From: Burkholderia cepacia ATCC 25416
GTDB lineage: Bacteria; Pseudomonadota; Gammaproteobacteria; Burkholderiales; Burkholderiaceae
Assembly: GCF_001411495.1 (NCBI RefSeq)
Contig: NZ_CP012981.1
Coordinates: 1,488,001-1,552,000 of the forward strand
Reading direction: 5' to 3'
Length of the DNA stretch: 64,000 nt
Below, in pieces: positions 1-64,000 of the stretch. Under the pieces are notes generated by a model. It saw only the letters and a list, made by a program, of their open reading frames with translations. It had not been told where the DNA came from and made no database searches. A program made the position numbers and the translations under genes. Position 1 is the first letter of the stretch; every line of letters starts with the position of its first letter.

Positions 1-26
1 TGCGCTGACCCCACGGGGAAACTCCG

Positions 27-695
27 ATGGCGATACCCACCGGCGTTGTCCACTACCTCGAAAGCGGCGATGCGATCACGCATGCCGTCGCTTATGTGCT
101 GCTGGCGATGTCCGTCGCCAGCTGGTGCTTCCTCCTCATGAAAGCCTGGCTGCTGGTCCGCGCGAAGCGGCAGGGGCCGCGCGCGCTCGCCGCGTTCTGG
201 CGCGCGCCGTCGCTCGACGCGGGCATAACCGCGCTCGCCGGCGCCGATCGCGAGCGCGTGTTCGTGCCGCTCGCCGAAGCCGCGCGCGATGCGGCCGACG
301 ATCACGACCCGGCCGCGCTGGCCGCGCGCGTCGAGCGCGGCGAACGCGTGCTGCGTGCGTTGCGGCACGCGATGCTGCGCTCGCAGCGGCGCCTCGAATT
401 CGGCCAGGTGCTGCTCGCGTCGATCGGCAGCACCGCGCCGTTCGTCGGGCTGCTCGGCACCGTGTGGGGCATCTATCACGCGCTCGGCAGCATCGCCGCG
501 AGCGGGCAGGCGCAGATCGAGAGCGTCGCGGGGCCGGTCGGCGAGGCGCTGATCATGACCGCGTTCGGGCTCGTGGTCGCGATTCCCGCGGTACTGGCCT
601 ACAACATCCTCGGGCGGCTCGTGCGGCAGCTCGCCGAGGAGCTCGACGGTTTCGCGCGCGACCTGCACGTGTTCGTCTGCGCGCAGGAAGCCTGA
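27..695 (+). CDS. exbB: MotA/TolQ/ExbB-family proton channel subunit
   Basis: Inner-membrane channel subunit that, with an ExbD/TolR partner, uses the proton gradient to energise a TonB- or TolA-type protein. The 222-aa product shows three hydrophobic segments near residues 20-44, 126-152 and 171-195. The last carries the family signature GEALIMTAFGLVVAIPAV. Its partner gene follows after 24 nt, with a GGAGGA ribosome site between them. No tolA, tolB or pal gene lies nearby, so ExbB (TonB system) is more likely than TolQ, but sequence alone does not settle it. A TGA at 6-8 may end an upstream gene outside the window. Confidence 0.88.
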   Translation: MAIPTGVVHYLESGDAITHAVAYVLLAMSVASWCFLLMKAWLLVRAKRQGPRALAAFWRAPSLDAGITALAGADRERVFVPLAEAARDAADDHDPAALAARVERGERVLRALRHAMLRSQRRLEFGQVLLASIGSTAPFVGLLGTVWGIYHALGSIAASGQAQIESVAGPVGEALIMTAFGLVVAIPAVLAYNILGRLVRQLAEELDGFARDLHVFVCAQEA

Positions 696-719
696 CGCGC
701 CCATTCCGGAGGAGCGACC

Positions 720-1181
720 ATGGCATTCGGCGGGCTCGAGCACCACAAGACGTCCGCGCCGATGGCGGAGATCAACATGACGCCGCTGATCGACGTGATG
801 CTGGTGCTGCTCGTCATTTTCATCATCACCGCGCCGCTGATGACGCACGCGATCCGGCTCGACCTGCCGAAGGTCGCGGCCAGCGTCGCGCGCGACACGC
901 CGCAATCCGTCACCTTGTCGATCGACGACGCGGGCAAGCTGTACTGGGACGACACGCAGGTGGCGCTCGACGCGCTGCCCGCGCGCTTCCGGGCCGCCGC
1001 CGCGGGCGGCGCGCCGCCCGAGCTGCGGCTGCGAGCGTCGCGCGCGACCCGCTACGACGTGATTGCGCAGGTGATGGGCGCCGCGCAGGCCGCCGGCCTC
1101 ACGCGGATCGGCTTCGTGACCGACGTGCCGCCGCAGGCGGGCGGTTCCGCGGCGGCGCCTGCCGTGCCGGCCAACCGCTGA
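720..1181 (+). CDS. exbD: ExbD/TolR-family biopolymer transport protein
   Basis: Partner of the ExbB-like channel. It is a 153-aa protein with a short cytoplasmic N-terminus, one membrane helix (about residues 22-42) and a periplasmic domain. The segment AEINMTPLIDVMLVLLVIF contains Asp25, which matches the protonatable aspartate conserved in ExbD/TolR. The gene lies 24 nt after exbB in the same direction, so the two are almost certainly one operon. A GC-rich imperfect hairpin (about 1190-1227) follows the stop but has no T-run, so transcription may or may not end there before the leuS promoter region. Confidence 0.88.
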   Translation: MAFGGLEHHKTSAPMAEINMTPLIDVMLVLLVIFIITAPLMTHAIRLDLPKVAASVARDTPQSVTLSIDDAGKLYWDDTQVALDALPARFRAAAAGGAPPELRLRASRATRYDVIAQVMGAAQAAGLTRIGFVTDVPPQAGGSAAAPAVPANR

Positions 1182-1259
1182 GCGGCTCCGGCGGGCCCGC
1201 CCCTGGCGCGGGATCGGGCCGCCCGCCGCAAGACCGGTCGAATGGGCCGGCGCGGGCGG

Positions 1260-1265
1260 TATAAT
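1260..1265 (+). promoter_or_regulatory. candidate -10 element for leuS
   Basis: A perfect TATAAT lies 207 bp before the leuS start, in the 290-bp gap after exbD. No convincing -35 is visible at 16-18 bp upstream (GTCGAA at 17 bp), so the promoter call rests on the -10 alone. If used, transcription would start near 1272 and leave a leader of about 200 nt that contains the hairpin at 1303-1357. Confidence 0.5.
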
Positions 1266-1302
1266 CAACGTTTTTCCCGGTTGGCAGGCTCTTTTCAGGT
1301 AA

Positions 1303-1357
1303 CCCGGAATTTTCCAGGCTACCCGGGCATGCTGCGGGTTGCCCGGAAAATTCCCGG
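1303..1357 (+). promoter_or_regulatory. large stem-loop in the leuS 5' leader
   Basis: Two 23-nt arms (1303-1325 and 1335-1357) are complementary at 20 of 23 positions around a 9-nt loop. The uninterrupted core pairs GGAATTTTCC (1306-1315) with GGAAAATTCC (1345-1354). It sits downstream of the candidate -10 and about 115 nt before the leuS start, so it would be transcribed as leader RNA. There is no T-run after it. T-box control of tRNA synthetase genes is not expected in beta-proteobacteria. Function unknown. Confidence 0.6.
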
Positions 1358-1366
1358 AAACCGTGA

Positions 1367-4066
<2,700 letters not shown>

Positions 4067-4104
4067 CGGCCGCCGGCCGTCGGACGTACCCAGAAGGAGC
4101 GAAG

Positions 4105-4659
4105 GTGATCCGCAGATCGTTTTTGATGCTCGCCGTCGGCAGCGCGGTCGCGCTGTCGGCATGCGGCTTCCAGTTGCGCGGCCAGCAGGACTACGCGTTC
4201 AAGCACCTGCTGATCGTCGGCGCGCCGGCGCCGGTCGAGGCGCGCTTCGTGCGCCTCGTCGAGGCCGGCAGCGACACGAAGATCGTCAAGTCGGCGGACG
4301 ACGCAGACGCCGTGCTGCGCATGTGGGAGTCGCGCGGGCAGAATACGCTGACGCTCAACAAGTTCGGCTCGGCGCAGGAATACGCACTGTTCTATACGCT
4401 GAGCTACACGCTCACGAGCAAGGACGGCACCGTGCTGATCCCGCCGAGCGCGATCGCGCTGAATCGCGCGATGACGTACAGCGACCAGTACACGAACGCG
4501 AAGGCGCAGGAAGCCGACATCCTGTACGGCGACATGCAGAACGACGCGGTCGACCAGCTGATGCGGCGTCTCGCGATCGTCCACTCGCTGACGCCGGCGC
4601 CGGAAGACGTGGTGCCGGGCGTCGCGCCGCGCGCGCCGTTGCCGCCGCCGCCGCTCTGA
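4105..4659 (+). CDS. lptE: LPS-assembly lipoprotein LptE
   Basis: Outer-membrane lipoprotein that plugs and supports the LptD barrel for lipopolysaccharide insertion. I use the GTG at 4105, preceded by GAAGGAGCGAAG, because it gives a proper signal sequence: a basic start (IRRS), a hydrophobic stretch, then the lipobox LSAC with lipidated Cys20. The mature protein begins GFQLRGQQDYAF, typical of LptE (formerly RlpB). Length is 184 aa, with a Pro-rich C-terminal tail. It lies between leuS and holA, the conserved location. An upstream ATG in the same frame overlaps leuS and is rejected. Confidence 0.95.
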   Translation: MIRRSFLMLAVGSAVALSACGFQLRGQQDYAFKHLLIVGAPAPVEARFVRLVEAGSDTKIVKSADDADAVLRMWESRGQNTLTLNKFGSAQEYALFYTLSYTLTSKDGTVLIPPSAIALNRAMTYSDQYTNAKAQEADILYGDMQNDAVDQLMRRLAIVHSLTPAPEDVVPGVAPRAPLPPPPL

Positions 4660-4677
4660 TCGACGGCATACGCACCG

Positions 4678-5772
4678 ATGCAATTGCGACTTGATGCACT
4701 GGAGCCGCACCTCGCGAAGGGGTTGGCCGGGCTCTATACCGTGTACGGCGACGAGCCGCTGCTCGCGCAGGAGGCGTGCGACCGCATTCGTGCGGCCGCG
4801 CGTGCGGCCGGCTTCACCGAGCGTTCGGTGCATACGGTCGAGCGCGGTTTCGACTGGAGCGTGCTGCTCGGCGCGACCCAGGCGATGTCGCTGTTCGGCG
4901 AGCGCCAGCTGATCGAGCTGCGCATTCCGTCGGGCAAGCCCGGCAAGGAAGGCGCCGACGCACTGAAGACGCTCGCGGCCACGCCCAACCCCGACGCGCT
5001 GATGCTCGTCACGTTGCCGCGCCTCGACGCGGCCACGCAGAAATCCGCCTGGTTTACCGCGCTGCAGAACGGTGGCGTCGCGCTGAAGATCGATCCGGTC
5101 GACCGCGCGCAGCTGCCGAACTGGATCGGCCAGCGTCTCGCGATGCAGGGCCAGCGCGCCGCGCCCGGCGAGGACGGGCGGCGCGCGCTGCAGTTCATCG
5201 CCGAGCGCGTCGAAGGCAACCTGCTCGCCGCGCACCAGGAAATCCAGAAGCTCGGGCTGCTGTATCCGCAGGGCGCGCTGTCGTTCGAACAGGTGCACGA
5301 CGCGGTGCTGAACGTCGCGCGTTACGACGTCTTCAAGCTGAACGAAGCGATGCTCGCCGGCGACGCCGCGCGGCTCGCACGGATGATCGACGGGCTGAAG
5401 GGCGAGGGCGAGGCGATCGTGCTGGTGATGTGGGCCGTCGTCGAGGAACTACGCACGCTGCTGCGGATCAAGCGCGGCACGACGGCCGGCAAGCCGCTGG
5501 CGACGCTGCTGCGCGAGAACCGCGTGTGGGGGCCGCGCGAGCGGCTGATCGGCCCCGCGCTGAACCGTGTGTCGGAAGCCGTGCTCGAGAAGGCACTCGC
5601 GTTTGCCGCGAAGCTCGACCGGCAGGTCAAGGGGCTCACGGCCGTCGTGCCGGGCCGGCGCACGCAGGACGAGCCGCCGCCCGATCCGTGGGACGGGCTG
5701 TTCCAGCTCGCGATGACGGTGGCCGGTGCCCGCGGCGAGCGACCGCCGACCGCGGGCCGCGTGCGACGCTAA
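4678..5772 (+). CDS. holA: DNA polymerase III delta subunit
   Basis: Delta subunit (wrench) of the clamp-loader complex, which opens the beta sliding clamp. The 364-aa product starts MQLRLDALEPHLAKGLAGLY and contains the family stretch YTVYGDEPLLAQEACDRIR near residues 20-38, followed by AAA+-like and C-terminal helical domains. It follows lptE by 18 nt in the same direction, as in many gamma- and beta-proteobacteria. The C-terminal end carries a short Pro/Asp-rich insertion (DEPPPDPWDGLFQL). Confidence 0.95.
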   Translation: MQLRLDALEPHLAKGLAGLYTVYGDEPLLAQEACDRIRAAARAAGFTERSVHTVERGFDWSVLLGATQAMSLFGERQLIELRIPSGKPGKEGADALKTLAATPNPDALMLVTLPRLDAATQKSAWFTALQNGGVALKIDPVDRAQLPNWIGQRLAMQGQRAAPGEDGRRALQFIAERVEGNLLAAHQEIQKLGLLYPQGALSFEQVHDAVLNVARYDVFKLNEAMLAGDAARLARMIDGLKGEGEAIVLVMWAVVEELRTLLRIKRGTTAGKPLATLLRENRVWGPRERLIGPALNRVSEAVLEKALAFAAKLDRQVKGLTAVVPGRRTQDEPPPDPWDGLFQLAMTVAGARGERPPTAGRVRR

Positions 5773-5907
5773 GTCCCGTCCGGGCCTTCAGCGCGCGCTG
5801 CGCAACCCGCATACAATGTTTCGATCACGGGCGCGGCTCTCCGGCCGCCGTCCACGCTTCCCCACGAATTCATGCCGCCCAGCGCGGCGCGCTTCTCGAG
5901 TCACACG

Positions 5908-7179
5908 ATGGATATCGATCAGTACATGACCGACCTGGGCCGTCGCGCCCGGCACGCTTCCCGCGCGATGGCGCGCGCCAGCACGGCCGCGAAGAACGCG
6001 GCACTCGACGCCGTGGCTCGCGCGATCGAACGCGACGCGCAGGCACTGAAGGACGCGAATGCCCGCGACGTCGCCCGTGCCCGTGAAAAGGGGCTCGATG
6101 CAGCGTTCGTCGATCGCCTGACGCTGTCGGACAAGGCGCTGAAGACGATGGTCGAGGGCTTGCGCCAGGTTGCGTCGCTGGCCGATCCGATCGGCGAGAT
6201 CGGCAACCTCAAGTACCGCCCGAGCGGAATCCAGGTGGGCCAGATGCGGGTGCCGCTCGGCGTGATCGGCATCATCTACGAATCGCGCCCGAACGTGACG
6301 ATCGACGCGGCCGCGCTGTGCCTGAAGTCGGGCAACGCGACGATTCTGCGCGGCGGCTCCGAAGCGCTCGAATCGAACGCGGCGCTCGCGAAGCTGATCG
6401 GCGAAGGGCTCGAAGCCGCCGGCCTGCCGCAGGATGCGGTGCAGGTCGTCGCGACGGCCGATCGCGCGGCGGTCGGCAAGCTGATCACGATGACCGAATA
6501 CGTCGACGTGATCGTGCCGCGCGGCGGCAAGAGCCTGATCGAGCGCCTGATCAACGAGGCGCGCGTGCCGATGATCAAGCACCTCGACGGCATTTGCCAC
6601 GTGTACGTCGACGATCGCGCCGACCTCGGCAAGGCGCTGACCGTCTGCGACAACGCGAAGACGCACCGCTACGGCACCTGCAACACGATGGAGACGCTGC
6701 TCGTCGCGAGCGGTGTCGCGGCGAAGCTGCTGCCGCCGCTCGGCAAACTGTATCGCGACAAGCAGGTCGAGCTGCGCGTCGATGCGGCCGCGCGCGCGGT
6801 GCTCGCCGATGCGGGCGTCGGCCCGCTCATCGATGCCACCGAGGAAGACTGGCACACCGAGTATCTCGCGCCGGTGCTCGCGATCAAGGTCGTCGACGGC
6901 CTCGACGCCGCGATCGAGCACATCAACCATTACGGCTCGCATCACACGGATGCGATCGTCACCGAGGATCACGACCGCGCGATGCGGTTCCTGCGCGAAG
7001 TCGATTCGGCGAGCGTGATGGTCAACGCGTCGACGCGTTTCGCGGACGGTTTCGAATTCGGCCTCGGCGCGGAAATCGGCATCTCGAACGACAAGCTGCA
7101 TGCACGCGGCCCCGTCGGCCTGGAGGGGCTGACGTCGCTGAAGTACGTCGTGCTCGGGCACGGCGAAGGCCGCCAATAA
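5908..7179 (+). CDS. proA: gamma-glutamyl phosphate reductase
   Basis: Second step of proline synthesis: reduces gamma-glutamyl phosphate to glutamate-5-semialdehyde with NADPH. The ATG at 5908 ([20 protein letters not shown]) gives 423 aa, the family length. An in-frame ATG 36 nt earlier would add an unlike extension. The catalytic cysteine is Cys258 in [13 protein letters not shown], and the conserved [19 protein letters not shown] segment is present. The proB kinase is not in this window. hemJ follows after 19 nt and may be co-transcribed. Confidence 0.97.
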
Positions 7180-7198
7180 CAAGCGAGGCACACAACCG

Positions 7199-7621
7199 AT
7201 GGCGATGCTCTGGGTCAAGACGTTCCATATCGTACTGATCGCCGCGTGGTTCGCGGGGCTCTTCTACCTGCCGCGCATCTACGTGAACCTGGCGATGGAA
7301 ACCGATCCGGCCGCCGTGCGGCGCCTGTTGCTGATGGCGCGCAAGCTGTTCCGCTTCATGACGATGATCGCGGTGCCGGCGCTGGCCTGCGGGTTGTGGC
7401 TGTGGCTTTCGATCGGCATCGGGCAGGGGCAGGGCTGGATCCACGCGAAGGTGACGGTCGTGCTGCTGCTCATCGTCTATCACGCCTATTGCGGGCACCT
7501 GCTGCGGGTGTTCGAGCGTGGCGAGAACCGCCGCACCGACAAGTGGTATCGCGTGTTCAACGAGCTGCCGGTGCTCGGCATGCTCGCGGCGGTCGCGCTG
7601 GTCGTGATCAAGCCGTTTTGA
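7199..7621 (+). CDS. hemJ: HemJ-type protoporphyrinogen IX oxidase (CopD-like membrane protein)
   Basis: Small integral membrane protein of the HemJ/UPF0093 family, which oxidises protoporphyrinogen IX to protoporphyrin IX in haem synthesis in bacteria lacking HemG/HemY. The 140-aa length and about four hydrophobic segments fit. The N-terminus MAMLWVKTFHIVLIAAWFAG has the conserved Lys7 and His10, and the GWIHAKVTVVLLLIVYHAY segment near residues 80-98 is typical. Automated annotation often calls it CopD family. The enzymatic role is inferred from family membership. Confidence 0.85.
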   Translation: MAMLWVKTFHIVLIAAWFAGLFYLPRIYVNLAMETDPAAVRRLLLMARKLFRFMTMIAVPALACGLWLWLSIGIGQGQGWIHAKVTVVLLLIVYHAYCGHLLRVFERGENRRTDKWYRVFNELPVLGMLAAVALVVIKPF

Positions 7622-7661
7622 GCGGCGCGGCCGGCGCGGTTGCCGGTGCGGAACCCTGCGC

Positions 7662-7685
7662 AACGGCGCCCCTCGGGGCGCCGTT
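7662..7685. terminator. bidirectional hairpin between hemJ and hexR
   Basis: Two perfect 11-nt arms (AACGGCGCCCC / GGGGCGCCGTT) are separated by 2 nt, in the gap between convergent hemJ and hexR. The T-run is short. The core resembles two other hairpins in this window (13483-13516 and 51067-51094). Confidence 0.7.
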
Positions 7686-7717
7686 CGTCGTTTACGCGCG
7701 CGCTGCCTGCCGCCTGC

Positions 7718-8566
7718 TCAATCCTTCGTGCCGTCGTCGATCCGGCGGCGCGTGATCGCCTCCTTCGCGCGGCCGACCCGTTCCATGAGCGCGGGGCCGC
7801 GCGACAGCGCGACGCCGACCGCGAGGATGTCGCCGATCGCGAGATGCGACATCCGCGACGTCATCGGCGAGAACACGTCGGTTTCCTCCGCGACGTTCGA
7901 CGCGAGGCTCACCGTCGCGAGCTTCGCGAGCGGCGAATGGCTCTGCGTGATCGCGACGACTTTCGCGCCGCACGCGAGCGCGGAGCGCGCGGCGTCGACG
8001 ATGTCGCGCGTGCGGCCGGTGTTCGAGATCGCGACGACGACGTCGTGCGGCCCGAGCAGCGCCGACGACATCGAGAACGTGTGCGGGTCCGAATACGCGA
8101 CGCTCGGCACGCCGAGCCGGAAGAACTTGTGCTGGATGTCCTGCGCGGCGATGCCGGAGCCGCCGGCGCCGTAGAACTCGATCCGCGATGCGTTCGACAG
8201 CAGCGCGATCGCTTCGGCGACGCTGCCGGCCGACAGGCTGTTGCGCACCTCGATCAGCGCGCCGATCGTACGGTCGAACACCTTGCCGATGATGCCGGGC
8301 GCCGGTTCGTCGGGCTCGACGTCGCGATAGACCGACGACACGCCCGGCGCGACGCTCTGCGCGAGCCGGATCTTGAATTCGCGGAAACCGCTGCAGCCGA
8401 GCGCCTGGCAGAACCGCGCGATCGTCGGCTGGCTGACGCCCGCGCGCGTCGACAGCTCGGTCATCGCGAGGTCGAGCACCTCGCGCGGCGCGGCGAGGAT
8501 GTAGTCGGCGAGCTTGCGCTCGGACGGGCGCAACTCGGCGCGGATCGCTTCAATGCGGGGCAGCAT
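7718..8566 (-). CDS. hexR: HexR-type MurR/RpiR-family transcriptional regulator
   Basis: 282-aa repressor with an N-terminal RpiR-type helix-turn-helix (residues about 30-65, including TELSTRAGVSQPTIARFCQA) and a C-terminal SIS sugar-phosphate-binding domain (about 120-250, with YGAGGSGIAAQDIQHKFFRLG split around the glycine loop). HexR proteins sense 2-keto-3-deoxy-6-phosphogluconate and repress Entner-Doudoroff genes. Divergent transcription from edd and palindromes on both sides of the 294-bp gap (8620-8634, 8763-8777) support the HexR assignment. Autoregulation is likely because one palindrome lies 54 bp upstream of its own start. Confidence 0.88.
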   Translation of the reverse strand: MLPRIEAIRAELRPSERKLADYILAAPREVLDLAMTELSTRAGVSQPTIARFCQALGCSGFREFKIRLAQSVAPGVSSVYRDVEPDEPAPGIIGKVFDRTIGALIEVRNSLSAGSVAEAIALLSNASRIEFYGAGGSGIAAQDIQHKFFRLGVPSVAYSDPHTFSMSSALLGPHDVVVAISNTGRTRDIVDAARSALACGAKVVAITQSHSPLAKLATVSLASNVAEETDVFSPMTSRMSHLAIGDILAVGVALSRGPALMERVGRAKEAITRRRIDDGTKD

Positions 8567-8619
8567 GGGACGGGCAGGCAGAAATCGGGTTCGGATGAGC
8601 GAGTGTATCGCAATCGAAT

Positions 8620-8634
8620 TGTAGAAAATCTACA
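8620..8634. promoter_or_regulatory. candidate HexR operator, hexR-proximal
   Basis: TGTAGAAAATCTACA is a perfect palindrome with 6-nt arms around AAA. It resembles the TGTA-N7-TACA form of published HexR sites. It lies 54 bp upstream of hexR. Confidence 0.7.
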
Positions 8635-8762
8635 TCAAATTACTAGCTGATTTGTCGGCATTTCATGGCGCGTGGGATACCGATGATTAGGGTTTTCACT
8701 AGGTAAAGCCTTGCTGGTGGCGGGAATAAGGGTTGCGCGCATGCGGATCGACATTGCGCGCT

Positions 8763-8777
8763 TGTAGTTTTTCTACT
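8763..8777. promoter_or_regulatory. candidate HexR operator, edd-proximal
   Basis: TGTAGTTTTTCTACT matches the site at 8620 in layout, with one mismatch in the outermost pair. It lies 83 bp upstream of edd, where it could overlap the edd promoter. Together the two sites bracket the divergent promoter region. Confidence 0.65.
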
Positions 8778-8860
8778 AGACTGGCTTCGTTCGTTCGACG
8801 CACTCGATCGTTCCCACGATTCCAACCGCCGGTGTCGGCCGGCATACAGGAGCGCCCAGC

Positions 8861-10717
8861 ATGACATCGCTGCACCCCACTCTGGCGAAGGTCACCGAAC
8901 GCGTGATCGCCCGCAGCCAATCGACCCGTTCCGCCTATCTGCAGCGCATCGACGGCGCGCAGGGCAAGTTCCCGGCACGCGGCGCACTGTCGTGCGCGAA
9001 CCTCGCGCACGGTTTCGCGGGCCTCGAGGGCAACGACAAGTTCTCGATCAAGGCGATCCGCGAGCCGAACATCGGCATCGTGTCCTCGTACAACGAGATG
9101 CTGTCCGCGCACGCGCCGTACAAGGATTTCCCCGACATCATCAAGGCGGCCGCGCGCGAGAACGGCGGCGTCGCGCAGTTCGCGGGCGGCGTGCCGGCGA
9201 TGTGCGACGGCGTCACGCAGGGCAACCCGGGGATGGAGCTGTCGCTGTTCTCGCGCGAGGCAATCGCGATGGGCACGGCGATCGCGCTCACGCACAACAT
9301 GTTCGACGCGGCGCTCTGCCTCGGCATCTGCGACAAGATCGTGCCGGGCCTGCTGATCGGCGCGCTGCAGTTCGGCCACCTGCCGACGATCTTCGTGCCG
9401 GCCGGCCCGATGACGAGCGGCCTGTCGAACGACGACAAGGCGAAGATCCGCCAGCAGTTCGCGACCGGCCAGGTCGGCCGCGACGCGCTGCTCGAAGCCG
9501 AATCGGCCGCGTATCACGGCCACGGCACCTGCACGTTCTACGGCACCGCGAACAGCAACCAGATGCTGATGGAGCTGATGGGGCTCCACCTGCCGGGCTC
9601 GGCATTCGTTCATCCGCACACGCCGCTGCGCACCGCGCTGACGGCCGAGGCCGCGCGCCGCGTGCTCGACCTGACCGTCGAACGCGGCCACTACACGCCG
9701 ATCGGCCATGTGATCGACGAGAAGGCGATCGTCAACGGGATCGTCGCGCTGCTCGCGACGGGCGGCTCGACCAACCACACGCTGCACCTCGTCGCGATCG
9801 CACGCGCGGCCGGCATCCTGATCGACTGGAACGACTTCGACGAACTGTCGGCCGTCGTGCCGCTGCTCGCGAAGATCTACCCGAACGGCAAGGCCGACGT
9901 GAACCACTTCCACGCGGCGGGCGGCGTGGCCTTCCTGGTGCGCAACCTGCTCGAAGGCGGGTTGCTGCATGAAGACGTGACGACCGTCGCGGGCAAGGGC
10001 CTGTCGCACTACACGAAGGAGCCGAAGCTGATCGACGGCAAGCTGACGTGGGTCGACGGCGCGGCCGAGAGCCACGACACGAAGGTGCTGCGCGGCATCC
10101 GCGACCCGTTCCAGCCGGACGGCGGCCTGCGCCTGATGCAGGGCCGGCTCGGCCGCGGCGTCATCAAGATTTCGGCGGTCGCGCCCGAGCACCGCAAGGT
10201 GACGGCGCCCGCGATCGTGTTCGATTCGCAGGAAGCCGTGCAGGAAGCCTTCGATCGCGGCGAGCTGAAGCGCGATTTCGTCGCGGTCGTGCGCTTCCAG
10301 GGCGCGCGCGCGAACGGGATGCCCGAGCTGCACCGTTTGACGCCGCTGCTCGGCGTGCTGCAGGATCAGGGCTTCCACGTCGCGCTCGTCACCGACGGCC
10401 GCATGTCGGGTGCGTCGGGCAAGGTGCCGGCCGTGATCCACGTGTCGCCGGAAGCGCTGCTGGCCGGCCCGCTCGGCAAGGTGAAGACGGGCGATACGCT
10501 CGTGATCGACGCCGAAGCCGGCGTGCTCGACATCGAGGTCGACGCCGCCGAGTGGCAGGCGCGCCCGGTCGCGCAGCCGCTGCACCAGGCCGAGAACGAG
10601 GTCGGTTTCGGGCGTGAACTGTTCGGCGTGTTCCGCGCGGCCGCGGCGCCGGCCGAGCAGGGCGCATCGGTATTCGGCGCGCTGGTCGGCGAATCGGCCG
10701 CCCACGTCGCCGCATGA
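8861..10717 (+). CDS. edd: phosphogluconate dehydratase (Entner-Doudoroff)
   Basis: Dehydrates 6-phosphogluconate to 2-keto-3-deoxy-6-phosphogluconate. The 618-aa protein belongs to the IlvD/Edd family of Fe-S dehydratases. Visible cluster and active-site segments are [29 protein letters not shown] and [14 protein letters not shown], and the conserved C-terminal [16 protein letters not shown] is intact. The length is close to that of the E. coli enzyme. It is followed 19 nt later by eda, so the two pathway-specific enzymes form one operon, apparently under HexR control. Confidence 0.97.
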
Positions 10718-10736
10718 ATTTCAAGGAGCCAATTCA

Positions 10737-11363
10737 ATGAAGACGATTGCTGAAATCGTGAAGCTGGGCCCGGTCATCCCGGTGCTCGCATTCGACTCGG
10801 TCGAGCAGGGTGAACACGTGTCGCGCGCGTTGCACGCGGGCGGCGTGAAGGTACTCGAGATCACGCTGCGCACGCCGGCCGGCCTGGAAGCGATCCAGCG
10901 CGCGAGCCAGCTCGCGGACGACATCGTCGTCGGCGTCGGCACGATCACGAAGCCCGAGCATTGCGAGCAGGCGAAGCGCGCGGGCGCGAAGTTCGGCGTG
11001 TCGCCGGGGCTGACGAAAGAGCTGCACCTCGCGTCGCTCGACGCGGGCCTGCCGCTGCTGCCGGGCGTGATGACGCCGAGCGACATCATCCAGGCACTCG
11101 AATTCGGCTACGAGATCGTGAAGTTCTTCCCCGCTCAACAAGCGGGCGGCGTGCCGATGCTGCAGGCGTTCCACGGCCCGTTCCCGGCGCTGAAGTTCTG
11201 CCCGACCGGCGGCATCACGGTCGAAACCGCCCCGAATTTCCTGAAGCTGCCGAACGTGGTGTGCGTCGGCGGCTCGTGGCTCACGCCGAAGGCCGCGCTC
11301 GCCGCGCAGGACTGGGCCGAAGTCACGCGTCTCGCGCAAGCCGCGAGCCAGCTTCCCCGTTAA
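10737..11363 (+). CDS. eda: KDPG aldolase (2-keto-3-deoxy-6-phosphogluconate aldolase)
   Basis: Class I aldolase that splits KDPG into pyruvate and glyceraldehyde-3-phosphate. The ATG at 10737, after AAGGAG, gives 208 aa. An upstream in-frame ATG overlaps edd and is rejected. Schiff-base Lys129 lies in VKFFPAQQAGG, and the acid/base glutamate is Glu41 in LEITLRT. The FCPTGGI phosphate loop is present. Transcription probably ends at the hairpin just downstream (11387-11432), which separates eda from the gluconate permease. Confidence 0.97.
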   Translation: MKTIAEIVKLGPVIPVLAFDSVEQGEHVSRALHAGGVKVLEITLRTPAGLEAIQRASQLADDIVVGVGTITKPEHCEQAKRAGAKFGVSPGLTKELHLASLDAGLPLLPGVMTPSDIIQALEFGYEIVKFFPAQQAGGVPMLQAFHGPFPALKFCPTGGITVETAPNFLKLPNVVCVGGSWLTPKAALAAQDWAEVTRLAQAASQLPR

Positions 11364-11386
11364 GACTTGTACGGAATGATGGTTTG

Positions 11387-11432
11387 ACCCTCGGAAGACA
11401 AGCGCTTAGTGCTTGTTTTACCGAGGGTTTTT
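11387..11432 (+). terminator. two-tier intrinsic terminator after eda
   Basis: An outer stem of 8 bp (ACCCTCGG 11387-11394 / CCGAGGGT 11421-11428) encloses an inner stem of 6 bp (ACAAGC / GCTTGT) and is followed by TTTTT. It lies 24 nt after the eda stop and 150 nt before the permease gene. Confidence 0.82.
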
Positions 11433-11582
11433 GCTGATGGAACCGGTTCTATCCGCGAACCGTAAAGATAAGTAAAATTCAGCGTCCTGACGGTGGGGGT
11501 CTCCCCGCTGTTTCGGAGACCTGCATAGCCGGGCATACTCGCAACGATCGCCCGGTTCGAATAATCCCAAGGAGGAGTCCAC

Positions 11583-12944
11583 ATGGGGGCTGTCCAAGGC
11601 AGCATGCTGCTCATCTATACCGTGATCGCGATCGTGGCGTTGATCGTGATGATCGCGCGGTTCAAGATCTATCCGTTCCTGGTGCTCATCATCGTGTCGC
11701 TCGGCCTCGGCCTGGTGGTCGGGATGCCGATGGACAAGATCGTCAAGTCGTTCGAGACGGGCAACGGCAATACGCTCGGCCACATCGCGATCGTCGTCGG
11801 CCTCGGCACGATGCTCGGCAAGATGATGGCCGAATCGGGCGGCGCCGAACGGATCGCGACCACGCTGATCGACTGGTTCGGTGAAAAGAACATCCACTGG
11901 GCGATGATGTTCGTCGCGATCATCGTCGGCCTGCCGGTGTTCTTCGAAGTCGGCTTCGTGCTGCTGATCCCGATCGCGTTCAACGTCGCGAAGCGCACCG
12001 GCAAGTCGCTGCTCGTCGTCGGCCTGCCGATGGTGGCCGGCCTGTCGGTCGTGCACGGGCTGATCCCGCCGCACCCGGCCGCGCTGCTCGCGGTCCAGCA
12101 GTACGGCGCCGATATCGGCAAGACGATCGCATTCGGCCTGATCGTCGGCGTGCCGACCGCGATCGTCGCGGGCCCGCTGTTCGCGCTGACGATCTCGAAG
12201 TTCGTGAAGCTGCCGGAGAACAACCCGCTCGCCGCGCAATTCGTCGACACGCACACCGAAGGCAAGAAGCGCGAACTGCCGGGCTTCGGCATCACGCTGT
12301 TCACGATCCTGCTGCCAGTGATCCTGATGCTGGTCGGCAGCTGGGCCGACCTGCTGTTCGCGCCGAAGACGCTGCCGAACAACCTGCTGCGCTTTGCCGG
12401 CAACTCGGACGTCGCGCTGCTGATCGCCGTGCTCGTGAGCTTCTTCACGTTCGGCAAGCTGCAGGGCTTCAACCGCGACCAGATCCAGAAGTTCTGCGGC
12501 GAGTGCCTGGCGCCGATCGCCGGGATCACGCTGATCGTCGGCGCGGGCGGCGGCTTTGGCGGTATCCTGCGTGATAGCGGGATCTCGCAGCAGATCGTCG
12601 CAACGGCCACGCAGGCGCACCTGTCGCCGCTGCTGCTCGGCTGGTTCGTCGCCGCGCTGATTCGTCTGGCCACGGGCTCGGCAACGGTCGCGATGACGAC
12701 GGCCTGCGGCATCGTCGCGCCGATCGCGGCGGCATCGGGGGCGGCGGTCCGTCCGGAACTGCTGGTGCTCGCAACGGGCTCGGGCTCGCTGATCTTCTCG
12801 CACGTGAACGACGGCGGCTTCTGGCTGATCAAGGAATATTTCGGGATGACGGTCGGCCAGACGTTCAAGACCTGGACGCTGCTCGAAACGATCATCTCGA
12901 TTCTCGGCCTGAGCTTCACGCTGCTGCTGAGCATGGTTTTGTAA
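11583..12944 (+). CDS. gntT: gluconate:H+ symporter, GntP family
   Basis: 453-aa inner-membrane permease with about 12 or more hydrophobic helices spread over its whole length. Family stretches include the VHGLIPPHPAALLAVQQYGA loop and LIFSHVNDGGFWLIKEYFGM near the C-terminus, both diagnostic for GntP/GntT transporters. It imports gluconate for phosphorylation by the gluconokinase encoded 13 nt downstream. It starts with an excellent ribosome site (AAGGAGGAG) at ATG 11583. The exact paralogue name (GntT or GntP) is not certain. Confidence 0.92.
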   Translation: MGAVQGSMLLIYTVIAIVALIVMIARFKIYPFLVLIIVSLGLGLVVGMPMDKIVKSFETGNGNTLGHIAIVVGLGTMLGKMMAESGGAERIATTLIDWFGEKNIHWAMMFVAIIVGLPVFFEVGFVLLIPIAFNVAKRTGKSLLVVGLPMVAGLSVVHGLIPPHPAALLAVQQYGADIGKTIAFGLIVGVPTAIVAGPLFALTISKFVKLPENNPLAAQFVDTHTEGKKRELPGFGITLFTILLPVILMLVGSWADLLFAPKTLPNNLLRFAGNSDVALLIAVLVSFFTFGKLQGFNRDQIQKFCGECLAPIAGITLIVGAGGGFGGILRDSGISQQIVATATQAHLSPLLLGWFVAALIRLATGSATVAMTTACGIVAPIAAASGAAVRPELLVLATGSGSLIFSHVNDGGFWLIKEYFGMTVGQTFKTWTLLETIISILGLSFTLLLSMVL

Positions 12945-12957
12945 CAAGGGGTAGTCA

Positions 12958-13461
12958 ATGATTCTGATCGCAATGGGCGTGTCGGGCGCGGGCAAATCGC
13001 GAATCGGCGAAATGCTGGCGGAACGCCTGTCGTGCAGCTATACCGACGGCGACGCGTTTCACAGCGCGGCGAACAAGGAAAAGATGCACCACGGCATTCC
13101 GCTGACCGACGACGACCGCTGGCCGTGGCTGCGCACGATCCGCGCGGCCATCGAGGAAAAGCAGCGCGCGGGCGAGACGGCCGTGTTCACGTGCTCGTCG
13201 CTGAAGCGGTCGTACCGCGACGTGCTGCGCGGCACCGACACCGACGTGCGGTTCGTGTATCTGAAGGGTTCGTTCGAGGTGTTGCACGAGCGCCTGAAGA
13301 GCCGCACCGGCCATTTCTTCGATCCGTCGCTGCTGAAGAGCCAGCTCGACACGCTCGAGGAACCGGGCCCGGACGAAGCGATCGAGGTCAGCATCGAGCT
13401 GACGCCCGAACAGATCGTCGATCAGGTCATGCTGAAGATCGGCATCGCGCAGCAGCACTGA
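12958..13461 (+). CDS. gntK: gluconokinase
   Basis: Phosphorylates gluconate to 6-phosphogluconate, which feeds edd. The 167-aa P-loop kinase has its Walker A at residues 7-14 (GVSGAGKS) and the family's DGDAFH segment (residues 31-36), followed by HHGIPLTDDDRWPWL. It lies 13 nt after the permease and is clearly in the same operon. Transcription probably ends at the perfect hairpin at 13483-13516. Confidence 0.96.
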   Translation: MILIAMGVSGAGKSRIGEMLAERLSCSYTDGDAFHSAANKEKMHHGIPLTDDDRWPWLRTIRAAIEEKQRAGETAVFTCSSLKRSYRDVLRGTDTDVRFVYLKGSFEVLHERLKSRTGHFFDPSLLKSQLDTLEEPGPDEAIEVSIELTPEQIVDQVMLKIGIAQQH

Positions 13462-13482
13462 GCGCGGTTCGCGGCATTCATC

Positions 13483-13516
13483 ACGCAAAAGGCGCCCCGA
13501 GGGGCGCCTTTTGCGT
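13483..13516. terminator. bidirectional terminator between gntK and the TetR gene
   Basis: Two perfect 16-nt arms (ACGCAAAAGGCGCCCC and its complement) separated by GA. A-tract and T-tract lie within the arms, so it can act in both directions between the convergent genes. Confidence 0.85.
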
Positions 13517-13534
13517 TGGTGGCCGGCGGGCCGG

Positions 13535-14182
13535 TCAGGCCGTGGGCGCCTGCTTCGCGATGCCGTCGAGCAGTACGTCGAGCATCGTGTCGTGCACGGC
13601 TGCCGGATCGAGCTGCGCGTAGAGCGGGGCGGCCGCCTTGACGAGCGGATGCGCGGCGTCCGACAGCGCCTCCATTTCCGCGAGCTCGACGTCGTTCGCG
13701 GCGCGCGTGAGGCCGCCGGCTTCGGCCGCGGCAAGCCCGATCACGCTCGCATACCAGCCGACGCAAACCGATGGCAGCGCCGCGCGCGGGATGCCGGCGT
13801 CGGCCAGCGCGCGATGCACGGCCTCGATGTGCGCGAGATCGGCCGGCCCGGTACTCATGTGCCGCTGCAGCAGTGCGAACGCGGCCGGGTAGCGCAGCGC
13901 GAGCGCGCGGTACTGGCGCGCGAGGTCTCGCAGCCGTTCGCGCCACGGCAGTGTGGCGTCGACCGGCACGAGCGAGCGCGACAGCGCGTTCGCGATCGCG
14001 CGGCTCAGGCCTTCCTTCGACTTGAAGTGGTACAGCACGCTCATCGGGTCGCAGCCGACCGACTGCGCGAGCTTGCGCACGCTGAACGCGGCTTCGCCGA
14101 CGTCTTCGAGCAGCGCGAGCGCTGCCGCGACGATCGCATCCTTGTCGAGGCCGCGCGGGCCCTGGGCGGGTTTGTCTTTCAT
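13535..14182 (-). CDS. TetR-family transcriptional regulator
   Basis: 215-aa repressor with an N-terminal TetR helix-turn-helix (LDKDAIVAAALALLEDVGE, then KLAQSVGCDPMSVLYHFKSK) and an all-helical ligand domain of the TetR_C type (VGWYASVIGLAAAEAG). The start at 14182 (MKDKPAQGPRGLDKD) is chosen because the reading frame upstream of it runs into the operator region and looks non-coding. It is divergent from the FAD oxidase at 14449. Two near-identical 15-bp palindromes lie 45-78 bp upstream of its start, so it probably regulates itself and the oxidase. Ligand unknown, possibly an amine or amino acid. Confidence 0.9.
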   Translation of the reverse strand: MKDKPAQGPRGLDKDAIVAAALALLEDVGEAAFSVRKLAQSVGCDPMSVLYHFKSKEGLSRAIANALSRSLVPVDATLPWRERLRDLARQYRALALRYPAAFALLQRHMSTGPADLAHIEAVHRALADAGIPRAALPSVCVGWYASVIGLAAAEAGGLTRAANDVELAEMEALSDAAHPLVKAAAPLYAQLDPAAVHDTMLDVLLDGIAKQAPTA

Positions 14183-14226
14183 CGATACGGGCCGGTGTGC
14201 CCGGCTGTAAACTTGACGAAAGCTGA

Positions 14227-14260
14227 TTCTACACTGTAGAATTATTTCTGCGATGTAGAA
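14227..14260. promoter_or_regulatory. double operator for the TetR regulator
   Basis: TTCTACACTGTAGAA (14227-14241) is a perfect palindrome with 6-nt arms. TTCTGCGATGTAGAA (14246-14260) repeats it with one mismatched pair. Centres are 19 bp apart, so two dimers would sit on nearly the same DNA face. The pair lies in the TetR/oxidase divergent region. Confidence 0.75.
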
Positions 14261-14448
14261 ATTGGGTGTCCCGGCACCTTTCAATACGTGCTTTCGCACA
14301 GTCCGGGATCCAGGCGGCACGAGCGTGCCCGCCGTCAACACGGGCCATCGCGCCCCTTTTCTCGTTGACACCCATGTGGAACCGGCTGCCCCACACGCAA
14401 AGCCAGAAGGCTCTTCGACAGGCGGCCCAAGACCATGCAAGTGCAATC

Positions 14449-15870
14449 ATGACTTTCAACAATCAACCCCTGATCCAGGGCGAATCGCGTTTCGAGCAAA
14501 CGCAACTGAACATCGAAAAAGACAACTGGAACTGGTGCGATCCGGCCCGCCACGACGGCGAGCGCCCGGCGAACTGGTACGAGGCGTCGCTGTCGCGTCA
14601 TGAAAACACCGCGCCGCTCGCGCACGACGCGGTATGCGACGTGCTCGTGATCGGCGCGGGTCTGCTCGGCGCATCGGCCGCACTGCATCTCGCCGAAGCG
14701 GGCGTCGACACGATCCTCGTCGACAAGCACCACGTCGGCTCGGCCGCATCGGGGCGCAACGGTGGGCAACTGACGCCCGGCCTCGCGCGCTGGGAAGCGG
14801 CCGACATGATCGACCACCTGTCGCACGACGACGCGAAGCGGCTGTGGCGCTTCGCGTCGACCGAATCGATGGACCTGATCGATACGATCGGTGCGCGTTA
14901 CGCGCTCGAACTCGACCGCAAACGCGGGCACATCACGGCGGCCGTCCACCCCGGCCACATGAGTGCGCTGCTGGACGGCGCGGATGCGCGCCGTCATCTC
15001 GGCGACGCGGGCGTGACGCTCGTCGGCCGCCATCAGCTGCACGACGAATACGTGCGTTCGGGGCTGTACCACGGCGCGGCGATCGATGCGATCGGCGGGC
15101 AGATCCATCCGCTCGCACTGGTGCGCGGGCTCGTCCACGGTTTCCGCCTTAACGGCGGCACGCTGTACGAAGGCACCGAGGTACTCGAGCTCGACGAGAC
15201 GCCCGCGGGCGTCGTCGCGACGACGCCGGGCGGCACGATCACCGCACGCAAGGGCGTCGTGCTCGCGCTGCACAACACGACGTTCCGGCTGCTCGACGAC
15301 GGCGCCGCGACGACCGTGCCGTTCTTTACCTATGTGAGCGTGACGGCGCCGCTCGACGTCGACGTCGCGACGCTGATGCCGGCCGGCATGCCCGTGTACG
15401 ACACGCAGTTCCAGATCGACTACTACCGGCCGGTACGCGGCAACCGCCTGCTGTTCGGCGGGCAGGGCACCGGCACGTGCTGGGCGCAGCCCGACGTCAA
15501 CGCGTATCTGCTGACGCGGCTGAACACGGTGTTCCCGCAGGTCGACGGCCAGTTCGCGCTCGATTATTGCTGGAGCGGCGTCAGCGACTTCACGCTGAAC
15601 GGCGCGACCGACAGCCGCAAGACCGACGGCCGCGTGCCGATGTACATGGTGCAGGGCTGGAGCGGCCACGGCGTCGCGCAGACGGTGCGGATCGGCAAGG
15701 CGATCTGCGACGATTTCGTCGGACGCAACGACGATTTCTCGATGCTGACCGGCATCGACCATCGCGCGATTCCGCTTGGCCGCCAGTTGTCGCCGATCGC
15801 GATCCCGGCGGCGAAGGCTGCGATGAGCGTGATGAGCGCGCTCAATCCGGGGCGGATGATTTCGTTCTGA
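14449..15870 (+). CDS. FAD-dependent oxidoreductase, DAO family (gamma-glutamylputrescine oxidase-like)
   Basis: 473-aa flavoprotein. After about 60 residues comes the FAD-binding fold (DVLVIGAGLLGASAALHLAE, then GSAASGRNGGQLTPGLARW), and the C-terminus carries the typical GWSGHGVAQTVRIGKAI segment. This pattern is shared with PuuB and related amine or amino-acid oxidases. The ATG at 14449 (MTFNNQPLIQ) is preferred over an in-frame ATG 183 nt upstream, which lies in the regulatory gap. It is divergent from the TetR gene and probably under its control. The substrate cannot be read from sequence. Confidence 0.85.
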   Translation: MTFNNQPLIQGESRFEQTQLNIEKDNWNWCDPARHDGERPANWYEASLSRHENTAPLAHDAVCDVLVIGAGLLGASAALHLAEAGVDTILVDKHHVGSAASGRNGGQLTPGLARWEAADMIDHLSHDDAKRLWRFASTESMDLIDTIGARYALELDRKRGHITAAVHPGHMSALLDGADARRHLGDAGVTLVGRHQLHDEYVRSGLYHGAAIDAIGGQIHPLALVRGLVHGFRLNGGTLYEGTEVLELDETPAGVVATTPGGTITARKGVVLALHNTTFRLLDDGAATTVPFFTYVSVTAPLDVDVATLMPAGMPVYDTQFQIDYYRPVRGNRLLFGGQGTGTCWAQPDVNAYLLTRLNTVFPQVDGQFALDYCWSGVSDFTLNGATDSRKTDGRVPMYMVQGWSGHGVAQTVRIGKAICDDFVGRNDDFSMLTGIDHRAIPLGRQLSPIAIPAAKAAMSVMSALNPGRMISF

Positions 15871-15894
15871 GCGGACGCGGCACGCAATGAAAAA

Positions 15895-15928
15895 GCCCGA
15901 TGCGATTGCTCGCATCGGGCTTTTTTTT
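15895..15928. terminator. bidirectional terminator between the oxidase and purB
   Basis: Perfect 11-bp stem (GCCCGATGCGA / TCGCATCGGGC) with a 4-nt loop and eight Ts on the + side and five As on the - side. It separates two convergent genes. Confidence 0.88.
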
Positions 15929-15946
15929 ACGTACGGAGACGGGCGC

Positions 15947-18519
<2,573 letters not shown>

Positions 18520-18666
18520 CCGTGGGCGGTTAACCGTCGATCGTCCGGCCCGGCCGGCTGTCGTCGGGCTTGCGGCGCCTGTCGGGCACCTTCCCGGCGG
18601 CCGGCCCGCGCCCGCGCAACACGATTTCTCGAGCACGCGATGCACGGCCGATCGCGGGCGTTCTTG

Positions 18667-18689
18667 CGCAAATCGACCGCAGATTTGCG
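18667..18689. promoter_or_regulatory. dyad operator candidate upstream of gdhA
   Basis: CGCAAATC (18667-18674) and GATTTGCG (18682-18689) form perfect 8-bp arms with a 7-nt spacer, 109 bp before the gdhA start. A CATAAT lies at 18715-18720 and could be a -10 element. Confidence 0.45.
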
Positions 18690-18797
18690 AAAAATCGCGA
18701 TCATGCAAGAAACGCATAATCGAATAAGCAAACGGCATTGGATAAAAAAAACGGGTTTTTCGACAATGTGCGCACTTCGTTGAACGTTGGAGCATCC

Positions 18798-20084
18798 ATG
18801 TCTTCGCAACAGCAGTCCATCCCGTCCTACCTGCACGCCGACGATCTCGGCCCGTGGGGCAACTACCTTCAGCAGGTCGATCGCGTCGCACCGTACCTCG
18901 GCTCGCTGTCGCGCTGGCTCGAAACGCTGAAGCGTCCGAAGCGTATCCTGATCGTCGACTGCCCCATCGAGCTCGACAACGGTACCGTCGCGCACTTCGA
19001 AGGCTATCGCGTGCAGCACAACGTGTCGCGCGGCCCGGGCAAGGGCGGCGTGCGCTACCACCAGGACGTGACGCTGTCGGAAGTGATGGCGCTGTCGGCA
19101 TGGATGTCCGTGAAGAACGCAGCAGTGAACGTGCCGTACGGCGGCGCGAAGGGCGGCATCCGCGTCGACCCGCGCAAGCTGTCGCGTGGTGAGCTCGAGC
19201 GCGTCACGCGCCGCTACACCAGCGAAATCGGCATCATCATCGGCCCGAACACCGACATTCCGGCACCGGACGTCAACACCAACGAACAGGTGATGGCGTG
19301 GATGATGGACACGTACTCGATGAACCAGGGCCAGACGTCGACCGGCGTCGTGACCGGCAAGCCGATCGCGCTCGGCGGTTCGCTCGGCCGCAAGGAAGCA
19401 ACGGGCCGCGGCGTGTTCGTCGTCGGCTCCGAAGCGGCGAAGAAGAAAGGCCTGGAAATCGAAGGCGCACGCATCGCGGTGCAGGGCTTCGGCAACGTCG
19501 GCGGCATCGCGGCGAAGCTGTTCCAGGAAGCGGGTTCGAAGGTGATCGCGGTGCAGGATCACACGGGCACGATCTACCAGCCGGCCGGCCTCGATTCGAA
19601 CAAGCTGCTCGACCACGTTGCCCGCACGGGCGGCGTCGCGGGCTTCGAAGGCGCGGAGCCGATGCCGAACGACGAGTTCTGGACGGTCGAAACCGACATC
19701 CTGATCCCGGCGGCACTGGAAAACCAGATCACCGAGAAGAACGCAGCGAAGATCCGCACGAAGATCATCGTCGAAGGCGCGAACGGCCCGACGACGACGG
19801 CGGCGGACGACATCCTGACCGCGAACGGCGTGCTCGTGATCCCCGACGTGATCGCGAATGCGGGCGGCGTGACCGTGTCGTACTTCGAGTGGGTGCAGGA
19901 TTTCTCGAGCTTCTTCTGGACGGAAGACGAGATCAACCACCGTCTCGAGCGCGTGATGCGCGAAGCGTTCTCCGGCGTGTGGGCGGTCGCGGAAGAGCAC
20001 AAGGTGTCGGTGCGTACGGCGGCGTTCATCGTGGCGTGCAAGCGCATCCTGATGGCGCGCGAAATGCGTGGCCTCTACCCCTGA
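18798..20084 (+). CDS. gdhA: glutamate dehydrogenase (Glu/Leu/Phe/Val dehydrogenase family)
   Basis: Interconverts glutamate and 2-oxoglutarate plus ammonium with NAD(P). The ATG at 18798 ([20 protein letters not shown]), after TTGGAGC, gives 428 aa. A start 60 nt upstream is possible but lacks a ribosome site. Landmarks are the substrate loop [14 protein letters not shown] with its lysine, the [18 protein letters not shown] segment and the Rossmann motif [15 protein letters not shown] versus NADP preference is not decided here. It lies just before the glutamate transporter genes, which fits a glutamate-use region. Confidence 0.95.
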
Positions 20085-20316
20085 CCGGGCGTCCCTGATC
20101 ATTGACTATGATCCATTCATGACGCAATCCACCCGGTTGCGGATATGAACCCTCGCGGGCGGTGCCGAATCCGGCATCGCCCGCGCGCGCATTCGGGGCG
20201 CCTGGAGCCGGGAGGAAGGCTTTGTCAGGGGCGCTGCGACGTGCGGTAAACAACAGTACTTTCAAAAATATTACTTTGATACACTGGCGCGGGTTTTAGC
20301 CAAGGAGATGACCAAA

Positions 20317-21210
20317 ATGAAATACCAAAAGGCAGTCCTGATGGTCGCGGCGCTTTGCGCGTTCGCAAGCGGCGCGCATGCTCAGGAGACGGGCACGCTG
20401 AAGAAGATCAAGGACACGGGCGTGATCTCGCTGGGCCACCGCGAATCGTCGATTCCGTTCTCCTACTACGACCAGAACCAGCAGGTTGTCGGCTATTCGC
20501 GCGAATTCCAGCTGAAGGTGGTCGACGCGGTGAAGAAGAAGCTGAACCTGCCGAACCTGCAGGTCAAGAACATCCCGGTCACGTCGCAGAACCGCATCCC
20601 GCTCGTGCAGAACGGCACGGTGGACATCGAGTGCGGCTCGACGACCAACAACACCGAGCGTCAGCAGCAGGCCGCGTTCTCCGACACGATCTTCGTGATC
20701 GGCACGCGCCTGATGACGAAGAAGGATTCGGGCGTCAAGGATTTCGCCGACCTGAAGGGCAAGACGGTCGTGACGACTGCCGGCACGACGTCGGAGCGCC
20801 TGCTGCGCAAGATGAACAACGACAAGCAACTCGGCATGAACATCATCAGCGCGAAGGATCACGGCGATTCCTTCAACACGCTGGAATCGGGCCGCGCGGT
20901 CGCGTTCATGATGGATGACGCGCTGCTCGCAGGCGAGCGCGCGAAGGCGAAGCAGCCGGGCGAGTGGGTGATCGTCGGCACGCCGCAATCGGAAGAAGCG
21001 TACGGCTGCATGATGCGCAAGGGCGATGCGGACTTCAAGAAGGTCGTCGACGACGCGATCTCGCAAGTCGAGAAGTCGGGCGAAGCCGCGAAGATCTACG
21101 CGAAGTGGTTCGAGAACCCGATCCCGCCGAAGGGGCTGAACCTGAACTTCCCGCTGTCCGATTCGATGAAGAAGCTGTACGCGAACCCGAACGACAAGGC
21201 GCTCGACTGA
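20317..21210 (+). CDS. gltI: glutamate/aspartate ABC transporter, periplasmic binding protein
   Basis: Periplasmic solute-binding protein (SBP_bac_3 family) that delivers glutamate or aspartate to GltJKL. The signal peptide is about 23 residues (MKYQKAVLMVAALCAFASGA, cleavage near AHA-Q), then LKKIKDTGVISLGHRESSIP and ECGSTTNNTERQQQAAFSDT. Two ATGs compete. The one at 20308 directly abuts AAGGAG, whereas 20317 sits 9 nt from it, so 20317 is chosen (297 aa). A terminator-like hairpin separates it from gltJ, which fits higher output of the binding protein. Confidence 0.95.
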   Translation: MKYQKAVLMVAALCAFASGAHAQETGTLKKIKDTGVISLGHRESSIPFSYYDQNQQVVGYSREFQLKVVDAVKKKLNLPNLQVKNIPVTSQNRIPLVQNGTVDIECGSTTNNTERQQQAAFSDTIFVIGTRLMTKKDSGVKDFADLKGKTVVTTAGTTSERLLRKMNNDKQLGMNIISAKDHGDSFNTLESGRAVAFMMDDALLAGERAKAKQPGEWVIVGTPQSEEAYGCMMRKGDADFKKVVDDAISQVEKSGEAAKIYAKWFENPIPPKGLNLNFPLSDSMKKLYANPNDKALD

Positions 21211-21243
21211 CCGCACGGCCGTTGATGCAGAAATGACGCTAAT

Positions 21244-21279
21244 GAGACGGAAGAGGCCACGCTTCTTCCGTCTCTTTTT
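21244..21279 (+). terminator. internal terminator/attenuator between gltI and gltJ
   Basis: Perfect 11-bp stem (GAGACGGAAGA 21244-21254 / TCTTCCGTCTC 21264-21274) with a 9-nt loop, followed by TTTTT. It lies 33 nt after the gltI stop and 20 nt before gltJ. Partial termination here would make binding-protein mRNA more abundant than permease mRNA. Confidence 0.8.
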
Positions 21280-21294
21280 GCTGGAGTCTTGCCC

Positions 21295-22035
21295 ATGTCT
21301 TACCACTGGAACTGGGGCATCTTCCTGAGCCCCGTGTCGACCGGCGAGCCGACGACTTATTTCGGATGGCTGATGTCCGGTTTCTGGGTGACGATCGAAG
21401 TGTCGCTCGTCGCCTGGGTCATCGCGCTGATCGTCGGGTCGCTGTTCGGCGTACTGCGCACCGTGCCGAACAAATGGCTGTCCGCGATCGGCACCGTGTA
21501 CGTGTCGATCTTCCGGAACATTCCGCTGATCGTGCAGTTCTTCGTCTGGTATCTCGTGATACCCGAGCTGCTGCCCGCGTCGATCGGTACCTGGATCAAG
21601 CAGTTGCCGCCCACCACGCAGTTCTTCACCGCTTCGATCATCTGTCTCGGCCTGTTCACGGGCGCGCGCGTGTGCGAACAGGTGCGCTCGGGGATCAACG
21701 CGCTGCCGAAGGGCCAGCGCGCCGCCGGCCTCGCGATGGGCTTCACGCAATGGCAGACGTACCGCTATGTGCTGCTGCCCGTCGCGTACCGGATCATCGT
21801 GCCGCCGCTCACGTCGGAATTCCTGAACATCTTCAAGAACTCCGCGGTCGCGTCGACGATCGGCCTGCTCGACCTGTCCGCGCAAGCGCGCCAGCTCGTC
21901 GACTACACCGCGCAGACGTATGAATCCTTCATCGCGGTGACGCTCGCCTACGTGATCATCAACCTCGTCGTGATGGCGTTCATGCGCTGGATCGAAGGCC
22001 GCACGCGGCTGCCCGGCTATATCGGAGGCAAGTGA
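21295..22035 (+). CDS. gltJ: glutamate/aspartate ABC transporter permease GltJ
   Basis: Inner-membrane permease of the HisM family, 246 aa, with about five helices and the cytoplasmic EAA-type loop ([20 protein letters not shown]) that docks on the ATPase. The ATG at 21295 ([11 protein letters not shown]) has GGAG 8 nt upstream. A TTG six nucleotides earlier is less likely. Its stop overlaps the gltK start, a sign of translational coupling. Confidence 0.94.
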
Positions 22036-22712
22036 TGCATCAGTTCGACTGGAGTAGTATTCCCGGCGCGATACCGACGCTGTGGACGGGCGCGATCGTC
22101 ACGTTCAAGATCACGCTGATCGCGATCGTCGTCGGCATCGTCTGGGGCACGCTGCTGGCGCTGCTGCGGCTGTCCGGCGTGAAGCCGCTCGCGTGGTTCG
22201 CGAAGGCGTACGTGACGGTGTTCCGCTCGATCCCGCTCGTGATGGTGCTGCTGTGGTTCTTCCTGATCGTGCCGCAGGTGCTGCAGGGCGTGCTCGGGCT
22301 GTCGCCGACGATCGACATCCGGCTTGCATCGGCGATGGTCGCGTTCTCGCTGTTCGAAGCCGCGTATTATTCCGAGATCATCCGCGCCGGTATCCAGGCG
22401 GTGCCGCGCGGGCAGGTGAACGCCGCGTTCGCGCTCGGCATGAACTACGCGCAGGCGATGCGCCTCGTGATCCTGCCGCAGGCGTTCCGCGCGATGGTGC
22501 CGCTGCTGCTCACGCAGGCGATCGTCCTGTTCCAGGATACGTCGCTCGTGTACGTGATCAGCCTCGCGGACTTCTTCCGCACGGCCGCCAACATCGGCGA
22601 TCGCGACGGCACGACCGTCGAGATGGTCCTGTTCGCCGGCGCATGCTATTTCGTGATTTGCTCGTTGGCGTCTGCTCTCGTCAAGGGTCTCCAGAAAAAG
22701 GTCACAAGATGA
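22035..22712 (+). CDS. gltK: glutamate/aspartate ABC transporter permease GltK
   Basis: Second permease of the transporter, 225 aa, with the matching EAA loop ([20 protein letters not shown]). The ATG at 22035 overlaps the gltJ stop (TGATG) with GGAGG upstream. A GTG at 22032 is an alternative. The end overlaps the gltL start (ATGA), so the three cytoplasmic-side genes are tightly coupled. Confidence 0.94.
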
Positions 22713-23434
22713 TTTCCATCAAGAACGTTTCGAAGTGGTACGGCCAGTTTCAGGTCCTCACCGACTGCACGACCGAGGTCAAGAAAGGCGAAGTGGTCGT
22801 CGTGTGCGGCCCGTCGGGCTCGGGCAAGTCGACGCTGATCAAGACCGTGAACGGTCTCGAGCCGTTCCAGCAGGGCGAGATCCTCGTGAACGGCCAGTCG
22901 GTCGGCGACAAGAAGACGAACCTGTCGAAGCTGCGCTCGAAGGTCGGGATGGTGTTCCAGCATTTCGAGCTGTTCCCGCACCTGTCGATCACCGAGAACC
23001 TGACGCTCGCGCAGATCAAGGTGCTCGGCCGCGGCAAGGACGAGGCGAACGAGAAGGGCCTGAAGCTGCTCGACCGCGTCGGCCTGAAGGCGCACGCGCA
23101 CAAGTTCCCGGGCCAGTTGTCGGGCGGCCAGCAGCAGCGTGTCGCGATCGCGCGCGCGCTGTCGATGGATCCGATCGCGATGCTGTTCGACGAACCGACG
23201 TCCGCGCTCGACCCCGAGATGATCAACGAAGTGCTCGACGTGATGGTCGAACTCGCGCAGGAAGGGATGACGATGATGGTCGTCACGCACGAGATGGGCT
23301 TCGCGAAGAAGGTCGCGCATCGCGTGATCTTCATGGACAAGGGCGCGATCGTCGAGGACGACCGCAAGGACGATTTCTTCTCGAATCCGAAATCGGAACG
23401 CGCGAAGGACTTCCTCGCGAAGATCCTGCACTGA
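22709..23434 (+). CDS. gltL: glutamate/aspartate ABC transporter ATP-binding protein
   Basis: Cytoplasmic ATPase of the GltIJKL importer, 241 aa. It has Walker [10 protein letters not shown] at residues 34-42, the Q-loop [10 protein letters not shown], the signature LSGGQQQR near residue 136 and Walker [15 protein letters not shown]. The ATG at 22709 overlaps the gltK stop. The frame is open far upstream, but that part is the gltK shadow. A strong terminator follows at 23469-23499. Confidence 0.96.
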
Positions 23435-23468
23435 GCGTTCGCGCGGGTCACGCGCGTCGATGCGAACA

Positions 23469-23499
23469 CCGCCCGGCCGAGCGCCGGGCGGTTTTTTTT
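23469..23499 (+). terminator. terminator of the glt operon
   Basis: CCGCCCGG (23469-23476) pairs with CCGGGCGG (23484-23491), followed by eight Ts. It lies 34 nt after gltL and just beyond the end of the convergent autotransporter. Confidence 0.87.
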
Positions 23500-23525
23500 C
23501 GTCCGCTGTCCGCCGTTCGCTGGCG

Positions 23526-26500
23526 TTACCAGCTGTAGCGGTAGCCGACCTGCCCGACGATGCCGCGCCGATAGTCGCCGCCGATGTTGCGCGCGATCTT
23601 CGCGTTCGCGTACAGCTCGCCAGACTTGCCGAAGCTCGCGGTCACGCCGACGCCGAGTTCGTACCACGTGCGGCCGAGATGCGTCGCGAACGGCGTGCCG
23701 CCGACGACGGTCTGGCCCGGCGACAGGAAGTCGTGCAGCACGTCGGCCGTGAAGTACGGCGTGGCAGCGCTGCCGCCCGAACCGGACTGCAGGTTCGGCC
23801 GGAAGATGCGCACCCCGACGCGGCCGCGCAGCGCGTTCGTCGTCGTACCCGATACCGCCGATACGTTGTCGTTGAACCCGTTCAGCTTCAGGTACTGGTA
23901 CATCAGCTGCGCCTGCGGCTCGACCGCGACCGGCAGGCCGCCGATCGCGAAGGGTTTGCCGACTTCCTGCGACAGCGCGACGCCGAAGCCGTTTTGCGAC
24001 GCCTCGTTGCCGTAGCTGTCGCGATAGCGGTTGCCGTAGTGCGTGACCTGCCCGACGCTGTCGAAGTACGTGCCGTCGGACAGGTACTTCGTCCAGTAGC
24101 CGCCGACGCTCTGCGCGTGCATCTCGACCGAGCCCGTCGACGTCGACAGGTTGGCCGTATCGGCGCGCGCCATGTCGCTGAAGCTCGCGTTCGACACGCC
24201 GATGCTGGCCGTCACGCCCGCATGCGTGCTGCCGGCGCCGTTCGGCGCCTGGTCGAGCGTCCAGTCCTTGCCGAACTGCGCGAAGAAGGTGCGCTCGTCG
24301 GCCGCGAAGCGGCCCGCGTTCGCGTCGAGGCTCTGGCCGCCTATGCGCCCCCACACGCCGTCGCGATTGCCGGGCTGCTGCTTGTCGAGGTTGGCGATGT
24401 CGCCGACGCGCTCGTGCAGCTTGCCGAGCGTCGAGAAGCCGTAGTCGGCGTTCAGCAGCGGCGTGAGCGCGTAGCCGGCGACCCCGGGGCGATACGCGAG
24501 CGTGCCGCCGCTGCCGTTGCCGTTCCCGTTCCCGCCGCCGTCGCCGCCACCGGACGGGTGGATCGGGTCGCCCGGGTCCGACGGATCGAGTTGCGAGCGC
24601 AGGTACCAGCCGTTCGCGTCGCCTTGCCCGCCGCGATAGAGCCGGTATTCGTACGCGCCCGCCTGCACGGGCCCGGCGAGCTGGAATGCCGATGCAGTGG
24701 TCGTGCCGCCGTTGGTCGTGACGACCACCGGAATCCCGTCGCCCTTCGTCTGCGCGCCGGTGCCGGCCGTGTTGGCGATCTTCAGGCCCGTCGTGCCGCT
24801 TGCCGTGCCGCCGTTCACGATCACCCGGTCGGTCGGCGATGCGTCGGCGCCGAGGAACGTGTTGAGCGCGATCGTGCCGCCGTTGCCGACGTAGCTGCCG
24901 GTCGTCAGCGTCTTGTAGCTGCCCGCGAGCGTCGGCGAACCGGTCGGCGCGGCGAATCCGACCAGGCCCGCGTTGTTCAGGCTGCTCAGCACGGAGCTGC
25001 CCGTCATGCGCCACGTGCTGGTGGGGTCGACGGTCAGTGCGACCGGGTCGATCTTGCCGGTCAGTGTCGTGCCGTTCGCGAGGAGCACGTTGCCGGTGCT
25101 CGAGGCGTCCGAGACGATGTCGCCGGCCAGGTTCACGGCCGAGGCGGTGAAGGTGGCGTTGGTGCCGTTCGACAGGTCGAGCAGCGTACCGTTGCCGGCC
25201 GTCACGACCGTACCGTTGCGCACCGCGATGTCGGCCGTGCCGCCGCGGGCGGCGAAGGCCGGGCCGGTCGCGGACGTCACGCTGCCGCCGTCGACGAGCA
25301 CCGAACTCGTCGCGCCGTTTGCGAGCGTATCGGACGTCAGCACGCCGGCCGCCGCGCCCTTGAGCGTCGTGCCGGTCAGTGCGAGCACGCCGCCGCTGTC
25401 GGCGGTTGCACCGTTGCCGGCGGCACTGGCGATCGTCGAGCCCGTATCGCCGATGCGGCCACCGTTGCGTGCGACGATGCCGTCGGCCAGGCTGCCCGAT
25501 GCGGCGATCTTCGCGGCCGACAGCAGGGCCGTCGCACCGCCATCCATGACGATCGCGTGTGCGCCGGCACCCGTCGTCGCGACGGTCGTGCCGGTCGCCG
25601 CGAGCGTCGAATCCGCGCCCGTCACGTGGACGCCGAGCGCGTTGCTGCCGGCGGTGCGCACGACCGTCGCCGCATCGGCCGCGATGCGCGCGCCACCGCC
25701 CGTCGACACGATGCCGTTCGCGCCGCCGCCGGTCGTCGTGACCTGTGTGCCGGACAGCGCGATCGTCGTATTCGTGCCGAGGTTGTGAATCCCGCTGCCC
25801 GAGCCGCCGGCCGCGATCGACGTCGCACCGGCCGCGATCCCGCCGCCCGATACGGTCGAGTCGATCAGCACGCCGTCGGCGCTGCCGTTCGCGATCACGG
25901 TGCCGGTGCCCGACAGCGCGACCGATGCGCCGGCACCCGTCAGACGCACGCCCGCGACGCCGTCATCGGCTTCGATCGAACCCGCGTTGGCCAGCGTGGC
26001 CGACGCGCCCTGCACGAGCGCACCGGTGCCGTTCGATACGCGGATCGTCGACGCGTTGTTCACCGTGCCGAGCGTGCCGACCACGACGCCCGTCGAGCCG
26101 GCGCCCGTCAGCAGCACCGAGTCGCGGTTCTCGAGCGTGCCGAGGTTCTGCGCGACGAAGCCCGTCACGCCCGCGGTCGACGACGTAACGGCCGCGTCGT
26201 TGGTCAGCGTCGTCGCGACCGGCGCGCCGGCATTGGCGCCGGCGAGGTCGTGCGCCTGGCCGTCGACGACGCCCGCGATCGCGCCTGCGGCATTCAGGTT
26301 GATCGTCGCGCCCGCGTCGATCGTGCCTTGCGCGCCGCCCTCGACGCCGATCGCGATCCCGCTCGCGCCGTTGACGTTGTAGATCGCGTTACCGGTCGAC
26401 AGCACGGTGCCGGCGTCGGTCGCGAGCACGCCGTGCGCGCGCCGGCCGTTGACGTCGGTCGTCAGCGTTCCGGCTGCCGACGCGCCCGTGTAGGCAGCGC

Positions 26501-28799
26501 CGCCCGCGACTCGGAACAGCGTCGAATCGTCGGTGTCGACGCTCAGGTGCTGCGCGGCGACGTTGATCTTCGAGCCGGCGCCATAGGCATAGAAGCCGAT
26601 CTGGCTGGTGCCCGACATGAACGCCGGCACCGCGTTGGCGCCGACGTCGATCGTCGCGCCCGAGCGCGCGTGCACGCCGATCGCGCCGGTGCCCGTCAGG
26701 TTGAGTGCGCCGTCGAGCGTGGCTTTCGCGTGCGGCCCCTCGGCCCACACGCCGTAGTTTCGTGTGCCCGATGCGGGATCGAGGCCGCCGGCCACGTTGA
26801 TCGTGCCGGTCGAGGTCGCGGCCGTCGCGTTCGTGCCGGTTCCGACGACCATGATGCCGATGCCGTTTACGCCATTCAGCGTGATGGTGCCGGTGTTGGT
26901 CACGGTCGCCGCCGTGTTGGCCGCGAGCATGCCGACGTTGGCGAGCGGCGTGCCGGGCGCGGCACCGTTGACGACGATCGAGCCCGCGTTGGTCAGCGTG
27001 CCGGACGACGAGTTGATGCTCGCCATGGCGGCGCCGTTCTGCGTCTGCGAACCGATCACGATCGTGCCGAGGTTGTTCGCGGTGCCCGACGGGCCGAGCA
27101 GGATGCCGTATGCGTGCGTGGACAGCGCGACGTCGTTCGCGGCCTCCGGCGTGCCGGCATCGTACTGGGCCGCGCGGCCGAGATAGATCGTGCCGCCGGC
27201 TTCGTTCGTGAAGCTGCCGCCGGCGACGAGGCCGCCGATCACCTGGCTGTCGAGCGTCGTCGCGTTGACGCCGACGTTGATCGTGCCGGCGTTCGATGCG
27301 TTCGCGCCGTCGGTCGCGGCGATCGCGTAGTTCTGCAGGTCGAGCCGGTTGTGGTCGAGATTCCACGCACCGACGTTCATCACGCCGTTGTTGACGAACG
27401 TGGTGCCCGTACCGTTGGCATACACGCCGCTGCCTTCGACGTACGTATCGAGGCCGAAATTGTCGGGCGGTGCGGTGCCGCCCGTGCCGACATTGTCGCC
27501 CGACGTGTAACCGGACGAAATCACGCCGTTGTTGACGCCGCTCGCGCCGCTCAACAGGCGCACCAGGGTGAAGTCGCCCGACAGGCGCCCGTCGTTGACG
27601 AAGTGCGCGCCGTTTTCCGCGACGACGGCCGCGCTCGCGTCGATCGTATTGGCGCCGCGGAAGTCGATCTGGCCGTCCTTGCCGATGTGCAGCGTCGCGT
27701 TCGCGCCCGTGCCGTGCATCGCCGACGGATAGTTTCTGGGGAGCGCGTTCTTGTCGTCGGGCGACACGTTGTTCGCATACTCGAAGGTTTGCGTGGCGAA
27801 CGTCACGGCCTGGCCGAACGCATTGTCGTAGGCTGCCTGCGAGCCGAGTGCGCCGTTCTGGACCGAACGCACGAGAAAGTTGTTGTACGCGGCGAGCGAC
27901 GCAGCGTCGGTGACGGTCCACTTGCTGCCGTCGAACGCGGTGAAGGTGCCCGCGTAGGTCGGCACGTCGAGCTCGATGCGGCCGACGGGGCCGCCGCTTG
28001 CCAGATAGTCGCCGGTGATGAACCAGACCTGGTTCCGCGAATTCCAGTTGATGACGCTCGGTGTCGAGCCGGTGCCGTCCGCGTAGGTCAGGTCGGTCTG
28101 CTTGGCCGCGATCGTGATCGCGTTGCCGGTCGCCGCGGGCGCGTTCGCGGGATTGCCGATCGATACGTCGAGCGTGCCGCCCGAATTCGCGACCGTGCCG
28201 ATGCGCGTGTTCACGTACTGGTCGCCGTTCACGTCGTGATAGACCTGCACGACGGTCGAGCCCGCGTTCGACGCGACGAACGCGGTCGAGTCGTAAGTGG
28301 CGACGGACGTATGGCCGCCCGTGATCGAGTCGGGGGTGCCGACGCTCTGCGTCTTGCCGCCGAGCGACACCAGCGGCTGATCCGGATTGCCTGAAATGAT
28401 GGGCGTGTTGGCGAACGGCATCGGCGTGTAGCCCATGTCGCCGGTTGCGCCGGTCCATGCGCCTGTCAGGCCGACGCGGTCGCCGCCCGACACGGTCGTG
28501 GCGCCGGCGAGGTTGTCATTGACGGTCGGGCTGAAGCTGCCGAGCGCGCAGGTACCGCCGCTCGCGACGGCCGCGCCGCTACCGCACGTCGATGCGTACG
28601 CGGAGCTTGCCGACAGCATGGCCAGCACGGCACCGAGTGCCGCGGCGCGAAGCGGCGTCCGGCGCGCTGCCGCGTGGGCGGCGCGAAGGCCTGCACCGGA
28701 TGGGCTGCCCGACCGCTTGCCGCGCGCCCGCGCCGTTTCCGCAACCGCGACCCAGCAGCCGGTGGTCTCGCTCCATATCGATCGAAATGAGTGATTCAC
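23526..28799 (-). CDS. giant type V autotransporter adhesin-like protein
   Basis: 1757-aa secreted surface protein. The N-terminus has an extended signal-peptide region (HSFRSIWSETTGCWVAVAE) followed by a basic stretch and a hydrophobic core ending near residue 69 (ASSAYA). The passenger (about 70-1405) is rich in Gly, Ala, Thr, Ser, Asn and short repeats such as GTI-N-V-G and NAGTI, typical of a right-handed beta-helix. A Gly/Asn linker lies near residues 1410-1428. The C-terminal 320 or so residues form the autotransporter barrel, which ends in an aromatic residue (VGYRYSW). The start is GTG. It has no operon partner. Its role, perhaps adhesion or biofilm, is inferred from architecture only. 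Confidence 0.9.
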   Translation of the reverse strand: MNHSFRSIWSETTGCWVAVAETARARGKRSGSPSGAGLRAAHAAARRTPLRAAALGAVLAMLSASSAYASTCGSGAAVASGGTCALGSFSPTVNDNLAGATTVSGGDRVGLTGAWTGATGDMGYTPMPFANTPIISGNPDQPLVSLGGKTQSVGTPDSITGGHTSVATYDSTAFVASNAGSTVVQVYHDVNGDQYVNTRIGTVANSGGTLDVSIGNPANAPAATGNAITIAAKQTDLTYADGTGSTPSVINWNSRNQVWFITGDYLASGGPVGRIELDVPTYAGTFTAFDGSKWTVTDAASLAAYNNFLVRSVQNGALGSQAAYDNAFGQAVTFATQTFEYANNVSPDDKNALPRNYPSAMHGTGANATLHIGKDGQIDFRGANTIDASAAVVAENGAHFVNDGRLSGDFTLVRLLSGASGVNNGVISSGYTSGDNVGTGGTAPPDNFGLDTYVEGSGVYANGTGTTFVNNGVMNVGAWNLDHNRLDLQNYAIAATDGANASNAGTINVGVNATTLDSQVIGGLVAGGSFTNEAGGTIYLGRAAQYDAGTPEAANDVALSTHAYGILLGPSGTANNLGTIVIGSQTQNGAAMASINSSSGTLTNAGSIVVNGAAPGTPLANVGMLAANTAATVTNTGTITLNGVNGIGIMVVGTGTNATAATSTGTINVAGGLDPASGTRNYGVWAEGPHAKATLDGALNLTGTGAIGVHARSGATIDVGANAVPAFMSGTSQIGFYAYGAGSKINVAAQHLSVDTDDSTLFRVAGGAAYTGASAAGTLTTDVNGRRAHGVLATDAGTVLSTGNAIYNVNGASGIAIGVEGGAQGTIDAGATINLNAAGAIAGVVDGQAHDLAGANAGAPVATTLTNDAAVTSSTAGVTGFVAQNLGTLENRDSVLLTGAGSTGVVVGTLGTVNNASTIRVSNGTGALVQGASATLANAGSIEADDGVAGVRLTGAGASVALSGTGTVIANGSADGVLIDSTVSGGGIAAGATSIAAGGSGSGIHNLGTNTTIALSGTQVTTTGGGANGIVSTGGGARIAADAATVVRTAGSNALGVHVTGADSTLAATGTTVATTGAGAHAIVMDGGATALLSAAKIAASGSLADGIVARNGGRIGDTGSTIASAAGNGATADSGGVLALTGTTLKGAAAGVLTSDTLANGATSSVLVDGGSVTSATGPAFAARGGTADIAVRNGTVVTAGNGTLLDLSNGTNATFTASAVNLAGDIVSDASSTGNVLLANGTTLTGKIDPVALTVDPTSTWRMTGSSVLSSLNNAGLVGFAAPTGSPTLAGSYKTLTTGSYVGNGGTIALNTFLGADASPTDRVIVNGGTASGTTGLKIANTAGTGAQTKGDGIPVVVTTNGGTTTASAFQLAGPVQAGAYEYRLYRGGQGDANGWYLRSQLDPSDPGDPIHPSGGGDGGGNGNGNGSGGTLAYRPGVAGYALTPLLNADYGFSTLGKLHERVGDIANLDKQQPGNRDGVWGRIGGQSLDANAGRFAADERTFFAQFGKDWTLDQAPNGAGSTHAGVTASIGVSNASFSDMARADTANLSTSTGSVEMHAQSVGGYWTKYLSDGTYFDSVGQVTHYGNRYRDSYGNEASQNGFGVALSQEVGKPFAIGGLPVAVEPQAQLMYQYLKLNGFNDNVSAVSGTTTNALRGRVGVRIFRPNLQSGSGGSAATPYFTADVLHDFLSPGQTVVGGTPFATHLGRTWYELGVGVTASFGKSGELYANAKIARNIGGDYRRGIVGQVGYRYSW

Positions 28800-29380
28800 G
28801 ACAAGCCCCTCTCTCTTGTTTTGATGTGGTTTTCACCGCGGTGCGGTGAAATCGCAATCCGCGGTGGGGAATGGCGTGAATGGATGTGTGGCGTCCGTGG
28901 CCGTATCTCCGTCATTCGCGATTCGTTACACCGAGGATGAGCGGACTCTACTGATCGGGAAGGAGGTGAATTGTCGGGAAGCTAACAAATGCGGCAATAG
29001 TGCCGCTTTCGTTCGGTATTTTTTGATTGTGTGATGAATCGAACTGAAAGCCTTGTGGGGTAAGGATTCGCCCGATTATTTGCGTGCGGGTTCGTGATCG
29101 CGGGATCAGTGGGGTGGCGCACGGTTTGCGTCAGGTCGATACGTTAAAATGCGGTTTCCGGATTATCTGCATTCCGATTGAGTGATTTATTATTTTCTCG
29201 CCTGGATCGTTTTATATTGAAACGAATCGAATCGGGCGAATGTTGTGCTGCTTCGCTTCGATATACGGGAATCTGGCCCGGATGAACCGGAATCGGCACC
29301 CGGCGAGCGATATGACCCGGCGGCGAGCCGTCGACTTGCCGGACAGTGGCTGACAGGGGAAGGGCGCTGGCGCGCGGGGC
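28800..29380. other. AT-richer intergenic region upstream of the autotransporter
   Basis: This 581-bp gap between the autotransporter and the YafJ-type gene has clearly lower G+C than its flanks and no convincing gene. It holds the perfect dyad at 28831-28851 and a small hairpin (GCGGCA-ATAG-TGCCGC, 28991-29006). The autotransporter promoter must lie here on the - strand, but I cannot assign -35/-10 elements. Confidence 0.6.
28831..28851. promoter_or_regulatory. perfect dyad ahead of the autotransporter start
   Basis: TTTCACCGC (28831-28839) and GCGGTGAAA (28843-28851) are perfect 9-bp arms with a 3-nt spacer, starting 32 bp upstream of the GTG start codon. It could be a repressor operator, or a 5'-UTR hairpin near the ribosome site. 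Confidence 0.6.
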
Positions 29381-30292
29381 TCAGAAGTCGATCGCGTCGT
29401 CGGAATCGACGTCGGTGGCGGTGGCGAGCGCCTCGCGTGTGTCACGCGGCGCCGATGCCGATGCGTCGAGCGCCGGATTGCGCAGCTTCTCGAGCACGCG
29501 TTCGGGCACCGGGATCCGCATCCGCGCGGCGACGTCGCCGCACTGGAACATGATCAGTTCGCCCGGCTCGAACGCGGTCCAGACTTCGTTGTCGGTGAGC
29601 GGTTGCGTCGCGATCACCGCGACGCGATCCTCGGGCGTCGTGTACTTCGCGAAGTCGATCGACAGGTCTTCGTCGACGAGATGCGCGGTCGAGAACGGCC
29701 AGCGCCGCACGAGGTAGTGCAGCCGCGTCGAGCAGTGCGCGAACAGCGCCTGGCCATTCGACATCAGGAAATTGAACACGCCGTGATCGGTGATGCCGCG
29801 TGTCAGCTCGCCGACGCGCTCGAACAGTTCGGGCAACGGCGGCTGCGCGCCGGGAAACGCTTCGCGCAGCCCCTGCATCAGCACGCAGAACGCCTGTTCG
29901 CTGTCGGTCGTGCCGACCGGATGATAGACGCTGCCGTCCATGTCCGGTGCGTAGTCCTGGAGGTCGCCGTTATGCGCGAAGATCCAGTGCCGGCCCCACA
30001 GCTCGCGCATGAACGGATGGCTGTTCTCGAGCAGGATGTGGCCTTGCGTCGCCTTGCGGATGTGCGCGATGGTGTTCTTGGACTTGATCGGGTAGCGCTT
30101 CACCATTTCGGCGATCGGCGACGTGGCCGATGCCTGGTGATCGATGAACAGGCGGCAGGCCTTGTCCTCGAAGAACGCGATGCCCCAGCCGTCGGCATGG
30201 TGATCGGTGAGCCCGCCCCGGGCCGCGAAACCTGTGAAGGAGAATGTGACGTCCGTCGGCGCGGCGCAGTTCATTCCTAAGAGTTGGCACAT
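29381..30292 (-). CDS. class II glutamine amidotransferase, YafJ-like
   Basis: 303-aa N-terminal-nucleophile amidotransferase. The protein begins MCQLLGMNCAAPTDV, so Cys2 is the expected catalytic nucleophile after Met removal. Conserved GATase II stretches follow: GGLTDHHADGWGIAFFED, HIRKATQGHILLENSHPF and WIFAHNGDL. It is a stand-alone GATase domain of the YafJ/DUG3 type with no synthase partner nearby. The physiological substrate is unknown. It is divergent from pyrC. Confidence 0.88.
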   Translation of the reverse strand: MCQLLGMNCAAPTDVTFSFTGFAARGGLTDHHADGWGIAFFEDKACRLFIDHQASATSPIAEMVKRYPIKSKNTIAHIRKATQGHILLENSHPFMRELWGRHWIFAHNGDLQDYAPDMDGSVYHPVGTTDSEQAFCVLMQGLREAFPGAQPPLPELFERVGELTRGITDHGVFNFLMSNGQALFAHCSTRLHYLVRRWPFSTAHLVDEDLSIDFAKYTTPEDRVAVIATQPLTDNEVWTAFEPGELIMFQCGDVAARMRIPVPERVLEKLRNPALDASASAPRDTREALATATDVDSDDAIDF

Positions 30293-30345
30293 TTTACTTG
30301 GGGCAGCAGGCTCAGGCGGGGGGTAACGAACCGGGCGAACCCCGG

Positions 30346-30351
30346 TACAAT
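30346..30351 (+). promoter_or_regulatory. candidate -10 for pyrC
   Basis: TACAAT lies 147 bp before the pyrC start in the 205-bp gap after the YafJ-type gene. No good -35 is visible at the right distance. Confidence 0.35.
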
Positions 30352-30497
30352 GCGGCTTCTAGCATATCACCGAGCCCTGAGCGGTAAAAAGCGGATTCCG
30401 CTGGCCAAAGGCCCCGTGTTGCGGTTTGCCGTCAGTCGGCCCGCGCACGCGTGTTCCGGCCCCGCCAACGGCAAGCACGTTCCTCACGACGCCTCCT

Positions 30498-31562
30498 ATG
30501 ACTGCCTCGAACGCTTCCTCCCCGGCGACGCTCTCGCTCGCCCGTCCCGACGACTGGCACCTGCACCTGCGAGACGGCGACATGCTGGCCGCCGTGCTGC
30601 CGCACACCGCGCGCCAGTTCGGCCGCGCGATCGTCATGCCGAACCTGAAGCCGCCGGTGACGACCACCGCGCAGGCGCAGGCCTATCGCGAGCGCATCCT
30701 CGCCGCGCTGCCGGCCGGGATGACGTTCGAACCGCTGATGACGCTGTACCTGACCGACAACACGCCGCCCGACGAGATCCGCCGCGCGCGCGAAAGCGGC
30801 TTCGTGCACGGCGTGAAGCTGTATCCGGCCGGTGCGACGACGAATTCCGACCACGGTGTCACCGATCTCGCGAAATGCGCGAAGACGCTCGAGGCGATGC
30901 AGGAAACCGGCATGCCGCTGCTCGTGCACGGCGAGGTGACCGACGCATCGATCGACCTGTTCGACCGCGAGAAGGTCTTCATCGACCGCGTGATGACGCC
31001 GCTGCGCCGCGATTTCCCGGGCCTGAAGGTCGTGTTCGAACACATCACGACGAAGGACGCGGCCGACTACGTGCGCGACGCCGATGCGGCGCCCGGCCTG
31101 CTCGGCGCGACGATCACCGCGCATCACCTGCTGTACAACCGCAATGCGCTGTTCGTCGGCGGGATTCGCCCGCATTACTACTGCCTGCCGGTGCTGAAGC
31201 GCGAGACGCATCGCGTCGCGCTGGTCGAGGCCGCGACGTCGGGCAACCCGCGCTTCTTCCTCGGAACCGACAGCGCGCCGCATGCGCGCGACGCGAAGGA
31301 AACCGCGTGCGGCTGCGCGGGTTGCTATACGGCGCTGCATGCGCTCGAACTGTATGCGGAAGCGTTCGACCACGCCGGTGCGCTCGACAAGCTGGAAGGT
31401 TTCGCGAGCTTCTTCGGCGCCGATTTCTACGGGCTGCCGCGCAGCGCCGAGACGGTCACGCTGCGTCGCGAGGCGTGGGAGTTGCCGCGCGAGATCTTCG
31501 CGGGCGATACGCCCGTCGTGCCGCTGCGCGGCGGCGAGACGATCGGCTGGAAACTGGCGTGA
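30498..31562 (+). CDS. pyrC: dihydroorotase, PyrC type
   Basis: Cyclises carbamoyl aspartate to dihydroorotate in pyrimidine synthesis. The ATG at 30498 gives 354 aa. A TTG 72 nt upstream is less likely. Metal-binding [10 protein letters not shown], the carbamylated lysine in [31 protein letters not shown] and LGTDSAPH are all present, the class II (E. coli-type) arrangement. Its stop overlaps the start of the next gene (GTGA). Confidence 0.96.
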
Positions 31563-32449
31563 CCTTCGCGCCGCCGCGCGAACCTGGCCAGGCGGCCGGT
31601 AGCGGGGCGGCGGATTTTGCGCGGATCGACTGGTCCGTGCCGTGGCTCGCGCCGTACGCGGGCCCCGGCCGCGTTGTACAGGCGGCCGCGAGGGCGGGCG
31701 AGGCCGCGCTGCTCGACGCGCTGAACGGCACCCTGGGCGATACCGGGCCCGACGGCCCGCGCACCAGCGGCCGTGGCCGGCCGCTGCGGTTCGTGCCGCA
31801 GGCAGCATTGCCGCCCGGCGTCGCGTACGAGACCCATATCGCGGAGACGGGCGGTGTCCCGACCCGCCACAATCTGCACGACTTCTTCAACGCGCTCGTC
31901 TGGTTCGCGTATCCGCGCGTCAAGGCCGCACTGAACGCGCGCCAGGCCGCGGCGATCGACGCGGCGGGCGGGGTCGGCCCCGTGCGCGGCACGTTGCGCG
32001 ACGCGCTCACGCTGTTCGACGAGAACGCCGCGTTGTTCGTGACGGCCGACCGTGCGCTCGCCGACGCGCTGCGCGGGTTCGACTGGCCGCGGCTGCTGGT
32101 CGCCGCGCGCGATGCGTGGGGCACGCGCTGCGAGGCGCGGCTGGTCGGCCATGCGCTGCTCGAGAAACTCGTCGCGCCTTACAAATCCTGCACCGCGCAC
32201 ACGTGGATCGTCGAAGTGGGCGCCGACTATTTTTCGTGGCCCGACACGCAACGCATTGCGCATGTCGACGCCCGTGTCGCCGCGGAACTCGCGACGCGCG
32301 CGCTGACGAGCCGCGATTTCGCGCCGCTTCCGGTGCTCGGCGTGCCGGGCTGGTGCGATGCGAATGTCGAGCCCGCGTTCTACGACGATCCGGCCGTATT
32401 TCGCAGCGGCCGCCGCTCGCGCGCTGCCGGCGGCGGCGCGCAGTGCTAG
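31559..32449 (+). CDS. DUF3025-family protein
   Basis: 296-aa cytoplasmic-looking protein of unknown function, with the conserved DUF3025 segments [20 protein letters not shown] and [11 protein letters not shown] and no signal peptide. The GTG at 31559 overlaps the pyrC stop, so translation is coupled to dihydroorotase. Its stop codon TAG is itself part of the TAGAAT that resembles the -10 of rnpB. The coupling suggests a pyrimidine-linked role, but this is inference only. Confidence 0.85.
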
Positions 32450-32452
32450 AAT
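32447..32452 (+). promoter_or_regulatory. candidate -10 element of rnpB
   Basis: TAGAAT lies about 9 bp before the predicted 5' end of RNase P RNA, the right distance. It overlaps the stop codon of the DUF3025 gene. The -35 would lie inside that gene and is not obvious. Confidence 0.5.
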
Positions 32453-32460
32453 GCGCGTCG

Positions 32461-32873
<413 letters not shown>

Positions 32874-32883
32874 TTCGAATGCG

Positions 32884-32923
32884 AAAGGGCCGGCGTCTCC
32901 CAATGGAGCGCCGGCCCTTTTTT
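32884..32923 (+). terminator. rnpB terminator
   Basis: AAAGGGCCGGCG (32884-32895) pairs with CGCCGGCCCTTT (32909-32920), with inner CTCC/GGAG pairing and a run of six Ts (32918-32923). It also faces the convergent OsmC gene. Confidence 0.88.
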
Positions 32924-32943
32924 CATGTGTGCTCGCCGTGCGG

Positions 32944-33366
32944 TCAGCCGGCGACGATGTCGAACGAATGCGTGAGTTCGGCCGTCTTCGCGATCATGAT
33001 CGACGCGGAGCAATACTTGTCGTGCGACAGGTTGATCGCGCGTTCGACCGTGGCCGGGTTCAGGTTGCGGCCGGTGACGGTGAAGTGGAAGTGCACTTTC
33101 GTGAACACCTTCGGGTCTTCGCTCGCGCGTTCGGCCTTCAGTGTGACCGAGCAGCCGCTGACTTCCTGGCGGCTCTTCTTCAGAATCAGCACGACGTCAT
33201 AGGCCGTGCAGCCGCCGGTGCCGAGCAGCACCATCTCCATCGGGCGCGGCGCGAGGTTGTGACCGCCGCCTTCGGGCGCGCCGTCCATCGCGACGAGGTG
33301 GCCGCTGCCGGTCTCGGCGGAAAACGCCATGCCGTCCTGACCCATCCAGCTTACTTTGCATTCCAT
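32944..33366 (-). CDS. OsmC-family protein
   Basis: 140-aa member of the OsmC/Ohr thiol-peroxidase superfamily, YhfA-like branch. The start at 33366 (MECKVSWMGQDGMAFSAETG) gives the family length. One redox-type cysteine lies in LLGTGGCTAYDVVLILKKSR and a second in HDKYCSASIMIAK, the usual two-cysteine layout. Peroxidase activity is inferred from the superfamily. It lies convergent to rnpB, beyond its terminator. Confidence 0.88.
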   Translation of the reverse strand: MECKVSWMGQDGMAFSAETGSGHLVAMDGAPEGGGHNLAPRPMEMVLLGTGGCTAYDVVLILKKSRQEVSGCSVTLKAERASEDPKVFTKVHFHFTVTGRNLNPATVERAINLSHDKYCSASIMIAKTAELTHSFDIVAG

Positions 33367-33646
33367 GCTTGCACTCCAGCGTTGCCTGATTCGGATTCGA
33401 TCCGGCATTGTAGCCCGCGGCGCAACGACCGGCTGATGCGGTGCACGACGCGCAACGCGGGCACCGCGCGAGCGGCGCCCCGGACAGCCAATTCCCCTCG
33501 GGACTTAGGGGTTTTGCTCTAGACGAGGGCGGCTCCTGATCGTGCTTTCCGGAATCAGGCCATTGATTTCAAAGAGAAAAGTCGTGATTCAAACGCGCCG
33601 CATTAAATTTCATATTGTGGCGTTTGATTTCGCAATGCAAATTTTC
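33367..33646. other. intergenic region upstream of the small-RNA promoter
   Basis: No coding sequence is convincing here. The right half is AT-rich, and an inverted repeat TCAAACGC (33589-33596) / GCGTTTGA (33620-33627) lies about 20 bp before the -35 of the promoter at 33647. It may be a regulator site for that promoter or for the divergent OsmC gene. Confidence 0.45.
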
Positions 33647-33675
33647 TTGTGGAGTCGACGACGCGTTCGTATAAT
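33647..33675 (+). promoter_or_regulatory. sigma70-type promoter of the candidate small RNA
   Basis: TTGTGG (33647-33652), a 17-bp spacer and a perfect TATAAT (33670-33675). The predicted start is A33683. No protein gene follows in this orientation before the terminator at 33745. Confidence 0.75.
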
Positions 33676-33682
33676 GAGCCTC

Positions 33683-33773
33683 ATTGGTTGTCGCGCTGCG
33701 GCAACCTCCGAATGTCTCCTCCACCCTCCTCCTATGGTGGATTAAGCCCGAACCAGCCGTTCGGGCTTTTTTT
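33683..33773 (+). ncRNA. candidate trans-acting small RNA with an anti-Shine-Dalgarno loop
   Basis: Predicted transcript of about 91 nt between a clear promoter and a clear terminator, with no open reading frame of note. Three stem-loops can be drawn. SL1 is GGTTGTCGC / GCGGCAACC (33686-33706, one G-U pair, 3-nt loop). SL2 is a 6-bp stem (33720-33725 / 33736-33741) that presents the loop CTCCTCCTAT, complementary to Shine-Dalgarno sequences. SL3 is the terminator. C-rich CUCC/CCUCC loops are a known design of bacterial small RNAs that block ribosome binding. Existence and function are inference. It may already be in Burkholderia transcript catalogues. Confidence 0.65.
33745..33773 (+). terminator. 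terminator of the candidate small RNA
   Basis: AGCCCGAAC (33745-33753), loop CAGCC, GTTCGGGCT (33759-33767), then a 7-T run (33767-33773). The left side has no A-run, so it is directional (+), and the only + transcript it can end is the one from 33683. Confidence 0.88.
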
Positions 33774-33818
33774 CGTCCCATGCAAACATCGGCGCGCGGT
33801 TTGCGCGCACCGACAGGG

Positions 33819-34124
33819 TTACGCGGGTTGCCTTGCGGCAGGTTGCGAGGTCGCGTCGGGCGGCGTGCCGCGCGGGCGCGCATCGGGCGCCGGCGCATGG
33901 ACGGCCGATGCATGGCCGTGCCCGCGTGCGCAGAAGTGGCGGACGCGTTCGCGCACCGCGCGCAGGCGGGCGACGCGATCCTCGGCATGCGCGGCACGGG
34001 CTTCGGCAAGGCGTGTATCGAGGGCTTCGAGCTTGGCTTCGCAGTCGGCGCGGGCGGCGACGGCAGGTGCTGCGGCGGCCAGCATCACGGCCGCGAGGAA
34101 GGGTGTAAGTCGTTGATTCATCAT
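33819..34124 (-). CDS. DUF1090-type small periplasmic protein
   Basis: 101-aa exported protein. The signal peptide ends near AAAPAVAARA, followed by the DUF1090 pattern: Cys in DCEAKLEALDTRLAEARAA, then RVARLRAVRERVRHFCA with a second Cys. This matches E. coli YqjC-like proteins, where the two cysteines flank a helical hairpin. The tail is low-complexity, rich in Pro, Ala and Arg. Two ATGs in tandem (34124, 34121) are equally possible. Function unknown. Confidence 0.75.
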   Translation of the reverse strand: MMNQRLTPFLAAVMLAAAAPAVAARADCEAKLEALDTRLAEARAAHAEDRVARLRAVRERVRHFCARGHGHASAVHAPAPDARPRGTPPDATSQPAARQPA

Positions 34125-34284
34125 GCTTGTTTGTTGTTTTCCGTGTTCGGCCGGTCTGGCGCGGCAAGGTCATGTGCCGCGTGTCGATGGGTGCCTCCCC
34201 GGGCGCTCGGTTCGCCTGGCTTGTCGGGGCACGACCGGATTTTGGCCCATTTCGGCCGCTGTGGACACGGGGAGCGGATTCCCT

Positions 34285-34314
34285 TTGACCGCGTTGCGGT
34301 ATTTCCTTTATAAT
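34285..34314 (+). promoter_or_regulatory. strong promoter of rplM-rpsI
   Basis: TTGACC (34285-34290), an 18-bp spacer and a perfect TATAAT (34309-34314), the best promoter in the window. The predicted transcript starts near 34321 and leaves a leader of about 115 nt before rplM. Confidence 0.85.
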
Positions 34315-34321
34315 TCAGGGC

Positions 34322-34347
34322 TTTTCCGCATTCATGCCCACGGAAAA
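34322..34347 (+). promoter_or_regulatory. 5'-terminal hairpin of the rplM leader
   Basis: TTTTCCG (34322-34328) pairs with CGGAAAA (34341-34347) around a 12-nt loop, at the very start of the predicted transcript. The rest of the 34125-34435 gap holds the promoter and an A-rich leader, with no gene. Ribosomal-protein leaders often bind their own product, so this is a candidate autoregulatory element. Confidence 0.5.
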
Positions 34348-34435
34348 AGAACAGGGAGAGCCTGCACCGCGCCTCGAAGCGCACACAGACAAGCAGGAAG
34401 AACACATCGGGCAAAGCAATTTTTTTGGATCGATC

Positions 34436-34864
34436 ATGAAGACGTTTTCCGCAAAAGCCCATGAGGTGACGCGCGAATGGTACGTGATTGACGCGACGGA
34501 TAAGGTTCTCGGCCGTGTTGCCAGCGAAGTGGCACGCCGTCTGCGCGGCAAGCACAAGCCTGAGTTCACCCCGCACGTCGACACTGGTGATTTCATCATC
34601 ATCATCAACGCGAGCAAGTTGAAGGTCACGGGCAACAAGACTCTGGACAAGAAGTACTACCGTCACTCGGGCTACCCGGGCGGTATCTATGAAACGACGT
34701 TCGGCAAGATGCAGGAACGCTTCCCGGGCCGCGCGCTCGAGAAGGCGGTCAAGGGCATGCTGCCGAAGGGCCCGCTCGGTTACGCGATGATCAAGAAGCT
34801 GAAGGTCTACGCAGAAGCGACGCATCCGCACTCGGCTCAACAGCCGAAGGCGCTCGAGATCTAA
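34436..34864 (+). CDS. rplM: 50S ribosomal protein L13
   Basis: Early-assembly protein of the large ribosomal subunit. The ATG at 34436 ([20 protein letters not shown]) gives exactly 142 aa, the family length. The open frame 102 nt further upstream is leader sequence. Conserved segments include [20 protein letters not shown] and [16 protein letters not shown]. rpsI follows after 10 nt, the universal rplM-rpsI pair, driven by the promoter at 34285. Confidence 0.98.
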
Positions 34865-34874
34865 GGGGACCCAC

Positions 34875-35267
34875 ATGATCGGTAACTGGAACTACGGTAC
34901 GGGCCGCCGCAAGAGCGCAGTCGCACGTGTCTTCATCAAGGCTGGCAAGGGCGACATCATCGTCAACGGCAAGCCCATCGCTGACTACTTCTCGCGCGAA
35001 ACGTCGCTGATGATCGTGCGTCAACCGCTGGAACTCACGAACCACGGCCAGACGTTCGACATCAAGGTGAACGTGAACGGCGGCGGCGAAACGGGTCAGG
35101 CAGGTGCAGTGCGCCACGGCATCACCCGTGCACTGATCGACTACGATGCGACGCTGAAGCCGTCGCTGTCGAACGCAGGCTTCGTCACGCGCGATGCACG
35201 TGAAGTCGAGCGTAAGAAGGTCGGTCTGCGCAAGGCACGCCGCGCCAAGCAGTTCTCGAAGCGTTAA
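34875..35267 (+). CDS. rpsI: 30S ribosomal protein S9
   Basis: 130-aa small-subunit protein whose basic C-terminal tail ([18 protein letters not shown]) reaches the P-site tRNA. The N-terminal [20 protein letters not shown] and [19 protein letters not shown] segments are family hallmarks. It is second gene of the rplM operon, closed by the terminator at 35312. Confidence 0.98.
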
Positions 35268-35311
35268 TTCCGCTTCATGGCCGCGCCGCTTCCGGGCGGC
35301 GTCCGCCGGAA

Positions 35312-35343
35312 AAACCGCCAGCTTTTGCGCTGGCGGTTTTTTT
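35312..35343 (+). terminator. terminator of rplM-rpsI
   Basis: CCGCCAGC (35315-35322) pairs with GCTGGCGG (35329-35336), extended by A-T pairs outside, and followed by seven Ts. Confidence 0.88.
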
Positions 35344-35450
35344 ATGCCCGTTTCCAGGCGCGTGCTGCCGCGGCCTGCGCATGCGTGTTTGATGAAATCG
35401 ACAAGAACCTATTGATTTCATGGACTTCAGCACGATCTTCTGATCGGCCC

Positions 35451-35456
35451 TACAAT
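35451..35456 (+). promoter_or_regulatory. candidate -10 for erpA
   Basis: TACAAT lies 30 bp before the erpA start in the 218-bp gap after rpsI. The -35 is not clear. An RNA starting near 35463 would have a short leader that includes the ribosome site GGAGAG. Confidence 0.4.
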
Positions 35457-35485
35457 AGCGGCTAAAGCTTTTTGGAGAGTTCGCA

Positions 35486-35857
35486 ATGAACGCTGTTACC
35501 GAATCCGCAGCAACGACGGCCGAAATGCCGGTTCCGTTCGTCTTCACCGACGCCGCAGCCGACAAGGTCAAGCAACTGATCGACGAAGAGGGCAATCCCG
35601 ACCTGAAGCTGCGCGTGTTCGTGCAGGGCGGTGGCTGCTCCGGCTTCCAGTACGGCTTCACGTTCGACGAGGAAGTCAACGAGGACGACACCGTGATGAA
35701 CAAGAACGGCGTCCAGCTCCTGATCGACTCGATGAGCTACCAGTACCTGGTCGGCGCCGAGATCGACTACAAGGACGACCTCAACGGCGCCCAGTTCGTG
35801 ATCAAGAACCCGAACGCGACCACCACCTGCGGGTGCGGCTCGTCGTTCTCGGTCTGA
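35486..35857 (+). CDS. erpA: iron-sulfur cluster insertion protein ErpA
   Basis: A-type carrier that delivers Fe-S clusters to apo-enzymes. The 123-aa product has the three conserved cysteines: Cys51 in [13 protein letters not shown], and Cys115 and Cys117 in the C-terminal [11 protein letters not shown]. The 20 or so extra N-terminal residues and the absence of isc genes nearby favour ErpA over IscA. A bidirectional terminator separates it from anmK. Confidence 0.95.
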
Positions 35858-35892
35858 GCGCACGACAGATCCACGCCGGTTCGCCGGAATGA

Positions 35893-35917
35893 AAAACGGG
35901 GCATCATGCCCCGTTTT
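35893..35917. terminator. bidirectional terminator between erpA and anmK
   Basis: AAAACGGGGCA / TGCCCCGTTTT, perfect 11-nt arms around TCA, with A and T runs on both sides. Confidence 0.88.
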
Positions 35918-35963
35918 TTGTGCCCGTTTTCCATGCGGCGCTCGCCGCGCGGCCGGCGTCGCG

Positions 35964-37112
35964 TCAGCGCGGATAGAGCGCGCCGAGCACGCGGTTGCCG
36001 GCCGCACCGGTGACCGTCGCGAGATTGCCGGGCTGGCGCGCGGTGAAACGGTACGCGAGCCACGCGAACGCGAGTGCCTCGACCTGCTGAGGCGGCACGC
36101 CGAGTGCCGCCGTCGTATCGACCGTGGCCGGCACGCCGGCCTCGCGCAGCGCGTGCCGGAGCGCATCGAGCAGCACCGGATTGCGTGCGCCGCCGCCGCA
36201 TACGAACACGGCCTTGCAGCCCGCTGCATGCTGTGCGATCTCGCGCGCGACCGAAACGGCAGTGAGCGCGGTGAGGGTGGCCTGCACGTCCTGCGGCGCG
36301 ACGTGTGAGAACGTGGTGAGCTTCGCGTCGAGCCAGGCGGGATTGAACAGGTCGCGCCCGGTGCTTTTCGGCGGCGGTGCGGCGAAATAGGGCTCGTCGA
36401 GCAGCGCGTCGAGCAGCGCTGCATGGACGGTGCCGCGCGCCGCGAACTTGCCGCCGTCGTCGTACGGCTTGCCGAGATGGCGGGTCGCCCATTCGTCGAG
36501 CAGCGCATTCGCGGGGCCGCAGTCGAAACCGCGCACGTCGCCGCCTTCGCCGGGCAGGATCGTGATGTTGCTGATCCCGCCGAGATTGCAAACGACGCGC
36601 GTCTCGCCCGCTGCGCCGAACACCGTTGCATGGAAGGCCGGCGCGAGCGGTGCCCCGTGGCCGCCTGCCGCGACGTCGCGGCTGCGGAAATCGGCGATCA
36701 CGTCGACCTGGGCCAGCTCGGCGAGCAGTGCCGGGTTGTTGATCTGCCGCGTATAACCGCGCTCGGGGCGATGGCGCACGGTCTGGCCGTGCACGCCGAT
36801 CGCGCGGATCTCGTCGCGCGACAGCCCGGCCGTGCGCTGCAATTCGTGGCAGCACACCGCATAGCGCGCGACCAGCGCGTTCGCGGCGAGCGATTCGCGG
36901 TCGATCTCGTCGTCGCCGGGCTGCTGCAGCGCGAACAGCACGTCGCGCAGCGATTGCGCGAAGCCGACGAACGCTTCCGTGAGCACGACCGGCGCCTTGC
37001 CGGCCTCGAAACGCACGGCGACGCCATCGACGCCATCCATGCTGGTTCCCGACATCAGCCCGAAGTAGATGCCGTCGGCCGGATGGGCGTTTTGCGGCTG
37101 TCGTTGCGGCAC
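35964..37112 (-). CDS. anmK: anhydro-N-acetylmuramic acid kinase
   Basis: Peptidoglycan recycling enzyme: cleaves and phosphorylates 1,6-anhydro-MurNAc to MurNAc-6-phosphate. 382 aa, ASKHA fold. The N-terminal phosphate loop is [19 protein letters not shown], with [15 protein letters not shown] and [15 protein letters not shown] further on. It is transcribed divergently from tyrS, as in many proteobacteria. The C-terminus ends [11 protein letters not shown]. Confidence 0.96.
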
Positions 37113-37254
37113 GTTGGGTTCTCCTGGATCGTGCGGCGCGGGCCGGTGCCGCGCGCCTTGCGCCCGATTATCCGCGCAACGCGGCGCGCCGTTAAGCGAT
37201 GGGCGCGCAAGTTATGGGAAAATCCCTGTTTTTGCGACATTCTTCCTGGCACCG

Positions 37255-38496
37255 ATGAGCACCGAACCCAGTTCCAAGCCTGTTTTCCCGATCACCGACG
37301 AAGTCCGGCATGCGCTCGCCGTCACGAAGCGCGGCGTCGACGAACTGCTGATCGAGGAAGAGTTCGCGCAGAAGCTCGCGCGCAGCGCGGCCACGGGCAC
37401 GCCGCTTCGCATCAAGCTCGGCCTCGACCCGACCGCACCCGACATCCACATCGGCCACACCGTCGTGCTGAACAAGATGCGTCAGCTGCAGGACCTCGGC
37501 CACACGGTGATCTTCCTGATCGGCGATTTCACGTCGCTGATCGGCGATCCGTCGGGCCGCAACGCGACGCGCCCGCCGCTCACGCGCGAGCAGATCGAGT
37601 CGAACGCGAAGACCTATTTCGAGCAGGCCGCGCTCGTGCTCGATCGCGCGAAGACCGAGATCCGCTACAACAGCGAATGGTCGATGCCGCTCGGCGCGGA
37701 CGGGATGATCAAGCTCGCATCGCGCTACACGGTTGCGCGGATCCTCGAACGCGAGGATTTCACGAAGCGCTTCCAGGGCGGCGTGCCGATCTCGATCCAC
37801 GAATTCCTGTACCCGCTGATGCAAGGCTACGATTCGGTCGCGCTGAACGCCGATCTCGAGCTGGGCGGCACCGACCAGAAGTTCAACCTGCTGGTCGGCC
37901 GCGAGCTGCAGAAGCAGTACGGCCAGGAACAGCAGTGCATTCTCACGATGCCGCTGCTCGAAGGCCTCGACGGCGTCGAGAAGATGTCGAAGTCGAAGGG
38001 CAACTACGTCGGCATCAGCGAGAAGCCGACCGACATGTTCGGCAAGCTGATGAGCATCTCGGACACGCTGATGTGGCGTTACTTCGAACTGCTGTCGTTC
38101 CGCGGCCTCGACGAGATCGCCGGCTTCAAGCGCGAGGCCGAAGGCGGCCGCAACCCGCGCGACTTCAAGGTGCTGCTCGCGCAGGAAATCGTCGCGCGGT
38201 TCCACTCGCAGGCCGACGCCGAACGTGCGCTCGAGGACTTCAACCACCGCGCGAAGGGCGGCGTGCCGGACGACATCCCGTCGGTCACGCTCGCGGGCGC
38301 ACCGCTCGCGATCGGCCAGCTGCTGAAGCAGGCGGGCCTCGTGCCGTCGACGAGCGAAGCGCTGCGCAATATCGAGCAGGGCGGCGTGAAGATCGACGGC
38401 GCGACCGTGTCGGACAAGGGCCTGAAGGTCGAAGCCGGCGAGTTCGTCGTTCAGGTCGGCAAGCGCCGCTTCGCGCGCGTCACGCTGACCGCATGA
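37255..38496 (+). CDS. tyrS: tyrosyl-tRNA synthetase
   Basis: Class I synthetase charging tRNA(Tyr). The ATG at 37255 ([20 protein letters not shown]) gives 413 aa of the TyrZ-like bacterial subfamily. HIGH appears as HIGH at residues 65-68, KMSKS at 243-247, and a C-terminal S4 RNA-binding domain (residues about 345-413, [20 protein letters not shown]). The long open frame upstream is antisense to anmK and is not coding. The stop overlaps the dtd start (ATGA). Confidence 0.97.
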
Positions 38497-38951
38497 TCGC
38501 GCTGATCCAGCGCGTGAAGCGCGCCGACGTGCGCGTCGGCGACCGCACGACGGGCGAGATCGGCGCGGGCCTGCTCGCGCTCGTCTGCGCGGAGCGCGGC
38601 GACACCGATGCAGCGGCCGACAAGCTGCTCGCGAAAATGCTCGGCTACCGCGTGTTCAGCGATGCCGCCGGCAAGATGAACCTGCCGGTGTCGAATATCG
38701 ACGGCGAGGGCCGCGCAGGCGGCCTGCTGCTCGTGTCGCAGTTCACGCTGGCGGCCGATACCAACAGCGGGCTGCGTCCGAGCTTCACGCCGGCCGCGCC
38801 GCCCGACGAAGGCGCGCGGCTCTTCGACTATTTCGTCGCGGCCGCGCGTGCGCGCCATCCGGTCGTCGAGACGGGCGAGTTCGGCGCCGACATGCAGGTG
38901 TCGCTCGTCAACGACGGCCCCGTGACATTCTGGCTGCAAGTGCGGCCCTGA
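38493..38951 (+). CDS. dtd: D-aminoacyl-tRNA deacylase
   Basis: Removes D-amino acids mischarged on tRNA, classically D-Tyr-tRNA(Tyr). 152 aa, with the SQFTL motif and the [10 protein letters not shown] motif containing the Gly-cisPro used for chiral selection. The ATG overlaps the tyrS stop by four nucleotides, so synthesis is coupled to the synthetase whose errors it corrects. Confidence 0.96.
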
Positions 38952-38974
38952 TTCTTTGCCGGAGACGCCCCGCG

Positions 38975-39637
38975 ATGGCCACCACGCAGATTCTTTTCAT
39001 CCGCCATGGCGAGACGGCCTGGAACCGCATCAAGCGCATCCAGGGTCATATCGACATCCCGCTGGCCGACACGGGGCTCGCGCAGGCCCAAAAGCTGGCC
39101 GCGCGGCTCGCACGCGACGCGCGTGACGGTGCACGGATCGACGCGGTTTATTCGAGCGACCTGATGCGCGCGCAACAGACCGCGCAGCCCTTCGCCGATG
39201 CGCTCGGGTTGCCGCTGCTGCTGCGGGAGGGGCTGCGGGAACGCTCGTACGGCGCATTCCAGGGGCACGACAGTACCGAGATCGAGGCGTTGTTTCCGGA
39301 CGCATACGCGGCGTGGCAGACGCGCGATCCGGGTTTCGCGCCGGAAGGCGGCGAGTCGCAGCGCGAGTTCTATCACCGCGTGCTGCACGCGCTCGAGCCG
39401 ATCGTGGCCGCGCACCCGGGCGGCCGGATCGCGTGTGTCGCGCACGGCGGCGTGCTCGACAGCGTGTACCGGTTTGCAAACGGCATCGAACTGTCGGCGC
39501 CCCGCAATTATCAGCTGCTCAACACGAGCATCAACGTCGTCGATTACGTGGATGGCCGCGCGCAGGTCGTGCAGTGGGCCGACGTCTCGCACCTCGACGC
39601 CGCAAGCGACGACGACGGGTACCGCAAGGTGCTCTGA
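38975..39637 (+). CDS. histidine phosphatase family protein (GpmB/CobC-like)
   Basis: 220-aa branch-1 histidine phosphatase. The phospho-acceptor motif is RHGETAWN, with His11, the second histidine lies in CVAHGGVLDSVY, and the conserved LRERSYGAFQG stretch is present. Annotated elsewhere as phosphoglycerate mutase-like, but mutase activity cannot be assumed. It follows dtd by 23 nt and may be part of the tyrS-dtd operon. Confidence 0.88.
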   Translation: MATTQILFIRHGETAWNRIKRIQGHIDIPLADTGLAQAQKLAARLARDARDGARIDAVYSSDLMRAQQTAQPFADALGLPLLLREGLRERSYGAFQGHDSTEIEALFPDAYAAWQTRDPGFAPEGGESQREFYHRVLHALEPIVAAHPGGRIACVAHGGVLDSVYRFANGIELSAPRNYQLLNTSINVVDYVDGRAQVVQWADVSHLDAASDDDGYRKVL

Positions 39638-39697
39638 ACCGGCAGGCCCCGTCCGCCATGGCCGGCCGGGGCTTCCTTCCTGCGTGGCGCTCGCCGC

Positions 39698-40825
39698 TTA
39701 CTGCGGCAGCGCGTGGCGGGTCTTGTAGTCGAGCGCGTACGCGATCTTGCCGGGCTTGTCCGCCGCGATCGGCTGGCGCAGCTTGTCGAATTCCCCCTTG
39801 TTGTATTTCTTCCCGCCGTTGATCGCGTCCGCGCGCCCGAGGTCGGCGCCCGTCTTGCCGTCGATCACGGGGTCCGTGGCCGCGACCATGCGCGCAGACG
39901 CATTCCAGACCGCGTTCAGGTAGCCCGTGTCGGCCTTTGCCGGATCGGGATCGGTTGCGCCGGCGCGCGTCAGGTCGTAGCCGTCGAGCGAGAACGTGCC
40001 CGGTTGCGCGCGCAGCCAGTCGGCCCAGTAGAACTCGAGGTAGTCGGTGGCTTGTGGGGGCTTGCTGTAGGCGATGTCGCGCGTGAAATAGACGAGCGAG
40101 CGGTAGCGGTCGTTCGTCATCCCGAGTTTCAGGCCGAGCCCGGTCGGCAGTTGGGCGGCCGTGATCGGCTTGCCTTCACCGTTCTTGAGGCGCAGATAAC
40201 CGCGGCTCTGCATCTGCTGCCAGAACGCGTCGCCCGAGTAGTCGCTGAGGTTGTCCTTGACGACGACGTGCACGTGCAGCGCCGGGCCGCCGTCGGGCGT
40301 CTCGTAGTAGGTCGACAGGCCGTGGTGGCCGTCGGTCAGGTACAGCGCATCGCCGTTCGGGCCGATCACGACCGGGTTCAGCACCGACCGGTCGCGGGCG
40401 TTCGCGTCGGTCGTCTTGCACGCGTAGCTGGCGGGATCGCGCAGCACCGACCTGGCCGTGTAGCCCGCCGAAGCGACACCGCCGAGGCCTTCGTCCGCAC
40501 AGAAGTCGTCGAATTTCTTGTCGGGCTGCAGTTCGTAGCGGCCGAGCTTGTAGTAGATCTGGTCGTAACCGATTGCACCCTGCGTCGGATGGAGGTCGCC
40601 GAGCGTCACGTCGATCAGGTCGCCCGCACGGGCAGCCTTCCACTTGCCCGGTTGCGGCGTGACGGTGGCGGGCGGCGCCGGGGCAGGCGCGGTCGGGGTG
40701 CCGCCGGACGGCGTTTGCGCGTCCGAACGCGCGACGGCGGCGACATCGTCGCCTCCACAGGCGCCGAGGGCGAGGACGGCGGACAGGCTGGCGGCGAGGG
40801 CGAAACGGATCGGCAGGCGTGGCAT
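39698..40825 (-). CDS. ParB/Srx-fold lipoprotein (ParBc_2-like)
   Basis: 375-aa exported protein. The start at 40825 gives a lipoprotein signal peptide with the lipobox LGAC (Cys23), then an Ala/Pro/Thr-rich linker, then a domain that I recognise as the ParB-like nuclease family PF08857. Landmarks are GDLIDVTLGDLHPTQGAIGY and LYLTDGHHGLSTYYE. Chromosome-partition labels for this family are misleading, because the protein should be at the cell envelope. No operon partner. Function unknown. Confidence 0.75.
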   Translation of the reverse strand: MPRLPIRFALAASLSAVLALGACGGDDVAAVARSDAQTPSGGTPTAPAPAPPATVTPQPGKWKAARAGDLIDVTLGDLHPTQGAIGYDQIYYKLGRYELQPDKKFDDFCADEGLGGVASAGYTARSVLRDPASYACKTTDANARDRSVLNPVVIGPNGDALYLTDGHHGLSTYYETPDGGPALHVHVVVKDNLSDYSGDAFWQQMQSRGYLRLKNGEGKPITAAQLPTGLGLKLGMTNDRYRSLVYFTRDIAYSKPPQATDYLEFYWADWLRAQPGTFSLDGYDLTRAGATDPDPAKADTGYLNAVWNASARMVAATDPVIDGKTGADLGRADAINGGKKYNKGEFDKLRQPIAADKPGKIAYALDYKTRHALPQ

Positions 40826-40977
40826 CGCGGGTATCGGGTGTCGGTCGGATTGGCGGAACACCGTGCGGGTCACGGACAGGCGGGACGGACGGCGCGTGCG
40901 ACCGTGCGCGGGTGCAAGCCCGTCAGCTTGTCACAGGTATTTGACAGCAAATTGAAATGACGGGAAGCAGCGGATCG

Positions 40978-41931
40978 TCAGGTGGACGAGGCGCCGTCGG
41001 GCGGTGCTGCCGTCGCGCGGCGGCGCGCACGCTTTGACGCGCCGTTCACGAGCGCCCAGCGCAGCACGGGCGCGACGACCCGTATGCCGGGCCGGACCAC
41101 CGCGCGCCGCAGCGGCGCGAACGTCGACACGCCGAGCATGCGCTGCGCCCACGGCGGCAGCAGGTCGATTCCGGCATGCATCACCAGTGACGCGGCCGGC
41201 CGCAGCACCGGCTTCGCGACCGGCACGTTCAGCAGGATGGACATCACGTCGAACGTACGCGGCCCGGCCTCGAGTTCGGGCTGCATGCGTGCGAGATACG
41301 CGGCCACCTCGGCACGCGAACGGGGAACCTCGTGTGCGCCGAGCAGTTCGGCGACCAGTGCCGTCTCGGCGTAGTAGCGATCCTGCAATTCGCCCGGCAG
41401 CGCCGGATTCACGTAGCGCAGATGCGCGGCGAGGAAACTCGATACTTCCGCGACGTGCACCCAGGTCAGCAACGCCGGATCGTCGGCGCGATACGGCCGG
41501 CCGTCCGGTGCGGTGCCCGATATGTGCGCGTGGATCGATTTCACGCGCTCGATCAGTGCGAGTGCGTCCGCGCGACTGCCGAAGGTCGTACCGGTGATGA
41601 ACGTGGCGGTGCGCCGCAAGCGACCCAGGATGTCGGTGCGAAACGACGAGTGATCCCAGACGCCCGCGAGGGCGAGCGGATGGAGCGCCTGCAGCAGCAG
41701 TGCGGCGATGCCGCCTGTCATCATCGACGTGAAGTCGGCATGCACGCGCCAGCAGACGGCGTCGGGGCCGAACAGCCCCGGGTCTCCGGGCGGAGAGGAG
41801 AGGTCGAGCGACGGGCCGCCGCCGCCCGCCGTCAGGTGCGTGACGCCGGCCACGAGCCGCTTGCGGATCGGCTCGGCCCAGCGCGGGCCCGGTGCGGGTG
41901 CGGCGGTGTGGCGGCTGGGCGGCGTCGTCAT
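40978..41931 (-). CDS. MpaB/DUF2236-family oxygenase-like protein
   Basis: 317-aa protein of the DUF2236 family, which includes the latex-clearing and MpaB oxygenases, thought to be haem-dependent. Recognisable segments are WRVHADFTSMMTGGIAALLL, HPLALAGVWDHSSFRTDILG and RLRRTATFITGTTFG. No signal peptide. It lies 24 nt downstream of ruvB in the same direction but is functionally unrelated as far as known. The substrate is unknown. Confidence 0.8.
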   Translation of the reverse strand: MTTPPSRHTAAPAPGPRWAEPIRKRLVAGVTHLTAGGGGPSLDLSSPPGDPGLFGPDAVCWRVHADFTSMMTGGIAALLLQALHPLALAGVWDHSSFRTDILGRLRRTATFITGTTFGSRADALALIERVKSIHAHISGTAPDGRPYRADDPALLTWVHVAEVSSFLAAHLRYVNPALPGELQDRYYAETALVAELLGAHEVPRSRAEVAAYLARMQPELEAGPRTFDVMSILLNVPVAKPVLRPAASLVMHAGIDLLPPWAQRMLGVSTFAPLRRAVVRPGIRVVAPVLRWALVNGASKRARRRATAAPPDGASST

Positions 41932-41955
41932 GGCGGGTGCGGCTCGGGCGACGGG

Positions 41956-43026
41956 TTACTTCCCGTCGGGGGTATCCCACTCGCCGCGTTCGGTGCGGCC
42001 GGCGTCGGGCACGGAAAGCCCGAAGTGGCGATACGTGAGCAGCGTCGCGACGCGCCCGCGCGGCGTGCGCTGCAGGAAGCCCTGCTGGATCAGGTAGGGC
42101 TCGAGTACGTCCTCGATCGTGTCGCGCTCTTCGCCGATCGCCGCCGCGAGGTTGTCGATACCGACCGGGCCGCCGTCGAACTTGTACAGGATCGCCTCGA
42201 GCAGCTTGCGGTCCATCAGGTCGAAGCCGACCGGATCGACGTCGAGCATCGCGAGCGCGGCATCGGCGACGGCCGCGGTGATCTGGCCGTCGGCCTTCAC
42301 TTCCGCGAAGTCGCGCACGCGTCGCAGCAGCCGGTTCGCAATCCGCGGCGTGCCGCGCGAGCGCTTCGCGATTTCCAGCGCGCCGTTCGGATCGATCTGC
42401 GCGTTCAGCAGCGATGCCGAGCGCCGCACGATGCGCGACAGTTGATCGGCGTCGTAGAACTCGAGGCGTGCGACGATCCCGAAACGGTCGCGCAGCGGGT
42501 TGGTCAGCATCCCGGCGCGGGTGGTGGCGCCGACCAGCGTGAACGGCTGCAGGTCGAGCTTCACGCTGCGCGCGGCCGGGCCTTCGCCGATCATGATGTC
42601 GATCTGGTAATCCTCGAGTGCCGGATACAGGATTTCCTCGACGACCGGCGACAGCCGGTGGATTTCGTCGATGAACAGCACGTCGTTCGCCTCGAGGTTC
42701 GTCAGCAGCGCGGCGAGATCGCCCGCGCGCTCGAGCACGGGGCCGGACGTCTGGCGCAGGTTCACGCCCATCTCCCGCGCGATGATGTGCGCGAGCGTCG
42801 TCTTGCCGAGGCCCGGCGGCCCGAACAGCAGCACGTGGTCGAGCGGCTCGGAGCGGCGCTTGGCGGCTTCGATGAAGATCTCGAGCTGGCCGCGCACCTT
42901 TTCCTGGCCGACGTAGTCGTCGAGCTGGCGCGGCCGCAGCGCACGTTCGAACACCTCCTCGTGCGACGAGGCGGGCGTGGCGGCGATGATCCGCTGCTCG
43001 GTGGCGAGTTTGTCGGTTTCAATCAT
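41956..43026 (-). CDS. ruvB: Holliday junction ATP-dependent DNA helicase RuvB
   Basis: AAA+ motor that drives branch migration at Holliday junctions with RuvA. 356 aa. Walker A is at residues 69-76 (GPPGLGKT), Walker B is [11 protein letters not shown], and the C-terminal winged helix includes [20 protein letters not shown] and ends near [13 protein letters not shown]. It is encoded 108 nt after ruvA in the - strand run ruvC-ruvA-ruvB. Confidence 0.97.
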
Positions 43027-43134
43027 GCGGCCATTGTACCGCGCGCCGCACTCCCGCCCACCTGGCCGAAAGGCCGACTGGCGCGCGATGCCGCGCCGCG
43101 CGACACTGGTTTCGACGGCCGGATTGAACGCGCG

Positions 43135-43716
43135 TTACGCCTTCGACAACGCCTTCAGTGCGAGCTTGATGCCTTCGGATACACCGGTGCCGGCCGGCAC
43201 GTTCTTGATCGCGGCCAGGCCTTCCTTTTCGGAATAGCCGAGCGCAAGCAGCGCGTTGAGGATGTCGGTTGCGTGGTCGGACGGCGACGCGGCGCCGGCG
43301 AGCGCGCCGAGATCGGCGCCGAGCTTGCCCTTCAGTTCGAGCAGCAGGCGTTCGGCCGTCTTCTTGCCGATGCCGGGCAGGCGCGTGAGGCGTGCGGCGT
43401 CCTGCATCGTCACGGCCTGCGCGAGTTCCTGCACGCTCATGCCGGACAGCACGGCGAGCGCCATGCGCGCGCCGATGCCGGTGATCTTCAGCAGTTCGCG
43501 GAAGGTCGTGCGCTCTTGAGGCGTCAGGAAGCCGTACAGCAGGTGCGCGTCCTCGCGGACGATCTGCTGCGTGAGCAGCACGACGCGCTCGCCCGTTTGC
43601 GGCAGGTTGTAGAAGGTGCTCATCGGCACGTCGATTTCGTAGCCGACGCCGTTGCAGTCGACGAGCAGGTGAGGCGGGTTCTTTTCGAGCAGGATGCCGG
43701 CGATGCGACCGATCAT
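43135..43716 (-). CDS. ruvA: Holliday junction branch-migration protein RuvA
   Basis: Junction-binding tetramer that loads RuvB. The start at 43716 ([20 protein letters not shown]) gives 193 aa. OB-fold, two helix-hairpin-helix motifs ([16 protein letters not shown] and [20 protein letters not shown]) and a C-terminal RuvB-binding domain are all visible. A 164-nt gap separates it from ruvC and holds a short tandem repeat (43825-43851). Confidence 0.97.
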
Positions 43717-43824
43717 GGAGGGCGGGATGCGAGGAATAAAGCGCGAGTGTAGCGCACGTGCGGCGCAATGCCGACGGGATCGGCCGTCAGGCCGGGGCAA
43801 CGGGTGTCGTGGGTGTGCCGCGTG

Positions 43825-43851
43825 CGGTCGAAACGGTCGACACGGTCGATC
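43825..43851. repeat. three tandem 9-bp repeats between ruvC and ruvA
   Basis: The unit CGGTCGANN occurs three times in a row (AA, CA and TC endings). It is intergenic and of unknown significance. Confidence 0.6.
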
Positions 43852-43880
43852 CGGCGGACCGCACGCCGGCACGCGCGAGG

Positions 43881-44423
43881 TCAGCCGACCAGCCGCCCGC
43901 GCCGTACGCGCAGCCCTTTCTTCGCGAGCGCCGGCGCGAGGCCGCCGAGCGTGTTGAGCGTGTCGCCGCCGTGCGCGTGGCAGATCGCCATGCCGAGCGC
44001 GTCGGCCGCGTCGGAGCCCGGCTGTCCGGAGAGATTGAGCAGCCGCGTGACCATCTCCTGCATCTGCGTCTTGGTCGCGCGGCCGTAGCCGACCACGGCC
44101 TGCTTGAGCTGCAGCGCCGTGTATTCGGCGACGGGCAGGCCGCCCGCGACGAGGCCGCAGATCGCGGCGCCGCGCGCCTGGCCGAGCAGCAGCGTCGACT
44201 GCGGGTTCACGTTGACGAACACCTTTTCGATCGCGGCCTGATCGGGTGCGTGCTCGCGCACGATGGTCGAGACGCCCTGGAAGATCGTGCCGAGCCGGGT
44301 GGCCAGGTCGGCGGTCGGCGTGCGGATCACGCCGCTCGCGACATAGGCGAGCCGGTGGCCGCTGACGTCGATGATGCCGAAACCGGTGACGCGCAGGCCG
44401 GGGTCGATGCCGAGAATTCGCAT
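43881..44423 (-). CDS. ruvC: crossover junction endodeoxyribonuclease RuvC
   Basis: Holliday junction resolvase, 180 aa, RNase H fold. The catalytic acids are visible: Asp7 in [16 protein letters not shown], Glu in [15 protein letters not shown], and the Asp pair in [16 protein letters not shown]. The start has no obvious Shine-Dalgarno sequence. It precedes ruvA on the - strand. The terminator at 44511-44543 separates it from purH, so it should have its own promoter in the short gap. Confidence 0.97.
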
Positions 44424-44510
44424 GAGTGAGGAGAATGGCGTGATGCAGCGATACTACAACGAATGGTGTGCGGCGCCGGCCGCACGTTCGCGTGCGCCGG
44501 CGCAACGCAA

Positions 44511-44543
44511 TAAAAAACCCGGCGGGTGCAATGCCGCCGGGTT
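44511..44543 (-). terminator. purH terminator
   Basis: AACCCGGCGG (44516-44525) pairs with CCGCCGGGTT (44534-44543), with an 8-nt loop. On the - strand the stem is followed by a T-run (As at 44512-44517 on +), so it ends the transcript from purH. Confidence 0.88.
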
Positions 44544-44577
44544 GTCGTGCAGCGGCCGCGCGGGCCGCATGCCGCGA

Positions 44578-46143
44578 TCAGTGACGGAAGTGACGCACGC
44601 CCGTCAGGATCATCGCGATGCCGTGCTCGTCGGCTGCGGCGATCACTTCGTCGTCGCGCATCGAGCCGCCCGGCTGGATCACGCAGGTCGCGCCGGCCGC
44701 CACGACGACGTCGAGGCCGTCGCGGAACGGGAAGAACGCATCCGACGCGACGGCCGAACCGGCCAGCGTCAGGCCCGCGTTCTGCGCCTTGATGCTTGCG
44801 ATGCGCGCGGAATCGACGCGGCTCATCTGGCCGGCGCCGACGCCGAGCGTCATGCCGTTGCCGCAGAACACGATCGCGTTCGACTTCACGTACTTCGCGA
44901 CGCGCCACGCGAACAGCAGGTCGTCCATTTCCTTCGCGGTCGGCTGGCGCTTCGTGACGACGCGCAGCTCGCTCGGCTGCACGTTCTTCGAATCGAGCGA
45001 CTGCACGAGCAGGCCGCCGCCCACGCGCTTCAGGTCGAATGCGTTGTGGCCGTCGCCCAGCGCGATCTCGAGCAGGCGCACGTTCTGCTTCGCGGCGAAC
45101 ACCTGCTTCGCGGCGTCGGAGAACGACGGGGCGATCAGCACTTCGACGAACTGCTTCGCGACGGCCTGGGCAGCCGCTTCGTCGACTTCGCGGTTGAACG
45201 CGATGATGCCGCCGAAGGCCGACGTCGGATCTGTCTGGAACGCCTTCGCGTACGCGTCGGCCGAATCGTTGCCAACTGCAACGCCGCACGGGTTCGCATG
45301 CTTGATGATCACGCAGGCCGGTGCGTCGAACGTCTTCACGCATTCCCACGCCGCGTCGGAATCCGCGATGTTGTTGTACGACAGTTCCTTGCCTTGCAGC
45401 TGGCGGTAGTTCGCCAGCGCGCCGGCCGGCGTCGCGAGGTCGCGGTAGAACGCCGCGCTCTGGTGCGGGTTCTCGCCGTAGCGCAGGTCCTGCACCTTGT
45501 CGAACGCCAGGTTCAGCGTGGCCGGGTACGTGCTGCGCGAGGCGTGCTTCAGCTCGTCGGTCAGGCTCGTCAGGTAGTTCGTGATCGCGCCGTCATATTG
45601 CGCGGTGTGCGCGAACACCTTCGTCGCGAGGCGGAAGTTGGTCGCGTAGCCCACCGCATTGCCGTTCGCCTTCATTTCATCGAGCACGACCGCGTAGTCG
45701 GCCGGATCGACGACGACCGTCACGTCGCGATGGTTCTTCGCGGCCGAGCGCAGCATCGTCGGGCCGCCGATGTCGATGTTCTCGATCGCGTCGGCGAGCG
45801 TGCAGTCGTCCTTCGCGATCGTCGCGACGAACGGATACAGGTTCACGACGAGCAGGTCGATCGTCGGGATGCCGTGCTGCTCCAGCGCCTGCATGTGCTC
45901 GGGCAGGTCGCGGCGGGCGAGGATGCCGCCGTGCACCTTCGGGTGGAGCGTCTTCACGCGCCCATCGAGCATCTCCGGGAAGCCCGTGTAATCGGCCACT
46001 TCGGTCACGGGCAGGCCGGCGTCGGCGAGGAGTTTCGCGGTGCCGCCCGTCGACAGCAGCTTGACGCCGAGGTCGGACAGCGACTTCGCGAAGTCGACAA
46101 TGCCGGTCTTGTCGGAAACGGAAATGAGCGCTTGCTTGATCAT
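44578..46143 (-). CDS. purH: bifunctional AICAR transformylase / IMP cyclohydrolase
   Basis: Last two steps of de novo IMP synthesis. The 521-aa protein has an N-terminal cyclohydrolase (MGS-like) domain ([40 protein letters not shown]) and a C-terminal formyltransferase domain with [32 protein letters not shown] and the terminal [14 protein letters not shown]. It follows fis by 44 nt on the same strand. Confidence 0.98.
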
Positions 46144-46187
46144 GATGGAACCACCAATAGCCAGGGAAACGGGGACGGGACGGCCGC

Positions 46188-46421
46188 CTACAGCAGGCCG
46201 TGCTGCTGCAGCTTCTTGCGCAGCGTATTGCGATTGATGCCGAGGTACTCCGCGGCGAGCGACTGGTTGCCGCCTGCCTGTACGAGCACGACCTCGAGCA
46301 TCGGCTTTTCGACGCAGGACATCACCATTTCATAGACGTCGTGCGGATTGGAGCCGTCTAGATCCCGGAAATACACGTCCAGGCTCTCGCGGACACATTG
46401 TTCGATGTTGTGCTTGCTCAT
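46188..46421 (-). CDS. fis: nucleoid-associated protein Fis
   Basis: Small DNA-bending regulator, 77 aa, shorter at the N-terminus than the 98-aa E. coli protein, which is usual in beta-proteobacteria. The C-terminal helix-turn-helix ([20 protein letters not shown]) is the signature shared with NtrC-type DNA-binding domains. Its ATG overlaps the dusB stop (ATGA), reproducing the classical dusB-fis operon. The short form may lack the invertase-activating arms. Confidence 0.93.
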
Positions 46422-47485
46422 GCTGCTAACTGGTTATGGTCGTCCGACTCGCCCTGGCCGTTTTCCTCTTCGTCGTCGACGTAGACGAGGTGGTCCGACA
46501 GCGCCTTTTGCGCCTCGAAGAATGCATTGACGGCGGCGAGTTGCTCGCGGGTGGAATCGAGCGTGTTCATCCTGTGCCGGAACCCGTTGGCACCGGAAAG
46601 GCCGCGAGTGTACCAGCCGATGTGCTTGCGCGCAGTACGGACTCCCGTGAATTCACCATAGAAGGCGTAGTGGTCTTCCAGGTGTTCGTTCATCACGTGC
46701 TGAATCTCGTCGATCCGCGGCGGGAGCAGCAGCTCGCCGGTTTGCAGGAAATGATCGATTTCGCGGAACAACCATGGCCGACCTTGCGCAGCGCGACCGA
46801 TCATCAGGGCATCGGCGCCGGTCGCGTCGAGCACGGCCTTCGCCTTCGCGGGCGACGTGATGTCGCCGTTCGCGACCACCGGAATCCGCACCGCCGCCTT
46901 CACGGCCGCGATGGTGTCGTATTCGGCGTCGCCGCGGTACAGGTCGGCGCGCGTGCGGCCGTGCACGGTGAGCATCGAAATGCCGGCGGCTTCGGCCAGG
47001 CGCGCGACCGTGATCGCGTTCTTGTGCTCGCGATCCCAGCCCGTGCGGATCTTCAGCGTGACGGGCACCGCATCGGGCCCCGTGCCGACCGCCGCGACCA
47101 CCGCCTCGACGATGCGCTGCACGAGCGGCTCGTTCTGCAGCAGCGCGGAGCCGGCCGCGACGTTGCAGACCTTTTTCGCCGGGCAGCCCATGTTGATGTC
47201 GATGATCTGCGCGCCGTTGTCGACGTTGTAGCGGGCCGCTTCGGCCATCATCGCCGGATCGGCGCCCGCGATCTGGACCGCGATCGGCTCCACCTCGCCT
47301 TCGTGGTTCGCGCGCCGCATCGTCTTCGCGCTTTTCCACAGCTGCGCGTTGGACGCGACCATCTCGGACACGGCGTAACCGGCCCCCATCCGCTTGCAGA
47401 GCTGGCGGAACGGACGATCCGTCACGCCGGCCATCGGGGCGACGAACAGGTTGTTACGCAATACGTGAGAGCCGATAACGGGCAT
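46418..47485 (-). CDS. dusB: tRNA-dihydrouridine synthase DusB
   Basis: FMN enzyme that reduces uridine to dihydrouridine in the tRNA D-loop. TIM-barrel landmarks are FVAPMAGVTDRPFRQLCKRM, the active-site cysteine in NMGCPAKKVCNVAAGSALL and VVANGDITSPAKA. The start at 47485 (MPVIGSHVLRNNLF, 355 aa) matches the family. An in-frame ATG 33 nt upstream (47518) cannot be excluded, since neither has a clear ribosome site. Directly upstream of fis. Confidence 0.95.
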   Translation of the reverse strand: MPVIGSHVLRNNLFVAPMAGVTDRPFRQLCKRMGAGYAVSEMVASNAQLWKSAKTMRRANHEGEVEPIAVQIAGADPAMMAEAARYNVDNGAQIIDINMGCPAKKVCNVAAGSALLQNEPLVQRIVEAVVAAVGTGPDAVPVTLKIRTGWDREHKNAITVARLAEAAGISMLTVHGRTRADLYRGDAEYDTIAAVKAAVRIPVVANGDITSPAKAKAVLDATGADALMIGRAAQGRPWLFREIDHFLQTGELLLPPRIDEIQHVMNEHLEDHYAFYGEFTGVRTARKHIGWYTRGLSGANGFRHRMNTLDSTREQLAAVNAFFEAQKALSDHLVYVDDEEENGQGESDDHNQLAA

Positions 47486-47609
47486 CGCAATGGCACCGCC
47501 CGCGGCGGGCGCGGGCATGAAAAGGGCAGACGGAAACGCGCATTTTACCGTATTCCCATGCCCCGCCGATTTGACCCGGTTTGAGTGGCGCGACTGTGCG
47601 CGCCGCGCG

Positions 47610-48797
47610 TCAGTTGCGCTGGCCGAACATCATCTGGCGCGCGATCACCTTCTTGAGCGGCGGCACGAACTCGAGTGCGGTGAGCGCGGCACCGCGCAGC
47701 AGCGGGAGCGGGCCCGAGTCGATCGTGAACAGGCGTGCCAGCGTGTCGGTCGCGCCGATCGTGAAGCGCCGGTCGAGTGCGCGGCGCGCGTTGAAGGTGG
47801 CGAGCGCGGTCGCTTCGAAGCCTTGCGTGGACAGTGTGTCGACGAGCGTATGCGCATCGCGCAGCCCGAGGTTGAGCCCCTGGCCCGCGACGGGGTGCAG
47901 GGTTTGCGCGGCATTGCCGACGATCGCGACGCGGCCGTTGACGAGCGTCTGCGCGGCGTTCAGGCCGAGCGGGAAAGACGCGCGGCCCGCGATCGCGACG
48001 AAGTCGCCCATGCGCTCGCCGAACGCGCTGCCGAGCTCGCGCAGGAATGCGTCGTCGGGCAGCGCGGCGCGGCGCGCCGCTTCGTCGGGCGTGCAGCACC
48101 ACACGAGCGAATACTCGGCCTGGCGCGGGCCGCCAAGCGGCAGCAGCGCGAGCGGGCCTTCGTGCGTGAAGCGTTCCCACGCGACGTTCGGGCGCGGCGC
48201 CGATACCGTGACCGTGCCGACGATCGCGGTCTGGCCGTAGTCGCGGCGATGCTTGCCGGTATCGGCCCGCTGTTCGTGGAACAGCCCGCCTTCGGCATTG
48301 ATGACGATGCGTGCGCGCAGCGTGCGCTCGCCTTGCGGGCCATCGAGCGTCAGCGTGACGCCGTCGGCATCCTGCTGCGGCTCGCGCGCGGTGGTCGACG
48401 TGAGCCAGTCGACGCGGGTGCCGCGCACGGCGCCGGCGAGCGCCTGCACGAGCGAGCCGAAGCGCACGACATAACCGAGCGCGGCGAGGTCGTGTTCGTC
48501 GCGGTCGATCAGCGTGCGGCCGAAATGGCCGCGCTGCGATACGTGGATGTGTTCGATCGGCGTCGCGTCGGCGGGCCACGCGAGCGTGTCGAGCAGCACG
48601 CGGCTGCCGTGCGACACGGCGATCGCGCGCGGATCGTTTGCGCTCGCGGCCGGTTCACGCGCATCGATCAGCGCGATCGATGCGTGCTGCGTGGCGCTGC
48701 GGCGCGCGAGCCAGCCGGCGAGCGCGAGCCCGACGGGGCCCGCGCCGACGATGGCGAGGTCGTAGTCCGGCGTGGCCGGGGAGGAGGCGGTCGTCAT
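47610..48797 (-). CDS. ubiH: ubiquinone-biosynthesis FAD monooxygenase UbiH
   Basis: Flavoprotein hydroxylase of the ubiquinone ring, 395 aa. It has the N-terminal FAD site DLAIVGAGPVGLALAGWLAR and the C-terminal GNAAQTLHPVAGQGLNLGLR. That last motif, with GNAAQ rather than GDAAH, is characteristic of UbiH itself rather than its paralogues UbiF or UbiI. It lies 40 nt downstream of pepP, a pairing also known in E. coli (pepP-ubiH). Confidence 0.9.
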   Translation of the reverse strand: MTTASSPATPDYDLAIVGAGPVGLALAGWLARRSATQHASIALIDAREPAASANDPRAIAVSHGSRVLLDTLAWPADATPIEHIHVSQRGHFGRTLIDRDEHDLAALGYVVRFGSLVQALAGAVRGTRVDWLTSTTAREPQQDADGVTLTLDGPQGERTLRARIVINAEGGLFHEQRADTGKHRRDYGQTAIVGTVTVSAPRPNVAWERFTHEGPLALLPLGGPRQAEYSLVWCCTPDEAARRAALPDDAFLRELGSAFGERMGDFVAIAGRASFPLGLNAAQTLVNGRVAIVGNAAQTLHPVAGQGLNLGLRDAHTLVDTLSTQGFEATALATFNARRALDRRFTIGATDTLARLFTIDSGPLPLLRGAALTALEFVPPLKKVIARQMMFGQRN

Positions 48798-48837
48798 CTT
48801 GATTCGTGAAACGGAGGTAACGGTCGGCGGCAGCCGG

Positions 48838-50223
48838 TCATGCGAGTGCGCGCATCAGCGCTTCGATCTCGTCCGCCGCGACGGGCACGCCGCGCGTGAT
48901 CAGCTCGCAGCCCTGCTCGCGCACGATCGCGTCGTCCTCGATGCGGATGCCGATGTTCCAGTACTCGGGCGGCACGTCGTCGGCGGCGCGCACATAGAGG
49001 CCGGGTTCGACCGTCAGCGTCATGCCGGCCTTCAGCGTGCGCCATGGCAGCGCGCCGTTGCCGTCGCGCTCGGCGAGCCGCTCGCGGTAGTCGCCGCAAT
49101 CGTGCACGTCCATGCCGATCCAGTGGCCGGTGCGGTGCATGTAGAAGCGCGTGTACGCACGCTCGGCGATCACGTCGTCGACGTTCGAGAAGCGCGTTTT
49201 CGGGATGATGCCGGTGTCGAGCAGCCCCTGCGCGAGCACGCGCACGGCGGCGTCGTGCGGTGCTTCGAACGGCACGCCGGCGCGCGTCGCGTCGATCGCG
49301 GCCTGCTGGGCGGCGAGCACGATGTCGTACAGCGTGCGTTGCGCGGGCGAGAAGCGCCCGTTGGCCGGAAACGTGCGCGTGATGTCCGACGCGTAGCCGT
49401 CGAGTTCGCACGCGGCGTCGATCAGGATCAGGTCGCCGTCCTTCGCGGTTGCGTTGCCGGCCGGGTAGTGCAGCACGCACGCGTTCGCGCCGGCCGCGAC
49501 GATCGAGCCGTACGCGGGCGACTGCGCGCCGTGCTTGCGGAACACATACAGCAGCTCGGCTTCGAGTTCGTATTCGCGGATGCCGGGGCGGCACGCCTGC
49601 ATCGCGCGGCGGTGCGCGAGCGCGGAGATGTGCGCGGCGCGCATCATGATCGCGAGCTCGTGCTCGTCCTTCACGAGCCGCATGTCGTCGAGGAGCGGCG
49701 TGAGGTCGAGCATCGCGTCCGGTGCGGCGACGCCCGTGCGCGCCAGCGCGCGCACCGCGTCGATCCAGCCCGCGAGCCGGCGGTCGAAGTCGGCCGATGC
49801 GCCGAACCGGTAGTGCACGGTGCCGGAGTCGGCGAGCAGGCGCGGCATCTCCGTATCGATCACGTCGACCGCGAACGCCGCGTCGAAGCCGAACGCATCG
49901 CGCGCGGCTTCGGGCCCGTAGTGGAAGCCTTCCCAGATCTCGCGGTCGGCATTCTTGCCGCGGCAGAACAGGATCGACTCCGGCGCGCCGTGCGGCGCGG
50001 CCGCGTTCAGCACGAGCACGGCATCCGGCTCGGTGAAGCCCGTCAGGTAATGGAAGTAGCTGTCGTACCGGTACGGGTAGGCCGTATCGCGGTTGCGCAG
50101 CAGTTCCGGCGCGGTGGGGACGATGGCGACGCCGCCGCCGGCGGCACGCAGTGCGGCAAGCACGCGTTCACGGCGCTGGCGGTAGACGTCGACGGCGATG
50201 GCGGTATCGAGGGGCGCGTTCAT
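48838..50223 (-). CDS. pepP: Xaa-Pro aminopeptidase (aminopeptidase P)
   Basis: Metallopeptidase that removes an N-terminal residue preceding proline. 461 aa, with an N-terminal AMP_N domain and a C-terminal pita-bread catalytic domain. Metal ligands are visible: two Asp in LIDAACELDGYASDITRTFP, His in HRTGHWIGMDVHDCGDY, and Glu in LTVEPGLYVR and IGIRIEDDAIV. First gene of the apparent pepP-ubiH pair. Confidence 0.95.
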   Translation of the reverse strand: MNAPLDTAIAVDVYRQRRERVLAALRAAGGGVAIVPTAPELLRNRDTAYPYRYDSYFHYLTGFTEPDAVLVLNAAAPHGAPESILFCRGKNADREIWEGFHYGPEAARDAFGFDAAFAVDVIDTEMPRLLADSGTVHYRFGASADFDRRLAGWIDAVRALARTGVAAPDAMLDLTPLLDDMRLVKDEHELAIMMRAAHISALAHRRAMQACRPGIREYELEAELLYVFRKHGAQSPAYGSIVAAGANACVLHYPAGNATAKDGDLILIDAACELDGYASDITRTFPANGRFSPAQRTLYDIVLAAQQAAIDATRAGVPFEAPHDAAVRVLAQGLLDTGIIPKTRFSNVDDVIAERAYTRFYMHRTGHWIGMDVHDCGDYRERLAERDGNGALPWRTLKAGMTLTVEPGLYVRAADDVPPEYWNIGIRIEDDAIVREQGCELITRGVPVAADEIEALMRALA

Positions 50224-50410
50224 TCGTGCGATTGTAGCGCCGCGTGACGCCGCGCGTGAGAGAGGGGGCGGGAAGCCGCGCCGGGCGGCCCGCGTGACGG
50301 TTGTTGCAAACCATCCACAGGCCGGTCGGGCGATTTTCTGTCGCGCGACGCCGGCCGGTTATGATCGGCGACAACGTATACTCTCGGCGGTTCCCTTAAA
50401 AAGGCAGATG

Positions 50411-51022
50411 ATGAAATTAATCGGTTCGCTCAGCAGCCCGTACGTCCGCAAGGCGCGGATCGTGCTGGCTGAAAAGAAGATCGACTACAAGCTGGAGCTC
50501 GAGAACGTGTGGGCGCCGGAGACGGATATTCATGCTTCGAATCCGCTCGGCAAGGTCCCGTGCCTCGTGATGGAGGATGGTGCCGCGGTGTTCGATTCCC
50601 GCGTGATCTGCGAATACGTCGACACGCTGTCGCCGGTCGGCAAGCTGATTCCGCCGTCGGGGCGCGAGCGCGTCGAAGTGCGCTGCTGGGAAGCGCTGGG
50701 CGACGGCGTGCTCGACGCGGCCGTGGCGATTCGTCTCGAATACACGCAGCGGGACGAAGCGCAGCGCAGCGCGAGCTGGATCGCGCGCCAGCAGCGCAAG
50801 ATCGACGACGCGCTCGTCGCGATGTCGCAAGGGCTCGGCGGCAAGACGTGGTGCGTCGGTAATCATTACACGCTCGCCGACATCGCACTCGGCTGCGCGC
50901 TCGGCTATCTCGACTTCCGGATGCCCGAGCTCAACTGGCGCGACCGCCACCCGAACCTCGACAAGCACTTCGTGAAGCTGCTGCAGCGCCAGTCGTTCGC
51001 CGACACGCTGCCGCAGAACTGA
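50411..51022 (+). CDS. glutathione S-transferase family protein, YibF-like
   Basis: 203-aa two-domain GST. The thioredoxin-fold N-terminus MKLIGSLSSPYVRKARIVLA with Ser9 as likely thiolate-stabilising residue, NPLGKVPCLVMEDG (cis-Pro) and FDSRVICEYVD resemble E. coli YibF. The helical C-terminal domain contains TLADIALGCALGYLDFR. ATG 50411 is preferred over the adjacent ATG 50408 because of better spacing to AAGG. Substrate unknown. Confidence 0.9.
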   Translation: MKLIGSLSSPYVRKARIVLAEKKIDYKLELENVWAPETDIHASNPLGKVPCLVMEDGAAVFDSRVICEYVDTLSPVGKLIPPSGRERVEVRCWEALGDGVLDAAVAIRLEYTQRDEAQRSASWIARQQRKIDDALVAMSQGLGGKTWCVGNHYTLADIALGCALGYLDFRMPELNWRDRHPNLDKHFVKLLQRQSFADTLPQN

Positions 51023-51066
51023 GCCGCGCGCGACGCGTACACGCATTCACGCATTCGGCAGACAAA

Positions 51067-51098
51067 AGAAAAGCGCCCCGCGGGGCGCTTTTCTTTTT
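51067..51098. terminator. bidirectional terminator after the GST gene
   Basis: AGAAAAGCGCCCCG (51067-51080) is directly followed by its perfect complement (51081-51094), then TTTTT region. It serves the convergent GST and glutamate-synthase-like genes. Confidence 0.87.
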
Positions 51099-51134
51099 GC
51101 CGGGCCGCCCCCGCGGCGGGGGCGCTCGCCTGCA

Positions 51135-52754
51135 TCATTCGATCGACGCGTAGACGGCCTCGCCGAGCGTGAACGAATCGCTGCGCGAAATCGGCCACCA
51201 CTTGTCGTACAGCGTAAAGCCGCAGGTGTTGCCGTCGAGCAGCGCGCCGGGCTTCAGGTACTTCAGCAGCTGCGACATCAGCCGGACCTCGTGCGGCGCG
51301 ATGCGCTGCACGATGTGATGCGCGCGCAGCTCCGACGGATGCGCGAGGCCGGCCGCCTGCACGAGCTCCTGCAGCGCGTGCAGTGTGTTGCGGTGGAAGT
51401 TGTACACGCGGTCGGCCTTGTCGGGCACGACGAGCGCGCGCTGGCGCACCGGGTCCTGCGTCGCGACGCCGGTCGGGCAGCGGCCCGTGTGGCAGGTCTG
51501 CGCCTGGATGCAGCCGACCGCGAACATGAAGCCGCGCGCCGAGTTCACCCAGTCCGCGCCGATCGCGAGCGTGCGGGCGACGTCGAACGCCGTGATGATC
51601 TTGCCGCTCGCGCCGATCTTCACGCGGTCGCGCACGCCGATCCCGACGAGCGTGTTGTGCACGAGCAGCAGCCCTTCCTGCAGCGGCACGCCGACGTGGT
51701 CGGTGAATTCGAGCGGCGCCGCGCCCGTGCCGCCTTCCGCGCCGTCGACGACGATGAAGTCCGGCACGATGCCGGTCTCGAGCATCGCCTTCGCGATCCC
51801 GAAGAATTCCCACGGATGGCCGACGCACAGCTTGAAGCCGGTCGGCTTGCCGCCCGACAGCGTGCGCAGCCGTTCGACGAATTCGAGCAGCCCGCGCGGG
51901 GTCGAGAATTCCGAGTGCGTCGCGGGCGAGATGCAGTCCTTGCCCATCGGCACGCCGCGCGTCTCGGCGATCTCCGGCGTGATCTTCGCGGCCGGCAGCA
52001 CGCCGCCGTGGCCGGGCTTCGCGCCCTGCGACAGCTTGACCTCGATCATCTTGACCTGCGGATCGGCGGCCTGCTTCGCGAACTTGTCGGGGTTGAAGGT
52101 GCCGTCGTCGTTGCGGCAGCCGAAGTAGCCGGACGCGATTTCCCAGATGATGTCGCCGCCGTTCTCGCGGTGGTATTTCGACAGCGAGCCTTCGCCCGTG
52201 TCATGCGCGAACCCGCCTTTCTTCGCGCCGAGGTTCAGCGAGCGGATCGCGTTCGCGGACAGCGAGCCGAAGCTCATCGCCGAGATGTTGAAGATCGAAA
52301 TGTCGTACGGTTGCGCGCGATTCGCGCCGACGCGGACACGGAAATCATGGTTCGGCAGCTTCGTCGGCGCGAGCGAGTGGCTGATCCATTCGTGCGCGAC
52401 GGCCTTCACGTTCAGCTCGGTGCCGTACGGGCGGTTGTCGGCGACGTTCTTCGCGCGCTGGTAGACGAGGCTGCGCTGCGCGCGCGAGAACGGCTTTTCG
52501 TCGGTGTCGTCCTCGACGAAATACTGGCGGATTTCAGGTCGGATGAATTCGAACAGGAAGCGGAAGTGGCCCCAGAGCGGGTAGTTGCGCAGGATCGCGT
52601 GGCGGTCCTGCTTCAGGTCGTACAGGCCGAGCGCGACGAGGGCGGCGGGAATCAGGATCCACAGCCACGCGATCGCGTGCCGCGCGGCGAGTGCCGCGAC
52701 GGCCACGAACAGCAGGACCGCGCACCACATCGCGAGATAGCGTCGGGAAAACAT
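51135..52754 (-). CDS. membrane-anchored FMN-binding glutamate-synthase-family protein
   Basis: 539-aa stand-alone central (FMN) domain of glutamate synthase. Two N-terminal hydrophobic stretches (about residues 7-44) suggest an inner-membrane anchor. The catalytic part contains EVKLSQGAKPGHGGVLPAAK, GAEGGTGAAPLEFTDHVG and the iron-sulfur cysteines in CIQAQTCHTGRCPTGVATQD. It lacks the N-terminal glutaminase domain and the C-terminal GXGXG helix of GltB, so it cannot use glutamine alone. Role unknown. Confidence 0.88.
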   Translation of the reverse strand: MFSRRYLAMWCAVLLFVAVAALAARHAIAWLWILIPAALVALGLYDLKQDRHAILRNYPLWGHFRFLFEFIRPEIRQYFVEDDTDEKPFSRAQRSLVYQRAKNVADNRPYGTELNVKAVAHEWISHSLAPTKLPNHDFRVRVGANRAQPYDISIFNISAMSFGSLSANAIRSLNLGAKKGGFAHDTGEGSLSKYHRENGGDIIWEIASGYFGCRNDDGTFNPDKFAKQAADPQVKMIEVKLSQGAKPGHGGVLPAAKITPEIAETRGVPMGKDCISPATHSEFSTPRGLLEFVERLRTLSGGKPTGFKLCVGHPWEFFGIAKAMLETGIVPDFIVVDGAEGGTGAAPLEFTDHVGVPLQEGLLLVHNTLVGIGVRDRVKIGASGKIITAFDVARTLAIGADWVNSARGFMFAVGCIQAQTCHTGRCPTGVATQDPVRQRALVVPDKADRVYNFHRNTLHALQELVQAAGLAHPSELRAHHIVQRIAPHEVRLMSQLLKYLKPGALLDGNTCGFTLYDKWWPISRSDSFTLGEAVYASIE

Positions 52755-52951
52755 GGGGACTCCGTCGTAATTATCTGGATGGCCATCGCTCGCGAGCGGT
52801 CGCGCGGCGGCCGGCAGGTCGGCGCCCTCGGCGTCGCGCCGGGCCGGCGGGCAGGGTGCCCGAGCCGTGCCTGGCCGCCGCCGGCGCCCACGATGGTCGA
52901 GAGTCTACTACGGGTCCCGTGAAGCTCGCGTTGCCGAGCCGGCCCGCCGCG

Positions 52952-53716
52952 TCAGGTGAGCGCGTGACGGATGAACGGGCCGTATGCGGGCGCGTCGGGC
53001 TTCAGCCTGACGCCGGCTTCGAAGTCCGTGTCGCGGTTGAACGGCACCCGCGGCCACGTGTGCCAGGCGCGCAGTCGCGCGCGGTAGTCCGCGAGCGCTT
53101 GCGCGAGGCGCGCGTCGCGGTGCCGCGCGGCGTCGCCGGCCGGATCGCCGCGAACCTCGTGGATCAGGTGCGGTTCGAGCACGTCGAAGCCGACGTAGCG
53201 CAGCGCATGCATGAGCGGCCACAGCAGCAGGCGCGTGTCGCCCTCGCGGCCGTCGGGCGCGCAGGCGGCGGCCGACGATCCGGTCGTCACGCTCAGCAGC
53301 GCGCGGCGCCCGTGCAACACGCCGCTGTCATGGCGCCGGCGGCTGCTGTAGAGGCCGCCGTAGACGAACACGCGATCCATCCAGCCCTTCAGGATCGCCG
53401 GCGCGCCGAACCACCACAGCGGGAACTGCAGGATCAGCGCGTCGGCCTGTTGCAGCAGCCCGACGTGATGCCCGACCTCCGGCGCGAGCGTGCCGCGCTC
53501 CCAGTGGTGGCGCTGCTCGCGTTGCGCGTCGAAGCGTGCCGTGTCGAGCCGATCGGCGTAATGGCGCGGCGCCTCGCTCGGGTCGAACCCGTCGGCGTAC
53601 AGGTCCGCGACGGTCGCGGTATGGCCGGCGGCGCGCCACGTATCGGCCGCCGCATGGGAGAGGGCCGCGTTGAACGACTGCGGTTCGGGATGGGCGACGA
53701 CGATCAGCGCATGCAT
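52952..53716 (-). CDS. NAD(P)H quinone oxidoreductase, flavodoxin-like fold
   Basis: 254-aa member of the NQO1/MdaB superfamily. The start at 53716 gives the phosphate loop VVAHPEPQSFNAALSHAA directly at the N-terminus. The flavin-binding stretch LQFPLWWFGAPAILKGWMDR follows near residue 100. It is divergent from an HxlR regulator 74 nt away, the usual arrangement for electrophile- or quinone-induced reductases. Confidence 0.88.
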   Translation of the reverse strand: MHALIVVAHPEPQSFNAALSHAAADTWRAAGHTATVADLYADGFDPSEAPRHYADRLDTARFDAQREQRHHWERGTLAPEVGHHVGLLQQADALILQFPLWWFGAPAILKGWMDRVFVYGGLYSSRRRHDSGVLHGRRALLSVTTGSSAAACAPDGREGDTRLLLWPLMHALRYVGFDVLEPHLIHEVRGDPAGDAARHRDARLAQALADYRARLRAWHTWPRVPFNRDTDFEAGVRLKPDAPAYGPFIRHALT

Positions 53717-53790
53717 GGCGGGCTCCGTGAGTATGCGACGATGATGGCCGGCGGCAGCGGGGCCGCGCAATCACGCACCCGGAGGTAACC

Positions 53791-54165
53791 ATGGCATTTC
53801 CCGGCGACGTCTATGCGGCGGACTGTTCGGCACGCGACGCGCTCGCGCTGATCGCCGGCAAATGGACGCTGCTGATCCTGCCGGCGCTGGCCGAGCGGCC
53901 GCTGCGCAACGGCGAACTGCTGCGGCGCATCGGCGGCATCTCGCAGAAGGTGCTCACGCAGACGCTGCGCGAGCTGGAGCGCAACGGGCTGATCGAACGG
54001 ATCGCGATCGCCGCGCGGCGATCGCATGTCGAATACCGGCTGACGCCGGTGGCGGAATCGCTGGTGGACACGCTCGTGGCGCTCGATCGCTGGGCCGAGC
54101 GCCATTTCCCGGTACTCGACGCGGCGCGCGAGCGCTACGACGCGGCCGTGCAGCACATGCGCTGA
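53791..54165 (+). CDS. HxlR-family transcriptional regulator
   Basis: 124-aa winged-helix protein of the HxlR type. It begins with a short arm carrying Cys11 (MAFPGDVYAADCSARDALAL), then IAGKWTLLILPALAERPLRN and GGISQKVLTQTLRELERNG, the family's recognition-helix region. A conserved N-terminal cysteine in this family often senses reactive electrophiles. It is placed to control the divergent quinone reductase. Confidence 0.92.
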   Translation: MAFPGDVYAADCSARDALALIAGKWTLLILPALAERPLRNGELLRRIGGISQKVLTQTLRELERNGLIERIAIAARRSHVEYRLTPVAESLVDTLVALDRWAERHFPVLDAARERYDAAVQHMR

Positions 54166-54216
54166 ACAGGCGGGCGGTAGCGGGCGCGGCCGCTTTCGGC
54201 CGGCGCCTGCGGCGCG

Positions 54217-55365
54217 TCAGCGTGCGGCCGCGAGTGCCGGCGCGTCGAGCGCCTGCCGGTCGCCGGTTGCCGCGCTTTCGATGATGCCGCCGCCGAGACA
54301 GATCTCGCCGTCGTACAGCACGGCCGACTGGCCGGGCGTGACGGCCCACTGCGCGTCGTCGAACGCGAGTGAGAAGCGTGCTTCGCCTGCCGGGCCGGGC
54401 ACGGCGGCGCCGAAGGCGCATGCCGCGTCGGTCTGCCGGTAGCGCGTCTTCGCGCCGCACGCGAAGCCCTCGGCCGGCGGCTCGCCGGCGACCCAGCTCA
54501 CGTTGCCGGCAACGAGCTCGCGCGACAGCAGCCACGGATGATCGTGGCCCTGCACGACGTACAGCGTGTTCGACGCGATGTCCTTCGCGGCGACGAACCA
54601 CGGTTCGCCGCTGCCGCTCTTGCTGCCGCCCAGGCCGATGCCCTTGCGCTGGCCGAACGTGTAGAACGCGAGGCCGATATGCTCGCCGACGACCTTGCTG
54701 TCCGGCGTCTTCATCGGGCCGGGTTTGGTCGGCAGATAGCGGTTCAGGAAATCGCGGAACGGCCGTTCGCCGATGAAGCAGATGCCGGTCGAATCCTTCT
54801 TCTTCGCGTTCGGCAGCCCGATCTGCGCGGCGATCTCGCGCACCTTCGTCTTCGGGATCTCGCCGAGCGGGAACATCGTCTTCGACAGTTGCGCCTGGTT
54901 CAGCCGGTGCAGGAAGTACGACTGGTCTTTCGTATGGTCGAAGGCCTTCAGCAGCTCGAAACGCCCGTCGCGCTCGCGCACGCGCGCATAGTGGCCCGTC
55001 GCGATCATTTCCGCGTCGAGCGACATCGCGTGATCGAGGAACGCCTTGAACTTGATTTCGGCGTTGCACAGCACGTCGGGGTTCGGCGTGCGGCCGGCCG
55101 AGTATTCGCGCAGGAACTCGGCGAACACGCGATCCTTGTATTCCGCCGCGAAGTTGACGGCTTCCACGTCGATGCCGATCAGGTCGGCCACCGACACGAC
55201 GTCGATCCAGTCCTGGCGCGTCGAGCAGTATTCGCCGTCGTCGTCGTCTTCCCAGTTCTTCATGAACAGGCCGACCACGTCGTAACCCTGTTCCTTCAGC
55301 AGCCACGCGGTCACCGACGAATCGACGCCGCCCGACATGCCCACCACTACACGGCGCTTGCTCAT
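54217..55365 (-). CDS. mnmA: tRNA-specific 2-thiouridylase MnmA
   Basis: Adds sulfur to U34 of tRNA wobble positions. The start at 55365 ([20 protein letters not shown]) gives 382 aa. PP-loop SGGVDSS at residues 11-17; catalytic cysteines Cys100 ([14 protein letters not shown]) and Cys196 ([15 protein letters not shown]) are intact. The ATG overlaps the nudJ stop (ATGA), so the two are translated together. Confidence 0.97.
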
Positions 55366-55871
55366 TTGTTGACCGCCTGACGTTCGAATGCTTCGGGGCG
55401 CGGCGCGACCGAATGCGTATGCACGAAATCGAGCGGAATGCGCCGCCCGGCGAGGTAATCGTCGACGCAGCGCATCACCGCGGGCGAGCGATGGCGCTCG
55501 CTGCACGCGCGCAGTTCGTCGGCGGTCATCCACAGCGTGCGGACGATGCCGTCGTCGAGCGCGTGGCCCGCGACCGGCTCGCCGGCCGTGCCGCAGAACG
55601 TGAAGCGCAGGTAGGTCGCGCCGGCGGTGCCGGGACGGTCGTAGTGCGCCAGATAGACGCCGACGAGCGCGTCGGGCGTGAACGGGTGCGCGGTTTCCTC
55701 GAGCGTCTCTCGGATCACGGCGTCGGCCAGCGTTTCGCCGGCTTCGAGATGGCCTGCCGGCTGGTTGATGCGCAGGCCCGACGAGGTTTCTTCCTCGATC
55801 ACGAGAAAGCGGCCGGCATGCTCGACGAGCGCCGCGACCGTCACATGCGGGGTCCAGATTTCGGGTTTCAT
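55362..55871 (-). CDS. nudJ: NUDIX hydrolase, NudJ-like phosphatase
   Basis: 169-aa Nudix protein. The Nudix box is present as [20 protein letters not shown] followed by TA, so the usual glycine of the EExG position is alanine here. The N-terminus [20 protein letters not shown] and the position immediately before mnmA match E. coli NudJ, a thiamine-pyrophosphate and nucleotide phosphatase. Substrate is inferred. Confidence 0.9.
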
Positions 55872-56147
55872 GGTTCGGCATTTTACCGGTTGCGCCCGAA
55901 CGCTGCCCGGCGTTCGGTCAGACGAATCCGACCCTCGTAATCGTCCGTCGCGCCGGTGCGCGGCCACGCCGGCCAGGCTGACGCGTCGATCTCGCGCGAT
56001 CGCGCGCAAAGGCGGGTGCGGCCGCCGCTTTCGCCTAAAGTGAAACGTGAGTGCCGTCGCTCGCGAGCCGGTAGTCCGGCTGCCCGGCTCGTTGCGCGGT
56101 GGAAATCGCCGGAAACGACCTGCCGGCGATGACTGGAGGGACTGACG

Positions 56148-57287
56148 ATGCATATTGGCGTGCCTGCCGAAACGCGGGCGAACGAGGCGCGGGTGGCCGC
56201 GACGCCGGAAACCGTGAAGAAATACGCGGCGGCCGGGCATCGGGTCAGTATCGCGAGAGGGGCCGGCCTCGCGGCCAGTTATCCCGACGCAGCCTATGCG
56301 GCCGCCGGTGCCGAACTGACCGGCCAGTCGGCCGCGTTCGACGTCGACATCGTGCTGAAGGTCCAGGCCCCCACCGACGCCGAGCTGCCGTTGCTCAAGC
56401 GCGGCGCCGTGCTGGTCGGCATGCTCGATCCGTTCAACGGCGAGCAGGCGGCGAAGCTCGCCGCGGCCGGCGTGACGGGCTTCGCGCTCGAAGCCGCGCC
56501 GCGCACGACGCGCGCACAGGGGCTCGACGTGCTGTCGTCGCAGGCGAACATCGCGGGCTACAAGGCCGTGCTGGTTGCCGCGGCGCTGTATCCGCGCTTC
56601 TTTCCGATGCTGATGACGGCCGCGGGCACCGTGAAGGCCGCGCGCGTGCTGATCCTCGGCGCGGGCGTCGCGGGCCTGCAGGCGATCGCGACCGCGAAGC
56701 GCCTCGGCGCGGTGATCGAGGCGTCCGACGTGCGGCCGGCCGTGAAGGAGCAGATCGAGTCGCTCGGCGCGAAATTCCTCGACGTCCCGTTCGAAACCGA
56801 CGAGGAGCGCGACGCTGCGCAGGGCGTGGGCGGCTACGCGCGCCCGATGCCGCCGTCGTGGCTCGGCCGCCAGGCCGCGCTCGTGCACGAGCGCGCGAAG
56901 CAGGCCGACATCGTGATCACCACCGCGCTGATTCCCGGGCGCCCGGCGCCGACCTTGATCTCGGTCGAAACCGTGCAGTCGATGAAGCCGGGCTCGGTGC
57001 TCGTCGATCTCGCGGCCGGCCGCGGCCCGGAATTCGACGGCCGCAAGAGCGGCAACTGCCCGCTGACGGTCGCCGACCAGGTGATCGCGCACCACGGCGT
57101 GACGATCGCCGGCTACACGAATCTCGCGTCGATGGTCGCCTCGGACGCATCGGCGCTGTATGCGCGCAACCTGCTCGACTTCATGAAGCTGATCGTCACG
57201 AAGGAGGGCACGCTGAACATCGACCTGACCGACGACATCGTCGCCGCGACGCTCCTGTGCCGCGACGGCGAAGTCACGCGCCGATAA
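56148..57287 (+). CDS. pntAA: NAD(P) transhydrogenase subunit alpha, part 1
   Basis: NAD(H)-binding domain I of proton-translocating transhydrogenase, 379 aa, soluble. It starts [20 protein letters not shown] and has the dinucleotide motif [20 protein letters not shown], followed by [20 protein letters not shown]. The membrane part of the alpha subunit is on a separate gene 12 nt downstream, as in Rhodospirillum rubrum, rather than fused as in E. coli. Confidence 0.95.
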
Positions 57288-57298
57288 CGGAGGAGACC

Positions 57299-57625
57299 AT
57301 GGAAGTCGTCAATCACACGGTGATCGACGTGATCATCTTCGTGCTGGCGGTGTACGTCGGCTACCACGTGGTGTGGAACGTCACGCCGGCGCTGCATACG
57401 CCGCTGATGGCCGTGACCAACGCGATCTCGGCGATCGTGATTGTCGGTGCGATGCTCGCGGCGGCGCTCACCGTCGGCGCGACCGGCAAGGTGTTCGGCA
57501 CGCTCGCGGTCGCGCTCGCGGCGGTCAACGTGTTCGGCGGCTTCCTCGTGACGAGGCGCATGCTCGAGATGTTCCGCAAGAAGGCGCCCCGGCAGCCCGG
57601 GCGCGGCAAGGAGGGCGCGCGATGA
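57299..57625 (+). CDS. pntAB: NAD(P) transhydrogenase subunit alpha, part 2
   Basis: 108-aa membrane portion of the alpha subunit, with three helices (about residues 9-30, 36-60 and 64-86, including [15 protein letters not shown] after the last). The ATG at 57299 follows GGAGGAG. Its stop overlaps the pntB start (ATGA). Confidence 0.94.
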
Positions 57626-59076
57626 GCATGAACGTCGTCACGCTGCTGTACCTCGTCGCATCGGTGTGTTTCATCCAGGCGCTGAAGGGCCTGTCGAACC
57701 CGACGAGCGCGCGGCGCGGCAACCTGTTCGGGATGGCCGGGATGGCCGTCGCGATCCTCACGACGATCGCGCTGATCGCCAGGCAGGCGGCCTGGCTCGG
57801 CGCGAACCTGCCGCTCGGCCTCGCGCTGGTGCTCGGCGCGCTGATCGCCGGCGGCGGCGTGGGGGCGTTCGTCGCCGCGCGCGTCGAGATGACGAAGATG
57901 CCGGAGCTCGTCGCGGCGATGCACTCGCTGATCGGTCTCGCGGCCGTGTGCATCGCGTACGCGGTGGTGTCGGAGCCGGAAGCGTTCGGGCTCGTGCCGC
58001 AGGACGCCGTCGCGCCGGACTTCATTCCGTACGGCAATCGCGTCGAGCTGTTCATCGGCACGTTCGTCGGCGCGATCACGTTCTCCGGGTCGGTGATCGC
58101 GTTCGGCAAGCTGTCGGGCAGGTACACGTTCCGGCTGTTCCAGGGCGCGCCGGTCGTGTATGCGGGCCAGCACCTGCTCAACCTGATGCTCGCGCTCGGG
58201 ATGCTCGGCTTCGGCATCCTGTTCTTCATCACGCAGTCGTGGCTGCCGTTCATCATCATGACGGCGATCGCGTTCGCGCTCGGCGTGCTGATCATCATCC
58301 CGATCGGCGGCGCGGACATGCCGGTGGTCGTGTCGATGCTGAACTCGTACTCCGGCTGGGCGGCGGCCGGCATCGGCTTCTCGCTGAACAACGCGATGCT
58401 GATCATCGCGGGGTCGCTGGTCGGCTCGTCGGGCGCGATCCTGTCGTACATCATGTGCCGCGCAATGAACCGCTCGTTCTTCAACGTGATCCTCGGCGGC
58501 TTCGGCGGCGAGGCGGCGGCCGGCGGTGCCGCGGGCGCGAAGGAGCAGCGGCCGGTGAAATCGGGTTCGGCCGACGATGCGGCGTTCATGCTCGGCAACG
58601 CGGAAACGGTCGTGATCGTGCCGGGCTACGGGTTGGCCGTCGCCCGTGCGCAGCACGCGCTGAAGGAACTGACCGACAAGCTGGTCGAGAAGGGCATCGA
58701 CGTGAAGTACGCGATCCATCCGGTCGCGGGGCGGATGCCGGGCCACATGAACGTGCTGCTCGCGGAAGCGGAAGTGCCGTACGAGATCGTGTTCGAGATG
58801 GACGACATCAACGGCGAATTCGGCCAGGTCGACGTCGTGCTCGTGCTCGGCGCGAACGACGTGGTGAACCCGGCCGCGAAGAACGACCCGGCATCGCCGA
58901 TCGCGGGGATGCCGATCATCGAGGCGTACAAGGCGCGCACGGTGATCGTCAACAAGCGGTCGATGGCGGCCGGCTACGCGGGCCTCGACAACGACCTGTT
59001 CTACATGGACAAGACGATGATGGTGTTCGGCGATGCGAAAAAGGTCATCGAGGACATGGTGAAGGCGGTCGACTGA
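57622..59076 (+). CDS. pntB: NAD(P) transhydrogenase subunit beta
   Basis: 484-aa subunit with about eight to nine N-terminal membrane helices and the C-terminal NADP-binding domain III ([58 protein letters not shown]). It uses the proton gradient to drive NADPH formation from NADH. The ATG at 57622 has AAGGAGGG 6 nt upstream. Third gene of the pntAA-pntAB-pntB operon. A terminator follows at 59134. Confidence 0.97.
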
Positions 59077-59133
59077 CGCATGCGCCGGCAACGCAGGCGG
59101 CCTGCCCCGATTCACGGGCAGCCTCGAAGGACA

Positions 59134-59166
59134 GGCCCGACCGGCGCAAGCCGGCCGGGCCGTTTT
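59134..59166. terminator. bidirectional terminator after pntB
   Basis: GGCCCG-A-CCGGC (59134-59145) pairs with GCCGG-C-CGGGCC (59150-59161) around GCAA, then GTTTT. It separates pntB from the convergent LysR gene. Confidence 0.75.
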
Positions 59167-60086
59167 CATGGTGCGACGAGGTTCGCGATGCACGCGGCGA
59201 TCGTGTCGCGTACGCGCACGATCGCCGGGTCGCGCTGCGTGCTCGAGCGCCAGCCGATTTCGACCGGGTAGTGCGGCAAGTCGACCGGGCAGGCGAGCGC
59301 GCGCAACGGCGTGGATCGCGCGATCGCGCGCGCCGCGTGCGAGGGAATCGTCGCCACCGCGTCGGAGCCGGCGAGCAGGTACGGCAACGCGGCGAAATGC
59401 GTGGTCGACGCCGCGACGCGCCGCTTGTGGCCGAGCGTGGCCAGCGCCTCGTCGACGATCCCGATCACGCCGCCCGACGACACGAGCAGGTGGTCGCGCT
59501 GCAGGAAATCGGCGAGCGTGAGCGTGCGCGGCGGCCGTGGGCGGGCGGCCGGGTCGATCAGGCACGCGTAGCCGCCCGTCGCGACCGCGCGCCGGCTGAG
59601 CCCGTTCGCCGAGAAGCCGCCCGATGCGATCGCGAGGTCGACGCCGTGGCGCAGCAGCGCGTCGCCGGCGATGCCGCTGTGCGTCTGCCGGAAGATCAGC
59701 CGGATGCCGGCGGCTTCCCGTGCAACGGCGTCGATCAGCGCGCGGCCGAGCGCGATCTCGAAGTCGTCCGACAGCCCGATCGAGATCGTGCGGCCGATGC
59801 GGTCGCCGCCGTCGGCCGCGATCGCGAGGCTTTCGCGGCAACGGTCGAGCGCGTCGGACAGGATCGGTTTCAGTTCGTCCGCGCGCGGCGTCGGCGCGAG
59901 CCCGCGGCCGGTGCGCACGAACAGCGGATCGGCATAGATCACGCGCAGCCGCGCGAGCGCCGCGCTCACCGCCGACTGCGTGAGGCCGAGCCGCAGCGCC
60001 GCGCGGCTCGCGCCGCCTTCCTCGTACAGCGCCTCGAACACTTTCAGCAGGTTCAGGTCGAGGCCGGCGATATCATCCGTATTCAT
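59166..60086 (-). CDS. LysR-family transcriptional regulator
   Basis: 306-aa LysR regulator. The N-terminal wHTH includes LDLNLLKVFEALYEEGGASR and LGLTQSAVSAALARLRVIYA, and the DPLFVRTGRGLAPTPRADEL hinge follows. The effector-binding domain (about 90-300) is complete. It is divergent from the nitrilase gene, which it probably controls. An ATCGAT-rich operator region lies between them (60092-60132). Confidence 0.92.
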   Translation of the reverse strand: MNTDDIAGLDLNLLKVFEALYEEGGASRAALRLGLTQSAVSAALARLRVIYADPLFVRTGRGLAPTPRADELKPILSDALDRCRESLAIAADGGDRIGRTISIGLSDDFEIALGRALIDAVAREAAGIRLIFRQTHSGIAGDALLRHGVDLAIASGGFSANGLSRRAVATGGYACLIDPAARPRPPRTLTLADFLQRDHLLVSSGGVIGIVDEALATLGHKRRVAASTTHFAALPYLLAGSDAVATIPSHAARAIARSTPLRALACPVDLPHYPVEIGWRSSTQRDPAIVRVRDTIAACIANLVAP

Positions 60087-60091
60087 GACAC

Positions 60092-60132
60092 TTATCGTTC
60101 TATCGATTTGATCGATGAAATCATATCGATAA
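60092..60132. promoter_or_regulatory. operator cluster between LysR gene and nitrilase
   Basis: ATCGAT occurs three times (60102-60107, 60111-60116, 60125-60130), and TTATCG (60092-60097) faces CGATAA (60127-60132) as an inverted pair. The stretch is AT-rich compared with its flanks and lies between the two divergent start codons. Confidence 0.6.
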
Positions 60133-60166
60133 AGATGGCGTTACCCCATTCACCGGAGACGCCTTC

Positions 60167-61090
60167 ATGTCCACTTCAGTCATCGCCGCGCTGCAGATCG
60201 GCGCATCGCCCGACGGCACGCGCGCCACGCTCGACACGATCCTCGGCTACGAAACCGCGATCCGCGACAGCGGGGCGTCGCTCGTCGTGCTGCCCGAGGC
60301 CGTGCTCGGCGGCTATCCGAAAGGCGAGATCTTCGGCACGCGGCTCGGCTACCGGTTGCCCGAGGGCCGCGACGCGTATGCGCGCTACGCCGCGCAGGCG
60401 ATCGACGTGCCGGGGCCGGAAACCGACGAGCTGGCCGCGCTGTCGCAGCGCACGGGCGCGAGCCTCGTGGTCGGCGTGATCGAGCGCGGCGGCAGCACGC
60501 TGTATTGCACGGCGCTGTTCTTCGATCCGCGCGAGGGGCTCGTCGCGAAGCACCGCAAGCTGATGCCGACCGGCACCGAGCGGCTGATCTGGGGGCAGGG
60601 CGACGGCTCGACGCTGCCTGTCGTCGAGACGGCCGCGGGCCGCGCGGGCGCCGCGGTCTGCTGGGAGAACCACATGCCGCTGCTGCGCTGCGCGATGTAC
60701 GCGAAAGGCGTGCAGATCTGGTGCGCGCCGACCGTCGACGAGCGCGACGTGTGGCAGAGCTCGATGCGGCATATCGCGCACGAGGGGCGCTGCTTCGTCG
60801 TCAGCGCGTGCCAGGTGCAGCCGTCGCCGCGCGCGCTCGGGATCGACGTGCCGGGCTGGGATCCGGAGCGGCCGCTGATCCGCGGCGGCAGCGTGATCGT
60901 CGGGCCGCTCGGCGACCTGCTGACGGAGCCGCTGATCGGCACGGCCGGGCTCGTGACCGCGCGTATCGATACCGACGAACTCGTGCGGGCGCGCTACGAC
61001 TTCGACGTGGTCGGGCATTACGCGCGGCCCGACGTGTTCTCGCTGCACGTCGACGAGCGGCCGAAGCGCACGGTGGTGTTCGGCGCGTAG
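60167..61090 (+). CDS. nitrilase/cyanide hydratase-type carbon-nitrogen hydrolase
   Basis: 307-aa nitrilase superfamily enzyme. The catalytic triad is visible: Glu44 in [14 protein letters not shown], Lys131 in [20 protein letters not shown] and Cys165 in [20 protein letters not shown]. The CWENHMPL motif places it among true aliphatic or aryl nitrilases that convert nitriles to carboxylic acids and ammonia, rather than amidases. Substrate is unknown. Probably induced through the divergent LysR regulator. Confidence 0.93.
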
Positions 61091-61142
61091 GGAAAGGCGG
61101 GCCGGGCGCCGCACGGCGGGCGGCGGGCGGCCCGGAACAGGG

Positions 61143-61167
61143 ACGGCGGCGGTGCGCCCGCCGCCGT
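61143..61167. terminator. GC-rich hairpin between nitrilase and WYL regulator
   Basis: ACGGCGGCGG pairs with CCGCCGCCGT around a 5-nt loop, without a T-run. Possible weak or factor-assisted terminator for two convergent genes. Confidence 0.4.
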
Positions 61168-61173
61168 GCCGCA

Positions 61174-61860
61174 TCAGCGCATCGGCGCTTCCGCGATCCG
61201 CATGTAATCGGCGATCCGCCGTCCTTCCATGTCCGGAAACTGCTCGTGCACGACGATGTCGCCCATCCGCGCGATGTCGAAGGTGCGGAAATCGCCGCGC
61301 AGCTCGCACCACGCGCCGATCGTCCAGCGCCCGCCCCAGTAGACGAGCCCGAGCGGCCACACGCGGCGTTGCGAATGCGCGCCGAGCCGGTCGCGGTAGT
61401 CGAAGCTGACGACGTGGCGCGTATCGATGGCCTGGTGGATCGCATCGACCTTCGCGCAAAACGTCTCGTCGATGTGGAACGACGGCGCGAACACGGGCAG
61501 GCGGTCGAGCGCCGTGCGCTTGTCGGCCGGCATCGCCGACGCGATCTTCGCGAGCGCCGAGCGTGCGCCGCTCGCGAAGCGCGCACCGCCCCAGGTTTCG
61601 AGCATGCGTGCGCCGGCGGCGAGCGCCGCGAGCTCCTCGGCCGTGAACGTGAGCGGCGGCAGGCTCGCGTTGCGGTTCAGCCGGTAGCCGATGCCGGCTT
61701 CACCTTCGATCGGTACCCCTGACAGTTGCAGGTCGCGCACGTCGCGATAGACCGTGCGCGGCGACACCGACAGCCAGTCGGCCAGCTGCTGCGCGGTCGT
61801 GAGACGACGCCCGCGCAGCAGCTCGGCGATCTGGAACAGGCGGTCGGCACGGCGCGTCAT
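61174..61860 (-). CDS. YafY-like HTH/WYL transcriptional regulator
   Basis: 228-aa regulator. An N-terminal helix-turn-helix of the DeoR-like HTH_11 type (TTAQQLADWLSVSPRTVYRD, then LSGVPIEGEAGIGYRLNR) is followed by a WYL ligand-binding domain (VVSFDYRDRLGAHSQRRVWP, GLVYWGGRWTIGAWCELRGD). It follows the VOC gene by 73 nt on the same strand, so the two may be co-regulated. Target unknown. Confidence 0.9.
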   Translation of the reverse strand: MTRRADRLFQIAELLRGRRLTTAQQLADWLSVSPRTVYRDVRDLQLSGVPIEGEAGIGYRLNRNASLPPLTFTAEELAALAAGARMLETWGGARFASGARSALAKIASAMPADKRTALDRLPVFAPSFHIDETFCAKVDAIHQAIDTRHVVSFDYRDRLGAHSQRRVWPLGLVYWGGRWTIGAWCELRGDFRTFDIARMGDIVVHEQFPDMEGRRIADYMRIAEAPMR

Positions 61861-61933
61861 GACGGCACCTCGGCTCCAACGGCAATGGGGACTTCGCGAT
61901 GATAGCGCCGCGCGCGCCCGATGGCCGCTGCGC

Positions 61934-62350
61934 TCAGTGGCATTTCGGCGAGTGCAGGCCGACGCGGTTGCCTTCGGTGTCGATCAGGTAGCCGACGTAG
62001 CCGTAGTTGTTCGGCAGCTCGACGACGGAGCCCTGCACGACGCCGCCCGCGCGCTTCGCGCGTTCGAGCGCCGCGACGACCGATTCGCCGGCGTTCAGGT
62101 AGACGAGTACGCCGTTCGCGCTCGGCTTGATCTGCTGCGGATCGAACACGATGCTGCCGCCCGTGCTCGATGCGTCGCGGTCGAACGTGGCCATCGGCAC
62201 GCCGCCGATGACTTCGCGCTGCAGCGTCGTTTGCAGCACGGTTTCGTAGAAGCGGATCGCCCGGTCGAAATCGAGGGACGGAATGTCGAACCACGCGATC
62301 GCGCGCTCGGGGGTGGCAGTGGCGGTGGCAGTTGCAGTTGCGGACGTCAT
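61934..62350 (-). CDS. VOC-family (glyoxalase-like) protein
   Basis: 138-aa single-repeat vicinal-oxygen-chelate protein. After a repeated Ala-Thr start comes RAIAWFDIPSLDFDRAIRFY, and the C-terminal half ends with GYLIDTEGNRVGLHSPK. The usual N-terminal metal-binding His is replaced (AWFDIP), so it may not be a metal enzyme. The start at 62350 is chosen by family length. The N-terminus is encoded by a hexanucleotide repeat (62312-62341). Confidence 0.85.
   Translation of the reverse strand: MTSATATATATATPERAIAWFDIPSLDFDRAIRFYETVLQTTLQREVIGGVPMATFDRDASSTGGSIVFDPQQIKPSANGVLVYLNAGESVVAALERAKRAGGVVQGSVVELPNNYGYVGYLIDTEGNRVGLHSPKCH
62312..62341 (-). repeat. five-unit hexanucleotide repeat in the VOC gene
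   Basis: Five tandem units of the form GC(A/C)AC(T/C) on the - strand encode Ala-Thr five times at residues 4-13. The unit keeps the frame, so change in copy number would only change length. Confidence 0.75.
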
Positions 62351-62714
62351 GACGAGTTCCTTGTTGCGTTGTTGTTCGGGTTCGGTGCGGAAACCAGCCT
62401 TGCATTGCGCCGGGATTGCAGTGTGATCGCGGTCTGCTGACACCGTATTGTCAGTAGAGGTCGGGAACGATCCGCCGCACCGGCTGGTCGTCACGTGGCG
62501 CATGCCGTCGGGGGAGAGTGGGGAATCGCGCGTGACCTGCGTCGTGAAGCCGACCGTCACGCACGACGGGCTGGTGCCGGGCTCGGAGATGGGAGAGGGA
62601 TCGCGGGATTCGCGGCGGGTGGCCGGTCGTGCCGTCGAGCCGCAAGACACTGCTCGAGACGGGGCAGGCGCTGCCGTTCACGACGGGGCGCCGGGAGAAG
62701 TCGAAGCATTGAAA
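62351..62714. other. intergenic region upstream of the VOC gene
   Basis: 364 bp without a convincing gene. An open frame on the + strand (62448-62900) has no family-like features and runs into the antisense of the methyltransferase. The region should hold the VOC promoter (- strand), but no clear -35/-10 pair is visible to me. Confidence 0.5.
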
Positions 62715-62758
62715 CGGAACGACGCCGTTGCCGCGGATGCGGTAACGGCGTCGTTCCG
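62715..62758 (-). terminator. long hairpin after the RNA methyltransferase gene
   Basis: A 20-bp stem (62715-62734 / 62739-62758) with one G-U pair and a GGAT loop, 50 bp beyond the methyltransferase stop. On the - strand it is followed by TTT only, so it is a probable but not textbook terminator. Confidence 0.6.
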
Positions 62759-62808
62759 GTTGTCGCGCAGGGGCCGTATCGGCGGCCCCGTCGCGACCAT
62801 GATGCGGA

Positions 62809-64000
62809 TTACGCGTCGCCTTCCGGCGTGGCCGGGCGCGCCTTCACGCTGCCGGCGATCAGGTCGAAGCGGAACAGCCGGCATTCGAGCGCGCCGTTGA
62901 ACAGCGGCGTCTTGGCCGATTCGCGCAGCCGCAGCTGGCCCGGCAGCGAACGATCGGACGTCAGCAGGAACGCCTGCCAGCCCGTGAAGCGCTGCTTCAG
63001 CGCATCGCCGAGCGCGTTGAAGAATTCGCTGTCCGGTGCGTCGGTGTGGGTGCGGCGGAACGCGTCGTCGTTGCCGCGGTTGCGGCCCGTCTCGCGCACC
63101 TCGCCGCGCGCGCTGCGGCCGCGCACCTCGATCCGCTCGCCGTACGGCGGGTTCGCGAGGATGATGCCCGGGCCGTCGCAGGGCGGCGTCATCCCGCGCG
63201 CGTCGACCTGCTTGAGCCACACCGACGGCACGCCCGCGCGCTCGAGGTTCGCACGTGCCTTCTCGAGCATGTCGCCGGAGATGTCGCTGCCGTACACGCC
63301 GAGCGCTTCGCCGCGTTTGCCGCGCGCCGCACGCTTCGCGTCCAGCGCCGGGACCTTCAGCCCCTGCCATGCGGTGATGTCGTATTGCTTGAGTTTCTCG
63401 AAGCCGAACCGGCGCTCGACGCCGGGTGCCACGCCGAGCGCGATCTGCGCGGCTTCCGCGAGGAACGTGCCGCTGCCGCACATCGGGTCGTACAGCGCCG
63501 TGCCGGGCGTCCAGCCCGTCAGGCGCAGGATGCCGGCCGCGAGGTTCTCGCGCAGCGGCGCCGCGCCCTTGTCGAGGCGCCAGCCGCGCTTGAACAGCGG
63601 CTCGCCCGACGTGTCGAGGTACAGCGTGCACTCGTTGGCCGTCAGGAACGCGAACACGCGCACGTCGGGCGCACCGGTATCGATGCTCGGGCGCGCGCCG
63701 GTCTTCTCGCGCATCCGGTCGCAGATCGCGTCCTTCACGCGCAACGTCGCGAATTCGAGGCTCTTCAGCGGCGACTTGATCGCGGTGATGTCGACGCGCA
63801 GCGTCTGCGTCGCCGCGAACCAGCGCTCCCACGGCTGCTCGAGCGCGAGCGCGTAGACGTCCTGCTCGTTGCGGTAGGCGCGGTGCGCGATCTTCAGCAG
63901 GACCCGGCTCGCGATCCGCGAATGGAGGTTCGCGGCCATGCCGGCGGCCCAGCCGCCGCTGAAGTGGACGCCGCCCGGCACCTGCGCGCCCGCGGTGAAC
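62809..64000 (-). CDS. rlmL: RlmL-like 23S rRNA (guanine-N2) methyltransferase, 5' end beyond window
   Basis: Partial gene: 397 codons visible, frame open to the right edge (in-frame residues before 63981 read FTAGAQ, so the true start is outside). An N-terminal THUMP-like region (GGVHFSGGWAAGMAANLHSR) precedes the Rossmann methyltransferase domain with YDPMCGSGTFLAEAAQIALG and the catalytic IILANPPYGERIEVRG. This matches the RlmL/YcbY-type enzymes that make m2G in 23S rRNA. It lacks the C-terminal RlmK domain seen in E. coli. The exact target is inferred. Confidence 0.88.
   Translation of the reverse strand, partial: FTAGAQVPGGVHFSGGWAAGMAANLHSRIASRVLLKIAHRAYRNEQDVYALALEQPWERWFAATQTLRVDITAIKSPLKSLEFATLRVKDAICDRMREKTGARPSIDTGAPDVRVFAFLTANECTLYLDTSGEPLFKRGWRLDKGAAPLRENLAAGILRLTGWTPGTALYDPMCGSGTFLAEAAQIALGVAPGVERRFGFEKLKQYDITAWQGLKVPALDAKRAARGKRGEALGVYGSDISGDMLEKARANLERAGVPSVWLKQVDARGMTPPCDGPGIILANPPYGERIEVRGRSARGEVRETGRNRGNDDAFRRTHTDAPDSEFFNALGDALKQRFTGWQAFLLTSDRSLPGQLRLRESAKTPLFNGALECRLFRFDLIAGSVKARPATPEGDA

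Follow-up and report, generated by a model that had tools for sequence, protein, structure and literature searches.

The window, a stretch of 64,000 nt from Burkholderia cepacia ATCC 25416 (GCF_001411495.1, NZ_CP012981.1, positions 1,488,001-1,552,000 of the forward strand), contains a small RNA gene which, judged by its sequence, is orthologous to NcS27 from Burkholderia cenocepacia. The length of the RNA, its extra 5' hairpin, the orientations of the genes around it and a CGA|AUG motif all support this assignment, and the feature is therefore already known. We put at about 0.92 the probability that this known RNA is a processed, trans-acting anti-Shine-Dalgarno (anti-SD) sRNA which blocks translation. 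In the present analysis the basis for this reading is architecture, structure, conservation and family membership; expression, processing, growth effect and affected genes have been published for the orthologue NcS27, and we infer RNA-mRNA pairing in ATCC 25416. Furthermore, a signature in the promoters of the Rfam family RF02278 suggests that these RNAs are controlled by PhaR.

Four RF02278 RNAs, ncS03, ncS05, ncS27 and ncS62, have been described in B. cenocepacia J2315 (PMC4603805, PMC5688073), among which ncS27 is reported to be longer, at 92 nt, and to be processed at CGA|AUG (PMC7377471). The RNA of the window has a predicted length of 91 nt and carries both the 5' hairpin (SL1) and this motif (Table 1). 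The published orientation of ncS27 and its flanking genes (-> <- ->) agrees with that of the window, whose neighbours were compared with BCAL3348a and BCAL3349 by orientation only. NcS27 has been detected by dRNA-seq, qPCR and 3' RACE, with higher levels reported in biofilm, stationary phase, starvation and glucose medium; the 2017 study gives increases in glucose medium of 8.0-fold for ncS03, 6.9-fold for ncS05 and 4.3-fold for ncS27, and calls the regulator of accumulation of these sRNAs unknown. The CU-rich segments of NcS27 have been predicted to cover ribosome-binding sites, its overexpression is reported to slow growth, with the reverse effect for an antisense of the CU-rich part, and the genes affected are those of phenylalanine and tyrosine catabolism and of carbohydrate transport (review PMC10987360). 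A transposon study counts ncS27 and ncS03 with the 14 genes whose loss was favoured in both host models (PMC12013268). Growth inhibition upon cloning in E. coli has been published for the RF02278 family.

Table 1. Features of the NcS27 locus, in positions of the window.
Feature	Position	Strand	Basis
Small RNA gene, NcS27 orthologue	33683..33773	+	RF02278 match, fold, conservation; start inferred
-35, TTGTGG	33647..33652	+	TTG invariant in 80/80 rows (loci listed)
-10, TATAAT	33670..33675	+	per-position identity 73 to 80 of 80 rows (loci listed)
SL1, 5' hairpin, 9 bp, outside the Rfam model	33686..33706	+	fold, covariation
CGA|AUG, NcS27-type processing motif	33709..33714	+	sequence and published site
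Site 1, unpaired UGUCUCC, first anti-SD segment	33713..33719	+	GUCUCCUCCA invariant in 69/69; continues into SL2 arm
SL2, 6 bp, UCCACC/GGUGGA	33720..33741	+	fold; order-level compensatory changes
SL2 loop CUCCUCCUAU, 10 nt, second anti-SD segment	33726-33735	+	fold
Intrinsic terminator, 10-bp stem and T run	33744..33773	+	scan, covariation
Candidate PhaR operator (moderate), just upstream of -35	33625..33645	+	matrix 10.8 bits; S. meliloti consensus
Conserved upstream box TNYCRCATTRTGR	33608..33620	+	80-row profile
Inverted repeat TCAAACGC / GCGTTTGA	33589-33596 / 33620-33627		sequence inspection
Divergent neighbour, OsmC-family gene	32944..33408	-	PF02566, 64.5 bits
Convergent neighbour, gene of a small DUF1090-like protein	33819..34124	-	PF06476, 23.8 bits, cut-off 24.4

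Inspection of the sequence located the promoter, RNA and terminator elements of the original prediction, all of them where it had placed them, with a spacer of 17 bp between the -35 and the -10. The fold of the RNA starting at 33683 (minimum free energy -38.3 kcal/mol, z -5.3, as stable in 0 of 200 shuffles) agrees with the three stem-loops that had been drawn, and with an SL2 made of a 6-bp stem and a 10-nt C-rich anti-SD loop. The account of the anti-SD segments is here corrected, as there are two of them: in addition to the SL2 loop there is the invariant 5' strand that enters SL2. Both are predicted to be unpaired in the full-length and in the processed form of the RNA; the predicted cut, placed behind 33711, would yield a form of 62 nt. 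A cmscan search matched positions 33713-33774 to RF02278, "Betaproteobacteria toxic small RNA", with 74.6 bits, where the cut-off is 50 (E 3.1e-13), and the architecture of this family is found in full: two hairpins, C/U-rich sequence in the 5' strand and in the first loop, and an intrinsic terminator. SL1 falls outside the model because the latter begins at the 5' C/U-rich strand. Membership of the NmsR family (RF02877; NmsRb) was rejected because the score of 27.6 bits is below the cut-off of 52, as was that of the anti-hemB family (RF02837) at 25.2 bits against 49.5. The terminator was also listed by a simple scan, a call which is weak by itself because 4 terminator-like sites were found and 1.9 expected; a simple promoter scan did not list the window promoter, whose -35 matches only 3/6. 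An ordinary RNase P RNA gene (RF00010, 291.6 bits) is located in the window at 32462-32873.

An OsmC search of named genomes gave 80 loci listed, in 79 of which the RNA lies beside OsmC; the exception (L066) ends where the RNA should be. Alignment A1 holds 69 of the 71 distinct sequences, two (L057 and L059) having been left out. The two anti-SD stretches (GUCUCCUCCA and CUCCUCC) and the 3' arm GGUGGAUU are invariant in all 69. When the structure of the window RNA is laid over A1, 95.3% of the cells pair, compared with 92.1% for shuffled partners and at most 50.5% for slid partners, and two-sided changes occur in 74 cells against 20.4 in the shuffles; further pair types (19) are not above the shuffles (18.7). 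The covariation in A1 stems from SL1 and the terminator. SL1 is paired in 87.9% of its cells, with the innermost pair open in 37/69, and the SL2 stem shows just two changes, each to a G-U pair. In L057 and L059 (both Paraburkholderia; ~2109-2201) SL1 is absent by a natural gap and the core stands directly behind the promoter. Since these two lack SL1, like the shorter paralogues, this hairpin is dispensable.

SL2 covaries at the level of the order, in the 79 sequences of alignment A2 (L225, L227 and L229 left out). Pair 5 is CG in 43, UG in 23, UA in 9 and AU in 4, and pair 3 is CG in 75 and UA in 4; pairs 1 to 5 are standard in 79/79 and pair 6 in 69/79, with a C-rich run between the arms in every sequence. 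The folding of the 5' parts alone counts against the model, as no more than 36/79 minimum-energy structures keep a C-run of the loop open; in six examples that were refolded a loop stretch was paired in two. The conservation foreseen for the RNA is thus found in stems that covary and in a CUCCUCC invariant in 69/69 aligned sequences.

The same alignment bears on whether selection at this place keeps a short + strand protein gene followed by a terminator. The RNA is indeed overlapped by mechanically called + strand ORFs (67, 155 and 209 aa), none of which is supported as a protein gene. The overlapping ORFs have no Pfam match, 38/69 aligned orthologues carry a 1-nt gap inside SL2 (column 50), and therefore a frame running through it is shifted; moreover, the hairpins show compensatory base changes and the region matches the RNA family RF02278. 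The protein-coding reading, which we regard as scarcely credible, was rejected on the lack of a Pfam match and on the SL2 gap. It had been stated that loop and stems unconserved beside a conserved short ORF would speak against an RNA; the opposite came out, an RNA that is conserved and ORFs that are unsupported.

In the mechanism that we favour, a sigma-70-type promoter would give an RNA of ~91 nt ending at the intrinsic terminator, and a probable cut at CGA|AUG would convert it into a double-hairpin form of ~62 nt. Through its SL2 loop and the single strand at its 5' side the RNA would pair with Shine-Dalgarno regions of mRNAs, thus blocking translation, above all of genes of transport and catabolism; the anti-SD pairing was modelled with made-up leaders. 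The RNA might otherwise be a decoy which binds a protein or the ribosome by mimicking the anti-SD tail of 16S rRNA, and does not act on chosen mRNAs. The C/U-rich segments of RF02278 are near-copies of the 16S anti-SD itself, which counts for a decoy, and they are nearly alike throughout the order, 69 of 79 beginning with TGTCTCCTCCA among the matches listed, as a general mimic would require. However, the published target sets are limited, the effects of NcS27 depend on the carbon source, as published, and the relative S17 has a reported direct target, so a decoy seems improbable to us. The reading as an anti-SD regulator, already published for NcS27, is supported, in agreement with the original prediction.

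Within Burkholderia, 26/26 sampled genomes have 4 to 7 RF02278 matches each; the genome of the window has 5, of which 4 are over the cut-off, the loci related to the window RNA being L001, L002, L004 and L005. Of 300 genomes sampled in the order, 188 give a match at E <= 0.001, and in 114 a match exceeds the cut-off; no RF02278 match was found in 14 control genomes. As DNA, the locus was matched in 156/200 genomes of the family. Up to 9 matches per genome occur among the matches listed. The fifth family member of the window's genome, L005, lies on chromosome 2 (G000:C2:1154436-1154504, - strand) and scores 42.5 bits against the cut-off of 50; many of the 26 Burkholderia genomes sampled contain L005-like matches of ~36 to 45 bits, and by sequence L005 is probably a real family member missed by the cut-off. 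Upstream of the promoter region of L004 (G000:C2, - strand) lies a perfect palindrome of 18 bp, AGTTGTATCGATACAACT; the relative ncS62 in J2315 is reported to be near cepI. In family f8, RF02278 RNAs occur as neighbouring pairs, as do the NmsR siblings of Neisseria (L170, G206:C1:1646040-1646722; G403:C10 near 271947-272222; G432:C1 near 278702-278990).

PhaR is a regulator responsive to polyhydroxybutyrate (PHB), with a published operator YTKNTGCRNYGCANMAR in R. eutropha (PMC12849132) and WNWDDNYGCRNYGCRNHHWNW in Sinorhizobium meliloti (PMC12542648). We sampled 79 promoters from 74 genomes of the order, chosen by RNA score from the matches listed, leaving out Burkholderia and the tandem pair L170; the motif was spotted in the first 19 promoters and the other 60 were taken afterwards. 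In this sample from the matches listed TTGC[AG]N[TC]GCA occurs in 32/79 promoters (shuffles: mean 0.61, maximum 3), that is in 13/19 of the first and 19/60 of the later ones, and it was taken as PhaR-like because it resembles the published operator. A matrix was built from 15 sites that are tabulated for S. meliloti as bound efficiently, leaving out the exoH sites (several for one gene). At 10 bits or more it finds a site in 44/79 promoters from the matches listed (shuffles 2.0, maximum 4), and in 31 of the later 60 alone (shuffles 1.75, maximum 5). The R. eutropha consensus, likewise among the matches listed, is present in 39/79 with at most 2 mismatches (1.6 in shuffles) and in 50/79 with 3 (11.4 in shuffles); if 3 mismatches are allowed, the S. 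meliloti consensus is undiscriminating, with 63/79 against 54.3 in shuffles. As to the Burkholderia paralogues, the two chromosome-1 types have a PhaR site in 31/31 promoters, 37 nt before the RNA core and over the -35 in 30 of the 31. On chromosome 2, matrix and consensus find no PhaR site in the promoter of L005, and that of L004 scores 1.7 bits by the matrix, with 3 mismatches to the R. eutropha and 1 to the S. meliloti consensus, within the limits.

PhaR (PF07879) was found in 203/300 sampled genomes of the order, and the 10-bit site follows it: among the matches listed it is present in 42/59 promoters of genomes with a PhaR gene found and in 2/20 of those without (Fisher p 2.4e-6, kinship ignored). 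With the same sources and kinship ignored, the later 60 alone give 29/41 and 2/19 (p 1.5e-5), and one promoter per genome gives 39/54 and 2/20. At least one site is found among the matches listed in each of twelve families whose promoters come all or mostly from PhaR-bearing genomes (f1, f3, f4, f8, f10, f11, f18, f21, f31, f39, f48 and f49), and none in the 13 promoters listed for f15, f29, f33, f47 and f50, which are from PhaR-less genomes only. The mixed family f43 has a site in 1/6 of the promoters listed, a weak one in a PhaR-less genome. In f36 a site occurs in a genome without a PhaR match which is 85% complete, and two sampled congeners have PhaR. Within genus g34, the PhaR-less genome has no site (-3.1) and the PhaR-bearing one has a site (14.4).

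This co-occurrence has to be weighed against the possibility that the signature is a -35 element in extended form, or else a site at which some other factor binds. It frequently overlies the -35 hexamer, and in f4 only 2/8 promoters listed from PhaR-bearing genomes have the site; nevertheless, the motif extends well past a -35, in family f8 precedes the RNA core by ~25 nt, tracks the PhaR gene as given above, and is found by a matrix derived from alphaproteobacterial PhaR sites. The NcS27 promoters themselves lend such an element some weight, as the TTTC half is conserved beyond the needs of PhaR sites and the window box, with 4 mismatches to the R. eutropha consensus, exceeds the published limit of three. 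Under that rule, and using an informal grouping into Burkholderia s.s. and others, 1/31 NcS27 promoters pass inside Burkholderia s.s. and 48/49 outside (loci listed). Taken together, we hold a different element or factor to be possible, if somewhat doubtful, and PhaR control to be the better explanation.

For the window promoter itself, the profile of the 80 rows (loci listed, window included) shows a nearly invariant -10, a -35 that keeps TTG throughout and conserved upstream blocks at 33563-33573, 33608-33620 and 33627-33646. The inverted repeat to which regulation had been ascribed does exist in the window, but its regulatory role falls because it is unconserved, the mean identity of its arms to the window being 0.33 and 0.42 over the 80 rows listed, and it was rejected as operator. 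Also set aside were the perfect palindrome TTTCRYAWTRYGAAA, without a match in the genome (with 3 mismatches, 6 matches within the window against 3.7 expected), and a tandem-box pattern, which at up to 3 mismatches gave the NcS27 site without any mismatch and five further places with 3, against two for a control pattern, and therefore no wide regulon of that geometry. The sequence TTGCRNYGCASMA has 57 matches genome-wide and its reversed control 40, which in a GC-rich genome is uninformative by itself. The box just upstream of the -35 reaches its matrix score with alphaproteobacterial S. meliloti PhaR sites and has 0 mismatches to the S. meliloti consensus; there are 2 places of this kind in 64000. 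At 8 bits, the -35 box of NcS27 is found in 43/49 loci listed outside Burkholderia s.s. and in 0/31 inside, and the upstream box in 22/49 outside and 12/31 inside, window included. A PhaR gene is present in the window's genome, where the better of two phasin-family genes has two PhaR-type sites upstream. Thus, PhaR control has good support at the level of the family, and we consider the PhaR operator of the window's own NcS27 gene a candidate of moderate strength; the sites of the L001 and L002 types are stronger and lie at the -35.

We propose, as a reasonably probable model, that in PHB-making betaproteobacteria the RF02278 RNAs form a PhaR-repressed regulon which is released by PHB and curbs nutrient uptake and catabolism. 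PhaR bound to a TTGCRNYGCA operator at or near the -35 or the -10 would repress the RNAs. Nascent PHB granules are reported to attract PhaR (PMC12849132); they would draw it off the operators, so that the RNAs would rise as carbon is stored and cover the ribosome-binding sites of genes for uptake and catabolism of carbon sources and amino acids. Stored carbon would in this way feed back on appetite, and the circuit would be a counterpart to PhaR/AniA and MmgR in alphaproteobacteria. Repression by PhaR fits the rise in glucose medium and the MmgR precedent; by analogy with R. eutropha, where PhaR is reported to activate phaP3 (PMC12849132), PhaR may instead be an activator of these RNAs. In our literature search no paper tied PhaR to RF02278 or NcS27 RNAs, the 2019 NcS27 paper lying outside its reach. 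An upstream motif is said to be common to three of the four homologues in J2315, and part of the promoter signature may therefore be known. If true, the PhaR operator would explain the glucose response and give the RF02278 family a sensor, and it would become possible to test directly, in ordinary laboratory bacteria, whether the PHB store feeds back on nutrient uptake.

Among known systems, the closest is NcS27 of J2315, which shares with the window RNA the length of ~92 nt, the extra 5' hairpin, the CGA|AUG motif, the double hairpin with CU-rich loop and the orientation of the neighbours; the strain differs, and the NcS27 literature as available leaves PhaR control unmentioned. The B. cenocepacia RNAs ncS03, ncS05 and ncS62 belong to the same family and have the same two anti-SD segments, but lack SL1 and begin at the core, as published. 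S17 of Bordetella pertussis is similar in its C-rich segments, its short processed form and its repression at ribosome-binding sites, and a lacZ fusion is reported to show repression of a target; it differs in its longer precursor and its genomic place, and its overexpression left the exponential growth of E. coli unimpaired. The NmsR siblings of Neisseria (RF02877) are reported to have three stem-loops, a UC-rich strand between SL1 and SL2, a UC-rich SL2 loop and targets at the SD of metabolic genes; unlike the window RNA, which scores below the cut-off of that family, they are a tandem pair under RelA control. MmgR of S. meliloti is of a different RNA family and from the alphaproteobacteria; as a small RNA gene tied to PHB and reported to be repressed by PhaR/AniA through a promoter dyad, it provides a precedent for the proposed PhaR control of the RF02278 RNAs.
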